DNA of 64,000 bases from Saccharothrix espanaensis DSM 44229 (GTDB lineage: Bacteria; Actinomycetota; Actinomycetes; Mycobacteriales; Pseudonocardiaceae). The DNA is taken from assembly GCF_000328705.1 (NCBI RefSeq), contig NC_019673.1, positions 6,696,001 through 6,760,000 on the forward strand. Reading direction: 5' to 3'. This document shows positions 1 through 64,000 of the stretch, piece after piece (position 1 is the first letter of the stretch; each line of letters opens with the position of its first letter). The notes below the pieces were generated by a model that saw only the letters and a program-made list of their open reading frames with translations, did no database searches and was not told the DNA's origin. The position numbers and the translations under genes were made by a program.

Positions 1-80
1 TGGGGCCGGACGACTACCGCTTCCCGCCCGGCCACCCCAGCCTGCCGATGATGTTCTCCTTGCGGGCGAGCAAGTCCTGA
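1..80 (+). CDS. 3' end of an unrecognised protein (partial)
   Basis: The frame ending at the TGA at 78-80 is open to the left edge and encodes about 25 residues ending LPMMFSLRASKS. It runs convergently toward the HAF-repeat gene whose stop lies 19 bases further on, which leaves just enough room for two gene ends. Too little is present to assign a family. The call rests only on the open frame, the tight convergent spacing and the codon GC pattern, so it is tentative. Confidence 0.45.
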   Translation, partial: GPDDYRFPPGHPSLPMMFSLRASKS

Positions 81-98
81 CCACGACCGCCGAGGACG

Positions 99-1295
99 TC
101 AGGGCAGGCGCACGGTCCAGCGGAACGCGCGCGCGGGCGGCCACAGCCCCCGGTCGGTGTTGCCGACCACCACACCGGAGTTGTTGAGGCCCGTCGGCAG
201 CGCCCCGACGTCGTCGGGAGTCGGCAGGTCGGTGAGCGTGCCCGCGCGCCAGTAGAACGTGCGGAACCCGCCGTTGACCGTGTGCCACCCGACCACGTCA
301 CCCCGGTCGTTGACGGCCACCGCCTCGCTTGCGCCGCTGGTGCCGAGGTCGACCGCCCGGCCGCCGCGCCAGAGCGCCGCTTTGCGCACGCCGTCGACAA
401 CCCGCCAGCCGACGACGTCACCGCTTTCGTTGATGGCGCTCGTATTGTCGGCAACGCCCGATTCGTCACCGGGCAGCACGGTCACCTGGTTGCCCGTCCA
501 GACCAGCGCACGGGTGGGTGCCCCGTAGGCCGCTTGGTACGTTCCCGCGACCACGTCGGACTCGTTGAGCGCCAGGGCTTTGTGGTAGCCGGTCGGGGCG
601 ATGCCCGGCAGTCGGGTGCAGCGCGTGGCCGAACAGCGGAACGCGTAGTCGGCGCTCTTGTCGAGCAGGGTCAGCGAACCCGCTGTCGTGCCACGGTTGT
701 TGACGAGCTTGTGCTCCACGTTGATCGCCTTGGGCAGCGGGAGGTCGGCGAACTTCCCGTTGCGCCACGCCCCCGCGCGGGTGCGGGTGTACGAGTCCTG
801 AACGGGGTCGTCGAGGTGGTGGTAGCCCACCGGGACCACGCCGGAATCGTTGATGTCACGGGACGACAGGGTCGCCGTCGTGGGGCGCTGCGGCGTCCGC
901 TCGACCTCCGTCCCGTTCTCCCAGGCGCTGATCGAGTAGATCAGGGCACCGGCGGACTTGAGGACCGAGAAGTTCAGCACGTCGCCGCGCCCGTTGATGC
1001 CGGTCGGGAGCACCCGACCGACCGACGTCGGCCAGGTGCCCGCGCCGTCCCAGCGCACGGAGATGGGCCGCGAGGTCGGGGAGTGCAGCGCGCCCGCCGC
1101 CTGCCCCGCCTCGTTGACCGCCCACACTGCGGCGGAGGGAAAGCCCCACCGGTGCAGTTCCTCGAACTCGACCGACACACCGGGCCCGCCGGACACCTCG
1201 GGCCCGCCTGGCACTCCGGGCTCGCCCGACGCCTCGGTGACCGGTGCGCCGACGGCCAGCACCGTGATCACGATCGGTAAGGACAACCAGCGCAT
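99..1295 (-). CDS. secreted HAF-repeat protein, copy A
   Basis: A 398-residue protein with an N-terminal Sec-type signal (MRWLSLPIVITVLAVGAPVTEA) and a body of repeated units built around phrases such as ALNESDVVAG, AINESGDVVGW and AVNDRGDVVGW. These match the HAF-type extracellular repeat that folds as beta-propeller-like blades. No catalytic motif is visible, so the role is probably structural or adhesive outside the cell. The ATG at 1295 is preceded by GAGGAG at good spacing; an upstream in-frame start would put a charged leader before the signal peptide and was rejected. The neighbouring gene, transcribed in the same direction, is a close paralog, so this is a tandem duplication. One cysteine pair (FRCSATRCTRLPG) is conserved in both copies. 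Confidence 0.85.
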   Translation of the reverse strand: MRWLSLPIVITVLAVGAPVTEASGEPGVPGGPEVSGGPGVSVEFEELHRWGFPSAAVWAVNEAGQAAGALHSPTSRPISVRWDGAGTWPTSVGRVLPTGINGRGDVLNFSVLKSAGALIYSISAWENGTEVERTPQRPTTATLSSRDINDSGVVPVGYHHLDDPVQDSYTRTRAGAWRNGKFADLPLPKAINVEHKLVNNRGTTAGSLTLLDKSADYAFRCSATRCTRLPGIAPTGYHKALALNESDVVAGTYQAAYGAPTRALVWTGNQVTVLPGDESGVADNTSAINESGDVVGWRVVDGVRKAALWRGGRAVDLGTSGASEAVAVNDRGDVVGWHTVNGGFRTFYWRAGTLTDLPTPDDVGALPTGLNNSGVVVGNTDRGLWPPARAFRWTVRLP

Positions 1296-1337
1296 GGGGG
1301 TGCTCCTCGTCCGGTTGGCGCGGCGACGCATGAGCCG

Positions 1338-2474
1338 TCAGGGCAGGCGTACGGTCCAGCGGAACGCGCGCGGGGGCGGCCACAGCCGCTGATCGTTGTT
1401 GCCGACCACCACGCCGGCGTTGTTCAGGCCCACCGGCTTCGCCGCGACGTCCGACGGCGTCCGCAGGTCGGTGAGCGTGCCCGCACGCCAGAGGAACACG
1501 CGAGGCGCTCCCTCCACCGTGTGCCAACCGGCGACGTCACCCCGGTCGTTGACGGCTACCGCTTCGCCCGCGCCGCTCGTGCCGAGGTCGACCGCCTGAC
1601 CGCCGCGCCAGAGCACCGCTTCGCGCACGCCGTCGACAACCCGCCAGCCGACGACGTCACCGCTTTCGTTGATGGCACGCGGGTTGTCCGCGACGCCCGC
1701 ATCGTCACCGGGCAGCACGGTCACCCGGTCGCCCGTCCAGAGCAGCGCACGGGTGGGGCTGTTGTGGTCCGCACGCCACGTGCCGGCCAGGGCGTCGGAC
1801 TCGTTGAGCGCCAAGGCGCTGTGGACACCCGTCGAAGCGAGGCCGGGCAGTCGGGTGCAGCGGGTCGCCGAACAGCGGAACGCGTAGTCGGCGGTGCCGT
1901 CGAGCAGGGTCAGCGAACCCGCAGTGGTGCCGCGGTTGTTGACGACCTGGTGCTCCACGCCGATCGCCTGGGGCAGCGGCAGGTCGGCGAACTTCCCGTC
2001 GCGCCAGACGCCCGCGCGAGTCGTGCCGCGTCCGGTGTCCGCGAAGTGCTTGTACCCCACCGGGACGACCCCGGAGTCGTTGATGTCGCGCGAGGAGTGG
2101 GCGAACGTCGTGGGGTGCGCCGGTGTCCGTTCGACCTCCGCGCCGTTCTCCCAGGACTTGACCGAGTAGAGCAGCATGCCGCCGACCTTGCGGGTCGAGC
2201 TGTTCAGCACGTCGCCGCGGTTGTTGACGCCGGTCGGGTACGCCCGGCCGGTCGGCGTCGGCGGGGTGCCGGCACCGTCCCACCGCACGGAGGTGGCGTG
2301 CGCGTACCGGGAGTGCGCGGAGCCGACCGCCTGGCCCGACTCGTTGACCGCCGACACGATGGTGGAGGGGAAGTCCGGCAGCGTCGGCAGTTCCTCGAAC
2401 CCGGCCGACGCCTCGGCGACCGGCGCACCGAAAACCAGCAACGCGCTCACGGTCGGGATGGACAACCAGCGCAT
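1338..2474 (-). CDS. secreted HAF-repeat protein, copy B
   Basis: A 378-residue paralog of the preceding protein, with the same signal-peptide opening (MRWLSIPTV) and the same HAF repeat phrases, including AINESGDVVGWRVVDGVRE and AVNDRGDVAGWHTVEG. Long blocks are nearly identical to copy A at both DNA and protein level, while the N-terminal third has drifted. The ATG at 2474 follows GAGGAG. The frame is open a further 127 codons upstream, but that segment is arginine-rich shadow sequence without a signal and overlaps the marR promoter side. The 42-base gap to copy A suggests one transcript. No enzymatic motif is visible; a secreted repeat or propeller protein is the safest description. Confidence 0.85.
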   Translation of the reverse strand: MRWLSIPTVSALLVFGAPVAEASAGFEELPTLPDFPSTIVSAVNESGQAVGSAHSRYAHATSVRWDGAGTPPTPTGRAYPTGVNNRGDVLNSSTRKVGGMLLYSVKSWENGAEVERTPAHPTTFAHSSRDINDSGVVPVGYKHFADTGRGTTRAGVWRDGKFADLPLPQAIGVEHQVVNNRGTTAGSLTLLDGTADYAFRCSATRCTRLPGLASTGVHSALALNESDALAGTWRADHNSPTRALLWTGDRVTVLPGDDAGVADNPRAINESGDVVGWRVVDGVREAVLWRGGQAVDLGTSGAGEAVAVNDRGDVAGWHTVEGAPRVFLWRAGTLTDLRTPSDVAAKPVGLNNAGVVVGNNDQRLWPPPRAFRWTVRLP

Positions 2475-2689
2475 CGGTGCTCCTCGTCCGGTCGGCGCGC
2501 GAGCCCTCGGGAGAACCGTAGCGACGACGCCGAGACCGCCGGTCCCACCGAGTGGTTCAACACCGCCGATCCGTTCGGCGCCGTGACCGGCCGACGACCG
2601 GCCCGACCCAGCACCATCCACAGTGGACTGTGCAGCACCTCGCGGCTGCCCACTGTGACGGGGAATTCGCGCGGTCAGCGGGCCGGCGC

Positions 2690-3133
2690 TCAGCGCACGC
2701 CGAGCACGCCGACCAGTGGTGCGAGTTCGGGTTCGTCGCGTGCCTGTCTCAACGCGTCGGCGAGCACCGCCTCGTGCGTGGGCAGCGCGCGTTCCAGCGC
2801 GGCGCGCCCCACGTCGGTGAGTTCGGTGTAGATCCCGCGCCGGTCGTCGGGGCACAGGTAGCGCTGGAGCAGCCCGCGCTGTTCGAGCCGGGTCACCAGC
2901 CGGGTGGTGGCCGACTGGCTGAGCACGACGGCCCGGGAGAGCTGGTTCATCCGCAGGTACCGGCCGTCGGGTTGGCGGGACAGCGCGTCGAGGACGGTGT
3001 ACTCGCTGACCGACAGGTCGTGCTCGCGTTGCAGCGCGCGCTCCAAGGCGTCTTCGATGCGCGCGTGCAGCGCGGCCAAGGTGCGCCAGCCCCGCGCGCG
3101 AGCCTCGGCGGCGTCGTCGGAGATGACGGACAC
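2690..3133 (-). CDS. MarR-family transcriptional regulator
   Basis: A 147-residue winged-helix repressor. The central part (LSVSEYTVLDALSRQ, then LSQSATTRLVTRLEQRGLL and CPDDRRGIYTELTDVGR) matches the MarR helix-turn-helix and wing, including the DxRG wing motif. The GTG at 3133 is preceded by AAGGAGGG at 7-8 bases; a longer in-frame GTG at 3154 would place the Shine-Dalgarno inside the coding sequence. It is divergent from the MFS transporter at 3260 with 126 bases between them, the usual arrangement of a MarR repressor and its drug exporter, so self-repression and repression of the exporter with relief by a small ligand is the likely role (inference). Confidence 0.9.
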   Translation of the reverse strand: MSVISDDAAEARARGWRTLAALHARIEDALERALQREHDLSVSEYTVLDALSRQPDGRYLRMNQLSRAVVLSQSATTRLVTRLEQRGLLQRYLCPDDRRGIYTELTDVGRAALERALPTHEAVLADALRQARDEPELAPLVGVLGVR

Positions 3134-3149
3134 AGCACCACCCTCCTTG

Positions 3150-3169
3150 CGCACGCTTCGATGCGTGCG
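3150..3169. promoter_or_regulatory. inverted repeat in marR/MFS divergent promoter
   Basis: CGCACGC and GCGTGCG form perfect 7-base arms around a 6-base spacer, directly upstream of the marR Shine-Dalgarno. Its position in the divergent region makes it a candidate MarR operator. The rest of the region also carries two TGCA-containing elements near 3184 and 3201, and I cannot tell which one the repressor uses. Confidence 0.4.
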
Positions 3170-3259
3170 GCAGTATCAGGCGTGTGCAATAACCCGCGTC
3201 TGCAACTATCGCGGACGCCGGTTGAACGCGCCTGAGACCAGTCTACCGAGGGGGACGGG

Positions 3260-4651
3260 ATGCAGATCCGGCACGAGGGGGCGGACGCGCCGCCGCGCTG
3301 GTCCGCGCGGCTGTGGGTGGCGCTGATGATCAGCAGTGGGGTGATCCTGCTCGACGGGCTGGACATCTCGATGATCACCGTGGCGATCCCGGAGATCCAG
3401 CGCGAACTGGGCATGACCGCCGCCGCCGCGCAGTGGCTGGTGGGCGGCTACGTGCTGGCCTTCGGCGGGTTCCTGCTGCTCGGCGGCCGCTGCGCCGACC
3501 TGTTCGGGCGGCGCCGGGTGCTGGTGACCGCCATGGCGGTGTTCGCGCTGGTGTCACTGCTGGGCGCGCTCGCCGACGACCCGGCGCTGCTGGTCGGGTC
3601 GCGGTTCGTGAAGGGGGTGGCGGCCGCGTTCACCGCGCCGGCCGCCATGTCGCTGCTGACCACGACGTTCCCCGAAGGCCCGCAGCGCAACCGGGCGTTC
3701 GGCATCTTCAACGTGTTCGAGGCGTCGGGCTACTCCAGCGGGCTGCTGGTCGGCGGGCTGCTCGCGGCGCTGGACTGGCGGGCCACGTTCGTGCTGCCCA
3801 TCCCGATCGCCGTGCTGCTGCTGGTCGCGGCCCTGCGCTACCTGCCGCCGGACCCGCCGCGCGCGGTGCGCCCGCGCGTCGACGTCGGCGGCGCGGCGAC
3901 GTTGCTCGGCGGGATGCTGCTGCTGGTGTTCACCGTGTCGTCGGCCGCCGACGTCGGGTGGGCGTCCGCGCGGACGTGGGGCGGCCTGGCCGGGGCGGCG
4001 CTGCTGCTGGCCGTGTTCGTGCGGATCGAGCGGACGGCGCGCGAACCCCTGATCCGGCTGGGCCTGCTGCGCGACCGGGGCCTGGTGGCCGCCAACCTCA
4101 GCGCGGCCCTGCTCTACGGCGGCGCGATGGGTTTCCAGTTCCTGCTGGCGCTGTACCTGCAGAACCTCAACGGGTGGCGGCCGTGGCAGATGGCCCTGGT
4201 GCTGCTGCCGGCGGGCCTGGTGGTGGTCGGGCTCGGCCCGCGCCTGGGCGCGTTGATGACCCGGTTCGGCGTGCACCGGGTGCTGCTGGTGGGGCTGCTG
4301 GCGTTCGTGCCGAGCTACCTGCTGGTGCTGGGCCTGGGCCCGGCACCGGACCTGTGGCTGCTGCTGCCCGCGTCGGTGCTGTGGGGGGTGGGGTTCGCGT
4401 TGAGCATCTCGGCCTTGATGGTCGCGGGGACCAGCGGCGTGGCGGACGCGGAACAGGGCGTGGCGGCCGGGCTGCTCAACAGCTCGTTGCAGGTCGGCGG
4501 CGCGTTCGGGCTGGCGGTCGTGACGGCGGCGATCGTGCCGGGCACGGAACTGGCGATGCTGCGCCCCGGGGTCGTGGTCATCCTGGTGTTCGCGGCCCTG
4601 ACCCTGGCCGCCCAACTGCTCCGGCGGCGCGGCGGCTCCCGGGCCACCTAA
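3260..4651 (+). CDS. MFS drug exporter (DHA2/EmrB-QacA type)
   Basis: A 463-residue polytopic membrane protein. The N-terminus (LLDGLDISMITVAIPEIQREL, then AQWLVGGYVLAFGGFLLLGGRCADLFGRRR) carries the DHA2 signature and the MFS motif A loop; a motif-C-like segment GYSSGLLVGGLL lies in the fifth helix. The length and continuous hydrophobic segments fit about 14 transmembrane helices. Proteins of this family expel drugs or dyes using the proton gradient. The ATG follows GAGGGGGACGGG. The divergent MarR gene is the likely regulator. The stop codon overlaps the stop of the convergent ankyrin gene by four bases. Confidence 0.9.
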   Translation: MQIRHEGADAPPRWSARLWVALMISSGVILLDGLDISMITVAIPEIQRELGMTAAAAQWLVGGYVLAFGGFLLLGGRCADLFGRRRVLVTAMAVFALVSLLGALADDPALLVGSRFVKGVAAAFTAPAAMSLLTTTFPEGPQRNRAFGIFNVFEASGYSSGLLVGGLLAALDWRATFVLPIPIAVLLLVAALRYLPPDPPRAVRPRVDVGGAATLLGGMLLLVFTVSSAADVGWASARTWGGLAGAALLLAVFVRIERTAREPLIRLGLLRDRGLVAANLSAALLYGGAMGFQFLLALYLQNLNGWRPWQMALVLLPAGLVVVGLGPRLGALMTRFGVHRVLLVGLLAFVPSYLLVLGLGPAPDLWLLLPASVLWGVGFALSISALMVAGTSGVADAEQGVAAGLLNSSLQVGGAFGLAVVTAAIVPGTELAMLRPGVVVILVFAALTLAAQLLRRRGGSRAT

Positions 4652-5550
4652 CCGGCGGCTCGGCCGAGCAGCGCGTCGATCTCCGGGTCGCCGGTCGGCG
4701 GGCTGTGCCGGGTGGGCGCGCCGGCGGCGAGCAGCAGCGCGACCGTGCCGGGGTAGTCGCCGTCGTCGGTGCGGTTCGCCGACGAACCCCGGATCGCGCA
4801 GTCCAACGGGGTGGGGCCGGAGGTGTCGAAGGCGCGGTCGGCGAGGTCCGCGCCGCGTGCCACGAGCAGGCGGGTCACGTCCAGCCGACCGTTCGCGGCC
4901 GCCCGCTCCAGCGGGGTGAAGTTGCTCCAGCCCGGGGTGTCGACGGCCATCCCGCTGTCCAGCAGCGCCGCCACGACCTGCGTGCGCCCCAGTGCCGCGA
5001 ACTGGCCGAGGATCCACCCGTAGTCGTCGCCCGGCGGCGTGCCGAGGACCGGCGACGCGGCACGGGGCAGGGTGGTCGACCCGCCTCGGGCGACGGCGAG
5101 GACCGCCTCGTCCACGGCGTCGAGGTCGGCCACCGCGCCGCGCGCGGCCGGCAGCTCGTAGGCGGCGAGGTGGCCGCACCTCGCGGCCGGCGCCAGGGGC
5201 CGGCGGCCGACGTCCCACCGGTCCCACGGGCGGTTCACGTCCGCGCCCGCGTCGAGCAGGACGGTCAGCAGCCGCACGCCCCGGCCGCGCCCGATGGCGT
5301 GGTGCAGGCAGTGGTGGGCGTCGACGTCGACGCCGCGCTCTAGGAACCAGCGCAGGCCGGCGACGTCCTCGAAGTCGAGCTTGTGGTTGACCATTCGTTC
5401 GAAGCCCGGCCGGTACAGCGCGTCGAGGAACTCCGGGTCGCCCTGCTCGCACGCGTGGTAGAACACGTCCTCGTCCGGTTCGGCCCCCGCCGCCAACAAC
5501 CGGCGCACTTCCGCCAGGTCACCGCCCTCCACCGCCGCGAGCAACGACAC
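4648..5550 (-). CDS. ankyrin-repeat protein
   Basis: A 300-residue soluble protein made of ankyrin repeats: MSLLAAVEGGDLAEVRRLLAAGAEPDE at the start, LLTVLLDAGADVNRPWDR in the middle, then FTPLERAAANGRLDVTRLLV and TPLDCAIRG near the end. Such repeats form a protein-binding solenoid; there is no enzymatic domain and no signal peptide, so a cytoplasmic binding role is likely but the partner is unknown. The repeats in the middle third (about residues 110-190) are degenerate. The gene converges on the MFS gene with overlapping stops, so the two are unlikely to be functionally linked. Confidence 0.85.
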   Translation of the reverse strand: MSLLAAVEGGDLAEVRRLLAAGAEPDEDVFYHACEQGDPEFLDALYRPGFERMVNHKLDFEDVAGLRWFLERGVDVDAHHCLHHAIGRGRGVRLLTVLLDAGADVNRPWDRWDVGRRPLAPAARCGHLAAYELPAARGAVADLDAVDEAVLAVARGGSTTLPRAASPVLGTPPGDDYGWILGQFAALGRTQVVAALLDSGMAVDTPGWSNFTPLERAAANGRLDVTRLLVARGADLADRAFDTSGPTPLDCAIRGSSANRTDDGDYPGTVALLLAAGAPTRHSPPTGDPEIDALLGRAAG

Positions 5551-5669
5551 GGTGCACCTCCCCGCACCCGACTCACGTCACCCGGACGCGCGACCGTCCA
5601 CTTGGAACACCCGAGTCCCGGCCCGCTCTAGGGTGGCGAGGCGGAAAGCTCGACGCGCGAGGGAGACCG

Positions 5670-5948
5670 ATGGTCCGCTGCACCCACCTGTTCGGCGCGA
5701 AGCGCCGGGTGACCTTCTCACTGCCGCTGGACGGCCCGCGCGGCCCGGTGAGCGTCGTCGGGTCGTTCAACGACTGGACACCGGGCGTGCACGAGCTGCT
5801 CCCCCGCCGGGACGGCACCCGCACCGTCACGGTGATCCTCCCACCCGGCACCCACCACTTCCGCTACCTGGCCGCCGACGGCCACTGGTTCGACGAGACC
5901 GACGCGCAGCACGTGGAGGGGGACAGCGCCATCACCATCGACGGCTGA
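5670..5948 (+). CDS. small CBM48 (glycogen-binding) protein
   Basis: A 92-residue single-domain protein whose whole length matches the N-terminal early-set domain of isoamylases and AMPK beta subunits: RRVTFSLPLDGPRGPVSVVG, then GSFNDWTPGVHELL, then GTHHFRYLAADGHWFDET. The F-N-D-W motif and the closing YLADGxWF motif are those of carbohydrate-binding module 48. No catalytic domain is attached, so it probably binds alpha-glucan or acts as a partner of another enzyme. GAGGGAGACCG precedes the ATG. It stands alone, convergent with the carotenoid oxygenase. Confidence 0.85.
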   Translation: MVRCTHLFGAKRRVTFSLPLDGPRGPVSVVGSFNDWTPGVHELLPRRDGTRTVTVILPPGTHHFRYLAADGHWFDETDAQHVEGDSAITIDG

Positions 5949-5975
5949 CCGGCCCCGCCGTCGACGGGCCGGTCA
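5946..5975. terminator. bidirectional hairpin containing both stop codons
   Basis: TGACCGGCCC at 5946-5955 pairs perfectly with GGGCCGGTCA at 5966-5975. The left arm begins with the stop codon of the CBM48 gene and the right arm ends with the complement of the carotenoid oxygenase stop. The 10-base loop contains the palindrome CCGTCGACGG with its flanks. A shared terminator for two convergent genes is the simplest reading. Confidence 0.65.
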
Positions 5976-7355
5976 CCGCGCGGCGAACTGGCCGTGGAAG
6001 CCGAACGGGATCGCGTGCGGCACCTCGGCCCGCGCCAGTTCGGTGAACGTGGCCGCGTCCAGCACCAGCAGGCACGACCGCCCGGCCGCCGAGTCCAGCA
6101 CGACCGAGAGCAGCACGCCGCCGTCCTCGTCCCGGGCGTCCGGCACGGCCACGAACACCGGCTCGCCGGGGTAGCGGCCGGGCTCGTGCCAGGTCCACGT
6201 CCGTCCACTCCGGACGTCGACCTTCACCAGCTGGTTGAGGAAGTCGTCCCGGCCGCCGCCGTGCGCGCCGACCCCGTACGCGTACCGGTAGTCGCGCCCG
6301 TTGTGCGGCCGGTAGGAGATCCGGGGCAGTTCCAGCGCCTCGTCCGCCAGCCGCCGGCTGCGCACGGCCCCGTCGGCGAGGTCGACGGTGTAGCGGGTCG
6401 GGTGGGCCAGCGGCAGGTCCGCGTTGCCGCGCACCCGGTCCAGGTAGAGCGCGTCGACCACGGACGAGTCGGGGTAGGCGCAGAGGTCGACGACGACGCG
6501 GCCGTCCTCGTCGTAGGCGTTGATGTGGTGGAAGGCGAAGAACGCGTCGGTGCGGCCGTCCGCGACGACCGAGCCGTCCTGCTGGGAGAACACCACGAAC
6601 CGGGTGCCCAGCTCCGGCCGCCACCGGTAGTTCTCGATGAACGGCCTGCCGCGCAGCAGGAACGACAGCGGGTTGACCACCAGCGGGAAGATCGCCAGCA
6701 CCACGTGCCGCTCGGTGATCGCGAAGCTGTGCAGGTAGCCGGGCCGGTCGGTGGCCAGGGTGGCCAGCGGTTCGCGGGTCGCGCCGCGCTGCCGGTAGAG
6801 CTGGTAGAGGCTGCGCCGGCCGAACTTGAGCACGTAGTTGACCAGGTCGCCGGTGAGCGGGGCGACGTGCGGGTGGGCGGTGGTGACCTGGCCCGCGATG
6901 GTGTCGTCGGGGTCGGTCAGGCCGACCGTGGCGAGGGTCTCGGGGTCGAACCGGACGGCGATGGGCGTCTCGGTGAGCGCCCAGTCGCGGTCGTCGCCGA
7001 GCACGACGTTGACGTTGGCGTTGACGTTGACCTCGGAGCGGGCGAACAGCCGGGCGAAGATCGATCGGCACGGGTCGGTGGCGAACTCGGCGAACGCGAT
7101 CTTCCCGTTGTCCCGCAAGGACTTGAGGCTCGGCGTTTGCAGGAACCGGTTGCGGTAGGAGACCCGGCCGCCGCCGAACGCGAACCGGTGCAGCATCGCC
7201 TGGCCGTCGAACCAGTGCCGCAACGACCGGTCGCCGCTCTCGAACTTGGCCGGACCGTTGCGCACCAGCGTGCCCGACAGCCACGGCGGCAGCTCGCCGC
7301 GCACCGCCAGCTCCGCGACCACTTCGCGGTCCAGACTCGTGAACCCTGCGCGCAT
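5973..7355 (-). CDS. carotenoid (retinoid) cleavage oxygenase
   Basis: A 460-residue protein of the RPE65/carotenoid cleavage dioxygenase family, which uses a four-histidine iron centre to cut a conjugated double bond in carotenoids or stilbenes with molecular oxygen. The candidate iron ligands are in AHPHVAPL (residues 161/163), LHSFAIT (209), FHHINAYDEDG (276/277) and the C-terminal GFHGQF (454). The opening PPWLSGTLVRNGPAKFE and RHWFDGQAMLHRFAF are typical of the family. GGAGGGG precedes the ATG. No carotenoid synthesis gene is visible nearby. The hxlR gene upstream on the same strand and the palindrome just before this start suggest control by that regulator. Confidence 0.9.
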   Translation of the reverse strand: MRAGFTSLDREVVAELAVRGELPPWLSGTLVRNGPAKFESGDRSLRHWFDGQAMLHRFAFGGGRVSYRNRFLQTPSLKSLRDNGKIAFAEFATDPCRSIFARLFARSEVNVNANVNVVLGDDRDWALTETPIAVRFDPETLATVGLTDPDDTIAGQVTTAHPHVAPLTGDLVNYVLKFGRRSLYQLYRQRGATREPLATLATDRPGYLHSFAITERHVVLAIFPLVVNPLSFLLRGRPFIENYRWRPELGTRFVVFSQQDGSVVADGRTDAFFAFHHINAYDEDGRVVVDLCAYPDSSVVDALYLDRVRGNADLPLAHPTRYTVDLADGAVRSRRLADEALELPRISYRPHNGRDYRYAYGVGAHGGGRDDFLNQLVKVDVRSGRTWTWHEPGRYPGEPVFVAVPDARDEDGGVLLSVVLDSAAGRSCLLVLDAATFTELARAEVPHAIPFGFHGQFAAR

Positions 7356-7365
7356 GACCCCTCCG

Positions 7366-7405
7366 GCATTGGATAACGATGTTATGAAACACCGTTATCC
7401 AATGC
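7366..7405. promoter_or_regulatory. candidate HxlR operator, nested palindrome
   Basis: GCATTGGATAACG (7366-7378) and CGTTATCCAATGC (7393-7405) are perfect 13-base inverted arms separated by 14 bases. Inside the left half a second palindrome, ATAAC-GAT-GTTAT (7373-7385), is present. The element starts 11 bases upstream of the carotenoid oxygenase ATG and is AT-rich against a very GC-rich background. It probably covers the promoter of the oxygenase. HxlR proteins are dimeric and bind such palindromes. Confidence 0.75.
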
Positions 7406-7436
7406 CCGTCAAGCCGGTGCCCCACCTCCGGGGCGC

Positions 7437-7760
7437 TCACCCCTCGTCGAGCGGCACCTGCCCGCCGTGCGCGAGCGCCCAGCGGCCCATGGCGTCGATC
7501 GGGCCCAGCATCGACTCGCCGAGCGCGGTCAGCGCGTACTCGACCTGCCCCGGCCGCGCGCGGCGCAGCACCAGGCCGGAGCGCTCCAGCCGGCGCACGG
7601 TCTCGGTGAGCACCTTGGGGCGGATGCCGCCGATGGTGCGACGCAGGTCGGCGGGCCGGCGGGGGCCGTCACGCAGCGCCCACACCACGACCGGGTTCCA
7701 GGTGTTGGCCATCAGGTCGAACGCCAGCCGGGCCTGGCAGTCGGCGAGAAACCGGGTCAC
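7437..7760 (-). CDS. HxlR-family transcriptional regulator
   Basis: A 107-residue winged-helix protein of the HxlR/MarR-like family: LMANTWNPVVVWALRDGPRRPADLRRTIGGIRPKVL is the helix-turn-helix, followed by the wing RRARPGQVEYALTALG. The family senses redox state or reactive aldehydes and often controls an adjacent oxidoreductase. It has one cysteine near the N-terminus (FLADCQARL), in the place where redox-sensing members keep theirs. The GTG at 7760 follows GAGGGGGA; 14 extra in-frame residues upstream lack a ribosome site. It lies just upstream of the carotenoid oxygenase on the same strand and is divergent from the oxidoreductase at 7854. Confidence 0.88.
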   Translation of the reverse strand: MTRFLADCQARLAFDLMANTWNPVVVWALRDGPRRPADLRRTIGGIRPKVLTETVRRLERSGLVLRRARPGQVEYALTALGESMLGPIDAMGRWALAHGGQVPLDEG

Positions 7761-7777
7761 GTCGCTCCCCCTCGGGT

Positions 7778-7795
7778 GGGCACCGTTCGGTGCCC
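7778..7795. promoter_or_regulatory. palindrome in hxlR/oxidoreductase divergent region
   Basis: GGGCACCG-TT-CGGTGCCC is a perfect inverted repeat with 8-base arms in the 93-base region between hxlR and the divergent oxidoreductase. It is unlike the AT-rich 7366-7405 palindrome, so it may bind a different regulator or be a 5' hairpin. Confidence 0.45.
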
Positions 7796-7853
7796 GTCGC
7801 ACTCCTTAGCGTCGAAACCGACCGGGATATGCCGGCGGACGGAGGGACACGGG

Positions 7854-8465
7854 ATGCGGATCGGCGTGCTGGGCACCGGCGGGATGGCCGAGGCCCTGGG
7901 TGGCAAGTGGGCGGCGGCCGGGCACCAGGTGTTCATCGGGGGGCGGGCACCCGCGAAGGCGGTCGCGCTCGCCGAGCGGATCGGCGCGCGGGCGGGGTCC
8001 CTCGCCGAGGCGGTGGCGTTCGGGGACGTGCTGCTGGTCGCGGTGCCGGCGAGCGCGGCCGTGCGGGCGTTGGGCGACGCGGCCGGCAAGGTCGTGGTCG
8101 ACTGCACCAACTCGATCGCGCCGGGGTTCCTGCTCGACGAGCCGGCGCAGGCGGCCCGGCTGGCGGCGGCCTCCGGCGGCGACGTGGTCAAGGCGTTCAA
8201 CCTGTCCCCGGTCTCGGCGTGGCGCGAGCCGGAGCCGGTCTACGGGGGCACGCGGTTGGGCGTGCCGCTGTGCGGGGACTCGCCGGAGGCGCTGGCGGCC
8301 GTGCGCGAACTCGTGCGCGACGCGGGGTGCGTGCCGGTGGACGGTGGCGGGCTCGCGCGGGCGGCGTTGCTGGAGGCCGCGGCCGCGTTCGTGATCGGGG
8401 TGCTGAAGTCCGGCGGGCAGGACGTCCGGGCGATGTTCCCGACCTTGCCGGAGGCGCTAATCTGA
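7854..8465 (+). CDS. NADPH-dependent F420 reductase-like oxidoreductase
   Basis: A 203-residue protein with an N-terminal Rossmann fold (MRIGVLGTGGMAEALGGKW, glycine motif GTGGMA; second strand ending IGGR, which suggests NADP preference). Later blocks such as VVDCTNSIAPGF and VVKAFNLSPVSAW resemble the NPR group, in which F420 or an unknown substrate is reduced by NADPH. Members of this group are often annotated only as NAD(P)-binding proteins, so the true substrate is uncertain. GGAGGGACACGGG precedes the ATG. It may share the divergent promoter region with hxlR. Confidence 0.8.
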   Translation: MRIGVLGTGGMAEALGGKWAAAGHQVFIGGRAPAKAVALAERIGARAGSLAEAVAFGDVLLVAVPASAAVRALGDAAGKVVVDCTNSIAPGFLLDEPAQAARLAAASGGDVVKAFNLSPVSAWREPEPVYGGTRLGVPLCGDSPEALAAVRELVRDAGCVPVDGGGLARAALLEAAAAFVIGVLKSGGQDVRAMFPTLPEALI

Positions 8466-8496
8466 CAGCACTGTTACACCTACCGAGGGGGCGGGG

Positions 8497-9423
8497 ATGT
8501 ACCCGGAGATCGAGCCGTACGAGCGCGGGATGCTCGACGTCGGCGACGGGCACCAGGTGTACTGGGAGGTCTGCGGCAACCCGGACGGCAAGCCGGCCGT
8601 CGTGCTGCACGGCGGCCCCGGGTCGGGGTGCAGCCCCAACCAGCGCCGCTACTTCGACCCGGCGGCATACCGGATCGTGCTGTTCGACCAGCGCGGGTGC
8701 GGGCGCAGCACCCCGCACGCGAGCACGCCCGTCGTGGACCTGTCGACCAACACCACCGACCACCTGATCGCCGACCTGGAACTGCTGCGCACCACGCTCG
8801 GCATCGACCGGTGGCTGGTGTTCGCCGCGTCCTGGGGTTCGGTGCTGGGCCTGGTGTACGCCGTGCGGCACCCCGGCCGGGTCTCGGCGATGGTGCACGC
8901 CGGGGTCGCCACCGGGCAGCACGCCGAGACCGAGCTGCTGGTGAACGGGCTCGGGCCGATGTTCCCCGAGGCGCACGCCCGGTTCCGGGAAGCCGCCGGC
9001 AACCCGGCGGGCAGCCTGACCGCCGCGTACCGGGAGCTGCTCACGGACCCGGATCCGGCCGTGCACCAGGCGGCGGCGGACGCGTGGTGCGCGTGGGAGG
9101 ACGCCCTGGTCCCCCTCTCACCGGACAACTCGCGCTTCGACCCGCCGTGGTATCGGCTGGCGTTCGCCCGACTGGTCGCCCACTACTGGTCCCAGGGCTC
9201 GTTCCTGCCCGACGACTACGTGTACGACAACGGCGACCGCCTGACCGGCATCCCGGGCGTGGTCGTGCAGGGCGAACTCGACCTGTCGAACCTCATCGGC
9301 ACGCCGTGGCTGCTCGCCAAGGCGTGGCCGGAGGCGGAGCTGGTCATGATCCGGGACACGGCGCACGGCGGCAGTGCGAGCATGTCCGCAGCCAGGGTCG
9401 CCGCCACGGACCGGTTCCGGTGA
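8497..9423 (+). CDS. prolyl aminopeptidase-like alpha/beta hydrolase
   Basis: A 308-residue alpha/beta hydrolase of the proline iminopeptidase group (peptidase family S33), which releases N-terminal proline from peptides. VLHGGPGSGCSPNQRRYFDP and RIVLFDQRGCGRSTPHA are the oxyanion-loop and DQRGxGxS signatures. The catalytic triad is visible as Ser in FAASWGSVLGL, Asp in GELDLSN and His in DTAHGG. In the usual family the nucleophile elbow reads GGSWG; here it reads AASWG, so both glycines before the serine are replaced and activity or specificity may be altered. GAGGGGGCGGGG precedes the ATG. It follows the oxidoreductase by 31 bases on the same strand. Confidence 0.85.
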   Translation: MYPEIEPYERGMLDVGDGHQVYWEVCGNPDGKPAVVLHGGPGSGCSPNQRRYFDPAAYRIVLFDQRGCGRSTPHASTPVVDLSTNTTDHLIADLELLRTTLGIDRWLVFAASWGSVLGLVYAVRHPGRVSAMVHAGVATGQHAETELLVNGLGPMFPEAHARFREAAGNPAGSLTAAYRELLTDPDPAVHQAAADAWCAWEDALVPLSPDNSRFDPPWYRLAFARLVAHYWSQGSFLPDDYVYDNGDRLTGIPGVVVQGELDLSNLIGTPWLLAKAWPEAELVMIRDTAHGGSASMSAARVAATDRFR

Positions 9424-9466
9424 CGCGGCAGACCCCCTGGCTCCGGACTGGCGAGGGGGTTTGCCG

Positions 9467-10288
9467 ATGTTCGAGAGGTTCACCGAGCGGGCGCAGTACG
9501 TGACCGTGTTGGCGAAGAAGGAGGCCGAACTCCTGCACCACGGCTACATCGGCACCGAGCACCTGCTCATCGGGCTGCTGCTGGAGCGCTCCGGCAGCGC
9601 CGCGCGGGTGCTGATGTCGCTGGGGCTGTCCCCGCAGCACTGCGTGCGGCACGTGGTGGACATCGTCGGCCGCGGCCGCGAGCAGGTCCGCGGCCACTTA
9701 CCGTTCACGCCGCGCGCGAAACGGGCGATGGACCAGGCCGTGCGGCAGGCGACCGCGTTGGGGCACGGGCGGATCTCGACCGAGCACCTGCTGCTGGGCG
9801 TGCTGGACGAGGACGAGGGCGTGGCCGCCGAGGTGCTGGTGCGCTCGGCGGTCTCGCTGGACGACGCGCGCGAGCGGCTGCTGGCCGTGATGTCCGGCTA
9901 CGAACTGCCCGCACCGCGGATCCCGGCGGCGGTCTACGTGAGCTACCTGCGGCCCGACGACCGGCACGTCGCGGGGCGGATCGCGGACTGGCTGCACCAC
10001 TCGCTCGGCGGCGACCAGGTGGTGCTGGACGCGGAGGAGGCGGTGGAGGGCAGCGACGCGGTGGTGGTCGTGATCAGCCCGCAGTGGGCCCCGCACTGGC
10101 CGATGTCGCAGGAACTGGAGGTCGCGGCGGCGTGGGGGATCCGGATCGTGCCGGTGCTGGTCGACGGGGCGCGGATGCCGGCCGTGCTGCCGGAGGGCCT
10201 GGCCGCGCTGGTGGAGCCGCCCGCGATCGAGATCGGCCACGACACGTTCCGGCAGGACATGACGGCGCTGACCGAGCGGTTGCAGTGA
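9467..10288 (+). CDS. Clp_N double domain fused to a TIR domain
   Basis: A 273-residue fusion. Residues 2-70 and 78-145 are two Clp N-terminal repeats (FERFTERAQYVTVLAKKEAE, GYIGTEHLLIGLLLE; FTPRAKRAMDQAVRQA, GRISTEHLLLGVLDE), as in the substrate- and adaptor-binding part of ClpC, but no AAA+ ATPase follows. Residues 155-270 are TIR-like: VYVSYLRPDDRHVAGRIADW, GSDAVVVVISPQW, and the helix with SQEL (Glu216), where NAD-cleaving TIR enzymes keep their catalytic glutamate. The segment between strand B (QVVLD) and strand C is about 20 residues shorter than usual, so the BB loop seems to be missing. GAGGGGG precedes the ATG. A role in signalling or defence linked to proteolysis is inference. Confidence 0.8.
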   Translation: MFERFTERAQYVTVLAKKEAELLHHGYIGTEHLLIGLLLERSGSAARVLMSLGLSPQHCVRHVVDIVGRGREQVRGHLPFTPRAKRAMDQAVRQATALGHGRISTEHLLLGVLDEDEGVAAEVLVRSAVSLDDARERLLAVMSGYELPAPRIPAAVYVSYLRPDDRHVAGRIADWLHHSLGGDQVVLDAEEAVEGSDAVVVVISPQWAPHWPMSQELEVAAAWGIRIVPVLVDGARMPAVLPEGLAALVEPPAIEIGHDTFRQDMTALTERLQ

Positions 10289-10328
10289 CGCGGGCGGAAC
10301 ACAGCGCCGGAATACGGGCCGGGATACT

Positions 10329-10372
10329 GGTTGGAATGCGCGGCGGGACACGGGTTGAAATGCGCGGCGGGA
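10329..10372. repeat. two 20-base direct repeats
   Basis: GGTTGGAATGCGCGGCGGGA at 10329-10348 and GGTTGAAATGCGCGGCGGGA at 10353-10372 differ at one base and lie 24 bases apart in the gap between two convergent genes. They may be the remnant of a short tandem array. Confidence 0.6.
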
Positions 10373-10373
10373 T

Positions 10374-11066
10374 TCAGCGAGGACAGGTCTTCCCCGGTTC
10401 GGCCTGCCTGCGCACGGTCACCGAGTGGAGCACGCTCACCGACCTCGCCCCGAGAGCGGCCGACGTGTACTTCGCCTGGTCGTGCTGAGCGTTGGCGGCC
10501 TGGAACCCGGCGACCTGGCCGGTCGGGACCGAAAGGACGACCACCGCGAACCCGACGCAGAAATCACGGTTCTGCTCGCCGATCTTGATCGGCGATTCGG
10601 TCACCCAGGAACCGTCCGCGTTACCGATCGCCGAGCGCAGCACGTAGTAGTCCGTCCCGCTCAGGACCCCGACCACCAGGCTCCGGCCCGGCTCCGGATC
10701 CCCGGCTCCCCACACGTCGACCTCCCGCTGGACGTCCTGGCGGTCCACCGGCGAGGTGATCCGCACCGCCGGCCGCGGATCGGGGGCGGGAGTCGTGGTG
10801 ATCGTCGCCGCGGTCGGGTCGGGGTCGTCGCTCGTCCTCGGGGTCGGCCCGACCACGACGACCGGGTTGGCGTCCGGCAGCAGCCCGACCTTGTCCAGCA
10901 CGGTGAGCGCGGCAGCCGCCAAGCCCACCACCGACAGCACCGCGCCCACCGCCTTGCTCGATCGCGTCCACCGAGACCGCGTTCCGGCCGCACCGGACCC
11001 CGCCGAGCCCGCCTCCGACGACACCCCACCGGGTGCCGACAGTTCCGTTTCCACCTTCGTCGCCAC
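10374..11066 (-). CDS. membrane-anchored protein of unknown function
   Basis: A 230-residue protein. Residues 1-35 are Ala/Ser/Gly-rich and cytoplasmic, one transmembrane helix follows (AVGAVLSVVGLAAAALTVLDKVGLL), then a Thr/Pro-rich linker (about residues 70-100) and an exported domain of about 125 residues (AVRITSPVDRQDVQREVDVWG onward). The exported part looks beta-rich and may be Ig-like, with two cysteines (RDFCVGF, GKTCPR). No catalytic motif is seen and I do not recognise a named family. The start is a GTG at 11066 with a weak ribosome site (AGGTTC). It converges on the Clp_N-TIR gene. Confidence 0.65.
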   Translation of the reverse strand: MATKVETELSAPGGVSSEAGSAGSGAAGTRSRWTRSSKAVGAVLSVVGLAAAALTVLDKVGLLPDANPVVVVGPTPRTSDDPDPTAATITTTPAPDPRPAVRITSPVDRQDVQREVDVWGAGDPEPGRSLVVGVLSGTDYYVLRSAIGNADGSWVTESPIKIGEQNRDFCVGFAVVVLSVPTGQVAGFQAANAQHDQAKYTSAALGARSVSVLHSVTVRRQAEPGKTCPR

Positions 11067-11206
11067 TCGGCGAACCTATCGCCCGAAAGGCTGACCAGAC
11101 AATGACACAACAGATCGAACAAACATTCTCGACGTTCTGGCGGAATTCAACGCCTCAAGGGTTTCGAGTCCGGCTGTCCACGCAGCACAGGTCCCCGCGA
11201 TCGCCA

Positions 11207-11250
11207 CCGCCGGGCGGAATTCCGCAATTCGACGGAAACCCGCCCGGCGG
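11207..11250 (-). terminator. hairpin downstream of glyA
   Basis: CCGCCGGGCGG (11207-11217) and CCGCCCGGCGG (11240-11250) are perfect 11-base arms around a 22-base loop, starting 6 bases past the glyA stop. There is no U-tract, as is common in high-GC actinomycetes. Confidence 0.55.
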
Positions 11251-11255
11251 GGTGA

Positions 11256-12512
<1,257 letters not shown>

Positions 12513-12530
12513 GACAGCCTCCAACGCGCC

Positions 12531-12608
12531 GTGGCACCCAGGCGCGCGGTGCAAGCCGGCTCGTCGCTCCCCGGTGGTCGATCCCACCCTCGTCACGCCA
12601 GTCGCGTA
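12531..12608 (-). promoter_or_regulatory. ZTP (pfl-type) riboswitch upstream of glyA
   Basis: Read on the minus strand, the leader contains GACTGGCG (complement of 12596-12603), then GGTGGGA, CCACCGGGGAGCGA (12564-12577), GCCGGC and GCGCCTGGGTGCC (12533-12545). These are the invariant blocks of the pfl/ZTP aptamer in the right order and spacing, with GGTGG pairing to CCACC and the CGCC block making the pseudoknot with GGCG. The aptamer binds ZTP or ZMP and turns on one-carbon genes when 10-formyl-THF is low. The aptamer end is followed by GGCGCG next to the ribosome site, which can pair with CGCGCC in the aptamer tail, so control of translation start is plausible. Confidence 0.88.
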
Positions 12609-12615
12609 CACCTTC

Positions 12616-12621
12616 ACCCTA
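12616..12621 (-). promoter_or_regulatory. possible -10 box for glyA
   Basis: On the minus strand TAGGGT lies about 8 bases upstream of the first conserved base of the riboswitch, which would put the transcript start at the aptamer's 5' end. No good -35 box is seen, so this is a weak call. Confidence 0.3.
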
Positions 12622-12741
12622 ACCGGGCGATTCGAGACGCGGTGTTGCCGGGCCGGCCGACCACCTCCGATACTGCGTGGGAAAAGCACCAACCCCTCAG
12701 GCATCACGTCAGCCGTTTCCCCTGCCCCGAAAGGAGCTGAC

Positions 12742-13560
12742 GTGCTCGACCGTCGAACCTTCGTCCTCGGCACCGCCCTGGCCGCCACAGCTACTGCGAT
12801 CACCGGCACAGCAGCCCACGCGTCACCCCGCCTCGACAAGACCGCCGGCGCGGCCACGGCCGCCGGCAGCCCGGTCACCCTGGCCCGCCTGGACGGCCGC
12901 TGGGTGCTCGCCGACGAGACCGGCTCGGTGCGGATCACCACCGGCCTGGACAACGCCGACGTGGTGGACCTCGCCGACGACGGCACGGGCCTGATCGCGG
13001 CGGGCTCGCTCGCGGGCGACCCGGTGGCCGCGCTGTGGACCTCGCCGGACGGCGTGGCCTGGCGCGAGGTCCGCCGCCTGCACGGCACCCGCTCCGAGTT
13101 CACCGCCGCGGCCGGCGCGCTCGCGCTGGGCTCGGTGCTGCGCGGTGAACGCGCCTCGCTGGTCCGCGTCGCCGCCCGGCGCACCGCCACCGGCTGGACC
13201 ACGGTCCCGGTGCGTGGCCTGGAGCTCACCGACGGCCTGTCCGCCTCGGCGCTGGCGGCCACGCCGGACGGCTGGGTGTGCGCGGCCGTCGGCACCTCCG
13301 GCACCCGGCTGCACGCCTCGCGCGACGGCGTGACGTGGACGGAACTGCCCGCGCTGCCAGGCGTCGCGGTGCGCGGCCTGACCGCCGACGCGCGGACGAT
13401 CCGCTGGCACGGCAACGAGATCGCCGGTTCCACCCCGCTGACCGGCGTGCTCGGCGGCCCCGGCGGGCCGGCCGCGGTGCCCGCCGACGCGAAGGCCCTG
13501 GGCGCGACCGGGGGCCGGTTCGCCTGGCTGTCCGCCGGACGCCTGCTGACCACGAGCTGA
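12742..13560 (+). CDS. Tat-exported protein, BNR/propeller-like
   Basis: A 272-residue protein starting with a twin-arginine signal (DRRTFVLGTALAATATAITG, cleavage likely after AHA near residue 27). The mature part has repeated phrases of the kind SPDGVAWREVRRL and SRDGVTWTELPALP, which resemble the BNR/Asp-box blades of sialidase-like propellers, although the blade count (about four) is low for a full propeller. No catalytic residues are identifiable. The GTG at 12742 follows AAGGAGCTGAC. The next gene starts 15 bases downstream, so the two are probably co-transcribed and may both act at the cell wall. Confidence 0.75.
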   Translation: MLDRRTFVLGTALAATATAITGTAAHASPRLDKTAGAATAAGSPVTLARLDGRWVLADETGSVRITTGLDNADVVDLADDGTGLIAAGSLAGDPVAALWTSPDGVAWREVRRLHGTRSEFTAAAGALALGSVLRGERASLVRVAARRTATGWTTVPVRGLELTDGLSASALAATPDGWVCAAVGTSGTRLHASRDGVTWTELPALPGVAVRGLTADARTIRWHGNEIAGSTPLTGVLGGPGGPAAVPADAKALGATGGRFAWLSAGRLLTTS

Positions 13561-13575
13561 CCTCCCGGAGCGACG

Positions 13576-14235
13576 ATGATCACCTTCAGCCAGATCGACG
13601 GCACACCGGTCTACTACTGGCGCTCCACGCGCGGCGACACCACGCCTCGCAACTGGCAGGCCACCCAGGCGTTCTACGACACCCTGGTGCTGTGGATCCG
13701 CGACCTGCGGTCCCTCAGCGCCGCGCACGGCTCGATCAGCTACCTGGTGTCGGCCGGGTTCTACGTCAACAAGCCCGGCCAGCACGGCGAGGGCACCGCG
13801 ATGGACCTGGACCACGTCCGCTGGTCCGGCGGCGCGGTCTCCTCGCCGCTGGACCACGACCACGCGTCGGGCACCCTGGCGACCAGGCGGCGCTACCTGG
13901 CCGTCGACGCGGTGTGCCGCCGGCGGTTCCGGTACGTGCTGGACGGCTGGTACAACGCCGACCACGCCGACCACCTCCACTCCGACTTCGGCGGGCTCCC
14001 GGTGCGGTGCCTGAAGAGTTCGGAGGCCGACACGAAGTTCGTGCAGTCGCTGTGCAACGACTTCCTGAACTCCGGCCTGACCGTGGACGGCATCTGGGGC
14101 ACGAACACGCAGAACGCGTTCACCACCGCCAAATCCCGCCTGGGCATCACCGGCGACCCGCACACCACCACCTCGGTGTGGCAGTCGTTCCTCTCGGCCG
14201 CGGCCCGGAAGGGCTTCGCGAACCAGGCGTTCTAG
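13576..14235 (+). CDS. extensin-like (LAS-type) peptidase homologue
   Basis: A 219-residue protein. The central part has the metal-site pattern of the extensin-like/M15-type LAS metallopeptidases: GQHGEGTAMDLDHVRW supplies His and Asp, and NADHADHLHSDFGG supplies the second His cluster. The last third (SSEADTKFVQSLCNDFLNSGLTVDGIWG) resembles a peptidoglycan-binding domain of the GxWGxxT type. These enzymes cut peptide cross-links of the wall. There is no signal peptide, so export is unexplained, though the upstream gene encodes a Tat substrate. The ATG lies 15 bases after the upstream stop and follows CGGAGCG. Confidence 0.75.
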   Translation: MITFSQIDGTPVYYWRSTRGDTTPRNWQATQAFYDTLVLWIRDLRSLSAAHGSISYLVSAGFYVNKPGQHGEGTAMDLDHVRWSGGAVSSPLDHDHASGTLATRRRYLAVDAVCRRRFRYVLDGWYNADHADHLHSDFGGLPVRCLKSSEADTKFVQSLCNDFLNSGLTVDGIWGTNTQNAFTTAKSRLGITGDPHTTTSVWQSFLSAAARKGFANQAF

Positions 14236-14590
14236 CCGGCACGGGCGGTCGCGCCGAACACGCGACCGCCCGACCGTTGCCGGCCGCAGGTGCCACCACT
14301 GCGGTCCCAGATCCGTTCCCCCGGCCCCGACCCGACGCCTCGGTGTTCGAACGCGCACTCCCGCGAGTCGGTCGTTGAGTACATGCCGGTGAAGGCCGGG
14401 TCTGTCGTAGTCGCCGCCGCCGCGCTGCGCCGGGACGCGGTCGACCACCTCGGTCGGTGGGTCACACGGCGGGCATCGGACGAGTGCCGCCCGAACGGAT
14501 GAACCAGTGGGCCGGCGCGTATTCGCCGGTCCGCTCCGGTGACCTTTCGGTCGAGCGGGTCGACTCCGGTGAACGGGGGCTGGGAATCGG
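14236..14590. other. non-coding gap with terminator
   Basis: This 355-base stretch holds one strong hairpin (14242-14272) just after the extensin-like gene. The rest shows no coding bias, no start with a ribosome site and no second hairpin that I can support; it should contain the promoter of the gene at 14591. Confidence 0.5.
14242..14272 (+). terminator. strong hairpin terminator
   Basis: CGGGCGGTCGCG (14242-14253) and CGCGACCGCCCG (14261-14272) form a perfect 12-base stem with a 7-base loop, 7 bases after the stop of the extensin-like gene. Confidence 0.75.
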
Positions 14591-14986
14591 ATGGATTTGC
14601 TGACCGCTATCACGTTGGGTGCGGCAGGCGGGGCCCTGGTCGAGGCGATCACGATCTTCGCCCAGGTCGAAGCGTGGCAGGAAGCCCGTCGGCGGAAGCG
14701 GTCCCGGGGCAGGGGGAAGCTGCCCACCTTCGCGACGTTCGTGGACCTGCCGGCCAGGCTGGCGGCGGGGATCACCAGGCTCGTCCTCGGCGGCGTGGCG
14801 GGAGCGGTCTTCCACGACCAGCTCGCCGGCATCGCCGCCGCCATCGCGGTCGGCGCGTCCGCGCCGGCCGTCCTGCACCAGCTCGCGGCGTTCCAGTCCG
14901 CGCGGCAGGCGGTCGAGCAGACCGCCGAACCCGGCGCGCGGACCCCGGTCGGCGAGCCGCTGGACCACCCGGAGGCGAGCCGGTGA
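14591..14986 (+). CDS. small membrane protein, unknown
   Basis: A 131-residue protein with three hydrophobic stretches: LLTAITLGAAGGALVEAITIFA at the start, LAAGITRLVLGGVAGAVFH in the middle and LAGIAAAIAVGASAPAVLHQLA after it, separated by a basic loop (EARRRKRSRGRGKLP). I do not recognise the family. Its TGA overlaps the GTG of the next gene (GTGA), so the two are translationally coupled and probably function together. The ATG at 14591 is preceded by GGGGGCTGGGAATCGG. Confidence 0.65.
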   Translation: MDLLTAITLGAAGGALVEAITIFAQVEAWQEARRRKRSRGRGKLPTFATFVDLPARLAAGITRLVLGGVAGAVFHDQLAGIAAAIAVGASAPAVLHQLAAFQSARQAVEQTAEPGARTPVGEPLDHPEASR

Positions 14987-16017
14987 CCACTCGCCGCACG
15001 TTCGCGGCCCGTTACTGGGCCGCGCTCACCGACTCCCACCCACCGCACCAGGCACCGCACCAGGCACCGCAGCACTCAGCGCACAACCCACCGCACCACT
15101 CAGCGCACAACCCACCGCACCACTCAGCGCACCAACCACCGCGCCAGGCACCGGCCGGTGCCGGCGTGCTCGGGCGCTACCTGGCAGCCCTGGCCGGCCG
15201 GGTCGGCGGCGGCCCGGCGGCCGGGACCGCCGGGCCGGTCAGGAGGCGGTGCGCGGCGCTCGCACTGGCCGCCGCCACGGCGGTGGGCGCGCACACCTCG
15301 CCCGCCGTCCCGTTGGGCGCACCGCCCGCCCAGCACCACGACCAGCGGCCCGCGCGGGTCGTGGTGCTGGTGGACGCCTCGGACGGGGTGCCGCCGGCGG
15401 TGCTGGCGCGAGAACGGGGCGCGGCCCGGCTGATCTCCCGGCTCGGGCGGGCGACCGGCACCGCGCCGGACGTCCTGGCCTACGGGCGGTCGGCCGGGAC
15501 CCGGGCCGACGGGCTGCTCCGCGCGACCGGCGTGCTGGACCGGCACGACGGGCCTCGGGTGATCTTCCTGTTCGCCGGCGTCCGGACCCGGCCGGGCACG
15601 GCGGACCTCAGCCGCGCGCTGGCCCGTGCGCGGGCCGCCGGGGTCGCCGTCTGGCCGGTCGGGTTCGGTGACGTGGACCGCGATGAGCTGGCGCGGTACG
15701 CCGAAAAGGGTCACCAGGGGCGGTGTCGTGCCGCGCCGAGCGCTTCGGTGGTGGCCGACGCGCGGGACGCGACCGTCGTAGACGTGTTCGCGCAAGCGGG
15801 GTGCCTGGGTCATGCGCGCGCACCGGTCGACGGCGGCCGGGCGTGGATCAGGGTGCCGCCGGGAGCGGAGGTCGTGGTCGTGGCGATCCCCGGCCGGGCC
15901 GGGGTCGAGCTGCACCGCGAACACCGTCCGCCGCCGGGGTACCGGGCCGTCCACCTGGGTCCGTCGGCGGACCCGGACCGATCGGAGATGACCGTCCTGT
16001 GGACGTTCCCAGGGTGA
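14983..16017 (+). CDS. VWA-like membrane protein with His/Pro repeat linker
   Basis: A 344-residue protein. Residues 18-56 are a low-complexity His/Pro/Ala/Gln tract encoded by a minisatellite. One transmembrane segment follows (CAALALAAATAVGAHTSPAVPL). From about residue 120 there is a von Willebrand A-like fold: RVVVLVDASDG stands where the MIDAS DxSxS motif should be, RVIFLFAGVRTRPGTADLSRALARARAAGVAVWPVGFGD fits the later strands. The MIDAS is only partly kept (D-A-S-D), so metal binding is uncertain. The GTG start overlaps the stop of the preceding small membrane protein. A cell-surface binding or stress role is inference. Confidence 0.65.
   Translation: MTTRRTFAARYWAALTDSHPPHQAPHQAPQHSAHNPPHHSAHNPPHHSAHQPPRQAPAGAGVLGRYLAALAGRVGGGPAAGTAGPVRRRCAALALAAATAVGAHTSPAVPLGAPPAQHHDQRPARVVVLVDASDGVPPAVLARERGAARLISRLGRATGTAPDVLAYGRSAGTRADGLLRATGVLDRHDGPRVIFLFAGVRTRPGTADLSRALARARAAGVAVWPVGFGDVDRDELARYAEKGHQGRCRAAPSASVVADARDATVVDVFAQAGCLGHARAPVDGGRAWIRVPPGAEVVVVAIPGRAGVELHREHRPPPGYRAVHLGPSADPDRSEMTVLWTFPG
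15046..15144 (+). repeat. in-frame minisatellite in the VWA-like gene
   Basis: A 12-base unit (CACCAGGCACCG) is followed by three tandem 24-base units at 15073, 15097 and 15121, the first two identical and the third diverged at its end. Both lengths are multiples of three, so copy-number change alters only the length of the His/Pro linker. Confidence 0.85.
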
Positions 16018-16077
16018 AGCGGTGTCCGGGCGTGGCGACGGTGGGCGTCCTGGGGGGCGTGGCCGGGTTCGGGGCGG

Positions 16078-16545
16078 TCAGTCCACCAGGGCTTTCGCGT
16101 AGTTGCCCAGCGAGCGCTGGTAGCGGGGCAGGGTCGGGGCCAGCGCCGTCAGGGCCACCGACACGGCCTCGCGCTCGCGGCCCACGTCCGCCAGCGCCAA
16201 CGCCAGGAACGCGCGCACCGCGCCGTCGAGGTGGTCGGAGCCGGCGTCCTGCTCGGTGGCCAGCAGTTCCACGGCGATCTCCGGCTGTCCCAGGTTGCGC
16301 AGCGAACTGGCCATCTGGATCACCGCGCGCCGCCGGCGCTCTCCGGGCAGCCCCAGGTCCAACGCCTCCCGGTAGAGCGGGACGGCTCGGTCCGGGTGCC
16401 CCGTCGAGTCGAAGGCGGCCGCCCGCTCGAACGCGGCCACCGCTTCCGGCGCGTCGCGCACGGCGTCGTCCACCGCGACCCGGAAGTCCTCTTCGGACAG
16501 TTCGTCCTGCCGCTCCCACACCTCGGTGATCCGCTGCTCCCACAT
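16078..16545 (-). CDS. tetratricopeptide-repeat protein
   Basis: A 155-residue soluble protein with TPR motifs: AFERAAAFDSTGHPDRAVPLYREALDLGL, QMASSLRNLGQPEIAVELLATE and FLALALADVGREREAVSVALTALAP. This matches the small actinobacterial tetratricopeptide proteins of unknown partner, sometimes annotated as TPR_5. It probably binds another protein; there is no signal peptide. The ATG at 16545 is chosen because the family begins with MWEQR-like sequence and the upstream in-frame extension is arginine-rich and has no ribosome site. The nearby sequence GGGGCC is a poor Shine-Dalgarno. Confidence 0.75.
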   Translation of the reverse strand: MWEQRITEVWERQDELSEEDFRVAVDDAVRDAPEAVAAFERAAAFDSTGHPDRAVPLYREALDLGLPGERRRRAVIQMASSLRNLGQPEIAVELLATEQDAGSDHLDGAVRAFLALALADVGREREAVSVALTALAPTLPRYQRSLGNYAKALVD

Positions 16546-16647
16546 GGCCCCAGCAAAGCACAACGGCCCGAGGTCACGCCGGCGGACCGTCCGAACCGGG
16601 CGCTCCGCCGCCGGCCCGACCAAGGCGGCGACACGGGGGCGTGGCGG

Positions 16648-17073
16648 TCAGGCGCGGCGCGGCGAGAGTTGGCAGACCACGTCGAGCGCCTCCCGGAACG
16701 GCGGCAGCGGCCGCACGTCGGTCCGCGGTTCGCGCACCCACCGCACCGGGCCGCCCACGGTGACGCTGGGCGGCACCGGCAGGTAGCTCGGGCCGTCGAC
16801 CACGAAGACGCCGGAGGGCACCGGCGGGTGCTGGACGCCCGGGTCCTCGACCAGGAACGCCCACGTCCCGTCGGGCAGCGCCAGGGTCGCCGCGACGATG
16901 CCGCGCCGGTCGAACTCCGCGTCCACCCAGCCGCCGAACCGGGCCGGTACCACCAGGCCGACGATCCCCCGGCTGGTGGGCAGGTAGACGTTCCCGTCGG
17001 CGAGCACGAGCGGCCAGCCCAGGCCGATCGCCAGTCGTTCCACGGTCGCGTGCAGCTGATCGGCGTACTTCAC
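16648..17073 (-). CDS. conserved hypothetical protein
   Basis: A 141-residue soluble protein with no transmembrane segment, no signal and no motif that I recognise. It starts VKYADQLHATVERLAIGLGWPLVLADG and has a Pro/Val-rich middle (PARFGGWVDAEFDRRG, then HPPVPSGVFVVDGPSYLPVPPSVTV). The GTG at 17073 has GGGGAGGTG at 8 bases; a start nine codons upstream (17100) places that site inside the gene. GC3 bias is normal for the region. The gene is a single unit between the TPR gene and padR. Confidence 0.6.
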   Translation of the reverse strand: MKYADQLHATVERLAIGLGWPLVLADGNVYLPTSRGIVGLVVPARFGGWVDAEFDRRGIVAATLALPDGTWAFLVEDPGVQHPPVPSGVFVVDGPSYLPVPPSVTVGGPVRWVREPRTDVRPLPPFREALDVVCQLSPRRA

Positions 17074-17195
17074 GGCCGCGCACCTCCCCAGTGGCTCCAT
17101 GTCCTGGGGTTCGAGGGACCGTCATGATCGGTTCGCCGCTGGTCGGAGCAACTTCCGGGTGATCCTCGGGCGCCGGACACCCAAGCGGCACATAG

Positions 17196-17224
17196 TTGAC
17201 ACTGACTAGTCGAACATGAATAGT
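17196..17224 (+). promoter_or_regulatory. padR promoter and palindrome
   Basis: TTGACA (17196-17201) is a perfect -35 box and AATAGT (17219-17224) lies 17 bases downstream as a -10 candidate. Between them the 8-base palindrome GACTAGTC (17204-17211) is placed where a repressor would block the promoter, so it is a candidate PadR operator. Confidence 0.5.
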
Positions 17225-17246
17225 TGGTTCTGACCAAGGAGGACGG

Positions 17247-17849
17247 ATGGCGGGCAAGCGCAAGGTGGGCAACCTGCTGGGCCTGGCCGTGCTGAGCTAC
17301 CTGGTGGCGCGGCCCGCGCACCCCTACGAGCTGAGCCGGATGCTGCGCGAGCACGGGGACGCGCGCAGCATCAAGTTCACCCACGGTTCGCTGTACATGG
17401 TGGTCGGGCAGCTCGCCAAGGCCGGGTTCATCACCGAGCACGAGACCTCCCGCGACGGCCAGCGGCCCGAGCGCACCGTCTACGCGCTCACCCCGGCCGG
17501 GCGGACCGAGCTGCGGGACTGGCTGCGGGAGCTCGTGGTCGAGCCCCGGCACGAGTACCCGCACTTCGTCGCCGCGCTGTCGCTGATCGCCGCGCTGCCG
17601 CCGGCCGAGGTCGTGAACCTGCTCAACGACCGGCTGGCCCGGCTCGCCGAGCAGCGCGCCGAGATCCGAGCCCTGATCGACGGCACCGACGTGCACCCGC
17701 TCTTCCTGGTCGAAGAGGAGTACCGGCTCGCCCTGCTGGACGCCGAGGCGGCGTTCGTGGCGGGCTTCATCGCCCGGATCGAGCACCCGGACACCGGGTG
17801 GGCCCCGATGTGGGCCGAGTTCCACGACCGATCGGAGGGGACGACATGA
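17247..17849 (+). CDS. PadR-family transcriptional regulator
   Basis: A 200-residue PadR regulator. The N-terminal winged helix (LLGLAVLSYLVARPAHPYELSRMLRE, then FTHGSLYMVVGQLAKAGFI and RTVYALTPAGR) is typical, followed by a C-terminal coiled-coil dimerisation region (LLNDRLARLAEQRAEIRAL). AAGGAGGACGG precedes the ATG. Its stop overlaps the start of the flavin monooxygenase (ATGA), so the two are coupled and the regulator probably senses a substrate or product of the enzyme. Confidence 0.9.
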   Translation: MAGKRKVGNLLGLAVLSYLVARPAHPYELSRMLREHGDARSIKFTHGSLYMVVGQLAKAGFITEHETSRDGQRPERTVYALTPAGRTELRDWLRELVVEPRHEYPHFVAALSLIAALPPAEVVNLLNDRLARLAEQRAEIRALIDGTDVHPLFLVEEEYRLALLDAEAAFVAGFIARIEHPDTGWAPMWAEFHDRSEGTT

Positions 17850-19021
17850 ATGCTCTGGTGATCGGCGGCGGCATAGCCGGCCCGGTGGCCGCGATGGCGC
17901 TGCGGCAGGCGGGGATCGACGCGACCGTCCACGAGGCGTACGGCCGCACCGCCGAGGGCGTGGGCGGCGGGCTGAGCATCGCGCCCAACGGGCTCAACGC
18001 GCTGGCCGTGCTCGGACTGGACGACGCGGTGCGCGCGATCGGCTCCCCCATCACGTCGATGGCGTTGCAGAGCGGGACCGGCAAGGTGCTCGGCGCGTTC
18101 GGCAGCGACCCGCCGCAGCTGCTGGTGTGGCGCGACCGGCTCTACCGGGTGCTGCGCGAGGAGGCCGAGCGGCGCGGCGTCCCGACCGAGCACGGCAAGC
18201 GGCTGGTCGGGGCGGAGAGCACCGACGACGGCGTGGTGGCCCGGTTCGCCGACGGCACCACCGCGCACGGGGACGTCCTGATCGGCGCGGACGGCATCCG
18301 GTCCACCGTGCGCGGGCTGATCGACCCGGCCGCGCCGGAACCCCGGTACGTGGGGCTGCTCGGGTTCGGCGCGACCGCCGCCCGCACCGGACTGCCCTCG
18401 ACCGACGGGCGGATGTACCTGGCGTTCGGCAAGCGCGCGTTCTTCGGCTACCAGGTGCTCGACGACGGGTCCGGCGGCTGGTTCGCGAACCTGCCGTGGC
18501 GCGGCCCGATCACCGCCGCGCAGGCCCGTGCCACCAGCGCGCAGGAGTGGCTGCGCGTGCTGCGCGCCGCGTTCGCCGACGACCGGATCCCGGCGCTGGC
18601 CATGATCGACCAGGCCGCGCCGGAAGACCTGCTGGTCACCGGCCCGCTGGAGGACATCCCGTCGGTGCCGACGTGGAGCCGGGGCCGGCTGGTGCTCATC
18701 GGCGACGCCGCGCACGCCACCTCCCCCAGCTCCGGTCAGGGCGCGTCGCTGGCGGTGGAGAGCGCGGTGGAACTGGCCCGGTGCCTGCGCGACCTGCCGT
18801 ACCGGGAGGCGTTCGCGGCGTACGAAGGGCTGCGACGGGAACGCGTCGAGCGGATCATCGCCGTGGCGGCCCGCACCAACCAGGACAAGGCCGCCGGCCC
18901 CGTGGCCCGCGTGCTCCGCGACCTGCTGATGCCGGTGGCCATGAAGTTCGCCAAGTCCGAGCGCTACACCTGGCAGTTCGAGCACCGCATCGACTGGGAC
19001 GCATCACCGGCAAACGCGTAG
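17846..19021 (+). CDS. FAD-dependent aromatic/antibiotic monooxygenase
   Basis: A 391-residue group A flavin monooxygenase (PHBH/TetX type), which uses NAD(P)H and oxygen to hydroxylate a small, usually aromatic substrate. The three hallmarks are present: GGGIAGPVAAMALRQAG at the N-terminus (FAD adenine site), DVLIGADGIRSTVRG (the DG motif), and GRLVLIGDAAHATSPSSGQG (the GD motif). No signal or transmembrane part is seen. The start ATG lies in an ATGA overlap with padR. The substrate is unknown; pairing with PadR suggests a xenobiotic, phenolic or antibiotic compound (inference). Confidence 0.9.
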   Translation: MNALVIGGGIAGPVAAMALRQAGIDATVHEAYGRTAEGVGGGLSIAPNGLNALAVLGLDDAVRAIGSPITSMALQSGTGKVLGAFGSDPPQLLVWRDRLYRVLREEAERRGVPTEHGKRLVGAESTDDGVVARFADGTTAHGDVLIGADGIRSTVRGLIDPAAPEPRYVGLLGFGATAARTGLPSTDGRMYLAFGKRAFFGYQVLDDGSGGWFANLPWRGPITAAQARATSAQEWLRVLRAAFADDRIPALAMIDQAAPEDLLVTGPLEDIPSVPTWSRGRLVLIGDAAHATSPSSGQGASLAVESAVELARCLRDLPYREAFAAYEGLRRERVERIIAVAARTNQDKAAGPVARVLRDLLMPVAMKFAKSERYTWQFEHRIDWDASPANA

Positions 19022-19057
19022 CGACCGCACAGCCGGCGCACAGCGAGCGCGGTCAGC

Positions 19058-19385
19058 GTGGAGCACCTGACAGCCATCCACGACCGGGGACTCGCCTTCG
19101 ACCTCGCGACGCTCAACCGCCGACGGGCACTCACCCTGCTGGGTGGCGCGGGCCTCGCCTCCCTGGCCGCGTGTGGCACGTCCACCACGGCCGCACCCTC
19201 GGGTCTGTCCACTCCGGACTCATTCACTTCGGAAGCCTCCGCTGCGGCGCAGTGCGGCGACCCGATCCCCGAGGACTACCTGCGCGGGGTGCAGGAGGCC
19301 GATGCCAAGGGGGTGGTGACATTCACCAGCATCTTCCCGGCGACGTGACCAACGGCTACACCGCGACCTGGACGTCGCGGTGTAG
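19058..19385 (+). pseudogene. decayed Tat-lipoprotein intradiol dioxygenase
   Basis: The first 70 codons look intact: a twin-arginine signal (NRRRALTLLGG) with lipobox LAAC and the typical CGDPIPE. The frame then jumps straight to DYLRGVQEADAKGVVTFTSIFPA, which is the conserved central block of secreted intradiol ring-cleavage dioxygenases, and stops. The expected end of the family (DVTNGYTATL, then a short tail) follows immediately in a different frame and ends at the TAG at 19383 after one more shift. So at least two internal deletions removed the iron ligands. The deletions and shifts are direct observation; the family identity comes from memory of the conserved block. Confidence 0.8.
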
Positions 19386-19503
19386 CGCCACCGTTCGCCC
19401 CGGCCGGCCGGGCATCACCCGACCCGGCCCAGCCCAGCCCACCGCGGCGCGGCGCGGGCCGGTGGCGCAGGTCTGGCGTCGATCGGCGCGGGCGGCCTGC
19501 GCA

Positions 19504-19545
19504 GTGCGGACGGTCTGCGCGGTGCGGACGGTCTGCGCGGTGCGG
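19504..19545. repeat. 18-base tandem repeat, about 2.3 copies
   Basis: GTGCGGACGGTCTGCGCG is repeated exactly at 19504-19521 and 19522-19539, with a partial third copy. It lies in the gap between the dioxygenase remnant and the VanZ gene. No function is evident. Confidence 0.8.
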
Positions 19546-19564
19546 TTCGGCGTGGGTCGGGTGG

Positions 19565-20629
19565 TCAGTGGGAGTGGTCGGGGGTGGGGTGGGGGGTGGT
19601 GCGGGCTGCGGCTCTGGTGGTGGTGCGGGTGTGGGAGAGCAGGCCCAGGAGGCTGCGGCGGTCCCGGCGGAGCCAGGCGGCCAGGACCAGGGCCGCCGCC
19701 AGGAGCAGGACCCAGCCGAAGCTGAGCACCAGGACTGGCACCCACCAGACGACGAACCGGACCACCACCGCGTACCACGGGGCCGGACCGCCGTTCACCC
19801 GTTGCAGCGCCAGGTGGAACACGACCTGGCCGGGGGTGGCCCGGTCGGCCCGCAGCAACGGGACCACGAGCGTGTAGAAGGTCAGCGTGACCGCCGACAG
19901 GAGCGTGGTGAAGCGCGGCGACTCGGTCAGGGCCCGGGTGGTGTCGCCGGACAGCGCCAGGACCACCAGGATCGCGAACTGGGTCAGTTCGAAGACCAGC
20001 AGGTCGCCCGCGAACGCCAGCCCGCGCCGGGGCAGGCCGGGTGGTGCCAGGTCCGGGTCGTGCTCGGCGTTCGCCGGCGGCAGCAGGCGGGCCAGCGGGA
20101 TCGCCAGCAGCCAGCCGACGGCGGTGCCGGTGGTGTTGGTGAGGATGTCGTCCACGTCCGCCAGCCGGTACGGGCACGGGTACAGGCCCAGCACGGCGCT
20201 GCCCTGGACGAACTCCACCGACGTCGACACCAGCACGCCCACGGCCACCGAGGTGAACAACCCCCGGCCGAACCGGTAGCGCAGCAGGAACCCCATCGGC
20301 AGGAACAGCACCACGTTGAGCAGCACCTGCCACAGCGCCGGGCTGCCGTCGCGCAGGATGTCGTCCAGCGACGCGAACAGCTGCAACTGCCACGAATCCG
20401 AGAACCGGCGGCCCGTGCAGAAGTCCGGCCCGACCACCGGCAGTGGGAACAGCGTGAACGCGACCAGGCCGCAGCCGTACAGCACCCCGGCCGCCGCGAC
20501 TAACGCCGACCAGCCGCGCAGCCGGCCGAACCGGCGGTACTGGCGGTGCACCCAGGGCAGCACCGCCAGCGGCACCACCAGCGCGAACAGGATGAACGCG
20601 ACGATCGACTCGGTCATCCGCACCGACAC
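19565..20629 (-). CDS. VanZ-family membrane protein with RDD-like C-terminus
   Basis: A 354-residue polytopic membrane protein. The N-terminal half has VanZ-type features (LLNVVLFLPMGFLLRYRFGR, VGVLVSTSVEFVQ, DVDDILTNTTGTAVGWLLA). The C-terminal half (RRGLAFAGDLLVFELTQFAIL onward) resembles the RDD membrane domain. About eight to ten transmembrane helices. VanZ proteins confer low-level teicoplanin resistance by an unknown route and many family members have no known role. It is the last gene of the operon with the giant DUF11 protein and the short DUF11 protein, 13 bases after the latter. The GTG at 20629 is used; an ATG at 20617 is possible. Confidence 0.8.
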   Translation of the reverse strand: MSVRMTESIVAFILFALVVPLAVLPWVHRQYRRFGRLRGWSALVAAAGVLYGCGLVAFTLFPLPVVGPDFCTGRRFSDSWQLQLFASLDDILRDGSPALWQVLLNVVLFLPMGFLLRYRFGRGLFTSVAVGVLVSTSVEFVQGSAVLGLYPCPYRLADVDDILTNTTGTAVGWLLAIPLARLLPPANAEHDPDLAPPGLPRRGLAFAGDLLVFELTQFAILVVLALSGDTTRALTESPRFTTLLSAVTLTFYTLVVPLLRADRATPGQVVFHLALQRVNGGPAPWYAVVVRFVVWWVPVLVLSFGWVLLLAAALVLAAWLRRDRRSLLGLLSHTRTTTRAAARTTPHPTPDHSH

Positions 20630-20642
20630 GAGCGACCCCCGG

Positions 20643-21134
20643 TCAGCCGGCCACCCGGTCGCGCCGACGTCGGCGCAGCACCACGAACACCCCCGCCGCC
20701 AGCGCGAGCACGACCACCGCCACCACCAGCGGCCACCAGGGCATCGGCGACTTCGCCAACGCCGGCGGGGTCGCCGCCAACTGGTCGGAGTCGGTCGAGC
20801 ACACCACCGGGCGGGTCTCGCCGGTGCGGTAGGCGCACACCGAACTCGCCAGCCGCGCGGTGCCGTCCGGCGCGGCGTCGAAGACCACCTTGTCGGTGAG
20901 CGTGACGTCCTCGCCCGCCGGGATGGACGCCGTCCACTGCACCGACGTCTCCGACGTCCGACCGTCCTGGTCGGCGGTCACCACCCGCACGCCCGGTGGG
21001 ACGGACTGCGTCACCCGCAGTCCCTCCACATCGGACGAACCGGTGTTGCGCACCGTGATCTTGTACGCCAGCTCGTCACCACCGTGCACCTGGTCGTGCG
21101 CGTTGTCGATGGAGATCGACAAGCCTTCCGTCAC
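20643..21134 (-). CDS. one-domain DUF11 membrane protein
   Basis: A 163-residue protein with a single DUF11/CARDB-like beta-sandwich (LSISIDNAHDQVHGGDELAYKITVRNTG to about residue 110), a Ser/Asp-rich stretch with a cysteine pair, one transmembrane segment (WWPLVVAVVVLALAAGVFVVL) and a basic tail (RRRRRDR). Its N-terminus has no signal peptide, although the topology demands that the domain be outside. The GTG at 21134 follows AAGGAGGG and overlaps the stop of the giant protein (GTGA), so it is translated by coupling. It may be a minimal companion or derived from the giant gene. Confidence 0.8.
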   Translation of the reverse strand: MTEGLSISIDNAHDQVHGGDELAYKITVRNTGSSDVEGLRVTQSVPPGVRVVTADQDGRTSETSVQWTASIPAGEDVTLTDKVVFDAAPDGTARLASSVCAYRTGETRPVVCSTDSDQLAATPPALAKSPMPWWPLVVAVVVLALAAGVFVVLRRRRRDRVAG

Positions 21135-24100
21135 CGCCGTGCCCTCCTTGTCATGAACACCAGTCCGCCGCCCACGAGGAGCAGCAGCAGGCCACCGAGC
21201 AGCCAGGGCAGCAGCAGCGCGCCGGTCGACGCGATCGGCGGCGCCGGCTCCACCGCCGTCCGGGTCGAACACCTGGGGTCGTCGCCACCGGGCCGGCAGT
21301 TCGCGCCCGGCGTGTCCGAGATGACGGTGTTGGTCAGGTCCTTGTCGCCGTTGCCGGTCACCGTCACCGAGTAGGTCACCGTGGCCGTGCCGCCCACCGC
21401 GATGTCACCCGTCCAGGACAGCACCGGGTTCTGGTACACCGCGCCCTCCGACGCGCCCTCGAACGTGGCGTCGTCCAGCACGCCGACCAGCGAGTCGAAG
21501 AACCCGGCGCCGACCAGCGGTGTCCTGCCGGTGTTGCGCAACGTCACGGTGTAGGTCACGCGGTCGCCCGGCCGCACCTGCTCGCGGTCGGCCGCCTTCA
21601 CGATCTCCAGCCCCGCCACCGGTGTCGTCGTGCCGCAGTCCGGCCCCGGGCAGAGCCGGCCCGGCGTGTCCGACGTGACCACGTTGCGCAGCAGGAAGTC
21701 GCCGGTCGGCGGGTCGGCCACCTTCACCCGGTAGGTCACCGTCGACGTGGCGCCGACCGGGAGCTGCCCGGTCCAGGTCAGCGTCGGTGCGGCGAACGAC
21801 GAGGTGCCCGTGGTCGCCGACGCGGACAGGAACTCCGCGTCGTCGAGCACCCCGCCCAGGTCGTCGGTGAACTGCGCGGCCGGCAGGTCGACCTGGCCGG
21901 TGTTGGCCACCACGACGGTGTAGGTCACCGGCTCGCCGGGCTTCGCCTCCGCCCGGTCCACGGTCTTCACGATCGCCAGGCGCGGCACCAGGACGGTGGC
22001 CGAGCAGCGCGGGTCCACCTCGCCGGCGCGGCCACGCATCGGCAGCGGGCAGTTCGACCCCGGGGTGTCCGACCCGACCGCGTTGACCAGCCTCAGGTCG
22101 CCGGTCGCCGGTGTGCCGACGGTCACCGAGTAGGTGACCGTGGCCTTCGCGCCAACGGCGAGCCGCCCGCTCCACCTCAGCGCCGGCGCGGCGTAGTCGA
22201 CCATGCCCGCCGTGGCCGTGGCGTCGGCGTTGTAGGCCGCGTCGTCCAGTACCTCGGTCAGGTCGTCGGCGAAGCTCGCGTCCTGCGCGGTCTGGCCGGT
22301 GTTGGTGACCACGACCGTGTACGTCACCCGCTCCCCCGGCGCGGCCGTGGTGCTGCTCGCGGTCTTCTCCACGATCAAGCCGGGCAGTTCGGTGAGCGTG
22401 CCGCACTTCGGGTCGGTCGAGCCCGGCGGGCAGTTGTTGCCCGCCGAGGTCGACCTGACCACGTTGCGCAGCGCGTGGTCACCGGTGACCGGGGAGTTCA
22501 CCGTCGCCGAGTAGGTGATCGTGGCGGTCGCCCCGATCGGCAGGTCACCGGTCCAGGTCAGCTCCGGGGGCGCGTAGCCCGCGGTGCCCGGCCCGGTCAC
22601 GGTCGCGTCGTCGTTGTAGGTCGCGTCATCGATGACCTGGGCCAGGTCGTCGGTGAACGTCGCTCCCGCTTGGACGGTCTGGCCGGTGTTGCGGACGGCC
22701 ACCGTGTACGTCACCGTGTCGCCGGGTTTCACCGTGGCGGGCGACGACGTCTTCTCGATGCTCAGGCCCGCGATCGGCGTCACCGTCGTGCACGCCACGC
22801 ACTCGTGGCCCGGGGTGTCGGAGGTGACCGCGTTGGTGAGCTTGAAGTCGCCGGTCACCGGGTTGTTCACGGTCACCGTGTAGGTGATCTCGGCCGTCGC
22901 CCCGGCCACCAGTGCGCCGGACCACACGAGCTTCGGCGCGGTGTAGGTCGCGGTGCCGGTGGTGGCGCTCGCCGAGCCGAACGCGGCGTCGTCCACGACC
23001 TGGGTCAGGTCGTCGGAGAAGCTCGCGTCGAGCGCCGTCCGGCCGGTGTTGGCGACGGTGATCTTGTAGGTGACGACGTCCCCGGGCTTGGCGTCGGCAC
23101 GGTCGACCACCTTGGTGATCGTCATGCCCGGCAGGGCGGTGTCCGTCGAACACCTCGGGTCGACCGCCCGCGCCCGGCCGCCCATCGGCAGCGGGCAGTT
23201 GGTGCCCGGCGTGTCGGACCCGACCACGTTCGTCAGCCGGTGGTCGCCGGGGATCGGGTCCTTGACCCGCACCGAGTAGGTGACCGTCGCGGTCGCCCCG
23301 ATCGGCAGGTCACCGGTCCACGTCAGCTCCGGCGCGGTGAACGCGACGGTGCCGGTCGTGGCCGTGCCGTCGTTGTTGTAGTCGGCGTCGTCCAGGACCT
23401 GGGACAGGTCGTCGGTGAACGTCGCTCCCGCTTGGGCGGTCTGGCCGGTGTTCCGCACCGTCACCGTGTACGTCACCGTGTCGCCGGGGTTGACCGTTGC
23501 GGGCGAGGACTTCTTCTCGATGACCAGGCCCGCGATCGGGGTGACCACGGCGCACTTCGGGTCGGTCGAACCCGGCGGGCAGTTGGTGCCCGGCGTGTCC
23601 GACACGATCGCGTTGGTGAGTCTGAAGTCGCCGGTCACCGGATCGTTCACGGTCACCGTGTAGGTGATCGTGGCCGTCGCCCCGACCGCCAGCGCGCCGG
23701 TCCACGTCAACCTCGGCGCGGTGTAGGTCACCGCTCCGGAGGTGGCGCTCGCCGAACCGTAGGTCGCGTCGTCCACGACCTGGGTCAGGTCGTCGGTGAA
23801 CGACGCGTTCTGCGGTGTCTGGCCGGTGTTGGCGACCGTCACCGTGTAGGTGACCGTGTCGCCCGGCTTGGCGTCCGCCTTGTCCGCGGTCTTGGTGATC
23901 TCCAGGCCCGGCAGCGCGGTGTCGGTCGAGCACTTCGGGTCGGTCGAGCCCGGCGGGCAGTTGGTGCCCGGCGAGCCGGAGCTGACCACGTTGGTCAGCC
24001 GGTGGTCGCCGGTGATCGGGTTCTTGACCTGCACCGTGTAGGTGACGGTGGCCGTGCCGCCCACCGGCAGGTCGCCGACCCACGTCAGGTTCGGCGCGGC

Positions 24101-27100
24101 GTAGACCACGCTGCCGGTGGTGGCGGTGCCGTCGTTGGCGTAGTCGGCGTCGTCCACCACCCGGGACAGGTCGTCGGTGAACGTCGCGTCGTCCTGCGCC
24201 GTCTGGCCGGTGTTCCGCACCGTCACCGTGTACGTGACCGTGTCGCCGGGTTTCACCGTGGCGGGCGACGACGTCTTCTCGATGCTCAGGCCCGCGATCG
24301 GCGTCACCGTCGAGCACTTCGGGTCGGTCGAGCCCGGCGGGCAGTTCCCGCCCGGGGTGTCCGACACGATCACGTTGGTGAGGGTGAAGTCGCCGGTCAC
24401 CGGGTCGTTCACGGTCACGGTGTAGGTGATGGTCGCCGTCTCACCGACCGCCAGCGCGCCGGTCCACGTCAGCTTCGGCGCGGCGTAGGTCGCCGTGCCC
24501 GTGGTGGCGCTCGCCGAGCCGAACGCGGCGTCGTCCACGACCTGGGTCAGGTCGTCGCTGAAGGTCGCGTTCTGCGGGGTCTTGCCGGTGTTGCGCACGG
24601 TCACCGTGTAGGTCACCGTGTCACCCGGCTTCGCCGAGGTCTGGCCAGCCGACTTCACGATCTCCAGACCGGGCAGCGGGGTGCTCGTGCGGCACGGCGG
24701 GTCGTCCGAGTCCGGCGGGCAGTTGCCCGGCGTGTCGGAGCTGACCACGTTGGCCAGCTCGTGGTTGCCGGTGATCGGGTTGTTCACGGTGACCGTGTAG
24801 GTGACCGTCGCGGACGCGCCGACCGCGAGGTCGCCGGTCCAGGTCAGCCTCGGCGCGGCGTAGGTCACCGTGCCCGTCGTCGCGGTCGCGGAGCCGTAGG
24901 TGGCGTCGTCCACCACGTCGGTCAGGTCGTCGGTGGCGACCGCGCCGGTCAGCGGCACCTGCCCGGTGTTGGTGAGCACGACCGTGTAGGTGAGCGTGTC
25001 ACCGGGGTTGGCGGTCTGCTTGTCCACCGACTTCGCGATGCTCAGCTCCCGGCCCGGGGTCTCGGTGCCGCAGGACGGGTCGGTCGAGCCCGCCGCGCAG
25101 TTGCCGCCCGGCGTGTCCGAGGTGATCCGGTTGACCAGCTTCTTGTCGCCCGGATCGGGGTCCTTGACCGTCACCGTGTAGGTGACCGACGCCGACTCGC
25201 CGATCGCCAGGTCGCCGGTCCAGGTCAGCCTCGGCGCGGTGTAGGTGACCGTGCCGGTGTTCGCGACCGCGTCGCCGTTGTAGTCGGCGTCGTCGAGGAC
25301 CTGGGTCAGGTCGTCGGTGAACGTCGCACCGGTGATCGGCGTCTTGCCGGTGTTGATCACCGCGATCGTGTACCGGACCGTGTCACCGGGCAGCACCTCG
25401 TCGCGGTCGTCGGTCTTGACGATCCGCAGCGCGGAGATCGGCGTGGACGTCCGGCACGCGGCCGCGTCCGCCGGGCAGTTGGCACCCGGCGTCGTGGACG
25501 TCACCGCGTTGTCGAGCTGGAAGTCGCCGCCGGAGACCGGGTTCTCCACCCGCACCGCGTAGGTGACGGTGGCCGTGCCGCCGATCGCGAGGTCGCCGGT
25601 CCAGGTCAGGTTCGGCGCGGTGAACGCCGCGGTGCCGGTGGTGGCCGTCGCGCTGCCCCACGTGGCGTCGTCCAGCACGCCGGACAGGTCGTCGGTGAAC
25701 GTCGCCCCGGTCAGCGCCGTGTTGCCGGTGTTGGTGACCGTGACGGTGTAGGTGACCGTGTCGCCCGGCAGCGCCTGCTGCCGGTCCACCGACTTCTCGA
25801 ACCGGACGCCCGACAGCGGGGTGCTGGTCGAGCACTTCGGGTCGGTCGAGCCGGGCGGGCAGTTGCTGCCCGGCGAGTCGGAGGTGACCACGTTGCCAAG
25901 CGTCTTGTCGCCCGTGCCGGTCACCGTCACCGTGTAGGTGACGATCGCCGACTCGCCGACGCCGAGCGTGCCGGACCAGGCGAGGTTCGGTGCGGTGAAC
26001 GTCGCCGTGCCGGTGCTGGCCGTCGCACTGCCCCACGTCGCGTCGTCCAGCACGCCGGACAGGTCGTCGGTGAAGCTCGCGTCCTGCGGGGTTTTCCCGG
26101 TGTTGCGGACCGTCACCGTGTAGGTCACCGTGTCGCCCGGGTTCGCCGCCGGCTTGTCGACCACCTTGGTGATCTCCAAGCCGGACAACGGGGTCGACGT
26201 CGAGCACTTCGGGTCCGTCGAGCCCGACGGGCAGTTGTTGCCCGGGGTGGTCGAGGTGACCGCGTTGCCCAGGAGGAAGTCTCCGGCGACCGGGTTGTTC
26301 ACCGTGACGGTGTAGGTGACCGTGGCCGTGCCGCCGACCGGCAGGGTGCCCGACCACGCCAGGTTCGGCGCGGTGAACGTCGCCGTGCCCGTGGAAGCGC
26401 TGACGCTGCCCCACGTCGCGTCGTCCAAGACTCCGGACAGGTTGTCGGAGAACGACGCGTCCAGCGACGTCTGGCCGGTGTTGGTCAGGGCCACGGTGTA
26501 GGTCACCGTGTCACCGGGCTTCGCGGACGGCTTGTCCACGGACTTCGCGATCTCCAACCCCGGCAACGACGTCGTGGTGGAGCAGCGCGGGTCGGTCGAG
26601 CCCGGCGGGCAGTTGCCGGGGGTGGTGGAGCTGACCGCGTTGCGCAGGGCGCGGTTGCCGGTGATCGGGTCGTTCACCGTGACGGTGTAGGTGATCGTCG
26701 CGGTGCCGCCCGGGGCGAGGTCGCCGGTCCACGTCAGCGTGGGCGAGGCGAACGTGGCCGTGCCGGTCGACGCCGTCGCGCTGCCCCACGTCGCGTCGTC
26801 CACCACGTCGGACAGGTCGTCGGTGACCGTGGTGGGCGTCAGCGGCACCTGGCCGCTGTTGGTGACGGTGAGCGTGTAGGTCACCGTCTCGCCGGGGTTT
26901 GCGGTCTGCTTGTCCGACGTCTTCTGGATGGTGAGCTCGCGGCCCGCCGTGCTGGTCGAGCACTTCGGGTCGGTCGAGCCGGTCGGGCAGTTGCTGCCCG
27001 GCGAGTCGGAGGTGACCACGTTGGTGAGCTGCTTGTCGCCGGGGTTGGGGTTCTTCACCCTCACCGTGTAGGTGACCGTGGCCGACGCGCCGATCGCGAG

Positions 27101-30100
27101 CGTGCCGGTCCACGTCAGGTTCGGCGCGGCGTAGGAGACCGAGCCCACTGTGGCGGTGCCGTCGTTGCCGTAGTCCGCGTCGTCCAGCACCCTGGTCAGG
27201 TCGTCGGTGAACGACACTCCCGTTTGGACGGTCTGACCCGTGTTCGTCACGGTCACCGTGTAGGTCACCACGTCACCGGGGTTGACCGTCGCCGGCGACG
27301 ACTTCTTCTCGATGCTCAGGCCCGCGATCGGCGTGGTCGTCGTGCAGGTGATGCACACCGCGCCCGGCGTTGTCGAGCGGACGTCGTTGACCAGCTTGTA
27401 GTCCCCGGTCACCGGGTTCTGCACGGTCACCGTGTAGGTGATCGTCGCCGTCGCGCCGACCGCGAGGTCACCGGTCCAGGTGAGCCTCGGTGCGGCGAAG
27501 GTCGCCGTGCCGAGCGTGGCGCTCGCGCTGCCCCACGTCGCGTCGTCCAGCACGCCCGTCAGGTCGTCGGCGGCGGTCGCGCCGGTGAGCGCGGTCTGGC
27601 CGGTGTTGCGGACCACGACGGTGTAGGTGACCACGTCGCCGGGTTTGGCGTCGGCGCGGTCGACGGTCTTCTTGATCTCCATGCCCGGCAGCGGGGTGCT
27701 GGTCGAGCACTTGGGGTCGGTCGAGCCCGGCGGGCAGTTGGCGCCCGGTACGTCCGACGTGACGGCGTTGCGCAGCCGGTGGTCACCGGCCGGCGGGTCG
27801 TCCACCCGCACCGAGTAGGTGACCACGGCCTGCGACCCGACCGGCAGGTCTCCGGTCCAGGTCAGCACCGGTTCGGCGTAGGTGACCGCGCCGACCGTGG
27901 CCGTGCCGTCGGCGTTGTAGGCGCCGTCGTCCAAGACGTCGGTCAGGTCGTCGGTGAACCTCGCGCCGTTCTGCGGCGTCTGGCCGGTGTTGCGGACGGT
28001 GACCGTGTAGGTGACGGTCGCGCCGGGCTCGGGGGTGGCTGGCGCGGCCGTCTTGGTGATGTCCAACCCCGCGACCGGCGTGCTGGTCGAGCACTTCGGG
28101 TCGGTCGTGCCGGTCGGGCAGTTGCTGCCCGGCGTGCTCGACGTGACCGCGTTGGCCAGCCGGAAGTCGCCGGGCACCGGGTTCTTCACCGTCACCGTGT
28201 AGGTGATCGTCGCCGTCGCGCCGACCGCGAGGTCACCCGTCCAGGTGAGCCTCGGCGCGGTGTAGGACGTCGTGCCGAGCGTGGCGGCGGCATCCGCGTT
28301 GTAGGTCGCGTCGTCCACGACCCCGGTCAGGTCGTCGGTGAACGTCGCTCCCGGGTGGACGGTCTGACCGGTGTTGGCGACCACGACCGTGTAGGTGACG
28401 GTGTCGCCCGGCTTGACCGACGCGGGCGCGGCGGTCTTGGTGATGCCCAGGCCCGCGACCGGCGTCGAGGTCGTGCAGTCCGGGTCGGTCGAGCCGGCCG
28501 GGCAGTTGCCGCCCGGCGTGCTCGACGTGACCACGTTGGCCAGCCGGAAGTCGCCGGTCGGCGGGTTCTTCACCGTCACCGTGTAGGTGATCGTGGCGGT
28601 GCCGCCCACCGGCACGTCACCGGTCCAGGTCAACGTCGGCTCGGCGTAGGCGGCCGTGCCGGTGGTGGCGGTCGCGCCGCCCCACGTGGCGTCGTCCACC
28701 ACGTCGGCCAGGTTGTCGCTGAACGTCGCGGCGGTCAGCGGCGTCGTGCCGGTGTTGCGGACCAGCACCGTGTAGGTCACCACGTCACCGGGCTTGGCGT
28801 CGGTGCGGTCCACCGACTTCGTCAGGTCGATGCCGGACACCGGGGTGGTGGTCCCGCACCGCGGGTCGGTCGAGCCGGCCGGGCAGTTGCCGCCGGGCGT
28901 GGTCGAGGTGACCGCGTTGCCCAGGGTGAAGTCGCCGGTCGGCGGGTTCTGCACGATCACCGTGTAGGTGACCGTCGCCGTCGCGCCGACCGCGAGCGCC
29001 CCGGTCCACGCCAGGTTCGGCGAGGTGAACGTAACCGTGCCGGTCGACGCCGTCACGCTGCCCCATGTCGCGTCGTCCAGGACGCCGGACAGGTCGTCGG
29101 AGAAGTTCGCGTCCTGCGGCGTCGTGCCCGAGTTCCGCACCGTGACCGTGTACGTCACGGTGTCGCCCGGGTTCGCGGACGGCTTGTCGACCGTCTTGGT
29201 GATCTCCAGGCCCGGCAGCAGGGTCGTGGTCGAGCAGGCCGGGTCGGTCGAGCCCGGCGGGCAGTTGCCCGGCTCGGTGGAGCTCACCGCGTTGCCCAGC
29301 TCGTGGTTGCCGGTGGTCGGGTTCTTCACCGTCACGGTGTAGGTGACCGTGGCCGACGCGCCGACCTCCAGGCTGCCCGTCCAGTTCAGGTTCGGCGAGG
29401 CGAAGGTGGCGGTGCCGGTCGACGCCGTCACGCTGCCCCAGGTCGCGTCGTCCAGCACGTCGGACAGGTCGTCGGCGAACGTCGCGTTCGACAGCGGCAC
29501 CTGGCCGGTGTTGGTCACGGTCACCGTGTACGTGACCGTCTCGCCGGGGTTGGCGGTCTGCTTGTCCGAGGTCTTGCTGAAGGTCAGCTCACGGCCGGGG
29601 GTCGCGGTGCTGCACGAGGGATCGGTGGACCCGGCCGGGCAGTTGCTGCCCCGCGTGGTCGACACGATCTGGTTGACCAGTCTCTTGTCGCCCGGGTCGG
29701 GGTCGAGCACCGTCACCGTGTAGGTGACCGTCGCCGACGCGCCGACCGCCAGGTCACCGGTCCACGTCAGGTTCGGCGCGGTGTAGGAGACGGAGCCGGC
29801 CGTCGCGGCGGCGTCGGCGTTGTACGTCGCGTCGTCGATCACCCGGGACAGATCGTCGGTGAAGGTTGCGCCGGTCTGCGGCGTCTGGCCGGTGTTGGTG
29901 ACGACGATCGTGTACGTCACCGTGTCGCCGGGGACCACCTCGTCCCGGTTGTCGCTCTTGACGATCCGCAGGCCGGCGATCGGCGTCGAGGTCTTGCAGC
30001 GGGCGTCGGTGGACCCGGTCGGGCAGTTGCTGCCCGGCGTGGTCGAGGTGACCACGTTGTCCAGTCGGAAGTCGCCCGTGACGGGCTCCTTCACGGTGAC

Positions 30101-33100
30101 CGTGTAGGTGATCGTCGCCGTCGCGCCGACCGCGAGGCTGCCCGACCACGCCAGGTTCGGCGAGGTGAACGTCACCGTGCCGGTGCTGGCCGTCGCACTG
30201 CCCCACGTCGCGTCGTCCAGCACGCCGGACAGGTCGTCCGAGAAGTTCGCGTTGAGCGGTGTCTGCCCGGTGTTGGTCACCGTCACCGTGTAGGTCACCG
30301 TGTCGCCGGGGTCCGCCGAGGTCCGGTCGACCGCCTTCGCGATCGTCACGCCGGACAGCGGGGTGCTGGTCCGGCACTTCGGGTCGGACGAGCCGGCCGG
30401 GCAGTTGTTGCCGGGCGTGGTCGAGGTGACGGTGTTGGCCAGCCGCTTGTCGCCGTTCCCGGTCACCCGTGCGGTGTAGGTGACCGTCGCGGACGCGCCG
30501 ACCGCCAGGTTCCCGGTCCACACCAGGTTCGGCGCGGTGAACGTCGCCGTGCCGGTCGAGGCGGAGGCGCCGATCCACGTCGCGTCGTCCAGCACGCCCG
30601 CGAGGTCGTCGGTGAAGGTCGCGCCGTTCTGCGGGGTCTGGCCGGTGTTGCGGACCGTCACGGTGTAGGTGACCACGTCACCGGGGTTGGCGGACGGCTT
30701 GTCCACGGTCTTGGCGATGTCCAGACCGGAGACCGCGGTGGACGTCCGGCAGACCGGGTCGGTCGAGCCGGCCGGGCAGTTGCTGCCCGCCGTGCTCGAC
30801 GTGACCACGTTGGCCAGCCGGAAGTCGCCGGGCACCGGGTTCTGCACGGTCACCGTGTAGGTGATCGTCGCCGTCGCGCCGACCGCCAGGTCACCGGTCC
30901 ACACCAGGTTCGGCGCGGTGAACGTGGCGGTGCCGGCGGTCGCCGACGCGCTGCCCCAGTTCGCGTCGTCCAGCACGCCGCCGAGGTTGTCGCTGAAGGT
31001 CGCGCCGGTCAGCGCCGTCTTGCCGGTGTTGCGGACGGTCACCGTGTAGGTCACCACGTCACCGGGGTTGGCCGACGCCCGGTCCACCGCCTTGGCGACC
31101 TGCAGGCCCGCGACCGGCGTGGAGGTCCGGCAGCGCGCGTCGGCGGAGCCGGCCGGGCAGTTGCTGCCCGCCGTGGTCGAGGTGATCACGTTGTCCAGCT
31201 GGAAGTTCCCGGTCACCGGGTTCTTCACGGTCACCGTGTAGGTGACGGTCGCCGACGCGCCGACCGCGAGGTTGCCGTTCCAGGTCAACGTCGGCGAGGT
31301 GAACGAGACCGTGCCGAGCGTCGCCGACGCGCTGCCCCAGTTCGCGTCGTCCAGCACGGCGGTCAGGTCGTCGCTGAACGTCGCGCCGGTCAGCACCGTC
31401 TTGCCCGTGTTGGTGACCGTCACCGTGTAGGTCACCACGTCACCGGGGTTGGCGGTGGCCCTGTTCGACTTCTTGTCGATCGTCATCCCGGCGACCGGGG
31501 TGGAGGTCCGGCAGCGCGCGTCGGCGGAGCCGGCCGCGCAGTTGCTGCCCGCCGTGGTCGAGGTGACCACGTTGTCCAGCTGCCGGTTGCCCGCGCCGGT
31601 CACCGTCACGGTGTAGGTGATGGTGGCGGTCGCGCCCACGGCCAGCGTGCCGGACCAGTTCAGGTTCGGCGCGGTGTAGGTCGCGGTCCCGGTCGACGCC
31701 GTCACCCCGCCCCACGTCGCGTCGTCCACGACCTGCGACAGGTTGTCGCTGAAGTTCGCCGACAGCGACGTCTGGCCGACGTTGCGCACGGTCACGGTGT
31801 AGGTGACGACCTCGCCGGGGTTGGCCGACGCCTTGTCGGCCTTCTTCTCGATCGTCATGCCCGGCGCGTTGACGACGGTGCGGCAGTCCGGGTCCTGCGT
31901 GCCGGTGACGCAGTTGCCCGCGTTGCTCAGCACCGCGTTGCGCAGCTGGTGGTCGCCGGTGACCGGGTTCTTCAGCGTCACCGAGTAGGTCAGCGTGATC
32001 GTCTGGCCGGCCGCGACCGTGCCGGTCCAGCGCAGTCTCGGCGCCGTGTAGGTGAAGGTGCCGCCGGCCGGCGTGGCGGTCTGGTCGTTGTTGAAGTTCG
32101 CGTCGTCCAGGACGGCGGTCAGGTCGTCCTCGACGATCACGCCGCCCAGCGGCTCGACGCCCTGGTTGGCCACGGTGACCGTGTAGGTGACCTTCTCGCC
32201 GGCCGCCGCGACCGCCTTGTCCGCGGTCTTGCGGATGCGCAGGCACTCGATCGGCAGCCGGTAGTCCTCGACCTCGCCGCTGTCCGCGAGCCCCGTCGGG
32301 CTCTGCACCTGGGTGGTGTTGAAGCCGGCCCGGAACCGGGCGTAGGTGAACCCGCAGCCGATGGTGGCGGGCAGCACCCAGGTGATGTTCGCGCTGGTCG
32401 CTCCGGCGGCGAAGTCGGCGCAGGCGCGTTCGCCGGGGTTGTCGAACACGCCGTCGCGGTCGAAGTCGATCCACCCGCAGACCCGGCCCGCCGACGTGGT
32501 GCGGGCCAGCGTGACCGGGACGGTGTAGTTCAGCCCGCCGTAGCTGCTCGCGAGTCTGGGGAACCCGGCCACGCCGTCGTCGAACGTGTCGCCGTTGGGC
32601 AGGTTGTTGTCCGCGCCCGCCGCGACCGCTTTCGGGCTCGGCGTGACGGTGCCGGTGTTCTGGGTGGTCGTGTTGTCGGCCGAGACGTCCGTGCCGAGCA
32701 CCGGGCCGCCGACGACGTGGCTCGCGGCCGCGCCCGGGTCGTAGCTCGCGGGCGCGTCGCCGAAGTCCTCGTCCGCGGAGATGCCGAGCGAGAACGCGTC
32801 CGGCGTGTGCTGGCCGCCGTTGACGTAGCTGTAGACGGCGAAGGAGACCGAGGAGACGGTGCCGAGCATGCGCACGCTGCCGCAGCCGGCCGTCGCCTGG
32901 CGGGCCCCGACCGAGTTGCACGCGGTGTTGGCGCTGCGGTTGGCCGACTCGATGCGCGCGCCGCCCACCACGGTCAGGTTCGTCGCCCCGGCCAGCGGGC
33001 CCTCCAGCGTCACGCCGGGTGTCGTCGCGGTCAGCGCGGCGGTCGCGGAGTCGGCGGCGTTGATCGTGCCGCCGATGCCGACGACGTGCAGCACCGGGTT

Positions 33101-33499
33101 GCGCAGCGGCCGGGTGAACGTGAGCGTGATCGTGCCGCGGTTGTAGCAGTCCGAGCCGGCCGCGCAGTCGTCGACGACCGTGATGAGGTCGAGCAGCGCG
33201 GTGTTCGCCGGGATCTGCGGGGTGAAGTTCGCCGCGGTGCCGCCACGCACGCTCGGCGGCGAGTTCAGGTTGTTCAGCTGGAGCTTGTCGCCGGCGACCG
33301 CCACGGTCACCCCGACGCCGGACGGGAGCGCCGAGGTGGCGTTCGCGTAGGTCGAGGGCAGGGCGGAGCTCGACGTCCACGCGGTGGTGGGGTGCGTCTG
33401 GTAGCCCCGCGCCGCCGGTGCCACGAGCGCGACGCCGGCCAGGGCGATCAGCCAGGCCGACAACGCCGAGCCGAGCCGGCGCGCCGGGCTCGTGGACAT
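21131..33499 (-). CDS. giant DUF11-repeat surface protein
   Basis: A single open frame of 4,122 residues. Residues 1-32 are a Sec signal (ending APAARG); about 33-270 is a non-repetitive beta-rich domain; about 280-415 has DFGDAPASYDP and the GEVEDY signature. From about residue 419 there are 29 tandem DUF11 units of about 125 residues. Each begins like GLEITKTVDKPSANPGDTV and usually ends with a Cys-X8-Cys pair of the kind NCPPGSTDPKC. The C-terminus has IASTG followed by a hydrophobic helix and RRARR, which resembles a sortase signal of the LAXTG type. GAGGAG precedes the ATG. It is likely wall-anchored, acting as a stalk or adhesin; that function is inference. Confidence 0.9.
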   Translation of the reverse strand: MSTSPARRLGSALSAWLIALAGVALVAPAARGYQTHPTTAWTSSSALPSTYANATSALPSGVGVTVAVAGDKLQLNNLNSPPSVRGGTAANFTPQIPANTALLDLITVVDDCAAGSDCYNRGTITLTFTRPLRNPVLHVVGIGGTINAADSATAALTATTPGVTLEGPLAGATNLTVVGGARIESANRSANTACNSVGARQATAGCGSVRMLGTVSSVSFAVYSYVNGGQHTPDAFSLGISADEDFGDAPASYDPGAAASHVVGGPVLGTDVSADNTTTQNTGTVTPSPKAVAAGADNNLPNGDTFDDGVAGFPRLASSYGGLNYTVPVTLARTTSAGRVCGWIDFDRDGVFDNPGERACADFAAGATSANITWVLPATIGCGFTYARFRAGFNTTQVQSPTGLADSGEVEDYRLPIECLRIRKTADKAVAAAGEKVTYTVTVANQGVEPLGGVIVEDDLTAVLDDANFNNDQTATPAGGTFTYTAPRLRWTGTVAAGQTITLTYSVTLKNPVTGDHQLRNAVLSNAGNCVTGTQDPDCRTVVNAPGMTIEKKADKASANPGEVVTYTVTVRNVGQTSLSANFSDNLSQVVDDATWGGVTASTGTATYTAPNLNWSGTLAVGATATITYTVTVTGAGNRQLDNVVTSTTAGSNCAAGSADARCRTSTPVAGMTIDKKSNRATANPGDVVTYTVTVTNTGKTVLTGATFSDDLTAVLDDANWGSASATLGTVSFTSPTLTWNGNLAVGASATVTYTVTVKNPVTGNFQLDNVITSTTAGSNCPAGSADARCRTSTPVAGLQVAKAVDRASANPGDVVTYTVTVRNTGKTALTGATFSDNLGGVLDDANWGSASATAGTATFTAPNLVWTGDLAVGATATITYTVTVQNPVPGDFRLANVVTSSTAGSNCPAGSTDPVCRTSTAVSGLDIAKTVDKPSANPGDVVTYTVTVRNTGQTPQNGATFTDDLAGVLDDATWIGASASTGTATFTAPNLVWTGNLAVGASATVTYTARVTGNGDKRLANTVTSTTPGNNCPAGSSDPKCRTSTPLSGVTIAKAVDRTSADPGDTVTYTVTVTNTGQTPLNANFSDDLSGVLDDATWGSATASTGTVTFTSPNLAWSGSLAVGATATITYTVTVKEPVTGDFRLDNVVTSTTPGSNCPTGSTDARCKTSTPIAGLRIVKSDNRDEVVPGDTVTYTIVVTNTGQTPQTGATFTDDLSRVIDDATYNADAAATAGSVSYTAPNLTWTGDLAVGASATVTYTVTVLDPDPGDKRLVNQIVSTTRGSNCPAGSTDPSCSTATPGRELTFSKTSDKQTANPGETVTYTVTVTNTGQVPLSNATFADDLSDVLDDATWGSVTASTGTATFASPNLNWTGSLEVGASATVTYTVTVKNPTTGNHELGNAVSSTEPGNCPPGSTDPACSTTTLLPGLEITKTVDKPSANPGDTVTYTVTVRNSGTTPQDANFSDDLSGVLDDATWGSVTASTGTVTFTSPNLAWTGALAVGATATVTYTVIVQNPPTGDFTLGNAVTSTTPGGNCPAGSTDPRCGTTTPVSGIDLTKSVDRTDAKPGDVVTYTVLVRNTGTTPLTAATFSDNLADVVDDATWGGATATTGTAAYAEPTLTWTGDVPVGGTATITYTVTVKNPPTGDFRLANVVTSSTPGGNCPAGSTDPDCTTSTPVAGLGITKTAAPASVKPGDTVTYTVVVANTGQTVHPGATFTDDLTGVVDDATYNADAAATLGTTSYTAPRLTWTGDLAVGATATITYTVTVKNPVPGDFRLANAVTSSTPGSNCPTGTTDPKCSTSTPVAGLDITKTAAPATPEPGATVTYTVTVRNTGQTPQNGARFTDDLTDVLDDGAYNADGTATVGAVTYAEPVLTWTGDLPVGSQAVVTYSVRVDDPPAGDHRLRNAVTSDVPGANCPPGSTDPKCSTSTPLPGMEIKKTVDRADAKPGDVVTYTVVVRNTGQTALTGATAADDLTGVLDDATWGSASATLGTATFAAPRLTWTGDLAVGATATITYTVTVQNPVTGDYKLVNDVRSTTPGAVCITCTTTTPIAGLSIEKKSSPATVNPGDVVTYTVTVTNTGQTVQTGVSFTDDLTRVLDDADYGNDGTATVGSVSYAAPNLTWTGTLAIGASATVTYTVRVKNPNPGDKQLTNVVTSDSPGSNCPTGSTDPKCSTSTAGRELTIQKTSDKQTANPGETVTYTLTVTNSGQVPLTPTTVTDDLSDVVDDATWGSATASTGTATFASPTLTWTGDLAPGGTATITYTVTVNDPITGNRALRNAVSSTTPGNCPPGSTDPRCSTTTSLPGLEIAKSVDKPSAKPGDTVTYTVALTNTGQTSLDASFSDNLSGVLDDATWGSVSASTGTATFTAPNLAWSGTLPVGGTATVTYTVTVNNPVAGDFLLGNAVTSTTPGNNCPSGSTDPKCSTSTPLSGLEITKVVDKPAANPGDTVTYTVTVRNTGKTPQDASFTDDLSGVLDDATWGSATASTGTATFTAPNLAWSGTLGVGESAIVTYTVTVTGTGDKTLGNVVTSDSPGSNCPPGSTDPKCSTSTPLSGVRFEKSVDRQQALPGDTVTYTVTVTNTGNTALTGATFTDDLSGVLDDATWGSATATTGTAAFTAPNLTWTGDLAIGGTATVTYAVRVENPVSGGDFQLDNAVTSTTPGANCPADAAACRTSTPISALRIVKTDDRDEVLPGDTVRYTIAVINTGKTPITGATFTDDLTQVLDDADYNGDAVANTGTVTYTAPRLTWTGDLAIGESASVTYTVTVKDPDPGDKKLVNRITSDTPGGNCAAGSTDPSCGTETPGRELSIAKSVDKQTANPGDTLTYTVVLTNTGQVPLTGAVATDDLTDVVDDATYGSATATTGTVTYAAPRLTWTGDLAVGASATVTYTVTVNNPITGNHELANVVSSDTPGNCPPDSDDPPCRTSTPLPGLEIVKSAGQTSAKPGDTVTYTVTVRNTGKTPQNATFSDDLTQVVDDAAFGSASATTGTATYAAPKLTWTGALAVGETATITYTVTVNDPVTGDFTLTNVIVSDTPGGNCPPGSTDPKCSTVTPIAGLSIEKTSSPATVKPGDTVTYTVTVRNTGQTAQDDATFTDDLSRVVDDADYANDGTATTGSVVYAAPNLTWVGDLPVGGTATVTYTVQVKNPITGDHRLTNVVSSGSPGTNCPPGSTDPKCSTDTALPGLEITKTADKADAKPGDTVTYTVTVANTGQTPQNASFTDDLTQVVDDATYGSASATSGAVTYTAPRLTWTGALAVGATATITYTVTVNDPVTGDFRLTNAIVSDTPGTNCPPGSTDPKCAVVTPIAGLVIEKKSSPATVNPGDTVTYTVTVRNTGQTAQAGATFTDDLSQVLDDADYNNDGTATTGTVAFTAPELTWTGDLPIGATATVTYSVRVKDPIPGDHRLTNVVGSDTPGTNCPLPMGGRARAVDPRCSTDTALPGMTITKVVDRADAKPGDVVTYKITVANTGRTALDASFSDDLTQVVDDAAFGSASATTGTATYTAPKLVWSGALVAGATAEITYTVTVNNPVTGDFKLTNAVTSDTPGHECVACTTVTPIAGLSIEKTSSPATVKPGDTVTYTVAVRNTGQTVQAGATFTDDLAQVIDDATYNDDATVTGPGTAGYAPPELTWTGDLPIGATATITYSATVNSPVTGDHALRNVVRSTSAGNNCPPGSTDPKCGTLTELPGLIVEKTASSTTAAPGERVTYTVVVTNTGQTAQDASFADDLTEVLDDAAYNADATATAGMVDYAAPALRWSGRLAVGAKATVTYSVTVGTPATGDLRLVNAVGSDTPGSNCPLPMRGRAGEVDPRCSATVLVPRLAIVKTVDRAEAKPGEPVTYTVVVANTGQVDLPAAQFTDDLGGVLDDAEFLSASATTGTSSFAAPTLTWTGQLPVGATSTVTYRVKVADPPTGDFLLRNVVTSDTPGRLCPGPDCGTTTPVAGLEIVKAADREQVRPGDRVTYTVTLRNTGRTPLVGAGFFDSLVGVLDDATFEGASEGAVYQNPVLSWTGDIAVGGTATVTYSVTVTGNGDKDLTNTVISDTPGANCRPGGDDPRCSTRTAVEPAPPIASTGALLLPWLLGGLLLLLVGGGLVFMTRRARR
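21255..32245 (-). repeat. 29-copy DUF11 coding repeat array
   Basis: The array has a period of about 372-381 bases. I counted 29 copies from the K-x-x-x/PGD-x-V phrase that opens each unit. Copies are similar enough that stretches of 20-40 bases recur exactly, which invites recombination and makes assembly difficult. A two-unit super-repeat (a GLEITK-type unit followed by a GLSIEK-SSPATV-type unit) is seen in copies 21-26, and a three-unit cassette appears at 7-9, 14-16 (variant) and 19-21. Confidence 0.85.
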
Positions 33500-33873
33500 G
33501 GTGCTCCTCTGAGGACGGATTCGCGATCGAAGATCACGCTAGGCCGTACCACCGACAATCCGGCCGGTGCGGGCACTCAGGTCCACCCGATCGAGTGGCG
33601 GGAGCGCCAGTTCGCGGGTGTGCGCGACCTGTCGTCCCTTGTGGACGGATCGGCAGGCGAACCCGGTACGTGCGGTTTCGCCGCTCGCAGGAGGAGCGCG
33701 CCTTGCCGCTCGGGCCGGCCTCGCCGTGGCCGACCTCCCACCCGCTTGCCGTCCTCGCCCTCGGTCGCGGGTACCGGTCGGACTCGGAGCCGACGACCCT
33801 TCCCATCTGCTGTCCTCAAAGGTCGGTCGGGTGGCCGCCGGGCGTCCCCGGCGGCCACCCGACGGTGAGGTGA
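33500..33873. other. non-coding gap between giant gene and rpf
   Basis: This 374-base gap holds the promoter of the giant DUF11 gene at its left side (no convincing -35/-10 pair seen) and the rpf terminator hairpin at its right side. Open frames here run into shadow frames and lack ribosome sites. Confidence 0.45.
33826..33863 (-). terminator. 17-base-pair terminator hairpin after rpf
   Basis: GTCGGGTGGCCGCCGGG (33826-33842) pairs perfectly with CCCGGCGGCCACCCGAC (33847-33863) around a 4-base loop, starting 10 bases downstream of the rpf stop on the minus strand. It is the strongest stem found in the window. Confidence 0.85.
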
Positions 33874-36925
<3,052 letters not shown>

Positions 36926-36953
36926 GGGAGAATGACCTCCGGAGGACTACGTT

Positions 36954-36983
36954 GTTCGATGATCTGATAGTTCGATCGTCGAA
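36954..36983. promoter_or_regulatory. MarR operator candidates between MMPL and marR
   Basis: GTTCGAT occurs at 36954-36960 and again at 36970-36976, 16 bases apart, and the second is part of a TTCGA-TCG-TCGAA inverted repeat (36971-36983). The element lies 29 bases upstream of the MMPL start and 18 bases upstream of the marR start, so it fits a shared operator. Confidence 0.6.
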
Positions 36984-37001
36984 ATGTTAACCGGAGGGCG
37001 G

Positions 37002-37469
37002 ATGGTCGACAACGCGGCACTGGTGCGCCTGCTGCGGCAGCTGATCGTGGAGTCCGACCACTTCGTCGGGATGCTCGGCGAAGCCCAGGGCATGCACCGC
37101 ACGGACCTCAACGCGCTGGCGCTGATCATGGACGCGCGGTGGCGCGGCGAGCCGCTCTCGCCGGGCCGGCTGGCCGAGGCGATGCACCTCAGCGCGTCGG
37201 CCACCACGTCCGTGCTGGACCGGCTGGAGGCTTCCGGGCACGTCGAGCGCTCGCGCAGCACGCGCGACCGGCGCAAGGTCGAACTGCGCGTGCCGGACGG
37301 GGCGCTCGCGGCCGGCCGGGAGTTCTTCACCCCGCTGGACGGGGCGTTCCGCACCGCGTGGGCGGGGTTCGACGAGGCGGAGCGGGCCACGATCGCCCGG
37401 TTCCTGGCGGCCAGCATCGAGGCGACGGTGGCGGTGCGCGGCGAGTTCGTGAAGCACCGGCCGGAGTGA
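37002..37469 (+). CDS. MarR-family transcriptional regulator
   Basis: A 155-residue MarR protein: GMHRTDLNALALIMDARW, then LSPGRLAEAMHLSASATTSVLDRLEASGHVER (recognition helix) and TRDRRKVELRV (wing). The ATG at 37002 follows GGAGGGCG; in-frame starts upstream lie inside the operator. It is divergent from the MMPL exporter at 76 bases and probably represses it. The ligand is unknown. Confidence 0.88.
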   Translation: MVDNAALVRLLRQLIVESDHFVGMLGEAQGMHRTDLNALALIMDARWRGEPLSPGRLAEAMHLSASATTSVLDRLEASGHVERSRSTRDRRKVELRVPDGALAAGREFFTPLDGAFRTAWAGFDEAERATIARFLAASIEATVAVRGEFVKHRPE

Positions 37470-37478
37470 CCGCCCGGG

Positions 37479-38105
37479 TCACCCCGCCGGGCGCGCCACC
37501 CTGGCCCGGTCGACCGCGTCGGCGCCCGTCACGTCACCCGCGGCCCGCAGACCGGCCACGACCCCGTCGACGTCGGCGGCGGACCGGTTCTGGCTGAGCT
37601 TCCACTTGGCCTCGATCCGGCTGATCGCCACCTCGACGCCCACGATCGCGCGCAACTGCCCGGCGACGAACCGCTCCGGCGCGTCGTCCACCGACCACGG
37701 CCGCTCCCGCCCGGCCTCGTGCCGGTCGGTCAGCTCCCGCACCATCCGGCCGACCCACTCCGGATCGTCGTGCACCGTCAGCTCGCCGTAGACGTGCGCG
37801 GTGATGTAGTTCCACGTCGGCACGACCCGACCGTGCTCGGCCTTGGTCGCGTACCAGGACGGCGACACGTACGAGTCCGGACCGCGCACGATCACCAGCG
37901 CCTGGCCGAGCACCGGCGTGCGCCACTGGTCGTTGTTGCGGGCCAGGTGACCGCGCAGGGTGCCGGCTTCCGGGTCGTGGACGAACGGGAGGAAGGTCGC
38001 CAGCGGGCCGTCCGGCGTCGCGGTGACCAGGTCGGCGGCACCGTGGTTGCGCAGCAACTCGCGGACGTCGTCCTCGTGCGGGGCGAACTGTGCGGGCACG
38101 TACAC
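37479..38105 (-). CDS. PaiB-family FMN-binding regulator
   Basis: A 208-residue protein of the PaiB/FMN-binding negative regulator family: MYVPAQFAPHEDDVRELLRNHGAADLVT, GTLRGHLARNNDQWR, YVSPSWYATKAEHGRVVPTWNY and the C-terminal EAKWKLSQNRS, all conserved blocks. The fold is a split-barrel flavin-binding one. PaiB of Bacillus acts with PaiA in protease repression; actinobacterial copies have no proven role. The start is GTG, matching the M-Y-x-P-x-x-F family opening; a second GTG two codons later has better ribosome-site spacing. It converges with marR at 9 bases. Confidence 0.88.
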   Translation of the reverse strand: MYVPAQFAPHEDDVRELLRNHGAADLVTATPDGPLATFLPFVHDPEAGTLRGHLARNNDQWRTPVLGQALVIVRGPDSYVSPSWYATKAEHGRVVPTWNYITAHVYGELTVHDDPEWVGRMVRELTDRHEAGRERPWSVDDAPERFVAGQLRAIVGVEVAISRIEAKWKLSQNRSAADVDGVVAGLRAAGDVTGADAVDRARVARPAG

Positions 38106-38283
38106 GCCCTCCAGGGTGGCCCGACCAAGTGGCTACCTACAAGCGCCAATACACCACCGATCCGACAAGTCCACTTTGCGCCTGCCCGCAGCCCGGCGGA
38201 CCCCACGTCCTCCGTTGACGACGCCCGCCGGGCCGCGCCGACGTAGAGTTCGCGAGGGAGGAACTTGATCAGGGGGACAGGAC

Positions 38284-39084
38284 ATGCCGCAGTCGTCGGA
38301 ACCGGACGAGCGCGCGTCGGTGGCGTACGGGTTCGTGGGCACGGGCGAGATCGCGGCGGCCATCGTCGAAGGGCTCGGCATCGATGCCGGCACCGCTCCC
38401 CCGGTCTTCCTGTCCCCGCGCGGGCGCGCGGTCGGGCAGCGGCTGGCCGAGCGGTTCCCGAACGTCCGGGTGTGCGACAGCAACCAGGACGTCCTCGACC
38501 ACGCCACGGCGATCGTGCTCGCGGTGCGCCCGCCGCTGGCCCGCGAGGTCTTGGCGGAGCTGAGTTTCCGGCCGGAGCACACCGTCGTCAGCGCCTTGGC
38601 CGGGGTGCGGCTGGACGACCTGCGCGGGTGGGCCGCGCCGGCCGCTCGCGTCGTGCGGTCCATCCCACTGCCGACGGCCGCGCGCGGCCGGAGCCTGACC
38701 GTGGTGTACCCGGAAGACCCCGTCGCCCGTGCGCTGTTCGACCGGCTGGGCGGTCTCGTCGTACCGGCCGGGGAGGATGCCTTCGAGGTGTTCAGCGCCG
38801 CGACGGGCACCTTCGCCGCGCACCTCGACTACCTGGCCACCATCGCGCGCTGGCTCGCCGACCACGGCATCGACCACGACGACGCGACCGCCTACACCGC
38901 GCACATCTTCGGGCAGCTCGGCCAGACCCTGCTGGAGAGCGACGACTCCCTCGCCGTGCTGACCGAGAAGCACCTGACGCCCGGCGGGTTCAACGAGCAA
39001 CTGCTGAACCACCTGCGCCGTGACGGCGTGCCGGACGCGGTGCGCAAGGGGCTCGACGGGCTCCTGGTCCGGCTGCGCGGTTAG
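38284..39084 (+). CDS. pyrroline-5-carboxylate reductase-like protein
   Basis: A 266-residue ProC-type protein. The N-terminal Rossmann part (YGFVGTGEIAAAIVEGL, then VLDHATAIVLAVRP, VVSALAGVRLDDLRGWA and RVVRSIPLPTAARG) follows the ProC plan; the C-terminal dimerisation part has LTPGGFNEQLL where standard ProC has TPGGTT. The reaction would be NAD(P)H-dependent reduction of pyrroline-5-carboxylate to proline, but the divergent substrate loop suggests a different imine substrate. GGGGGACAGGAC precedes the ATG. There are no other proline genes nearby. Confidence 0.75.
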   Translation: MPQSSEPDERASVAYGFVGTGEIAAAIVEGLGIDAGTAPPVFLSPRGRAVGQRLAERFPNVRVCDSNQDVLDHATAIVLAVRPPLAREVLAELSFRPEHTVVSALAGVRLDDLRGWAAPAARVVRSIPLPTAARGRSLTVVYPEDPVARALFDRLGGLVVPAGEDAFEVFSAATGTFAAHLDYLATIARWLADHGIDHDDATAYTAHIFGQLGQTLLESDDSLAVLTEKHLTPGGFNEQLLNHLRRDGVPDAVRKGLDGLLVRLRG

Positions 39085-39093
39085 TCCGCCCCG

Positions 39094-39354
39094 TCACCCC
39101 TCGCGCGGGCGGGACCAGTCGGTGCGGTGCGGGCGGTTGGCCTCGGCGACGTTGCCGATCTCCTCGGGCCGCTCCCCCACCTCCACGACCCTGGACCGCT
39201 CCGCCGCCGGCGCGCGCCACCACCGCGAGCGTTCGCAGGTGCACGGGTGCCGGGCGTCGATCAGGACGAAGGTGCCGTCCGGCTTCTGGACGGGTTGGAC
39301 CCAGCTCATGGTGCCGCTGTCGTCGCACAGCTCGCACGGGACTTCCGGTTGCAC
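39094..39354 (-). CDS. small CXXC protein
   Basis: An 86-residue protein with two cysteine clusters, VPCELCDDSG near the N-terminus and RHPCTCERSRWW in the middle, the pattern of a zinc ribbon with four ligands. A basic/Trp-rich segment and an acidic tail follow. The GTG at 39354 is the only in-frame start near the first cysteines; no good ribosome site is present. It lies downstream of the Lrp gene on the same strand. I do not recognise a named family. Confidence 0.5.
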   Translation of the reverse strand: MQPEVPCELCDDSGTMSWVQPVQKPDGTFVLIDARHPCTCERSRWWRAPAAERSRVVEVGERPEEIGNVAEANRPHRTDWSRPREG

Positions 39355-39428
39355 CGGACGACCATCACACGCGCCCCGGTGCCCGGCATGACAACTGGTG
39401 CGTTCGGAGCAATGACCACCCCTGGCGG

Positions 39429-39446
39429 TGACACCGGCCGGTGTCA
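39429..39446. promoter_or_regulatory. 18-base perfect palindrome over the Lrp stop codon
   Basis: TGACACCGGCCGGTGTCA is perfectly self-complementary and its right end is the stop codon of the Lrp-type gene. It lies 75 bases upstream of the CXXC gene start. It may be an operator for that gene or a short terminator for lrp. There is no loop, which favours a protein-binding site. Confidence 0.5.
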
Positions 39447-40484
39447 GCGGTCGGGACCGGGTCGTTCCCCCGGGCGGTCGGGGGCCCACGGGTCGATCGG
39501 CACGACGCCGGTGATGCGGCCGGTGTCGTCCAGCAGGCACCCCATCCGCTTGGCCTGGTGCAGGGTGACCGCCCGGTCGGTCAGGGTCAGGTGGGGCAGC
39601 TTCCGCGCCAGTTGGACCTCGAACCGCTGGATGTCACCCAACGACCGCAGCCACAGCGTCATGACCAGGTTGTCGGACCCGGTCACGGCGGCGCACAGCC
39701 GCACCTCCGGCAGCGTCGAGAGCGCCGCGCCGGTCCGGTCCAGCAGGTCGGGCGGGACGCGGGCCCAGAACGTCGCGGCGATCGGCCGGCCGGTGATGTG
39801 CCGGGCCACCTCGCAGCGGAAGCTGATCAGGTTCGCGTCCACCAGCTCGTTGAACCACCGGCGCACCGTGGCCGGGTTCTGCCCGGTGCCCTTGGCGATG
39901 TCGGCGGCCGTCCGGCGACCGTCCGCCAGTTCGCGCAACAGCTCCCGGTAGCGCGGCTTCCACACCGCGCCGTTGCGGGCCGGAGCACGCGGCGGCCGGG
40001 GTGGCGATTGCGCGGCCAACGACCCGAACCGCCAGTCGGCACCCTCGCCGTAGACCGTGGTCGCCGTGCAGGTGCGGGTCCCGCGCACGCCCGCCAGCCC
40101 GTGCAGCCGGCGCAACACCAAGTCGGACAACGCTTCCAGGTCCGAGGTGAGCACGGTGAGGAAGAGGTCGCGGCCGCTGCTGATCACCGAGATCGCGACG
40201 ATCTGCGGCACCTGCGCCAACTCCCGCACCGCCCGTCCGCGCGCGGCGGGCTCGATGTCCAGTTCGATGAACGCGTTGCAGTGGTCCTGCGCCCACGTGG
40301 CCACCGTCGGGTAGGCGGTGACCTGCACCAGCCGCGCGTCGCGCAGCGCCTGCCAGCGGCGCGCGGCGGTCGCCGGGTCGATCTTCAGCAGCGTGCCGAC
40401 ATCGCGCCACGCGGCCCGTGGATCGGCTTGCACCGCGTGGATGATTTTGAGATCTGTCTCGTCCGGGATGAGCGAATCCTGCAC
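39444..40484 (-). CDS. double-domain Lrp/AsnC-family regulator
   Basis: A 346-residue protein that is a tandem duplication of the Lrp/AsnC plan. Residues about 5-55 (LIPDETDLKIIHAVQADPRAAWRDVGTLL) are the first winged helix, and the first ligand-binding RAM domain follows (to about residue 145). A Pro/Ala/Arg linker leads to a second helix-turn-helix (YRELLRELADGRRTAADIAKGTGQNPATVRRWFNELV) and a second RAM domain. This form is common in Streptomyces-type genomes. It senses a small amino-acid-like ligand. It is divergent from the M20 amidohydrolase and probably controls it. The GTG at 40484 is preceded by AAGGGG. Confidence 0.85.
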   Translation of the reverse strand: MQDSLIPDETDLKIIHAVQADPRAAWRDVGTLLKIDPATAARRWQALRDARLVQVTAYPTVATWAQDHCNAFIELDIEPAARGRAVRELAQVPQIVAISVISSGRDLFLTVLTSDLEALSDLVLRRLHGLAGVRGTRTCTATTVYGEGADWRFGSLAAQSPPRPPRAPARNGAVWKPRYRELLRELADGRRTAADIAKGTGQNPATVRRWFNELVDANLISFRCEVARHITGRPIAATFWARVPPDLLDRTGAALSTLPEVRLCAAVTGSDNLVMTLWLRSLGDIQRFEVQLARKLPHLTLTDRAVTLHQAKRMGCLLDDTGRITGVVPIDPWAPDRPGERPGPDR

Positions 40485-40621
40485 GGGAGGCCCCTTCTGT
40501 GGACGTTGAGGCCGGAACAGCACCCGAGACTGGCAGCCGCGGAGATGCTCGGCAAGCCCTCCGGAGCACGTCCGCCCCGACCCGGAGGAGCGAAGTCCGG
40601 ACCACACCGAGGAGTTGCGCC

Positions 40622-41797
40622 ATGTCCGTTCTCGACGACGCCGCCGCGCTGGGCGACGACCTGGTCCGGCTGCGCCGCGCGCTGCACGCCGACCCGGAGA
40701 TCGGTCTCGACCTGCCCCGCACGCGGGCCAAGGTGCTCGCCGCGCTCGACGGCCTGCCGCTGGAACTGGTGCTCGGTGAGCGGTCGACCTCGGTGACCGC
40801 GGTGCTGCGCGGCGCGCAACCCGGCCCCGTCGTGCTGTTGCGCGGCGACATGGACGCGCTGCCGATCCAGGAGCGCACCGGGCTGGACCACGCTTCCCTT
40901 GTGCCCGAGGCGATGCACGCCTGCGGGCACGACCTGCACACGGCGATGCTCGTCGGTGCCGCGCACCTGCTCGGCGGCCGGCGCGAGGAAGTGCACGGGG
41001 ACGTGGTGTTCATGTTCCAGCCCGGCGAGGAAGGCCACGACGGCGCGGCCGCGATGATCGCCGAAGGGGTGCTGGACGCGGCCGGCCGCCGTCCCGCGGC
41101 CGCCTACGCCCTGCACGTGTTCTCCTCGGGCGTGCCGCACGGCGTGTTCAGCGCCCGCCCCGGCACCACCATGGCCGCCTCGGACGGTCTGAACGTGACC
41201 GTCCGGGGCAAGGGCGGCCACGGCTCCCGACCGCACCGGGCCAAGGACCCGATCGCCACGGCGTGCGAGATCGTCACCGCGCTGCACGTCATGGTCACCC
41301 GGCGAGCCGACATCTTCGACCCGGTGGTGCTCACCGTCGGCTCGTTCCACGCCGGCACCCGCCGCAACATCATTCCCGACACCGCGCGATTCGAAGCCAC
41401 CGTCCGCACTTTCTCGCCCACCGCCAAGAACAACGTGAAGGACGCCGCGATCGTGCTCGTCAACTCGATCGCCGAGGCGCACGGGCTGCACGCCGAAGTC
41501 GAGTACGTCGACGGTTACCCGATGACGGTCAACGACCCGGCCGAAACCTCTTTCGCCGCCGACACCATCACCGACCTGTTCGGCCCGGACCGCTTCGCGC
41601 CACTGGCCCGGCCACTGCCGGGAGGCGAGGACTTCTCCCGCGTGCTGCGCGCGGTCCCTGGTGCGTTCGTGCTGCTCGGCGCGGGTGACGGCAGCTCCGA
41701 CAACCACTCCCCCACCGCCGTGTTCGACGACGCGCTGCTGTCCGACGGAGCCGCCGCGCTCGCCGAGATCGCACTGCGCCGAGGCCGGGCCGGCTGA
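40622..41797 (+). CDS. M20 family amidohydrolase
   Basis: A 391-residue zinc peptidase of family M20D, the group that cleaves N-acyl amino acids or hippurate. Metal ligands are visible: HACGHDLHTAM (His/Asp), FQPGEEGHDGAAAMI (Glu-Glu/His), ALHVF (His) and DNHSPTAVFDD (His near the end); the dimerisation domain begins near DGLNVTVRGKGGHGSRPH. GAGGAG precedes the ATG. It is divergent from the double-domain Lrp regulator, so it may process an acylated amino acid that this regulator senses (inference). Confidence 0.9.
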   Translation: MSVLDDAAALGDDLVRLRRALHADPEIGLDLPRTRAKVLAALDGLPLELVLGERSTSVTAVLRGAQPGPVVLLRGDMDALPIQERTGLDHASLVPEAMHACGHDLHTAMLVGAAHLLGGRREEVHGDVVFMFQPGEEGHDGAAAMIAEGVLDAAGRRPAAAYALHVFSSGVPHGVFSARPGTTMAASDGLNVTVRGKGGHGSRPHRAKDPIATACEIVTALHVMVTRRADIFDPVVLTVGSFHAGTRRNIIPDTARFEATVRTFSPTAKNNVKDAAIVLVNSIAEAHGLHAEVEYVDGYPMTVNDPAETSFAADTITDLFGPDRFAPLARPLPGGEDFSRVLRAVPGAFVLLGAGDGSSDNHSPTAVFDDALLSDGAAALAEIALRRGRAG

Positions 41798-41989
41798 TCC
41801 CCGCCGTTCCGGCGATCCCCGCACGAGAGTCCGCGAACGATCTCCGGTTCGCGCAACTTTCCCCGCGGCGTGGCATCGCGGCTGGAACCGTTCCGACAGC
41901 CCACCGCGACGACTCCGCCGAAATCGATTCTGCGAAACTTGAGCGCGATCCGAACCACAGCGCTGCGCCGACAGTCAGGAGAGGGACGG

Positions 41990-43570
41990 ATGCCACCGCC
42001 GCCGCGGGCGATCCACTACACGGTCGTCGTGGTCGACGTCGAAGGGTTCGGGGACGGCGCACGCACCACCCCGGACCAGTTGAAGGTGCGCAAGGGGTTG
42101 TACCGGGCGCTGCGCCGCGCGTTCGGGTGGGCGGGCCTGCCCTGGGCGCGGTGCCGGCGCGAGGACCGGGGCGACGGTGTGCTGGTCCTGGCACCGGCCT
42201 GGATTCCCAAGGCGCTGTTCGTGGACTCGCTGCCGGGCGCGCTCGCGGCGGCCGTCCGCGAGCACAACCGCGACCACCGGGCCGGGGAACGGGTCCGGCT
42301 GCGGATGGCGTTGCACGCCGGGGAAGTCGCCCACGACGACCACGGGGTGACCGGCGACGCGGTCAACCTGACGTTCCGCCTGGTGAACTCCGATCCCGTC
42401 CGGGCGGCGCTGACCGGGTCGAGCGGCGTGCTGGCGGTGATCGCCTCGGACTGGTTCCACGACAACGTCATCCGCCACACCGACGACGTCGACGCGGCCG
42501 CGTACCAACCGGTTCCCGTGGTGGCGAAGAAGACCGAGACCGTCGGGTGGGTGTGCCTGCCCGACGACGGCCACCCGCCGGGCACCGTGTACCTGCCACC
42601 GCGCCACGCCACCCGTCACGCCGTCCTGCCGGGCGTGCTGTTCGCGGTCCTGGCGCTGGTGACGGCGGGGCTCCCGTCGTCCGGGCCGCTGCCGGAGAAC
42701 ACGTCTGCGGCACTGCCGGCGGTCGGCGATCCGCGCACGGCGGACCCGTGCGCGCTCATCGAGCCCGCTGTGCCCGCGTTGCGGCGGTTCGGCACGGCGT
42801 CGATCGAGCGCCACTACGGCAACTTCGACCGCTGCGACCTCCGCGTCCAGCCGCCGGAGGCGGGCGAGCTGCTGGTCACGGCGACCCTGGTGAACCCCGG
42901 GCCGATGCCGGACGCGTCGACGGGACGTGCCAGGAAGCTCGGCGCGGTCACGGTCGTGTTCGAGACCGCGCCGGACCGATCGTGCGACCACCTGATGGCG
43001 CTGCCCGATCGGAACCGGGTCGTGGTCGGCGCCCGTGCCACCCGGCGTTCCGACACCGGGCAACCCGACCTCTGCGGCGTGGCGGACGTGGCGGCGGAGC
43101 AGGCGGCCGGCGCGCTCAACCGGGGCGCGTTGCGGAACCGGCGGGCGCTGCCCGAGCACACACTCGTCAACGTCGACGCGTGCCGCCTGCTCGGCACAGC
43201 GGACTTCGCGGGCCTGGACGGGATCGACGCGCGGCACCGCGAAGCGGGCTTCGGGAACTGGGACTGCGAGTGGGATGCCACGAACAGCGACACCTGGGTC
43301 CGCCTGCGGTTCGACCAGAACCCACCCCTGGACCCGACCGAACACCGCCCGCAGCGAGTCGGCCGCCACACGGTGTTCGTCACGCCCGAGGAGGAGGGTG
43401 AAGTCATCTGCCTGGCCCGCGTGGCGTACCGGACGTTCGAGGACAACGGCGGGCCCAAGGCCGAGATGCTCCACCTCGAAGTCGGCGGCCCGCTCCCCGT
43501 GGACCAGTTGTGCACCCACGCCACCACCCTGGCCGCGGCGGCGGCGGACAAACTGCCGCCCGTCGACTGA
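41990..43570 (+). CDS. cyclase-like protein with TM and duplicated DUF3558-like domain
   Basis: A 526-residue protein in three parts. Residues 8-200 are a class III cyclase-like domain (YTVVVVDVEGFGDGARTT, RREDRGDGVLVL, RMALHAGEVAHDDHGVTGDAVNLTFRLV) common in actinobacterial effector proteins; metal-binding aspartates seem only partly kept. A transmembrane helix follows (AVLPGVLFAVLALVTAGLP). The exported part has two similar domains, each starting with a Cys-containing helix (DPCALIEPAVPALRRFG; DACRLLGTADFAGLDG) and ending in a Cys-containing block (FDRCDLRV; WDCEWD), like DUF3558. Signalling from an outside ligand to the inside domain is inference. The ATG follows GAGAGGGACGG. Confidence 0.7.
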   Translation: MPPPPRAIHYTVVVVDVEGFGDGARTTPDQLKVRKGLYRALRRAFGWAGLPWARCRREDRGDGVLVLAPAWIPKALFVDSLPGALAAAVREHNRDHRAGERVRLRMALHAGEVAHDDHGVTGDAVNLTFRLVNSDPVRAALTGSSGVLAVIASDWFHDNVIRHTDDVDAAAYQPVPVVAKKTETVGWVCLPDDGHPPGTVYLPPRHATRHAVLPGVLFAVLALVTAGLPSSGPLPENTSAALPAVGDPRTADPCALIEPAVPALRRFGTASIERHYGNFDRCDLRVQPPEAGELLVTATLVNPGPMPDASTGRARKLGAVTVVFETAPDRSCDHLMALPDRNRVVVGARATRRSDTGQPDLCGVADVAAEQAAGALNRGALRNRRALPEHTLVNVDACRLLGTADFAGLDGIDARHREAGFGNWDCEWDATNSDTWVRLRFDQNPPLDPTEHRPQRVGRHTVFVTPEEEGEVICLARVAYRTFEDNGGPKAEMLHLEVGGPLPVDQLCTHATTLAAAAADKLPPVD

Positions 43571-43723
43571 ACCGCCACAGGACGATTCGGCGCGACGCGG
43601 CGCAACCCCTCGCCGAGCCGCGCCGCTGACGCCGCCCATCGGGGAGATCCGGGCGGCGGCGGGAACCAGACCCGTCGCCCGGACGACAACTTGCGCGGAC
43701 TACCGAAGCACGGACGGGCGGGG

Positions 43724-44287
43724 ATGATCGAGAATCTGGCGGCGTGCTGGGCGTTGACCGCGGCGTTCGGGACGGTCGGGCTGGCGCACTTGCGCGGCCT
43801 GGTGCCGGGCACCCCGGTGGTCCAGCGGGTCGGCGAGGTGGCGCACGTGGCGATGTGCGGTGCCATGATCGCGATGCTGTGGCCGTGGGGCGGGTGGCTG
43901 CCGAGTTGGCCGCAGGTGGTGCTGTTCGCGTGCGCGGGGGCGTGGTTCACCGCGCACGGCCTGGTGATCGTCGTCTCCGGCGAGCCCGCGTTGCGGGTGG
44001 CGGCGGTGCCGGCGTCGCACGCCCTGGGGATGTTCGCGATGGTGTGGATGCTGGTGGCGGCGGGCACGGGGGCGCACCACCCCGGCGGGCCCGGGTCCGC
44101 CGGCCCGGCCTGGCCGGTGTCCTTCCCCGCCTCGGTGCTGGGCCTGGGTTCGCTGGTCGTCGCCGGGTGGTGGCTGGTCAAGGCGCTGCGCCGGGACCCG
44201 GCGGGCCGGGTGGCGCCCGACCTGTCCCTCGCCGGGCACGCCGTGCTCAACGGCGGCATGGCCGTGATGCTGCTCGCGATGCGCTGA
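43724..44287 (+). CDS. DUF5134-type membrane protein
   Basis: A 187-residue protein with about five hydrophobic helices and conserved histidines: TVGLAHLRGLV, VAHVAMCGAMIAMLWPWG, GAWFTAHGLVIVV, ASHALGMFAMVWML and LAGHAVLNGGMAVMLL. This His/Met pattern in the membrane is typical of DUF5134 proteins of actinobacteria, which are often near copper or metal genes; binding of metal is inference. No metal gene is adjacent here apart from the arsenic operon 1.3 kb away. GGGCGGGG precedes the ATG. Confidence 0.75.
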   Translation: MIENLAACWALTAAFGTVGLAHLRGLVPGTPVVQRVGEVAHVAMCGAMIAMLWPWGGWLPSWPQVVLFACAGAWFTAHGLVIVVSGEPALRVAAVPASHALGMFAMVWMLVAAGTGAHHPGGPGSAGPAWPVSFPASVLGLGSLVVAGWWLVKALRRDPAGRVAPDLSLAGHAVLNGGMAVMLLAMR

Positions 44288-44308
44288 CCGACCGTGTCAG
44301 GAGTGGGG

Positions 44309-44339
44309 TCAGCGCGGTGACTGACCGGTGTCAGCGCGG
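44309..44339 (+). promoter_or_regulatory. spaced direct repeat before beta-lactamase-fold gene
   Basis: GTCAGCGCGG occurs at 44309-44318 and 44330-44339, 21 bases (two helical turns) apart, and GGTCAG/CTGACC arms flank the first. This is in the short 70-base gap before the next gene, so a regulator site is possible. Confidence 0.35.
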
Positions 44340-44357
44340 CCGGTGATCGTGATCGCC

Positions 44358-45575
44358 ATGACCAGCTCACAGATCGCGGCCTCGAAGCCGCGCAGGACCA
44401 GGAAAACCGCCCGACGCGCGGGCGTGGCGGCGGTGGCGGTCGCGCTGCTGGCCGGGGTGGCGACACCGGCGGTGGCCGCGCCGGACCGCTCGGCCGGGCG
44501 GGATCGACCCGAACTCCGGGCGGCCATGCGGGAGATCGTCGACCTGGGTGTCGCCGGCGTGCAGGTGCGGGTGCGCGACCAGCGCGGCGAGTGGGCCGGC
44601 AGCGCCGGGGTGCGCGAGCTGGGCAAGGCGGCGGCACCGCCGACCAACGGGCGGTTCCGGGTCGGCAGCGCCACCAAGACGTTCACCGCGACCGTGGTGC
44701 TGCAACTGGTCGGGGAGGGCGAGATCGGGCTGGACGCGCCAGCGGCCGACTACCTGCCCCGGTTCGGCCTCGACCGGCGGATCACCGTGCGGATGCTGTT
44801 GCAGCACACCAGCGGGGTGTTCAACCAGACCGGCGAGTACTACCCGGACGGGACGGTCGTGCCGGGGATCACGTGGTCGGGCCGGGAGTGGGTGGAGAAC
44901 CGGTTCCGCACCTACCGGCCGGCCGAGCTGGTCCGGTTCGCGCTGGCCAAGCCGCTGCGGTTCGCCCCCGGCACGGACTGGAGCTACTCCAACACCAACT
45001 ACGTGCTGGCCCGGCTGCTGGTCGAGGAGGTCACCGGCCGGCCGTACGCCGAGGAGCTGCGGCGGCGGGTCCTGCGCCCGCTCGGGCTGTCGGGCACCTC
45101 GGTGCCGGGCACCTCGCCGGAGGTACCCGGACCGCACGCCCACGCCTACTACCGGTACGAGGACGGCGGCCGGACGAAGACCGTCGACGTCACCCGGCAG
45201 AACCCGTCGTGGATCTCCAGCGCCGGCGACCTCATCTCGACCACCGAGGACCTCGCCACGTTCGCCTCCGCGCTAGCCGCCGGGAAGCTCCTGCCGGCCC
45301 CGCTGCTCGCCGAGATGCGCGCACCGCACCCGAAGAGCGGCGTCCACCGCTACGGCCTCGGGCTGTTCGCGCCGGACCTGGGCCCGAACTGCGGCGGAGC
45401 CCTGCTCAACCACAACGGCGGCGTCCAGGGCTTCGCGACGCTGATGTACAGCACGCCCGACGGCCGCAAGACCCTCACCGCCTCGCTGACCTACGTGGAC
45501 GACGCCGCGATGTCCCTGGCGGGGACGGTCCCGAAGGTGGTGGAGACCCTCACCCGGTCGGCGTTCTGCGAGTAG
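44358..45575 (+). CDS. secreted serine hydrolase, class C beta-lactamase/DD-peptidase fold
   Basis: A 405-residue exported enzyme: signal peptide (AGVAAVAVALLAGVATPAVAA, cleavage near residue 41), then the class C fold with the nucleophile motif SATK (VGSATKTFTATVVLQLV), YSN (WSYSNTNYVLARLL) and HNGG (LNHNGGVQGFATLMY) in place of KTG. This is the D-alanyl-D-alanine carboxypeptidase / esterase EstB-type family, acting on wall peptides, beta-lactams or esters. The ATG at 44358 is chosen because it starts a proper signal; a GTG at 44328 would extend it by ten residues. It converges with arsC at 5 bases. Confidence 0.88.
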   Translation: MTSSQIAASKPRRTRKTARRAGVAAVAVALLAGVATPAVAAPDRSAGRDRPELRAAMREIVDLGVAGVQVRVRDQRGEWAGSAGVRELGKAAAPPTNGRFRVGSATKTFTATVVLQLVGEGEIGLDAPAADYLPRFGLDRRITVRMLLQHTSGVFNQTGEYYPDGTVVPGITWSGREWVENRFRTYRPAELVRFALAKPLRFAPGTDWSYSNTNYVLARLLVEEVTGRPYAEELRRRVLRPLGLSGTSVPGTSPEVPGPHAHAYYRYEDGGRTKTVDVTRQNPSWISSAGDLISTTEDLATFASALAAGKLLPAPLLAEMRAPHPKSGVHRYGLGLFAPDLGPNCGGALLNHNGGVQGFATLMYSTPDGRKTLTASLTYVDDAAMSLAGTVPKVVETLTRSAFCE

Positions 45576-45580
45576 CCGGA

Positions 45581-45988
45581 TCAGTCTTTGCCGTCGAGCA
45601 GTTCGGCGAGCAGGGCGCGGACCCGGCGGTCGATGTCGTCGCGGATCGGCCGCACGGCGTCGACGCCCTGCCCGGCGGGGTCGTCGAGCGGCCAGTCGAG
45701 GTAGCGCTTGCCGGGGAACACCGGGCAGGTGTCGCCGCAGCCCATGGTGATGACGACGTCGGAGGCTTCGACGTCCTCGGTGGTGAGCTTGGCCGGGACC
45801 TCGGCGGTGAGGTCCAGGCCGAGTTCGGCGAGCGCCTCGGCGGCGGCCGGGTTGACCTCGTCGGCGGGCGCGGAGCCGGCCGAGCGGACGGCGACCCGGC
45901 CGAGCGCGTAGTGCTGGAGCAGCGCGGCGGCCATCTGGGAGCGTCCGGCGTTGTGGACGCAGACGAACAGGACTTCGGACTTGTTCAC
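45581..45988 (-). CDS. arsC: arsenate reductase (LMW phosphatase type)
   Basis: A 135-residue low-molecular-weight phosphatase-fold arsenate reductase. The nucleophile loop is CVHNAGRSQ (Cys10, Arg16), and TMGCGDTCPVFPGKRYLDW with DDPAGQG carries the conserved second cysteines of the actinobacterial mycothiol-dependent ArsC group. It reduces arsenate to arsenite for export. The GTG at 45988 follows AAGGAG and overlaps the stop of the MIP channel gene (GTGA). It is the last gene of the arsenic operon. Confidence 0.93.
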   Translation of the reverse strand: MNKSEVLFVCVHNAGRSQMAAALLQHYALGRVAVRSAGSAPADEVNPAAAEALAELGLDLTAEVPAKLTTEDVEASDVVITMGCGDTCPVFPGKRYLDWPLDDPAGQGVDAVRPIRDDIDRRVRALLAELLDGKD

Positions 45989-46686
45989 CGTGAGGCTCCT
46001 TCGGGGACGGCGGCGGGTCGCGGGTAGAGCAGGCGCAGGACCGGGATGGCGACCGCCAGGCCGACGAGTTGGGCGAGTACGTAGGCCGGGACCGAGGCGG
46101 GCGCGATGCCGGCGAAGGTGTCGCTGAACACCCGGCCGACGGTGATGGCCGGGTTGGCGAAGCTGGTGGAGCTGGTGAAGAAGTAGGCCGCGCCGATGTA
46201 GGCGCCCACGGCGGCCGGGGCGCGGTCGGCGCGGCCGGACCGGACCAGGGCGAAGATCACCAGCAGCAGGCCGGCCGTGGCGACGACCTCGGACAGGCCG
46301 TGCGCGACCGTCGCCCGGTCGGTGGTGCTCACGCTGACCGGGGCCAGGCTGAACATCGCGTTGGCCAGCACCGCCCCGGCCGCGCACCCGACGACCTGAA
46401 CGGCGGCGTAGCCGGGCACGTCACGCCAGGACAGGCCGCCGAACACGGCGTCGGCGAGGGACACGACCGGGTTGAAGTGGCCGCCGCTGACCGGGCCGAA
46501 GACCAGGATGAGGGCGTAGAGGCCGACCGCGGTGGCGGCGGCGTTCTCCAGCAGTTGCAGGCCGATGTCGTGCGGGGACAGGCGTTGCGCGGCGATGCCG
46601 GACCCGATCACCAGCGCGGCGAGCAGCAGGCTGCCGAGGAACTCGGACACCAGGCGGTGCGACAGTGGGCGTATCAGCGGACGCAT
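45985..46686 (-). CDS. MIP-family channel of the arsenic operon
   Basis: A 233-residue aquaglyceroporin-like protein with six helices and the two half-helix motifs, HFNPVVSLADAVFG (NPV variant) and FANPAITVGRVFSDTF (NPA). Channels of this kind in ars operons let arsenite leave the cell by diffusion after ArsC reduction, as described for AqpS of Sinorhizobium. No ArsB or ACR3 pump is present here, which supports the channel as the exit route. Starts and stops overlap its neighbours on both sides by four bases. Confidence 0.9.
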   Translation of the reverse strand: MRPLIRPLSHRLVSEFLGSLLLAALVIGSGIAAQRLSPHDIGLQLLENAAATAVGLYALILVFGPVSGGHFNPVVSLADAVFGGLSWRDVPGYAAVQVVGCAAGAVLANAMFSLAPVSVSTTDRATVAHGLSEVVATAGLLLVIFALVRSGRADRAPAAVGAYIGAAYFFTSSTSFANPAITVGRVFSDTFAGIAPASVPAYVLAQLVGLAVAIPVLRLLYPRPAAVPEGASR

Positions 46687-47375
46687 CACGCCTCCCCCGG
46701 CAGGCGAGTCGCGGGCACGAGACGTTCGACGCGGTCGGCCAGGTCGCGGAACGCCCGGTCGAACGCGTCCGGGGTGCCCACGGCGGCCGGATCGGGCACC
46801 GACCAGTGCAACCGGTCGGCACGCTCCTCGCCCAACTCCTCGTGGGCGTTGTCGCACACCGCCACGACCAGGTCGTCCGGCTGGAGCACCTCGTCCAGGT
46901 GATGCGTGCGGGCACGGGCCAGCGACAGCCCATGTGAGCGGGCGGTCTCCACCGCCAACGGGTGTACCCGCCGGGCGGGTTCGGTTCCCGCGCTCGCGAC
47001 CGGAACCCGGCTGCCGCGCTTCCACAGGGCGGCGGCGAGCTGCGAGCGCGCCGAGTTGTGACTGCACACGAACACCACCCGTGGCACCCGCCGCAGACCC
47101 CGGGGAACGAGATCGGCCAGCACGGCGGGACGCAACCGCAGGTAGGTGCGGCGGTGGTCGGCTTCCGACCGGGACCGCTCCACGACACCGGCCTGTTCCA
47201 ACAGCTTCACGTGGTGCGCCAGCAGATTGCTGGGCAGGCCCAGCGCACGGCCCAGCTCGCTCGGCGAGGCATCACCCAGCAGCAGCAACTCCACCACGGC
47301 CAGCCGGGCGGGCTCACCCAGCGCCGCGTGCACCCGCGCACGGGCGACCAGATCGAGCGACCAGTCAGTGTTCAT
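46686..47375 (-). CDS. ArsR regulator fused to LMW phosphatase/ArsC-like domain
   Basis: A 229-residue fusion. Residues 1-95 are an ArsR winged helix (HAALGEPARLAVVELLLLG, ELGRALGLPSNLLAHHVKLLEQAGVV, wing EADHRRTYLRL). Residues 98-225 are an LMW-phosphatase fold with VFVCSHNSARSQ (Cys104, Arg110). The DNA-binding half has no cysteine, so the normal thiolate As(III) sites are missing; sensing may pass through the fused domain. No ribosome site lies before the ATG at 47375, and the operator starts 3 bases upstream, which fits a leaderless transcript. The stop overlaps the MIP gene start (ATGA). Confidence 0.9.
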   Translation of the reverse strand: MNTDWSLDLVARARVHAALGEPARLAVVELLLLGDASPSELGRALGLPSNLLAHHVKLLEQAGVVERSRSEADHRRTYLRLRPAVLADLVPRGLRRVPRVVFVCSHNSARSQLAAALWKRGSRVPVASAGTEPARRVHPLAVETARSHGLSLARARTHHLDEVLQPDDLVVAVCDNAHEELGEERADRLHWSVPDPAAVGTPDAFDRAFRDLADRVERLVPATRLPGEA

Positions 47376-47377
47376 TG

Positions 47378-47395
47378 AGTCAATGGTGATTGACT
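47378..47395 (-). promoter_or_regulatory. ars operon operator
   Basis: AGTCAA (47378-47383) and TTGACT (47390-47395) are inverted arms with a 6-base spacer, 3 bases upstream of the arsR start. The length and AT-rich arms fit an ArsR dimer site. Confidence 0.65.
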
Positions 47396-47610
47396 GAGCA
47401 TCCGGCGTCAAGTGCGGGATCCCGCGCGCGTGCGAGGGTGTTCTTCCTCTCTTTCGCCGACCCACCACCGGATCCGCCGGCCGGTGACGCACCGGCCCAC
47501 CGGCCGCGTCGACGCACGTCACGGGTGACAACCCCGACCGGGGAAGGCCCGACGAACCGTCATCGGCCGGTCGCCCAGGGTGGAATGCCGGAATTCATCG
47601 GGTGTCGAAA

Positions 47611-48777
47611 ATGGGTACGATCGAGCCGGTGAAGATCCTCTTTTCGAGCCTCGGCTCGCACGGGCACACCTATCCCCTGCTACCCCTGGCGATCGCGGCG
47701 CACGAGCACGGCCACGACGTCACCTTCGCGACCACGCCCGACTTCGCGCCCGCGGTCGAGCGGCACGGCATCCGGCACCTGCCGGCCGGGCTGGGCATGC
47801 GCGCGGCGGTCACCGAAGCGACCGCGGTGGGCGCCGACGACCCGATCGTGCCCACCGACGTCGACCAGGAGCTGATCCTGCGGGTGTTCGGCTCGATCCT
47901 GCCGCGCCGCAACTTCGCCGACCTGACGCCGTACCTGGAGCGGTCGCGGCCGGACCTGGTGGTGCACGAGCTCGCCAACCCCGGCGCGGGCCTGGCCGCG
48001 CGGGTCGCGGGCATCCCGGCGCTGTGCCACGGCTTCGGCCGGATGTGGGAGTCGGACCTGCTGGAGGCGCCGACGCCGTTCCTGGAGTTCTGCGCCGAGA
48101 TCGGCGTCGACGTGCCCGCCGAGCACCCGATGGTGCTGGGCAACCCGTACCTCGACGTGTGCCCGCCGTCGGTGCAGGACAAGAAGTTCCTGGCGGCGGT
48201 GGACGCCATCGCGCTGCGGCCGGTGCCGTTCGCCGAGCCCGGCGACCTGCCGGACTGGGTGGTCGCCCACGATCAGCCGCTGGTGTACCTGACGCTGGGC
48301 ACCGCGTTCGGCAGTTCCGACGTGCTGCGCACGGCGATCACCGGGCTGTCGGAGGTCGAGGGCACCCGGCTGCTGGTCGCGGTCGGCCCGTCGGTCGAGC
48401 CGGGGATGCTGGGCGAGGTCCCCGAGCAGGTCACCGTGCTGCCGTGGGTGCCGCAGGCGGACCTCTTGCGCTACACCGATCTCGTGGTGCACCACGGTGG
48501 CAGCGGCACGACGTTGGGCGCCTTCGGCGCGGGCCTGCCGCAGCTGGTCCTACCGCAGGGCGCGGACCAGTTCAGCAACGCCGAGGCGGTGCTCTCGCAC
48601 GGGCTGGGCGACCGGCTGGTGGGCGACCTGGTGACCTCCGGGGCGATCGCCGACCGCGCCCGCCACCTGCTGGTCGACCCGGCGGTGCGGGCCGCCGCCG
48701 GCACCGTCGCGGCCGAGGTCGCGGCCATGCCGTCACCGGCCGAGGTCGCCGCCCGGCTGTCCGAGTACGCCCGCTAG
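47611..48777 (+). CDS. MGT-type glycosyltransferase
   Basis: A 388-residue GT1 (GT-B fold) glycosyltransferase of the macrolide-glycosyltransferase type. N-terminal acceptor part: KILFSSLGSHGHTYPLLPLAIAAHEHGHDV. C-terminal nucleotide-sugar part: LPWVPQADLLRYTDLVVHHGGSGTTLGAFGAGLPQLVLPQGADQFSNAEAV, with the HHGGSGT motif and the D/Q pair. It moves a sugar from a UDP- or dTDP-sugar to a small hydrophobic acceptor, often to inactivate an antibiotic. ATG at 47611 and GTG at 47629 are both possible starts; neither has a strong ribosome site. There are no polyketide genes nearby, so detoxification is more likely than biosynthesis. Confidence 0.85.
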   Translation: MGTIEPVKILFSSLGSHGHTYPLLPLAIAAHEHGHDVTFATTPDFAPAVERHGIRHLPAGLGMRAAVTEATAVGADDPIVPTDVDQELILRVFGSILPRRNFADLTPYLERSRPDLVVHELANPGAGLAARVAGIPALCHGFGRMWESDLLEAPTPFLEFCAEIGVDVPAEHPMVLGNPYLDVCPPSVQDKKFLAAVDAIALRPVPFAEPGDLPDWVVAHDQPLVYLTLGTAFGSSDVLRTAITGLSEVEGTRLLVAVGPSVEPGMLGEVPEQVTVLPWVPQADLLRYTDLVVHHGGSGTTLGAFGAGLPQLVLPQGADQFSNAEAVLSHGLGDRLVGDLVTSGAIADRARHLLVDPAVRAAAGTVAAEVAAMPSPAEVAARLSEYAR

Positions 48778-48844
48778 TCCACCGCTGTTCCGCGGCTCCT
48801 GGGGTGTGGCCGTTTCGCCGCGGAGGTGTTCGACCGTTCCGGGA

Positions 48845-48870
48845 CGCGGGCATGAGCGATCATGCCCGCG
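48845..48870. terminator. bidirectional hairpin between MGT gene and gntP
   Basis: CGCGGGCATGA (48845-48855) and TCATGCCCGCG (48860-48870) form an 11-base stem with the loop GCGA, 7 bases past the gntP stop and 67 bases past the stop of the convergent glycosyltransferase. Confidence 0.75.
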
Positions 48871-48877
48871 CACCGCG

Positions 48878-50233
48878 TCAGACGACCAGGTCGACCAGCA
48901 GCACCAGCAGCAGACCGGTCACCGAGATCAGCGTCTCCATGATCGACCACGTCTTGACGTTCTGCCCGACGGTGAGTCCGAAGTAGCCCTTCACCAGCCA
49001 GAAGCCGGCGTCGTTGACGTGCGAGAAGAACAGCGAGCCGGCCCCGATCGCGAGCACCAGCAACGAGGTCTCGGCCGGGCCCAGGGTGGTCACCAGCGGC
49101 GCGAGGATCCCCGACGCGGTCACCGTGGCGACCGTCGCCGAGCCCGTGGCCAGCCGGATCAGCACCGCCACCAGCCAGGCCAGCAGCAGCACCGACAGGC
49201 CGCTGCCGGCGACCCAGTCGGCGATCAGCTTGCCGATGCCGGTGTCGATCAGGGTCTGCTTGAACCCGCCGCCGGCGGCCACGATCAGCAGGATGCCCGC
49301 GATCGGCGGCAGCCCGGACTCGACGGTCCCGGCGATCTGCCGGCCCGTCATCGCCGCGCCGCGGCCGAGCGTGACCATGGCGACGAGGACCGCGATCAGC
49401 AGCGCGATCACCGGCGTGCCCAGGAAGTCGAGCACCGCCCGGACCGGGTTCCCCTCGGCGGCCACGATGTCGGCCAGCGCCTTGCCCATCATCAGCACCA
49501 CCGGCAGCAGCACGGTGGCCAGCGTGACGCCGAACGACGGCCGGGGCTTGGCGTCGTCGCGCTGCTCGCCCTCGAACAGGGCCGGCGCGGGCACGTCGAC
49601 CCAGCGCGCGGCGAACCGGGCGAACAGCGGCCCGGCGACGGCGACCGTGGGCACCGCGATGAGCACGCCCAGGCCCAGGGTGATGCCGAGGTCGGCGTTC
49701 AGGGCGTTCACCGCGACCAGCGGACCGGGGTGCGGCGGGACCAGGCCGTGCATCGCGGACAGGCCGGCCAGCGCCGGGATGCCCAGCCGCATCAGCGGCA
49801 GCCCGGAGCGCCGGGACACCAGCAGGATCACCGGCATGATCAGCACCAGGCCGATCTCGAAGAACATCGGCAGCCCGATCAGCGCGCCGACCACGGCCAT
49901 CGCCCACGGCAGGGAGCGCGTGCTGGAACGGCCGATGATGGTGTCCACCAGGGTGTCCGCGCCGCCGGTGTCGGCGAGCAGCTTGCCGATCATCGCGCCC
50001 AGCGCGATCAGCGTGCCGACGCCCGCCGCCGTGTCGCCGAAGCCCTTGGCGAAGCTCGCCACGGCGGTGTCCATCGACAGTCCCGCGATGGCGGCGACGA
50101 CCAGCGACGAGATCGTCAGGCCCAGGAACGGGTGGAGCTTGAACCGGGTGATCAGCAGCACCAGCAGGGCGATGCCCACGACGGCGGCGGGTACCAGCCG
50201 GCCGGCGGACAGGGCTTCCAGGGCGACGGTCAT
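48878..50233 (-). CDS. gntP: gluconate:H+ symporter (GntP family)
   Basis: A 451-residue polytopic membrane protein of the GntP family with about 12-14 helices. Conserved blocks include FGDTAAGVGTLIALGAMIGKLLADTGGAD, GLPMFFEIGLVLIMPV, MHGLVPPHPGPLVAVNALNAD and FSHVNDAGFWLVKGYFGLTVGQ. It imports gluconate with protons. Its ATG lies in an ATGA overlap with gntK, so the two are coupled. The divergent FadR-type regulator is the likely controller. Confidence 0.95.
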   Translation of the reverse strand: MTVALEALSAGRLVPAAVVGIALLVLLITRFKLHPFLGLTISSLVVAAIAGLSMDTAVASFAKGFGDTAAGVGTLIALGAMIGKLLADTGGADTLVDTIIGRSSTRSLPWAMAVVGALIGLPMFFEIGLVLIMPVILLVSRRSGLPLMRLGIPALAGLSAMHGLVPPHPGPLVAVNALNADLGITLGLGVLIAVPTVAVAGPLFARFAARWVDVPAPALFEGEQRDDAKPRPSFGVTLATVLLPVVLMMGKALADIVAAEGNPVRAVLDFLGTPVIALLIAVLVAMVTLGRGAAMTGRQIAGTVESGLPPIAGILLIVAAGGGFKQTLIDTGIGKLIADWVAGSGLSVLLLAWLVAVLIRLATGSATVATVTASGILAPLVTTLGPAETSLLVLAIGAGSLFFSHVNDAGFWLVKGYFGLTVGQNVKTWSIMETLISVTGLLLVLLVDLVV

Positions 50234-50802
50234 CTCGGGTGTCCTTCCTCGGCGGTGAGGCAGGTGGTGGCGTCGGCGGTGAACCGGGTGTCGACCACAG
50301 CGCCGATCCCAGCGCCGATCCCAGCACCGACCACGGCGTGGACCAGGGCGTCGACCGGCTGGTCGAGGTCGAGCACCAGGCCGGGCTCGTCCGGCGCGAG
50401 CGGTTCGAGGGTGGCGAACTGGGAGGCCACCAGGCCGACCGGCATGAAGTGGTCGGACCGGGCGGCGACCCGCCGGCGGACCACCTCCGGGTCGCCGGCC
50501 AGGTGCACGAAGCGGACCGCCGGCGCGGCGGCGCGCAGGCCGTCGCGGAAGGTCCGCTTGAGCGCGGAGCAGGTGACGACGCCGCCGTCCGGGTGGGCGG
50601 CGAGCCAGTCGCCGACCGCGCGCAGCCACGGCGCCCGGTCCGCGTCGTCCAGCGGCACGCCGGCGGCCATCTTGGCGATGTTCGCCGGCGGGTGGAAGTC
50701 GTCGGCGTCGGCGAAGGGCACGGCCAGCCGGCGGGCGAGCGCGGTGCCCGCGGTGGTCTTGCCCGATCCCGACACGCCCATGACCACGATCGGCTGCGGC
50801 AC
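50230..50802 (-). CDS. gntK: gluconokinase
   Basis: A 190-residue kinase of the GntK/shikimate kinase fold: P-loop GVSGSGKTTAG at residues 9-19, then FADADDFHPPANIAKMAAGVPLDDADRAPWLRAV and CSALKRTFRDGLR, all family signatures. It phosphorylates gluconate with ATP to 6-phosphogluconate for the pentose phosphate pathway. GTG start at 50802 with GAAGGGAG upstream. The last ~45 residues carry a Gly/Ala/Ile-rich repetitive segment (VGAGIGAGIGAVV) that is not part of the normal fold. Confidence 0.95.
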   Translation of the reverse strand: MPQPIVVMGVSGSGKTTAGTALARRLAVPFADADDFHPPANIAKMAAGVPLDDADRAPWLRAVGDWLAAHPDGGVVTCSALKRTFRDGLRAAAPAVRFVHLAGDPEVVRRRVAARSDHFMPVGLVASQFATLEPLAPDEPGLVLDLDQPVDALVHAVVGAGIGAGIGAVVDTRFTADATTCLTAEEGHPR

Positions 50803-50855
50803 GGTCCGGCTCCCTTCGTCACCGTCGTTCGTGTCGCACAGCGTGAACTATTAAT

Positions 50856-50889
50856 CAGGTTTTTACAACGGTCGGACCGCAAAAACCTG
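50856..50889. promoter_or_regulatory. nested palindrome in gntK/gntR divergent region
   Basis: Outer arms CAGGTTTTT (50856-50864) and AAAAACCTG (50881-50889) are perfect over 9 bases; an inner palindrome CGGTC-G-GACCG (50869-50879) lies inside. The element is AT-rich at the flanks in a GC-rich background and sits between gntK and the regulator gene, so it is a strong operator candidate for the FadR-type regulator. Confidence 0.7.
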
Positions 50890-50943
50890 TTCTTTATCGT
50901 TGAGGTACGCCTGACCAGCCCAATCATGAGAGGATTCGGCCTC

Positions 50944-51747
50944 GTGGAGACCAAAGCGGGGCTGCACGAGACCGTCCTGGACGAGCTGGGCAAGCTGATC
51001 ACGTCCGGCGCCATCCAGCCCGGCGACGTGCTGCGCATCGACGAGCTCGCCGAGCGCAACGGCGTGTCCCGCCCGGTGATCCGCGAGGTGGTCCGGGTGC
51101 TGGAGTCGATGGGCGTGCTGAGCACCCGCCGCCGGGTCGGCGTCACGGTCGCCGGGCGCGCCGCGTGGAACCTGTTCGACCCGCGGATCATCCGCTGGCG
51201 GCTGGACAGCGCCGACCGCGAACCCCAGCTCACGCTGCTGGGCGAGCTGCGCGGCGGGATAGAGCCGGTCGCCGCCGCGCTGGCCGCCGTGCGCGCCACC
51301 CCCGAGCAGTGCGGCGACCTGACCCGGGCCGTGGTGGACATGTCCGTGCACGGCAAGGCCGGCAACCTCGACGCCTACCTCGACGCCGACCTGCTCTTCC
51401 ACCGGACCCTGCTGGCCGCCTCGGGCAACGAGATGCTGGCCGCGCTCACCGGGGTGGTCTCGGAGGTGCTGATCGGCCGCACCCACCACGGCCTGATGCC
51501 GGAGCACCCGAACCCGCTCGCCATCCGGCTGCACGCGGACGTGGCGCAGGCCGTGCAGTCCGGCGACCCGTCCGCCGCCGAGCGCGCGATGCGGGAGATC
51601 ATCGCCGAGGCCACCGACGCGATCGTCCACGAGTCCACTCCGGACAGCCCCGTCGGCACAGTCGGCACCGCCGACGCAGGCACCGCCGACGCAGGCACCG
51701 ACAACGCAGGCACCGACAACGCGGGCAGCGCGCGCCCGACCCGGTAA
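50944..51747 (+). CDS. FadR-type GntR regulator of the gluconate locus
   Basis: A GntR-family regulator of about 267 residues. N-terminal helix-turn-helix: HETVLDELGKLITSGAIQPGDVLRIDELAERNGVSRPVIREVVRVLESMGVL; C-terminal FCD ligand-binding domain with the metal/ligand pattern DADLLFHRTLLAASGN and later histidines. It probably represses gntKP and is released by gluconate or 6-phosphogluconate (inference). The GTG at 50944 has AGAGGA upstream; an ATG at 50926 would add six residues. The C-terminal tail is a degenerate tandem repeat (GTADA twice, GTDNA twice) encoded by a 15-base minisatellite. Confidence 0.9.
   Translation: METKAGLHETVLDELGKLITSGAIQPGDVLRIDELAERNGVSRPVIREVVRVLESMGVLSTRRRVGVTVAGRAAWNLFDPRIIRWRLDSADREPQLTLLGELRGGIEPVAAALAAVRATPEQCGDLTRAVVDMSVHGKAGNLDAYLDADLLFHRTLLAASGNEMLAALTGVVSEVLIGRTHHGLMPEHPNPLAIRLHADVAQAVQSGDPSAAERAMREIIAEATDAIVHESTPDSPVGTVGTADAGTADAGTDNAGTDNAGSARPTR
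51664..51723 (+). repeat. 15-base minisatellite at the end of the gntR gene
   Basis: Two copies of GGCACCGCCGACGCA are followed by two copies of GGCACCGACAACGCA (the last with one change), in frame with the regulator's C-terminal tail, so length changes would not shift the frame. Confidence 0.85.
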
Positions 51748-51777
51748 CGGCCGGACCGCGCGGCCCGATCCCCTGGT

Positions 51778-52878
51778 ATGCGCGTGCTGTTCGCCACCAC
51801 CGCGAACATCGGCCACTTCGGACCGATGGTCCCGTTCGCCCACGCCTGCGCCCGCGCCGGGCACGAGGTCCGGGTGTGCGCGCCGGAGTCCTTCGTGGAC
51901 ACCGTGCGCGGCACCGGCCTGACCTTCGTGCCGCTGGGCGAGCCGACGCCCGGCGAACGCGGCCCGCTGCTCGCCCGGCTGCCCTCCCTGCCCCGGCGGG
52001 AGGCCAACCAGGTGGTGATCCGGGACCTGTTCGCCGGTGTCGACGCCCGCGCCGCGCTGCCTGCGATGGAGCGGGCCGTCGACGGGTTCCGGCCCGACCT
52101 CGTCGTGCGGGAACTGGCCGAGTTCGCCTCGTACGCGGTGGCGCAACGGCGTGGCGTGCGGCAGCTGGAGATCGCCATCGGGCCGGCCGAGACCGGCCGG
52201 GCGGTGGCCGCGATGCTGGACGACGCCCTGGCGGCGCTCGGCTGCGACGACTCCGGCCTGCTCGACACCCCGCTGGCGACCGTCGTGCCGGAACGCCTGG
52301 ACCCCGCCTCCACCCGGCCGACCCGGCGCTTCCGGTACCAGCCGCCGCCGGCGGCCGACCGGGGCGTGCCCGCCGTGCCCGGCGACGGACCGCTGGTCTA
52401 CGCCAGCTTCGGCACGGTCGCCGCCGCGCTGCCGTCGTTCGCCGGGGCGTACCGGGAACTCGTGGCCGCCGTCGCCGGCCGACGGGTCCGGGCGCTGCTC
52501 ACCGTCGGCCACGCCGGCGACGCGCTGGACACCGTCCTGGCCGCCCCGCCGCACGTCCGGATCGAGCGCTTCTGGCCCCAGCAGGACGTGATGCCGCACG
52601 CGGCGGCCGCGATCGGCCACGGGGGCTTCGGCACGACGATGACCGCGCTGGCGCACGGCGTGCCGCTGGTGGTGGTCCCGCTGTTCGCGTCCGACCAGTT
52701 CCTCAACGCCGAAGCGGTGGCCCGGGTGGGCGCGGGCGTCGCCGTCGACTCGCCCGCCGACATCGGCGAAGCGCTGGACACCGTCCTGGCCGACGACAGC
52801 TATCGCCTTGCGGCACAACGACTCGCCGCCGACATGGCCGCGCTGCCGCTACCCGACGCCTCGGTGTTCGAGCACTAG
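51778..52878 (+). CDS. MGT-type glycosyltransferase
   Basis: A 366-residue GT1 glycosyltransferase, GT-B fold, distinct from the one at 47611. The N-terminus MRVLFATTANIGHFGPMVPFAHACARAGHEV and the C-terminal PQQDVMPHAAAAIGHGGFGTTMTALAHGVPLVVVPLFASDQF are typical of natural-product or antibiotic glycosyltransferases. The acceptor is unknown. It begins 30 bases after the gntR stop and may be read from the same transcript; no good ribosome site is seen (only CTGGT before the ATG). It converges with the subtilase gene. Confidence 0.85.
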   Translation: MRVLFATTANIGHFGPMVPFAHACARAGHEVRVCAPESFVDTVRGTGLTFVPLGEPTPGERGPLLARLPSLPRREANQVVIRDLFAGVDARAALPAMERAVDGFRPDLVVRELAEFASYAVAQRRGVRQLEIAIGPAETGRAVAAMLDDALAALGCDDSGLLDTPLATVVPERLDPASTRPTRRFRYQPPPAADRGVPAVPGDGPLVYASFGTVAAALPSFAGAYRELVAAVAGRRVRALLTVGHAGDALDTVLAAPPHVRIERFWPQQDVMPHAAAAIGHGGFGTTMTALAHGVPLVVVPLFASDQFLNAEAVARVGAGVAVDSPADIGEALDTVLADDSYRLAAQRLAADMAALPLPDASVFEH

Positions 52879-52961
52879 GAGGTGTTCGGGGTTCGGATCT
52901 GGCTAGCGCCCGAACGCGTACCCCGCGCACCGTCACCCTCGCGGGTGGCGGGACGCGAGCA

Positions 52962-53018
52962 GCCGGGGACCGCCCCGCAGGGAACGGCCCCCGGCCGACT
53001 GGAGTGTCAAGCTCCAGT
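52962..53018. terminator. double hairpin between convergent genes
   Basis: GCCGGGG (52962-52968) pairs with CCCCGGC (52989-52995) and directly after it ACTGGAG (52998-53004) pairs with CTCCAGT (53012-53018), between the glycosyltransferase and the subtilase stops. A shared terminator for both directions is likely. Confidence 0.6.
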
Positions 53019-53029
53019 GCTCGACGCCA

Positions 53030-54865
53030 CTACAGCGTCAAGGTCCACGTGTCGATCGTGCCGACGTCCGCCCGCGCCACGTCCCGCACGCTGAGCTTCC
53101 ACACACCGTCACGCGCCTCGGACGACAGGTCCGCCGTGTAGGTCGTGTCGATGTTGTCGGCGCTGTCCGACCCGCTGGAGTTCTTCAACCGGTACGCCGT
53201 GCCGTCCGGCGCGACCAGGTCGATCGTCACGTCGCCCCGGTAGGTGTGCTTGATGTGCACCTCGACCTTGCTCGCCGCCGACGCGTTGCCGCCGCAGGCG
53301 GTGAAGGTCACCGAGCTGGTCACCGCCGCGCCGAGGTCCGGGATGGCCACGTCGGTGCCGTTGGTCTGCGGCTGGCAGCCCTCGCCGACCACGTTCCAGG
53401 TGAAGGTGGTGCTGCCCGCGCCGCCGGCCGACGCGGTCGCGGTGGCCGTCACGGTGTACGCGCCGGGCGTGGTGGCGGTGCCGCTGACGACACCGTTGGA
53501 CGCGCCGATGGACAGGCCGGGGGGCAGGCCGGTGGCCGACCAGGTGTACGGCGCGGTGCCGCCGGAAGCCGCGAGCTGGAGGTTCGCGCCCGCGCCCAGC
53601 GGCGTGTTCTGGGTGCCGGGGTTGGCCACGGTCACGCCGCCCACGGTGCCCTTGTTGACGCGCAGCAGGCGGTTGGGGGTGCCGGTGCCGGGGTTGGTGA
53701 CCTTGCCGGTGACGGCCTGGGTGGTGATGGCGGTGTGCACCTCCGCCGGGGTCTTGGCCGGGTTGTCCGCCAGGTACAGCGCGACCGCGCCCGCCACGTG
53801 CGGCGAGGCCATGGACGTGCCGCTCATCGTCGCCGAGCCCGTGTTGTTGCTGTACGACGCGGAGACGATGTTCTGGCCGGGCGCGAACAGGTCGCTGCAC
53901 GTGCCGTAGCTGGAGAACGACGCCCGCGCGTCGGTGTTCGCGGTCGCGGCGACGTTGATCGTCTCGGTGACCCGCTGCGGGGAGTACTTGCAGCTGTCGT
54001 CGTTGAAGTTCCCGGCGGCCACGACGTAGGAGACGCCGGAGCGGACCGACGCGCGCACCGCGTCGTCGAGCACGCGGCTGGGCTCGTTGGCGGTGCCGGT
54101 GTAGAGGCTCATGTTCGCCACGGCCGGCTTGACGGCGTTCGCGGTCACCCAGTCGACGCCCGCCGCCTCGGTGGACACCGAGCCGCTGCCCTGGCAGTTG
54201 AGCACCCGGACGGCCTTGAGCTTGACCTTCTTGGCCACGCCGAAGGTGGCGCCGCCGACCGTGCCGGACACGTGCGTGCCGTGGCCCTGGCAGTCCTTGC
54301 CGTTCTGGCCGTCGGAGAAGGCGTCGAAGCCGAACGAGGCGCGGCCGCCGAAGTCGGAGTGGTTGTAGTTGATGCCGGTGTCGATGACGTACGCGGTGAC
54401 GTTCGACGCCTCGGTGGAGTAGCTGTACTTCTGGTTGAGCGGCAGGGAGTCCTGGTCGATCCGGTCCAGCCCCCACGACGGCGGGTTGTTCTGGTCGGTC
54501 AGCAGCCCGACGGTGCGGTCCTGCTCCACGTACGCCACGGCGGGGTCGGCGGCCAGGCGCTTGGCCTGCTTGGCCGACATGGTGGCGGAGAAGCCCTTCA
54601 CCGCCGCGCGGTAGGTGAAGCCGATCTTGCCGCCGTACCGGTCGACCAGCGTGTCGGCCTCGCCGCGCACGGCGGCGCCCGCCAGCCGGTCGTTCTTCAG
54701 CACGACGATGTAGTTGTCCGGAACCGCGTTCGGCGCGCTCTCCGCGACGATCGGGCCCTCCGGTGCGGCGGTGGCCGCGCCGGGCAGGACGACCGCGACC
54801 GCGACGGCGGCGGTGGCCGCCAGACCGAGGCCGAGGATTCGTCCGGGCAGGGTGGGGTGTCTCAT
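53030..54865 (-). CDS. secreted subtilisin-like protease with P domain
   Basis: A 611-residue secreted peptidase of family S8. Signal peptide 1-34, inhibitor I9 prodomain about 50-120 (NYIVVLKNDR to AYVEQD), catalytic domain with Asp162 (VIDTGIN), His195 (GHGTHVSG), Asn286 (AAGNFND) and Ser351 (SGTSMASPHVAG). A putative Ig-like domain follows (about 420-505), then a proprotein-convertase P domain to the C-terminus (HIKHTYRGDVTIDLVAPDG, GVWKLSVRD). It degrades extracellular protein. AAGGAG precedes the ATG. It is divergent from the TrmB/LuxR-type regulator, which may control it. Confidence 0.95.
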   Translation of the reverse strand: MRHPTLPGRILGLGLAATAAVAVAVVLPGAATAAPEGPIVAESAPNAVPDNYIVVLKNDRLAGAAVRGEADTLVDRYGGKIGFTYRAAVKGFSATMSAKQAKRLAADPAVAYVEQDRTVGLLTDQNNPPSWGLDRIDQDSLPLNQKYSYSTEASNVTAYVIDTGINYNHSDFGGRASFGFDAFSDGQNGKDCQGHGTHVSGTVGGATFGVAKKVKLKAVRVLNCQGSGSVSTEAAGVDWVTANAVKPAVANMSLYTGTANEPSRVLDDAVRASVRSGVSYVVAAGNFNDDSCKYSPQRVTETINVAATANTDARASFSSYGTCSDLFAPGQNIVSASYSNNTGSATMSGTSMASPHVAGAVALYLADNPAKTPAEVHTAITTQAVTGKVTNPGTGTPNRLLRVNKGTVGGVTVANPGTQNTPLGAGANLQLAASGGTAPYTWSATGLPPGLSIGASNGVVSGTATTPGAYTVTATATASAGGAGSTTFTWNVVGEGCQPQTNGTDVAIPDLGAAVTSSVTFTACGGNASAASKVEVHIKHTYRGDVTIDLVAPDGTAYRLKNSSGSDSADNIDTTYTADLSSEARDGVWKLSVRDVARADVGTIDTWTLTL

Positions 54866-55152
54866 CACTGCTCCTTCGTGCAGGGCGCCCGGAACGGCCA
54901 GCCCTCGATGGCCTCGGGTGTTCCGGGCGGGTGAACGAGCGGTGTCCGATCGGACACGGCGAGTATTTGCCGAGCGGAGAGGGCCCGACAAGAGACTTTC
55001 GTACGGTTCCGGCCGGTTCAGCCCCGTCCGGGATGTCCGGTTCCCGACAATGTCCGCAGCCGCCGGCCACCCGGGCGCACCCGACGACCGGCCCCTTGAC
55101 GACACGCGGGCGTCGTCCTACCGTCGCCGCACGTTCGCCCTGCGAGGTGGAG

Positions 55153-56160
55153 ATGTTCCTGTTGGAACCGGTCGGCCTGGGTCGGCGGGACAACGACGTC
55201 TACCTCGCCCTGCTGGAGCTGCGCCGCGCGACCGCGGTCGAACTGGCCGAGCACGTCGGCGAGTCGCCGGCGGCGGTCCGCGCCTGCCTGGCCACGCTGG
55301 TCGGCGCGGGTCTGGTGCACCAGCTGGGCTACGCGCCCGCCGCCTACCTGATCGTCGCGCCGGACGAGGCGCTGGCCGCGCTGATCCAGCGCCGGCGCGG
55401 CGACCTGGCCCGGATGCAGGTGCACGCCGAGGAGCTGGCGCAGCGGCTGCGGTCCGGACCGCCGCGCACCGGCTCGCCGGTGGAGCTGGTGGAGGGCGAG
55501 GACGCGGTGATCGCGTCGGTGACGAGGTTGCAGGCGCAGGCCCGCAAGGAGGTGCTGGCGGTCGACGCGCCGCCGTACCTGGGCGGACAGTGGAACCCCA
55601 ACGACTTCGAGATCACCCAGCTGGCGGTCGGCGTCGAGTACCGGTTCGTGTACTCCGCCGACTCGCTGTCCACCCCGATGCACGTGGCCAACATGCGGCG
55701 CTGCGTGGAGGCCGGCGAGCAGGCCCGGGTGCTGCCGGACGCGTCGATGAAGATGCTGATCGTGGACCGGCACACCGCGCTGATGCCCGCGTCCTACCAG
55801 GACCCGGACCCGGCGGTGCGGCTGCTGGTGCGCGAGTCGGCGCTGATCGACGTGCTGGTGTGCGGTTTCGAGCAGATGTGGCAGCGGGCCACGCCGGTGC
55901 TGTCGGAGGCGGTGCTGTCGGAGGCGGTGCTGACCGGGACGGGGCAGCCGACGGCGGTGGCGGACCGGCCGGTGCCCTCCGCCCGGGACGGCGAGCTGCT
56001 GGCGCTGCTGGCCTCCGGCATGAAGGACCGGTCGATCGCGCGGGCGCTGGGCGTGACCGAGCGGACGGTGGGCCGGCGGGTCACCGAGCTGATGACCGAA
56101 CTCGGCGCGCAGTCCCGGTTCCAGGCCGGGCTGCTCGCCTCCCGGAAGGGCTGGATCTGA
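55153..56160 (+). CDS. TrmB-like/LuxR-type transcriptional regulator
   Basis: A 335-residue regulator with a TrmB-like winged helix at the N-terminus (DNDVYLALLELRRATAVELAEHVGESPAAVRACLATLVGAGLV), a middle sensor part with a PLD-like pattern (EYRFVYSADSL, KMLIVDRHTALM) and a LuxR/GerE helix-turn-helix at about 275-330 (LLALLASGMKDRSIARALGVTERTVGRRVTELM). This group is widespread in Pseudonocardiaceae and Streptomyces beside secreted proteases. The ATG follows GAGGTGGAG and is divergent from the subtilase gene. A duplicated 15-base unit (55897-55926) encodes the repeat VLSEAVLSEA. Confidence 0.85.
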   Translation: MFLLEPVGLGRRDNDVYLALLELRRATAVELAEHVGESPAAVRACLATLVGAGLVHQLGYAPAAYLIVAPDEALAALIQRRRGDLARMQVHAEELAQRLRSGPPRTGSPVELVEGEDAVIASVTRLQAQARKEVLAVDAPPYLGGQWNPNDFEITQLAVGVEYRFVYSADSLSTPMHVANMRRCVEAGEQARVLPDASMKMLIVDRHTALMPASYQDPDPAVRLLVRESALIDVLVCGFEQMWQRATPVLSEAVLSEAVLTGTGQPTAVADRPVPSARDGELLALLASGMKDRSIARALGVTERTVGRRVTELMTELGAQSRFQAGLLASRKGWI

Positions 56161-56214
56161 CCCTGGGTCCAGCCCGAGTGCACCGGCCGGACCGTCGGGG
56201 ACTTCCCGGCCGGG

Positions 56215-56678
56215 CTCTCACCGGTCGCGCGACGACGTTCTCCGCCCTGGTGTTCTCCGCTTTGACTGTTCTCAAGGTCGCGGGGCCCGCGCCGGCCGCG
56301 AGCGCCACGCCCACCCGGCCGTCCAGGTCCACCGCGCGATCGGTCACCCGCAGGTCGGGCAGCGTGGCCAGGGCCTGGTAGAACGCGGCGCGCAGGTCGG
56401 CGGGGACCCAGCCGGTCGCCGGCACGTCCGCCACGACTCCCAGCGGGCCGCCCGGCCGGTCGCCGGCCGCCTCGACCAGCCGGCGGTGCAGTTCGGCCGG
56501 CCCCGCCGACACCCGAGAGCACCGGGCCACCGGCCCCCGCGAACGTTTGCCGGTCCACGGCGGCCAGGACGCGGGCTCGGCCGGCCGTGAAGCTGTCGTC
56601 GGTCATCGGCGGGGTGGCGGCCAGCACGGCCCGCACTGCGGCGTCCACCCGGTCGTCGTCCACCAGCGCCTCGCCCAT
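56215..56678 (-). pseudogene. decayed CU044_5270-family protein
   Basis: The start (MGEALVDDDRVDAAVRAVLAATPPMTDDSFTAGRARVLAAVDRQTF) is the N-terminus of CU044_5270 proteins, which pair with an ECF sigma factor. The frame then jumps: a central part is missing and the block PLGVVADVPATGWVPADLRAAFYQALATLPDLRVTDRAVDLDGRVGVALA, typical of the C-terminal half, continues in another frame. The end is replaced by unrelated sequence. So the gene is dead. Confidence 0.7.
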
Positions 56679-57142
56679 TCCCGCACCATCCCGCTCTTCC
56701 TCCACCAAGCGCAGCCCGCGCAGCCGCGTCCGCGCCCGGTGCAACCGGGTCCGCACGGTCGCGACCGGGATGCCGCGCACCTCCGCGATCTCCGCCGGGG
56801 TCAGGTCCGCCCACGCCACCAGCAGCAGCACGTCGCGCTCCGCCGCCCGCAGCGCCGCGATCGACTCGGCCAGCCGTGCCGGGCCCACGCCCGCATCCGG
56901 CGCACCTCGGAGCGGGCGTGGTGGCGCAGCAGGTTCGTCGCGATCCCGTACAGCCACGCGCGGGCCCCGGCCCGGCTCGGGTCGAAGGTGTGACGCTGCT
57001 CCCACAGCACCAGGAACGCCTCCGCCACGAGGTCGTCCGCCGCTTCGGAACCGACCCGGCGGGCCAGGTAGCCGTGCAGCGGGCGGGCGTGCCGGTCGTA
57101 CAGTCGAGCCAGGTCATCCGGGGTGTCCACGGGCTCGGTCAC
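56679..57142 (-). pseudogene. frameshifted ECF sigma factor
   Basis: The GTG at 57142 (GGGAG upstream) opens an ECF sigma region 2 (LARLYDRHARPLHGYLARRVGSEAADDLVAEAFLVLWEQRHTFDP, AWLYGIATNLLRHHARSEVRRM). Near 56890 the frame changes and about 20-25 codons of the region 2-4 linker are missing; region 4 (LAESIAALRAAERDVLLLVAWADLTPAEIAEVRGIPVATVRTRLHRARTRL) follows in another frame and runs without a stop into the CU044_5270 remnant. A functional sigma factor cannot be made. Confidence 0.8.
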
Positions 57143-57254
57143 CGGACTCCCGCGTTGCGCCGCCAAGGCGCTCTCGGTTCGCACGCCTCTGATTGCCCGC
57201 AAGCCTGACCGGCGTTCCCGCGCGCGCCGAAACCGGGGCAACTAGGCTCCGCGC

Positions 57255-57875
57255 ATGGCGAGGTACTTCGACGTGCACCCGGTCAACCCGCAGCGCCGGA
57301 CGATCGACGCGGCCGTGCAGCTGATCAAGTCGGACGGCCTCATCGCCTACCCGACGGACTCCTGCTACGCGCTGGGCTGCCAACTGGGCAACAAGGACGG
57401 CCTGGACCGGATCCGGCAGATCCGCCACCTCGACGACCGGCACCACTTCACCATCATGTGCCGCGACTTCGCGCAGCTCGGCCAGTTCGTGCACGTGGAC
57501 AACTCGGTGTTCCGGGCGATCAAGGCCGCGACGCCGGGCAGCTACACGTTCATCCTCCCGGCGACCCGCGAGGTCCCCCGCCGGCTGCTGCACCCGAAGA
57601 AGAAGACGGTCGGCGCGCGGATCCCGGAGCACGTCGTCGCGCAGGCGCTGCTGGCGGAACTCGGCGAGCCGCTGGTGTCCAGCACGCTGCTGCTGCCCGA
57701 CCAGGCCGAGCCGCTGGTGCAGGGCTGGGAGATCAAGGAGCGGCTGGACAACGTGGTGGACGCGGTCCTGGACTCCGGCGAGTGCGGCACCGAGCCCACC
57801 ACGGTCATCGACTTCTCCGACGGCGAGCCGGAGATCGTCCGCCGCGGCGCGGGCGACCCCAGCCGCTTCGAGTGA
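57255..57875 (+). CDS. YciO/YrdC-type L-threonylcarbamoyladenylate synthase-like protein
   Basis: A 206-residue Sua5/YciO/YrdC-fold protein: GLIAYPTDSCYALGCQLGNKDG, IRQIRHLDDRHHFTIMC, TPGSYTFILPATREVPRRLLHPKKKTVGARIPEH and PLVSSTLLLP are the conserved blocks. The YciO branch is the closest match. The TsaC/Sua5 branch makes the t6A precursor for tRNA; YciO proteins bind similar ligands but their role is less clear. Standalone gene, convergent with the membrane protein at 57880. No strong ribosome site before the ATG. Confidence 0.88.
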   Translation: MARYFDVHPVNPQRRTIDAAVQLIKSDGLIAYPTDSCYALGCQLGNKDGLDRIRQIRHLDDRHHFTIMCRDFAQLGQFVHVDNSVFRAIKAATPGSYTFILPATREVPRRLLHPKKKTVGARIPEHVVAQALLAELGEPLVSSTLLLPDQAEPLVQGWEIKERLDNVVDAVLDSGECGTEPTTVIDFSDGEPEIVRRGAGDPSRFE

Positions 57876-57879
57876 GCGG

Positions 57880-58698
57880 TCAGTCGACCAGCCCGGTGGC
57901 GAACGCCGACCACAGGAGCACGGAGAAGCCGTAGACCGCCGTCACGGCCAGTGCGGTCGACGACAAGCTGATCCGCTGACCGACCTTCCCGGTGATCTCG
58001 CGGCCGACGAGCATCTGCCACAGGACCATGAGCAGGATCGGAGCCAGCGACAAGGGCGGCAGCAGCAGGAAGCCCATCCGTTGCAGCGCCTGGTCGAACG
58101 GCACCAGCATGAAGCTGCTCGCCACCGGCTGGACCACCACGGCCACGGCCATGGCGGAGGTCATCAGGGCGCGGCGGGGGTCGGCTTCGCGCGGGGTCGC
58201 GGACAGCAGCCACGTCCCGACCGCGGCGGCCAGGCACAGACCGGCCAGCGCCCAGAACAGGAACGTGGTGACCGACCGCTCGTCCGCGCCGGTCCACCAC
58301 GGCTGGACGTCGCGGACCGCCGCGGCTTCCTCCTCGGACAAGGCGAAACCGGCGACCCGCACGGCCGGGGTCGAGGCGTCGGTGACGCCGAAGTCGCGGC
58401 TGCACGAGACACGTTCCCCGGCGAACGTGGCTTCGCACCCGCTGTTCAGGTTCGGCAGGCCGGGTTTCACCGAGACGGTGAGCACCCGGTCGCCGACCGG
58501 GATGACGCACTTGATGGTGTCGCCGTCCTTGGCGCACGGCGGTTTGAGGACGGTGAACTGCGGCGCGACGACCCGGTAGACGCTGTCGACGCCCGGGGTG
58601 AGCGGGATCAGCAGGGCCGTCACGAATAAGAGGAACAAGGGCACGGACAAGGGCAATGAGCGCAGCACGCCGGGCGTGCTGCGGGTGATGGTGGTCAA
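57880..58698 (-). CDS. membrane protein, unknown
   Basis: A 272-residue protein with an N-terminal helix (LSVPLFLLFVTALLIPLTPG), an exported region of about 90 residues with cysteines (PPCAKDGDTIKCVIP, SGCEATFAGERVSCSRDFG), and four more hydrophobic helices in the second half. The two Cys pairs suggest disulfides outside the cell. I do not recognise a family. The likely start is TTG at 58698 after GGAGGTGGAG, which is the only strong ribosome site. The stop lies 4 bases from that of the YciO gene. Confidence 0.65.
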   Translation of the reverse strand: MTTITRSTPGVLRSLPLSVPLFLLFVTALLIPLTPGVDSVYRVVAPQFTVLKPPCAKDGDTIKCVIPVGDRVLTVSVKPGLPNLNSGCEATFAGERVSCSRDFGVTDASTPAVRVAGFALSEEEAAAVRDVQPWWTGADERSVTTFLFWALAGLCLAAAVGTWLLSATPREADPRRALMTSAMAVAVVVQPVASSFMLVPFDQALQRMGFLLLPPLSLAPILLMVLWQMLVGREITGKVGQRISLSSTALAVTAVYGFSVLLWSAFATGLVD

Positions 58699-58748
58699 AC
58701 TCCACCTCCTGTCACCCGCAGCATCGGCCGCGCGCGGTGTCCCGTTAG

Positions 58749-59080
58749 CTACGGTGCGAGATCGATCGCGAACAAGAGCAGGTCACGGTTGTCCGGCAGC
58801 GCAACGGTTTCCACCGTTTCGGCCGGGTCGAGTGCCGCCGAGTGGCCGAAGACACCCGCCGGTGCAGCGACAGTTGGGGAAGTTGACGGTTCCGGGCACG
58901 GTCGTGCCGGTCTCGACCAGGCTTCACAGCTCGTGCGGCTCAGTTGCGATCGGCAGTTCCACCGCGACGTGCTTGTCCGCCGGCATCGCGTCCCGGCCCT
59001 GGGCGTAGTGGAACTCCCACTGCGTGGCGATGTGGACGAAGGCAATGTCGTTGCGGGACAACAAGTACCCGGCGCTGGGC
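58749..59080 (-). pseudogene. possible decayed gene fragment
   Basis: Two stretches with protein-like composition appear in different frames: YLLSRNDIAFVHIATQWEFH with PADKHVAVELPIATEPHEL, then after a stop and shift VFGHSAALDPAETVETVALPDNRDLLLFAIDLAP ending at 58749. They may be parts of one broken gene. I do not recognise the family, so this is a tentative call. Confidence 0.35.
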
Positions 59081-59159
59081 TGCCAGCACGGCCCGAGTGG
59101 TGGCGCAGCGCTTGGCCGTGCACAGCGCCAAGGCCGCTGGGCCCGGTCTCCGGGCGTCA

Positions 59160-59560
59160 GCCCGCCGGCACCAGGTCGCGGCCGGTCGCCGTGCCGTCGA
59201 CGCTGTCCCGGTAGGTGCGGGCGGCGACGGCGGCCGGGGTGCCGGTACCGGCGAGGCCGAGCGCGCCGAGCGTCTCGCTGATCCCGCCGGGGAGGTGCCC
59301 GGCGAACGTGCCGGCGGTCAACGTGACCGAGCCACCGTCGACCCGGTGCGGCAGCGCCCGGAGCAGCAAGGCGATGGGCGGCCACGCACACGACCGCCCC
59401 GACCCGCCCGGTGACCGCGAACATCCGATCGATCGATCCCGGGTCGCCCAAGTCGACGCGCGCCCCCGCACCGCGCGACGCCTCCACCACCTCGTGCCGA
59501 GGCCGCAGCGCCGCGACCACCGACCGTCGAGGAGACCGCGAAGTTCGGAGATCGGCGGGC
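59160..59560 (-). pseudogene. decayed short-chain dehydrogenase
   Basis: Blocks of an SDR occur in two frames: VVAALRPRHEVVEASRGAGARVDLGDPGSIDRMFAVTGRVGAVVCVAA in one, and DGGSVTLTAGTFAGHLPGG plus ETLGALGLAGTGTPAAVAARTYRDSVDGTATGRDLVPAG in another. The N-terminal glycine motif and the central part with the Tyr-Lys pair are missing. So this is a frameshifted SDR with an internal deletion. Confidence 0.75.
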
Positions 59561-60160
59561 ACCCGCTTGACGACGTCGGTACCGGGCACGTGGTCGACGG
59601 GCCCGGTACGACGTCGGTGTCCTGGCCGGCCACGGCCGCGGGGAACGGCGGTGTGGACCGGCGACGGCGGCTCGTGCCACGGTCCGGTGGCAGCCGACGA
59701 CTACGCGACCCCCGTGACGGGGTCGCCGGGTCCCGGTGCGGTCGCGCCGGGACGTCCCGACCAACGGCTCGACGCAGTCGGGTCAGGGGCAGCCGGATCC
59801 GGGGGTGCGCCGCGGCCCGGCGCACCCCCGCGCTCTTAAGCCGGCCACAGCGCACTTCCGTGCGGTTAAGCCGGACATGGCGTGTCCGACGACGGGTGGA
59901 CCTCGGTCCGCCCGGTCTGCCCCGAGCCCGACCAGACCACGTGCTCCCGGCCTGCGGTGCGGCGGAAAGTCCTGGTCATGCTGCTCCCCTCCTGGTTCGC
60001 AGCACCGACGTTAGGCCGTTCAGGCGAGTGCGGCCACGCGACGTAGCACGGACGGGTGACCAGCGGATTCGAGATCGCCCCGACATTCCCGACAGCGCGG
60101 GCCGCCACCGTGGACCCGGGGGGGAGGGCCCGTGGGCGGGACGTGGTGCCGGCGGGGTCG
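59561..60160. other. 600-base region with one candidate small gene
   Basis: No normal-sized gene is supported. One 37-codon frame with a strong ribosome site lies at 59866-59979. The rest may be further decayed sequence upstream of the SDR remnant. Confidence 0.45.
59866..59979 (-). CDS. candidate small protein, 37 residues
   Basis: The ATG at 59979 is preceded by AGGAGGGGAGCAGC, an almost ideal ribosome site, and opens a 37-codon frame beginning MTRTFRRTAGREHVVWSGSG and ending SSDTPCPA. Charged N-terminus, Ser/Thr/Gly-rich rest, one cysteine near the end. No family is recognised. It is upstream of the SDR remnant and downstream of the SARP gene on the same strand. The ribosome site is the main support. 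Confidence 0.4.
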   Translation of the reverse strand: MTRTFRRTAGREHVVWSGSGQTGRTEVHPSSDTPCPA

Positions 60161-60946
60161 TCACGACCTGCCCGCCGCGTCGACCGGCGACCGGTGGACG
60201 GGGGTGGGCGGGTCGGCGGGGGGCTGGAGGAGCTGCCGGTGGGCGGCGCGCAGCGCGGGGCCGGGGTCGGTGCCCAGTTCGTCCGCGAGCAGCCGGCGGA
60301 CGAGCTGGTACCGGGCCAGCGCCTCGCCCGTCCGGCCGGTCCGGTGCAGGGCGAGCAGGAGCTGCGCGGCGACCCGCTCGTCCAGCGGGTGGTCGGCGGC
60401 GCGGGCGGTGAGCCGGGCCAGCTCGCCCGCGCCCAGCCCCAGCCGCAGCGCGGTGTCGGTGCGCTCGGCCTCCGCCAGGTAGCGCTGCTGCTCGACCGCC
60501 GCGCGGGTGGCGCTCAACCACGGCGTGTCCAGCCCGGCGAACGGCTCCCCGCGCCACAGCCGCGCCGCCCGGTCGAACAGGGCCAGCCGCTCGGCGTCCG
60601 ACCCGGCCCGGCGGGCGGCGTCGGCGAGCCGCTCGAACCGCCGCAGGTCCACCGCGTCCGGGTCGGCGACCAGCTCGTAGCAGCCGGTGTGGCGGACCAG
60701 GGCCACGCCCTCGGCGTCGGCCAACACCCGCCGCAGCCGGTACAGGTAGCCGTAGAGCGCGGCGCGCGGCCGGCGCGGCGGCCGGTCCCCCCACACCCGC
60801 GTGACCAGCCGGTCGAAGGCCACCGGCTGGTTCACCTCCACCGCCAGCGCCACCAGCACGCACCGCTGCCGGGCGTGCCCCAGGTCCGTCCGCCGGCCCC
60901 CCAGCACCGCTTCGACCGTGCCCAGCAACCGGATCTCCACCGCCAT
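60161..60946 (-). CDS. stand-alone SARP (BTAD) transcriptional regulator
   Basis: A 261-residue SARP: OmpR-type winged helix at the N-terminus (IRLLGTVEAVLGGRRTDLGHARQRCVLVALAVEVNQPVAFDRLVTRVWGDRPPRRPRAALYGYLYRLRRVL) followed by the BTAD helical domain (LFDRAARLWRGEPFAGL, LARYQLVRRLLADELGTDPGPALRAAHRQLL). SARPs switch on antibiotic or secondary-metabolite clusters. No such cluster lies in this window. GGGGAGGTGCGGC precedes the ATG, and TATACC about 30 bases upstream may be the -10 box. Confidence 0.93.
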   Translation of the reverse strand: MAVEIRLLGTVEAVLGGRRTDLGHARQRCVLVALAVEVNQPVAFDRLVTRVWGDRPPRRPRAALYGYLYRLRRVLADAEGVALVRHTGCYELVADPDAVDLRRFERLADAARRAGSDAERLALFDRAARLWRGEPFAGLDTPWLSATRAAVEQQRYLAEAERTDTALRLGLGAGELARLTARAADHPLDERVAAQLLLALHRTGRTGEALARYQLVRRLLADELGTDPGPALRAAHRQLLQPPADPPTPVHRSPVDAAGRS

Positions 60947-61342
60947 GCCGCACCTCCCCGTCCTGGTATATCCGGGCCGGGCCGGTCGCCGCCGTTCGAG
61001 CTTGTCCGAAAATGTCCGTGCTGGTCAGCCGCTCGCAGTGGGCCCGACCGGGCGCACCGGTCGGGCCGGCGGCGCGGATGACCGGCGATCTTCCGCCGGC
61101 CGGGCCCGGGGCCGGACGGGCACCTCCCGACCGGCGCCGGGCGTTCGGTTCGAAAACCGGCCGGCGACCCATTCGGACGCCATTTGTCGAGACCAATTCT
61201 GGGGCGCGGTCCGGGGCCGGGAAGCGCCGCCGACGATTGTCCGGAATCGTTCGTGAAATTCCCCGTCACGCGGTCCGAGAGGTACGCTGCCGGGCGGCAG
61301 CTATTCCCTGAACGCACCCTGCGCGTTACCGAAGGGGCCGTC
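60947..61342. other. divergent promoter region, SARP / XRE
   Basis: This 396-base gap holds no supported gene. It has heptamers TTGTCCG (61002-61008), ATGTCCG (61012-61018) and ATTGTCCG (61236-61243). Direct heptamer repeats are how SARPs bind DNA, so autoregulation is possible. Confidence 0.4.
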
Positions 61343-62251
61343 ATGACCACCACGATCCCCGCCGACTTCAGCGCCGCGCTGCGCGCCGCGATCCAGCGCA
61401 GCGGCCTGAGCCTCAACGAGATCAGCAGGCGGCTGCGCGAGCAGTCGACCCCGGTCAGCATCAGCGCGTTGAGCTACTGGCAGAACGGCGAGAACCGACC
61501 GGAGCGGGCCGGCTCGCTGGCCGCCGTGGCCGCGCTGGAGGCGATCCTCGGCCAACCACCGGAGACCCTGACCGCCCTGCTCGGCCCGCGCAGACCGCGC
61601 GGCCGGTGGACCAACCGGACCGGCCCGACCATCACCTACGACCAGGTGTGGGAGCGGCCGGAGTCGGTGGCCCGCGCGCTGGCCAAGGTGGACGCCACGC
61701 CGGACGAGCTGGACACCCCGCACCGCCTGTCGCAGTACGTGTCCTACCGGGTCGACGGCCGGGGGCACGAGGAGTCGATGCGGGTGCGCCGGCTGATCCG
61801 GGCCGACCACGACGGCACGTCCCGGTTCATCTTCGTCACCCGCTGCTCCAGCCTCACCCAGCCGCCGGTGGTGACCTTCACCGAGGGCTGCCGGCCCGCC
61901 CGGTTCCGCGCCGACGTGCCGTCCTCGACGTGCGCGTTCGAGTTCGTGCTGGACCGGCCGCTGGACAGCGGCGAGCTGGCCGCGGTCGAGTTCGGCGTGC
62001 GGCTCCCGCCGGGGCAGACCGACCGGCACGCCCAGCTCGCCATCTACCGGCCGACCCGCGACCTGGTGCTCCAGATCGCGTTCGACCCCGACCACGTGCC
62101 GCTGCGCTGCAACGGCTACTTCCAGCCGCGGCACGCGATGCCGGTGGAGAAGCGCGGCGAGGTCACGTTCGACCGCTCGGCCGGCACGTTCCAGTTCATC
62201 ACGCTGGACCCGGCGCCGGGCCAGTACGGGATCCAGTGGAGCTGGCGCTAG
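61343..62251 (+). CDS. XRE-type HTH protein with unknown C-terminal domain
   Basis: A 302-residue protein. Residues 5-75 are an XRE/Cro-type helix-turn-helix (FSAALRAAIQRSGLSLNEISRRLREQSTPVSISALSYWQNGENRPE). The rest, about 225 residues, has a conserved look (SQYVSYRVDGRGHEESMRVRRLIRADHDG, FIFVTRC, FEFVLDRPLDSGELAAVEFGV, GYFQPRHAMPVEKRGEV) but no family that I can name; it is known only as a conserved actinobacterial C-terminal region. GAAGGGG precedes the ATG. Divergent from the SARP gene at 396 bases. Confidence 0.7.
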   Translation: MTTTIPADFSAALRAAIQRSGLSLNEISRRLREQSTPVSISALSYWQNGENRPERAGSLAAVAALEAILGQPPETLTALLGPRRPRGRWTNRTGPTITYDQVWERPESVARALAKVDATPDELDTPHRLSQYVSYRVDGRGHEESMRVRRLIRADHDGTSRFIFVTRCSSLTQPPVVTFTEGCRPARFRADVPSSTCAFEFVLDRPLDSGELAAVEFGVRLPPGQTDRHAQLAIYRPTRDLVLQIAFDPDHVPLRCNGYFQPRHAMPVEKRGEVTFDRSAGTFQFITLDPAPGQYGIQWSWR

Positions 62252-62490
62252 CTGCTCGCGGGGAGCCGACCGCGACGCGCCGGCCATCGGCACCCAGCCG
62301 CGGCCGGCAGGGCCATGCCGGTCCAGCGGCCCACGCAGCACCAGCGGACCGGCCGGCGGTTCGACCTGGCCGAGCCGCCGGACGTGGACCGCTGCGGTCG
62401 TCATGTTCGGCGGGCCTCCCCCGGTCGGACCGGACTGTAGGCAGCTCCGGTCCGGTCCGGGAATCCCGCGCTCTGGAGAAAGCCTGGACA

Positions 62491-62520
62491 CCGGCCGGTC
62501 CGGTCGCCCGGACCGGCCGG
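62491..62520 (-). terminator. hairpin after the chitinase gene
   Basis: CCGGCCGGTCCGG (62491-62503) and CCGGACCGGCCGG (62508-62520) form a perfect 13-base stem with a 4-base loop, 7 bases beyond the chitinase stop. Confidence 0.8.
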
Positions 62521-62527
62521 GGCCGGG

Positions 62528-64000
62528 TCAGCGGGGCAGGTACGCCCGGTGCGACCGGGAGAACTCGAACCCGTTGTACTTGTCCCAGTTGATCGACCAC
62601 GTCATCAGGCCGCGCAGGTTCGGGTAGGTCGCCTTCGGCTTGTACGGCCCGCAGTTCGTGCCCTTCATCAGACAGTCCAGCGCCTTGTGCACGTCACCGA
62701 CGGAGGTGAAGCCGTTGCCCGCGTTGACGCTCGCGGGCAGCCCGATCGCCACCTGGTCCTGCCGCAGGCCCGGGAAGAACTTGGTCGCGTCGCCCTTGAC
62801 CGGGAACCCGGCCAGCACCATGTCGGCCATCGCCACGTGGAAGTCGCTGCCGCCCATGAAGTGGTACTGGTTGTCCAGGCCCGTGATCGGGCCCGAGTTG
62901 TAGTGCTGGACGTGCAGCAGGGTCAGGTCGTCACGCATCGCGTGGATGACCGGCAGGTACGCGCCCGCCCGCGGGTCCTGCCCGGAACCGCCGCCGTAGA
63001 ACTGGTAGCCGAGCTGGACGAAGAACGTCTCCGGGGCCATCGTGAGCACGAACTTGGCCCCGTAGCGGGCCTTGAGCGACTTGAGCGCGGAGATCAGGTT
63101 GACGACCACCGGCGAGGTGGGGCTGCGGAAGTCGGTGTCGCCCGCGCTCAGCGACAGCGAGTGGCCCTCGAAGTCGACGTCGAGCCCGTCGAGGCCGTAG
63201 CGGTCGATGATCGCGCCGACGCTGCGCACGAACGCGTCCCGGGCGGCCGTGGTGGTGAGCTGCACCTGGCCGTTCTGGCCGCCGATGGAGATCAGCACCT
63301 TCTTGCCCTGGGCCTGCTTCTCCCGGATGCCGGCGATGAACTCGGCCTCGGGCTCGACGTTCGGGCACTCGGCGACCGGGCACTGCTGGAAGCGCAGGTC
63401 GCCGGAGGTGACCGAGGTCGGCTCGGCGAAGGAGAGGTTGATGATGTCCCAGTCCGGCGAGACGTCCTTCATCCGGGTGTAGCCCGAGCCGTTGGCGAAG
63501 CTGGCGTGCAGGTAGCCGACGAGCACCCGCTTGGGCAGCCCGGTGGGCGGCGTCGTGGTCGTGGTGGTCGGGGTCGTCGTCGTGGTGGACGTGCTGGTCG
63601 AGGTCGTGGTGCTGGTCGACGTCGTGGTGGTGCTCGTGGTGGTCGACGTGGCGGTGGTCGTCGTGGTCGTGGTCACCGTGGGCGGGCCGGTGCAGGGCGC
63701 GCCGTTGAGCTTGCAGTTCGCCGGGTCGGCCGTGCCGGAGGCGTTGAAGCCGAAGGTGACGGTCGCGCCGGGTGCGACGTTGCCGTTGTAGTTCCGGTTG
63801 GTGAACGTGTAGTGGCCGCCGGCGTTGGTCTGCAACGCGTCCCAGTAGGCCCCGACCGTCGTGCCGGTCGGGAGGTCGAACTCGACCTTCCACGAGGTGA
63901 TCGCCGCGCTGGTGTCGTTCTTGATCGAGAACTGTCCGGTGTAGCCGGAGCTCCAGGACTGGGTCTTGGCGAACGTGGCGGTGGTCGAGGCGGCGTACGC
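62528..64000 (-). CDS. secreted chitinase, CBM2 + Thr linker + GH18 (5' end outside window)
   Basis: At least 491 codons; the start and signal peptide are past the right edge. From the N-terminal side: a CBM2 cellulose/chitin-binding domain (SSGYTGQFSIKNDTSAAITSWKVEFDLP, YTFTNRNYNGNVAPG), a Thr/Ser-rich linker of about 50 residues, and a GH18 catalytic domain beginning KRVLVGYLHASF. The active-site motif DGLDVDFEGHS gives the catalytic Glu, and KKVLISIGGQNG is the second signature. It hydrolyses chitin in the environment. The linker has many TT-T-ST repeats. Confidence 0.95.
   Translation of the reverse strand, partial: AYAASTTATFAKTQSWSSGYTGQFSIKNDTSAAITSWKVEFDLPTGTTVGAYWDALQTNAGGHYTFTNRNYNGNVAPGATVTFGFNASGTADPANCKLNGAPCTGPPTVTTTTTTTATSTTTSTTTTSTSTTTSTSTSTTTTTPTTTTTTPPTGLPKRVLVGYLHASFANGSGYTRMKDVSPDWDIINLSFAEPTSVTSGDLRFQQCPVAECPNVEPEAEFIAGIREKQAQGKKVLISIGGQNGQVQLTTTAARDAFVRSVGAIIDRYGLDGLDVDFEGHSLSLSAGDTDFRSPTSPVVVNLISALKSLKARYGAKFVLTMAPETFFVQLGYQFYGGGSGQDPRAGAYLPVIHAMRDDLTLLHVQHYNSGPITGLDNQYHFMGGSDFHVAMADMVLAGFPVKGDATKFFPGLRQDQVAIGLPASVNAGNGFTSVGDVHKALDCLMKGTNCGPYKPKATYPNLRGLMTWSINWDKYNGFEFSRSHRAYLPR

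Follow-up and report, generated by a model that had tools for sequence, protein, structure and literature searches.

A giant DUF11 protein of Saccharothrix espanaensis as a large representative of an established type of bacterial surface stalk

Introduction

The Acinetobacter silvestris adhesin B9T28_05395, from which structure 9IFR derives, has a stalk of CLIPPER domains (DUF11, PF01345), and the excerpted report gives its layout as NR2-like, GEVED-like and then CLIPPER and cadherin-like stalk domains (PMC12617251). The same excerpt places Lys715, Asp748 (+33), Asn806 (+91) and Cys818 (+103) in 9IFR, locates the disulfide of that structure in the last strand, in a CTTC motif, and includes DUF7927 among the predicted isopeptide families that it lists (PMC12617251). 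In CshA-type adhesins, GEVED comes after the adhesive domain, according to the part of the literature drawn on here (PMC10952558). A further point of reference is WxLIP, proposed in the passages cited to receive or hold WxL proteins at the membrane side (PMC10599100).

The present study analyzes a 64,000-nucleotide stretch of the S. espanaensis DSM 44229 chromosome (the window; NC_019673.1, positions 6,696,001 to 6,760,000), in which one gene encodes a giant DUF11 protein. This protein is a large example of an already known kind of bacterial surface stalk. It can be read with good confidence as a cell-wall-anchored, fibrillar-adhesin-like protein in which 29 cross-linked CLIPPER units and a class E sortase anchor would hold an N-terminal region and a GEVED domain outward.

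Results and Discussion

The giant frame

21131..33499, minus strand: giant surface protein, 4,122 aa (frame, Pfam, unit parse and codon G+C)

The 4,122-residue frame reported in the initial annotation is present and is encoded on the minus strand, from 33499 to 21131; the plus-strand reading of this interval is a different sequence, rich in arginine. Ten 600-base samples spread over the gene gave a third-position G+C of 0.95-0.99 in the giant's frame, compared with 0.49-0.65 in the other two minus-strand frames. Assembly error is an unlikely source of the frame because the units are only 56-85% identical in DNA, the longest exact repeat inside the gene is about 76 bases, and the genome was closed using fosmids and PCR, as stated in the excerpted genome report (PMC3469384). 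The size of the protein had been considered unusual, but six relatives have longer DUF11 frames, of 5,673-7,083 aa.

Repeat units and predicted cross-links

21245..32248, minus strand: 29 DUF11/DUF7927 units of CLIPPER type in tandem, aa 418-4085, all bearing a triad and a C-terminal Cys pair (Pfam and parse)

Pfam models recognized 29 DUF7927 stretches (1968 bits for the whole protein, cut-off 31) and 29 DUF11 stretches (1030 bits, cut-off 24.6), in agreement with the 29 DUF11 units originally counted, and a GEVED domain at aa 340-415. The 29 parsed units are each 120-134 aa long, the last one including the tail as well. Lys7, Asp41, Asn101 and both Cys, the first three forming a Lys-Asp-Asn isopeptide triad, are conserved in 29/29 units, and the offsets from Lys, given here for unit 8 (Asp +34, Asn +94, first Cys +104), agree with those of 9IFR. 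A Cys-X8-Cys spacing had been noted at most unit ends and occurs in 23 of them, with X2 in two (units 13 and 25), X14 in two, X6 in one and X4 in one.

Prediction of two adjacent units with AlphaFold, a check suggested by the initial annotation, gave a confident model (pLDDT 97.1, pTM 0.86) with a CnaA-like Ig fold, which matched 9IFR with a TM of 0.81 of target, an rmsd of 2.1 and 28% identity. Ordered by E-value, the fold matches were headed by integrins and further multi-domain chains of Ig-like type, whose TM was only 0.24-0.41 of query; 9IFR ranked 45. When a single unit, the unit pair and the N-terminal region were compared by sequence with solved structures, nothing convincing was returned, the rows of one search, at E 0.23-9.9, being taken as chance.

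Judged from the conserved residues, a Lys-Asn isopeptide bond is likely in every unit, a feature that had been missed previously. The Cys pair probably forms a disulfide within each unit, because the two-unit model matches 9IFR, whose disulfide is in the last strand. Disulfides at the domain joints, as first proposed, are disfavoured by this comparison, the Cys pair apparently occupying the place of the CTTC motif. An alternative explanation could be that the units serve simply as Ig-like spacers bridged by disulfides, with no isopeptide bonds, and that their number reflects drifting passenger DNA. This is quite improbable, as it would not account for a triad kept in all 29 units despite a mean identity between unit pairs of 60%, falling to 42%, nor for retention of the Lys in every unit when lysine makes up just 2.4% of the protein.

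C-terminus and sortase

21134..21235, minus strand: IASTG, hydrophobic stretch and RRARR, aa 4089-4122, putative class E (LAxTG-like) sorting signal

The end of the protein had been described as a membrane anchor. Its sequence resembles the (I/L)AxTG signal of class E sortases and looks like such a signal, with Ile instead of Leu at position 1 of the motif. Of 17 DUF11 proteins with a complete C-terminus, 11 show the pattern [LI][AS]xTG followed by 15-45 residues. The genome also encodes a class E sortase (locus L122; NF033747, 256 bits, cut-off 160). NCBIfam sorting models scored the C-terminus at 14-21 bits, under cut-off, and carry little information here because the best of them scores equally well the tail of the small DUF11 protein encoded next to the giant, which has no TG motif.

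N-terminal part

33404..33499, minus strand: signal peptide, aa ~1-32, with hydrophobic core WLIALAGVALVA (putative cleavage site)
32510..33403, minus strand: N-terminal region, aa 33-330, with no Pfam match and with homologues in relatives
32255..32482, minus strand: GEVED domain, aa 340-415 (Pfam)

Homologues of the N-terminal region occur in three Lentzea genomes (57-61%) and one Acidimicrobiales MAG (42%). Comparison of the N-terminal part with Pfam up to E 10 gave nothing besides GEVED, and the structure model of the region, built on an alignment of five sequences, was poor (pLDDT 50.4). Identification of the region as CshA_NR2 is unsupported: there was no Pfam match, a search for PF18651 across the genome at E 0.001 found none, and hhalign against one NR2 sequence gave a probability of 0.1%. 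These searches reveal no recognized adhesive domain in the region, a point against the adhesin reading.

Comparison with related proteins

The giant is like the CshA-type fibrillar adhesins (PMC10952558) in starting with a signal peptide, in placing GEVED behind an N-terminal region, and in its stalk of repeats and sortase-type end; it differs from them in having no CshA_NR2 match (PF18651, E 0.001). With B9T28_05395 it shares the fold, the Lys/Asp/Asn offsets, a Cys pair in the final stretch, a GEVED domain near the N-terminus and a tandem stalk. The two differ in length (4,122 aa vs 2,129), in Cys spacing (mostly X8 vs X2 in 9IFR) and in their ends, sortase-type in the giant and an OmpA-like anchor in B9T28_05395; moreover, the N-terminal region of the giant, unlike that of B9T28_05395, is not recognizable as CshA_NR2.

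Homologues in Lentzea waywayandensis, L. albida and Lentzea sp. NBRC 102530 share the N-terminal region and GEVED (58-62% over 385 aa) and, like the giant, have a DUF11 stalk, ending in IAWTG, but are shorter, at about 2,500 aa and 17 units. A paralogue of 1,894 aa lies in the same genome (G000:C1 2,973,960-2,979,644; L009 5961-11645). It has the triad and Cys pair in 12/12 units and an LADTG end, and differs from the giant in its N-terminal region and in having 12 units.

The surface location claimed at the outset is supported, and the preferred mechanism is the following. The signal peptide would direct Sec export of the giant, after which the class E sortase may cut IASTG between T and G and join the protein to peptidoglycan. 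Together the 29 CLIPPER-type units would make up a long rod. Every unit would be locked twice, by a Lys-Asn isopeptide bond with Asp as catalyst and by a last-strand disulfide, and the rod would keep the ~300-aa N-terminal region and GEVED away from the cell. At about 4 nm per unit, the rod would be very roughly 100 nm long. Bond formation, anchoring, extension and adhesion are predictions, drawn from what was seen directly: the sequence features, a triad and a Cys pair that never vary, a predicted fold matching 9IFR and the class E sortase gene. The product would be a large natural covalently locked rod from a soil actinomycete, a single chain for which 29 isopeptide bonds and as many disulfides are predicted.

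The small DUF11 gene

20643..21134, minus strand: small one-domain DUF11 protein, 163 aa, with a C-terminal hydrophobic helix and no signal-peptide-like sequence at the N-terminus

The small DUF11 gene overlaps the stop codon of the giant gene by 4 bases (GTGA) and is preceded by AAGGAGG. The layout, with both genes on the same strand, is operon-like, as had been claimed; the operon is read from spacing because a scan found no promoter-like sites, and terminator-like sites numbered 5 vs 4.1 expected, every one on the plus strand.

Among 13 loci with a close homologue of the small gene, six (the window, two in G053, two in G100 and one in G115) have it immediately behind a gene for a giant DUF11 protein, and in four of these six the giant lacks a sorting signal and carries a private C-terminal domain of ~130 aa instead. 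Judged from this adjacency, the small DUF11 membrane protein probably serves giant DUF11 stalks as an accessory. The patterns would also fit a two-gene unit in which the small protein receives the stalk, or holds it, from the membrane side, the role proposed for WxLIP with WxL proteins. This is a possible reading but only a tentative one, since in the remaining 7/13 loci, which all belong to a single genus (g45), the closest upstream gene called on the same strand encodes just 373-394 aa, the small protein of the window has no signal peptide, and the giant of the window carries its own sorting signal. No separate small DUF11 gene was called beside the same-genome paralogue, and the stretches around the Lentzea homologues revealed neither a separate small DUF11 gene nor a VanZ gene.

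Firmicute WxL clusters with WxLIP, as described in the sections cited (PMC10599100), resemble the related loci, in which a giant with a special C-terminal domain accompanies a small Ig-like membrane protein, and not the window, whose giant does not have that domain. No WxL domain was found in a Pfam scan of the whole giant at E 0.01, and the sole PF13731 match of the genome lies outside it. Homology between the private C-terminal domain of the relatives and WxL-like sequences is likewise unsupported (hhalign E 0.17, probability 0.4%).

It is conceivable, though doubtful, that Pseudonocardiaceae have a recurring two-part device, an isopeptide-locked giant DUF11 stalk with a single-DUF11 membrane protein as base or assembly partner; in stalks with no sorting signal, the private ~130-aa domain and its own small companion would replace sortase anchoring, a WxL-like layout with no detectable homology, and the version in the window would combine the partner with a sortase-type end.

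VanZ and flanking genes

19565..20629, minus strand: VanZ-RDD membrane protein (Pfam), a neighbour also seen where the giant is absent
33874..34728, minus strand: Rpf-like transglycosylase and LysM protein, upstream flank
34901..36925, minus strand: MMPL transporter, flank syntenic in three relatives

The VanZ gene begins 13 bases past the small DUF11 gene, and the initial annotation had linked the two DUF11 genes to it as a possible system. The single strand, the 4-base overlap and this short gap are what a conserved three-gene system cooperating at the cell surface would predict, and one relative (G011) retains a truncated small gene beside VanZ. Such a system is nevertheless very improbable and is rejected on gene order. 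A neighbourhood search covering the close VanZ orthologues in the genus (n=12) found the giant beside none of them, and the small gene was missing at 11/12. Two relatives, G003 and G021, have MMPL-Rpf-VanZ, with Rpf-VanZ spacings of 477 and 275 bases, and tblastn at E 1e-4 detected no VanZ in 12/12 stretches (19-20 kb) around small-gene homologues of other genera. The gene-order data thus argue against a DUF11-VanZ system, and the small DUF11 membrane protein is a better-supported partner gene than VanZ and a candidate for a role in anchoring. Most likely VanZ is an unrelated resident gene, its link to the giant appearing accidental, and the block of giant and small gene was either inserted beside it or lost there in relatives.

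Results and Discussion

The giant protein is a member of an already described class, and its reading in the initial annotation as a real surface stalk of 29 DUF11 units stands. Pfam, searched as that annotation had proposed, finds 29 stretches each of DUF7927 and DUF11 and one GEVED domain in the 4,122-aa frame, and residues 418-4085 were parsed into 29 units. Pairwise identity among units is 42-82% (mean 60%), with adjacent units averaging 61% and no strong nearest-neighbour pattern. Third-position G+C of 0.95-0.99 in ten samples marks the gene as coding, and repeat collapse is no strong worry because the longest exact repeat is only about 76 bases. The genome has 9,360,653 bases, in agreement with the size reported in PMC3469384. 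A term search of that paper found no DUF11, sortase or surface protein, and full-text literature searches gave no paper on the giant protein by title or abstract among the matches listed.

Window 33499-21131, minus strand: giant DUF11 gene
Window 22475-33868, plus strand: stop-free 3,797-aa frame antisense to the giant, probably a shadow of high-G+C repeats

Size, which had been considered unusual, does not distinguish the protein, as six relatives have longer DUF11 frames. DUF11 is a known stalk domain (PMC9210967), and bacterial proteins reported to exceed 5,000 aa include ones that contain DUF11 (PMC11573180).

Frames longer than the giant in relatives
G024: 7,083 aa, same genus as the window
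G224: 6,362 aa
G184: 6,300 aa
G253: 6,285 aa
G259: 6,284 aa
G195: 5,673 aa

A 1,500-aa piece of each of the six contained 9 to 12 DUF11 stretches by Pfam. Their units differ in type from those of the giant, since a tblastn search with one giant unit at E 1e-4 gave no match to the six. Strong DUF7927 matches (E <= 1e-18) occurred in only 2 of 25 genus genomes, own included, so within the genus few genomes have this kind of unit, although giant DUF11 proteins are not rare there. The G024 frame (G024:C1 around 3,672,000, locus L093) has an LAWTG end. A paralogue in the window's own genome, at locus L009, has 1,894 aa.

Probable locking of the units

A Cys pair lies close to the end of all 29 units, as had been noted, with a spacing of 8 residues in 23 and of 2, 2, 4, 6, 14 and 14 in the remaining six. 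What had been missed is an isopeptide triad, which together with the sortase-type end makes the mechanism of the giant clearer: Lys7, Asp41 and Asn101 (unit 8 numbering) and both Cys are invariant in 29/29 units, and the equivalent residues are kept in 12/12 units of the paralogue. DUF11 was renamed CLIPPER in a 2025 survey reporting a Lys-Asn isopeptide bond with Asp nearby, which confers heat and protease resistance; DUF7927 is likewise predicted there to form such a bond (PMC12617251). The solved domain, 9IFR, has a Cys-X2-Cys disulfide in its last strand (PMC12617251), and offsets of triad and Cys counted from Lys agree closely between it and the giant unit. A model of adjacent units 8-9, a prediction also proposed in the initial annotation and built with 28 overlapping unit pairs of the giant, reached pLDDT 97.1 and pTM 0.86. 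Foldseek matched it to 9IFR with TM 0.81 of target, rmsd 2.1 and 28% identity, only at rank 45 by E-value, below low-TM matches to integrins, cohesin dyads, collagen adhesins and other larger chains. Residue invariance, offsets and model match together suggest that every unit is probably locked twice, by a predicted isopeptide bond and a predicted disulfide. This pairing is already known, because 29.7% of CLIPPER domains are reported to have disulfides beside the isopeptide bond (PMC12617251).

Protein ends

Pfam found no family in residues 33-330. Among 297 family genomes, own excluded, homologues of this N-terminal region occurred in three genomes of one genus, Lentzea (57-61% identity), with two weak partial matches in another genus; the named genome collection gave three Lentzea and one Acidimicrobiales MAG. 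The Lentzea proteins resemble the giant in having the N-terminal region, GEVED, a DUF11 stalk of 17 units and an IAWTG end, and in the neighbourhoods examined none of the labelled genes next to them is a separate small DUF11 gene or a VanZ gene. The adhesive domain CshA_NR2 is described as invariably accompanied by GEVED (PMC10952558); it was not detected here by genome profile search at E 0.001 or by hhalign of the N-terminal region to one NR2 sequence.

The giant ends in IASTG, a hydrophobic stretch and RRARR, and actinobacteria of soil and freshwater have class E sortases that recognise LAXTG (PMC5148588). One of three sortase-domain matches in the own genome passed the class E model (256 bits, cut-off 160). 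Among 17 complete C-termini of DUF11 proteins of at least 900 aa in the examined loci, leaving out two frames cut by the locus end, 11 had [LI][AS]xTG close to the terminus (window, L009, L092-L097, L114-L116), four a private C-terminal domain (L091, L117, L118, L119) and two neither (L010, L111). The putative sorting signal is a pattern call backed by relatives, because NCBIfam sorting models scored the tail below cut-off and one scored it equal to the tail of the small protein, though the latter lacks a TG motif.

Neighbouring genes

The proposed DUF11-VanZ link should be dropped. VanZ matches at E 0.001 were found in 21 of 25 genus genomes, own included; besides the own genome, 12 carry a close orthologue (61-69% identity, E < 1e-110). 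In none of the neighbourhoods of these 12 close orthologues, three of them on contigs that stop less than 2.3 kb from VanZ, was a giant beside VanZ; genes called immediately upstream encode 147-416 aa, and tblastn with two giant units at E 1e-4 gave no match. In one of the 12, G009 (L111), a 905-aa protein encoded about 5 kb upstream on the opposite strand shows a single weak unit match. Rpf adjoins VanZ in 3 of the 12. The order in G003 and G021 is MMPL-Rpf-VanZ, with Rpf-VanZ spacings of 477 and 275 bases, compared with about 13.2 kb in the window. In G011 the order is PadR, monooxygenase, VanZ, truncated small DUF11 frame, Rpf, MMPL. Most simply, the giant and the small gene can be read as an accessory block that lies between Rpf and VanZ and was gained or lost without VanZ. 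VanZ is commonly found fused to RDD, a domain whose role is described as still open (PMC12419801).

L102 6741-7136, minus strand: small DUF11 frame of G011, truncated, with VanZ on one side and Rpf on the other; 132 aa, first part unlike other copies, small-gene match at E 1.8e-15; probably left over from the accessory block

Close homologues of the small gene (E < 1e-15; 297 family genomes, window excluded) occupy 12 loci, spread over 10 genomes from three other genera; the unsorted matches at E 0.001 in 79 genomes are for the most part weak or fall in DUF11 stretches of other proteins. In six of 13 loci, counting the window but not G011, the small gene comes immediately after a gene for a giant DUF11 protein (window, two each in G053 and G100, one in G115); the other seven, all of genus g45, have a nearest called same-strand upstream gene of 373-394 aa. 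The start of the window's small gene falls inside the giant's stop codon. Because its protein lacks a hydrophobic N-terminus, unlike 9/9 homologues with a called start, it may be inserted via its single helix so that the domain lies outside, or else have lost its function.

Loci with a giant lacking a sorting signal and ending in the ~130-aa domain A4, followed by a small DUF11-TM gene
L144: G100:C13
L146: G100:C47
L145: G115:C144
L119: G053:C4

Pfam matched none of the three A4 ends scanned from these four giants. A4 occurs in seven copies in 3 of 297 family genomes, four at giant ends and three in small proteins, consisting mainly of A4, upstream of the giant in three of the four loci. The called G053:C4 giant frame (L119 3226-9021) opens with a stretch that by eye is tyrosine-recombinase-like, which may reflect a fusion or a start called in the wrong place.

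These loci are similar in layout to reported WxL clusters (PMC10599100), and hhalign detected no homology between A4 and WxL-like sequences of A4-bearing genomes. The window's own genome has a WxL-like cluster at G000:C1:1154584-1157912 (L143 4585-7913), comprising a protein of 524 aa whose WxL match is weak (22 bits, below cut-off), a WxLIP_PGBD protein (38 bits) and a small protein that carries a terminal helix; a sortase-like gene lies about 1.5 kb away.
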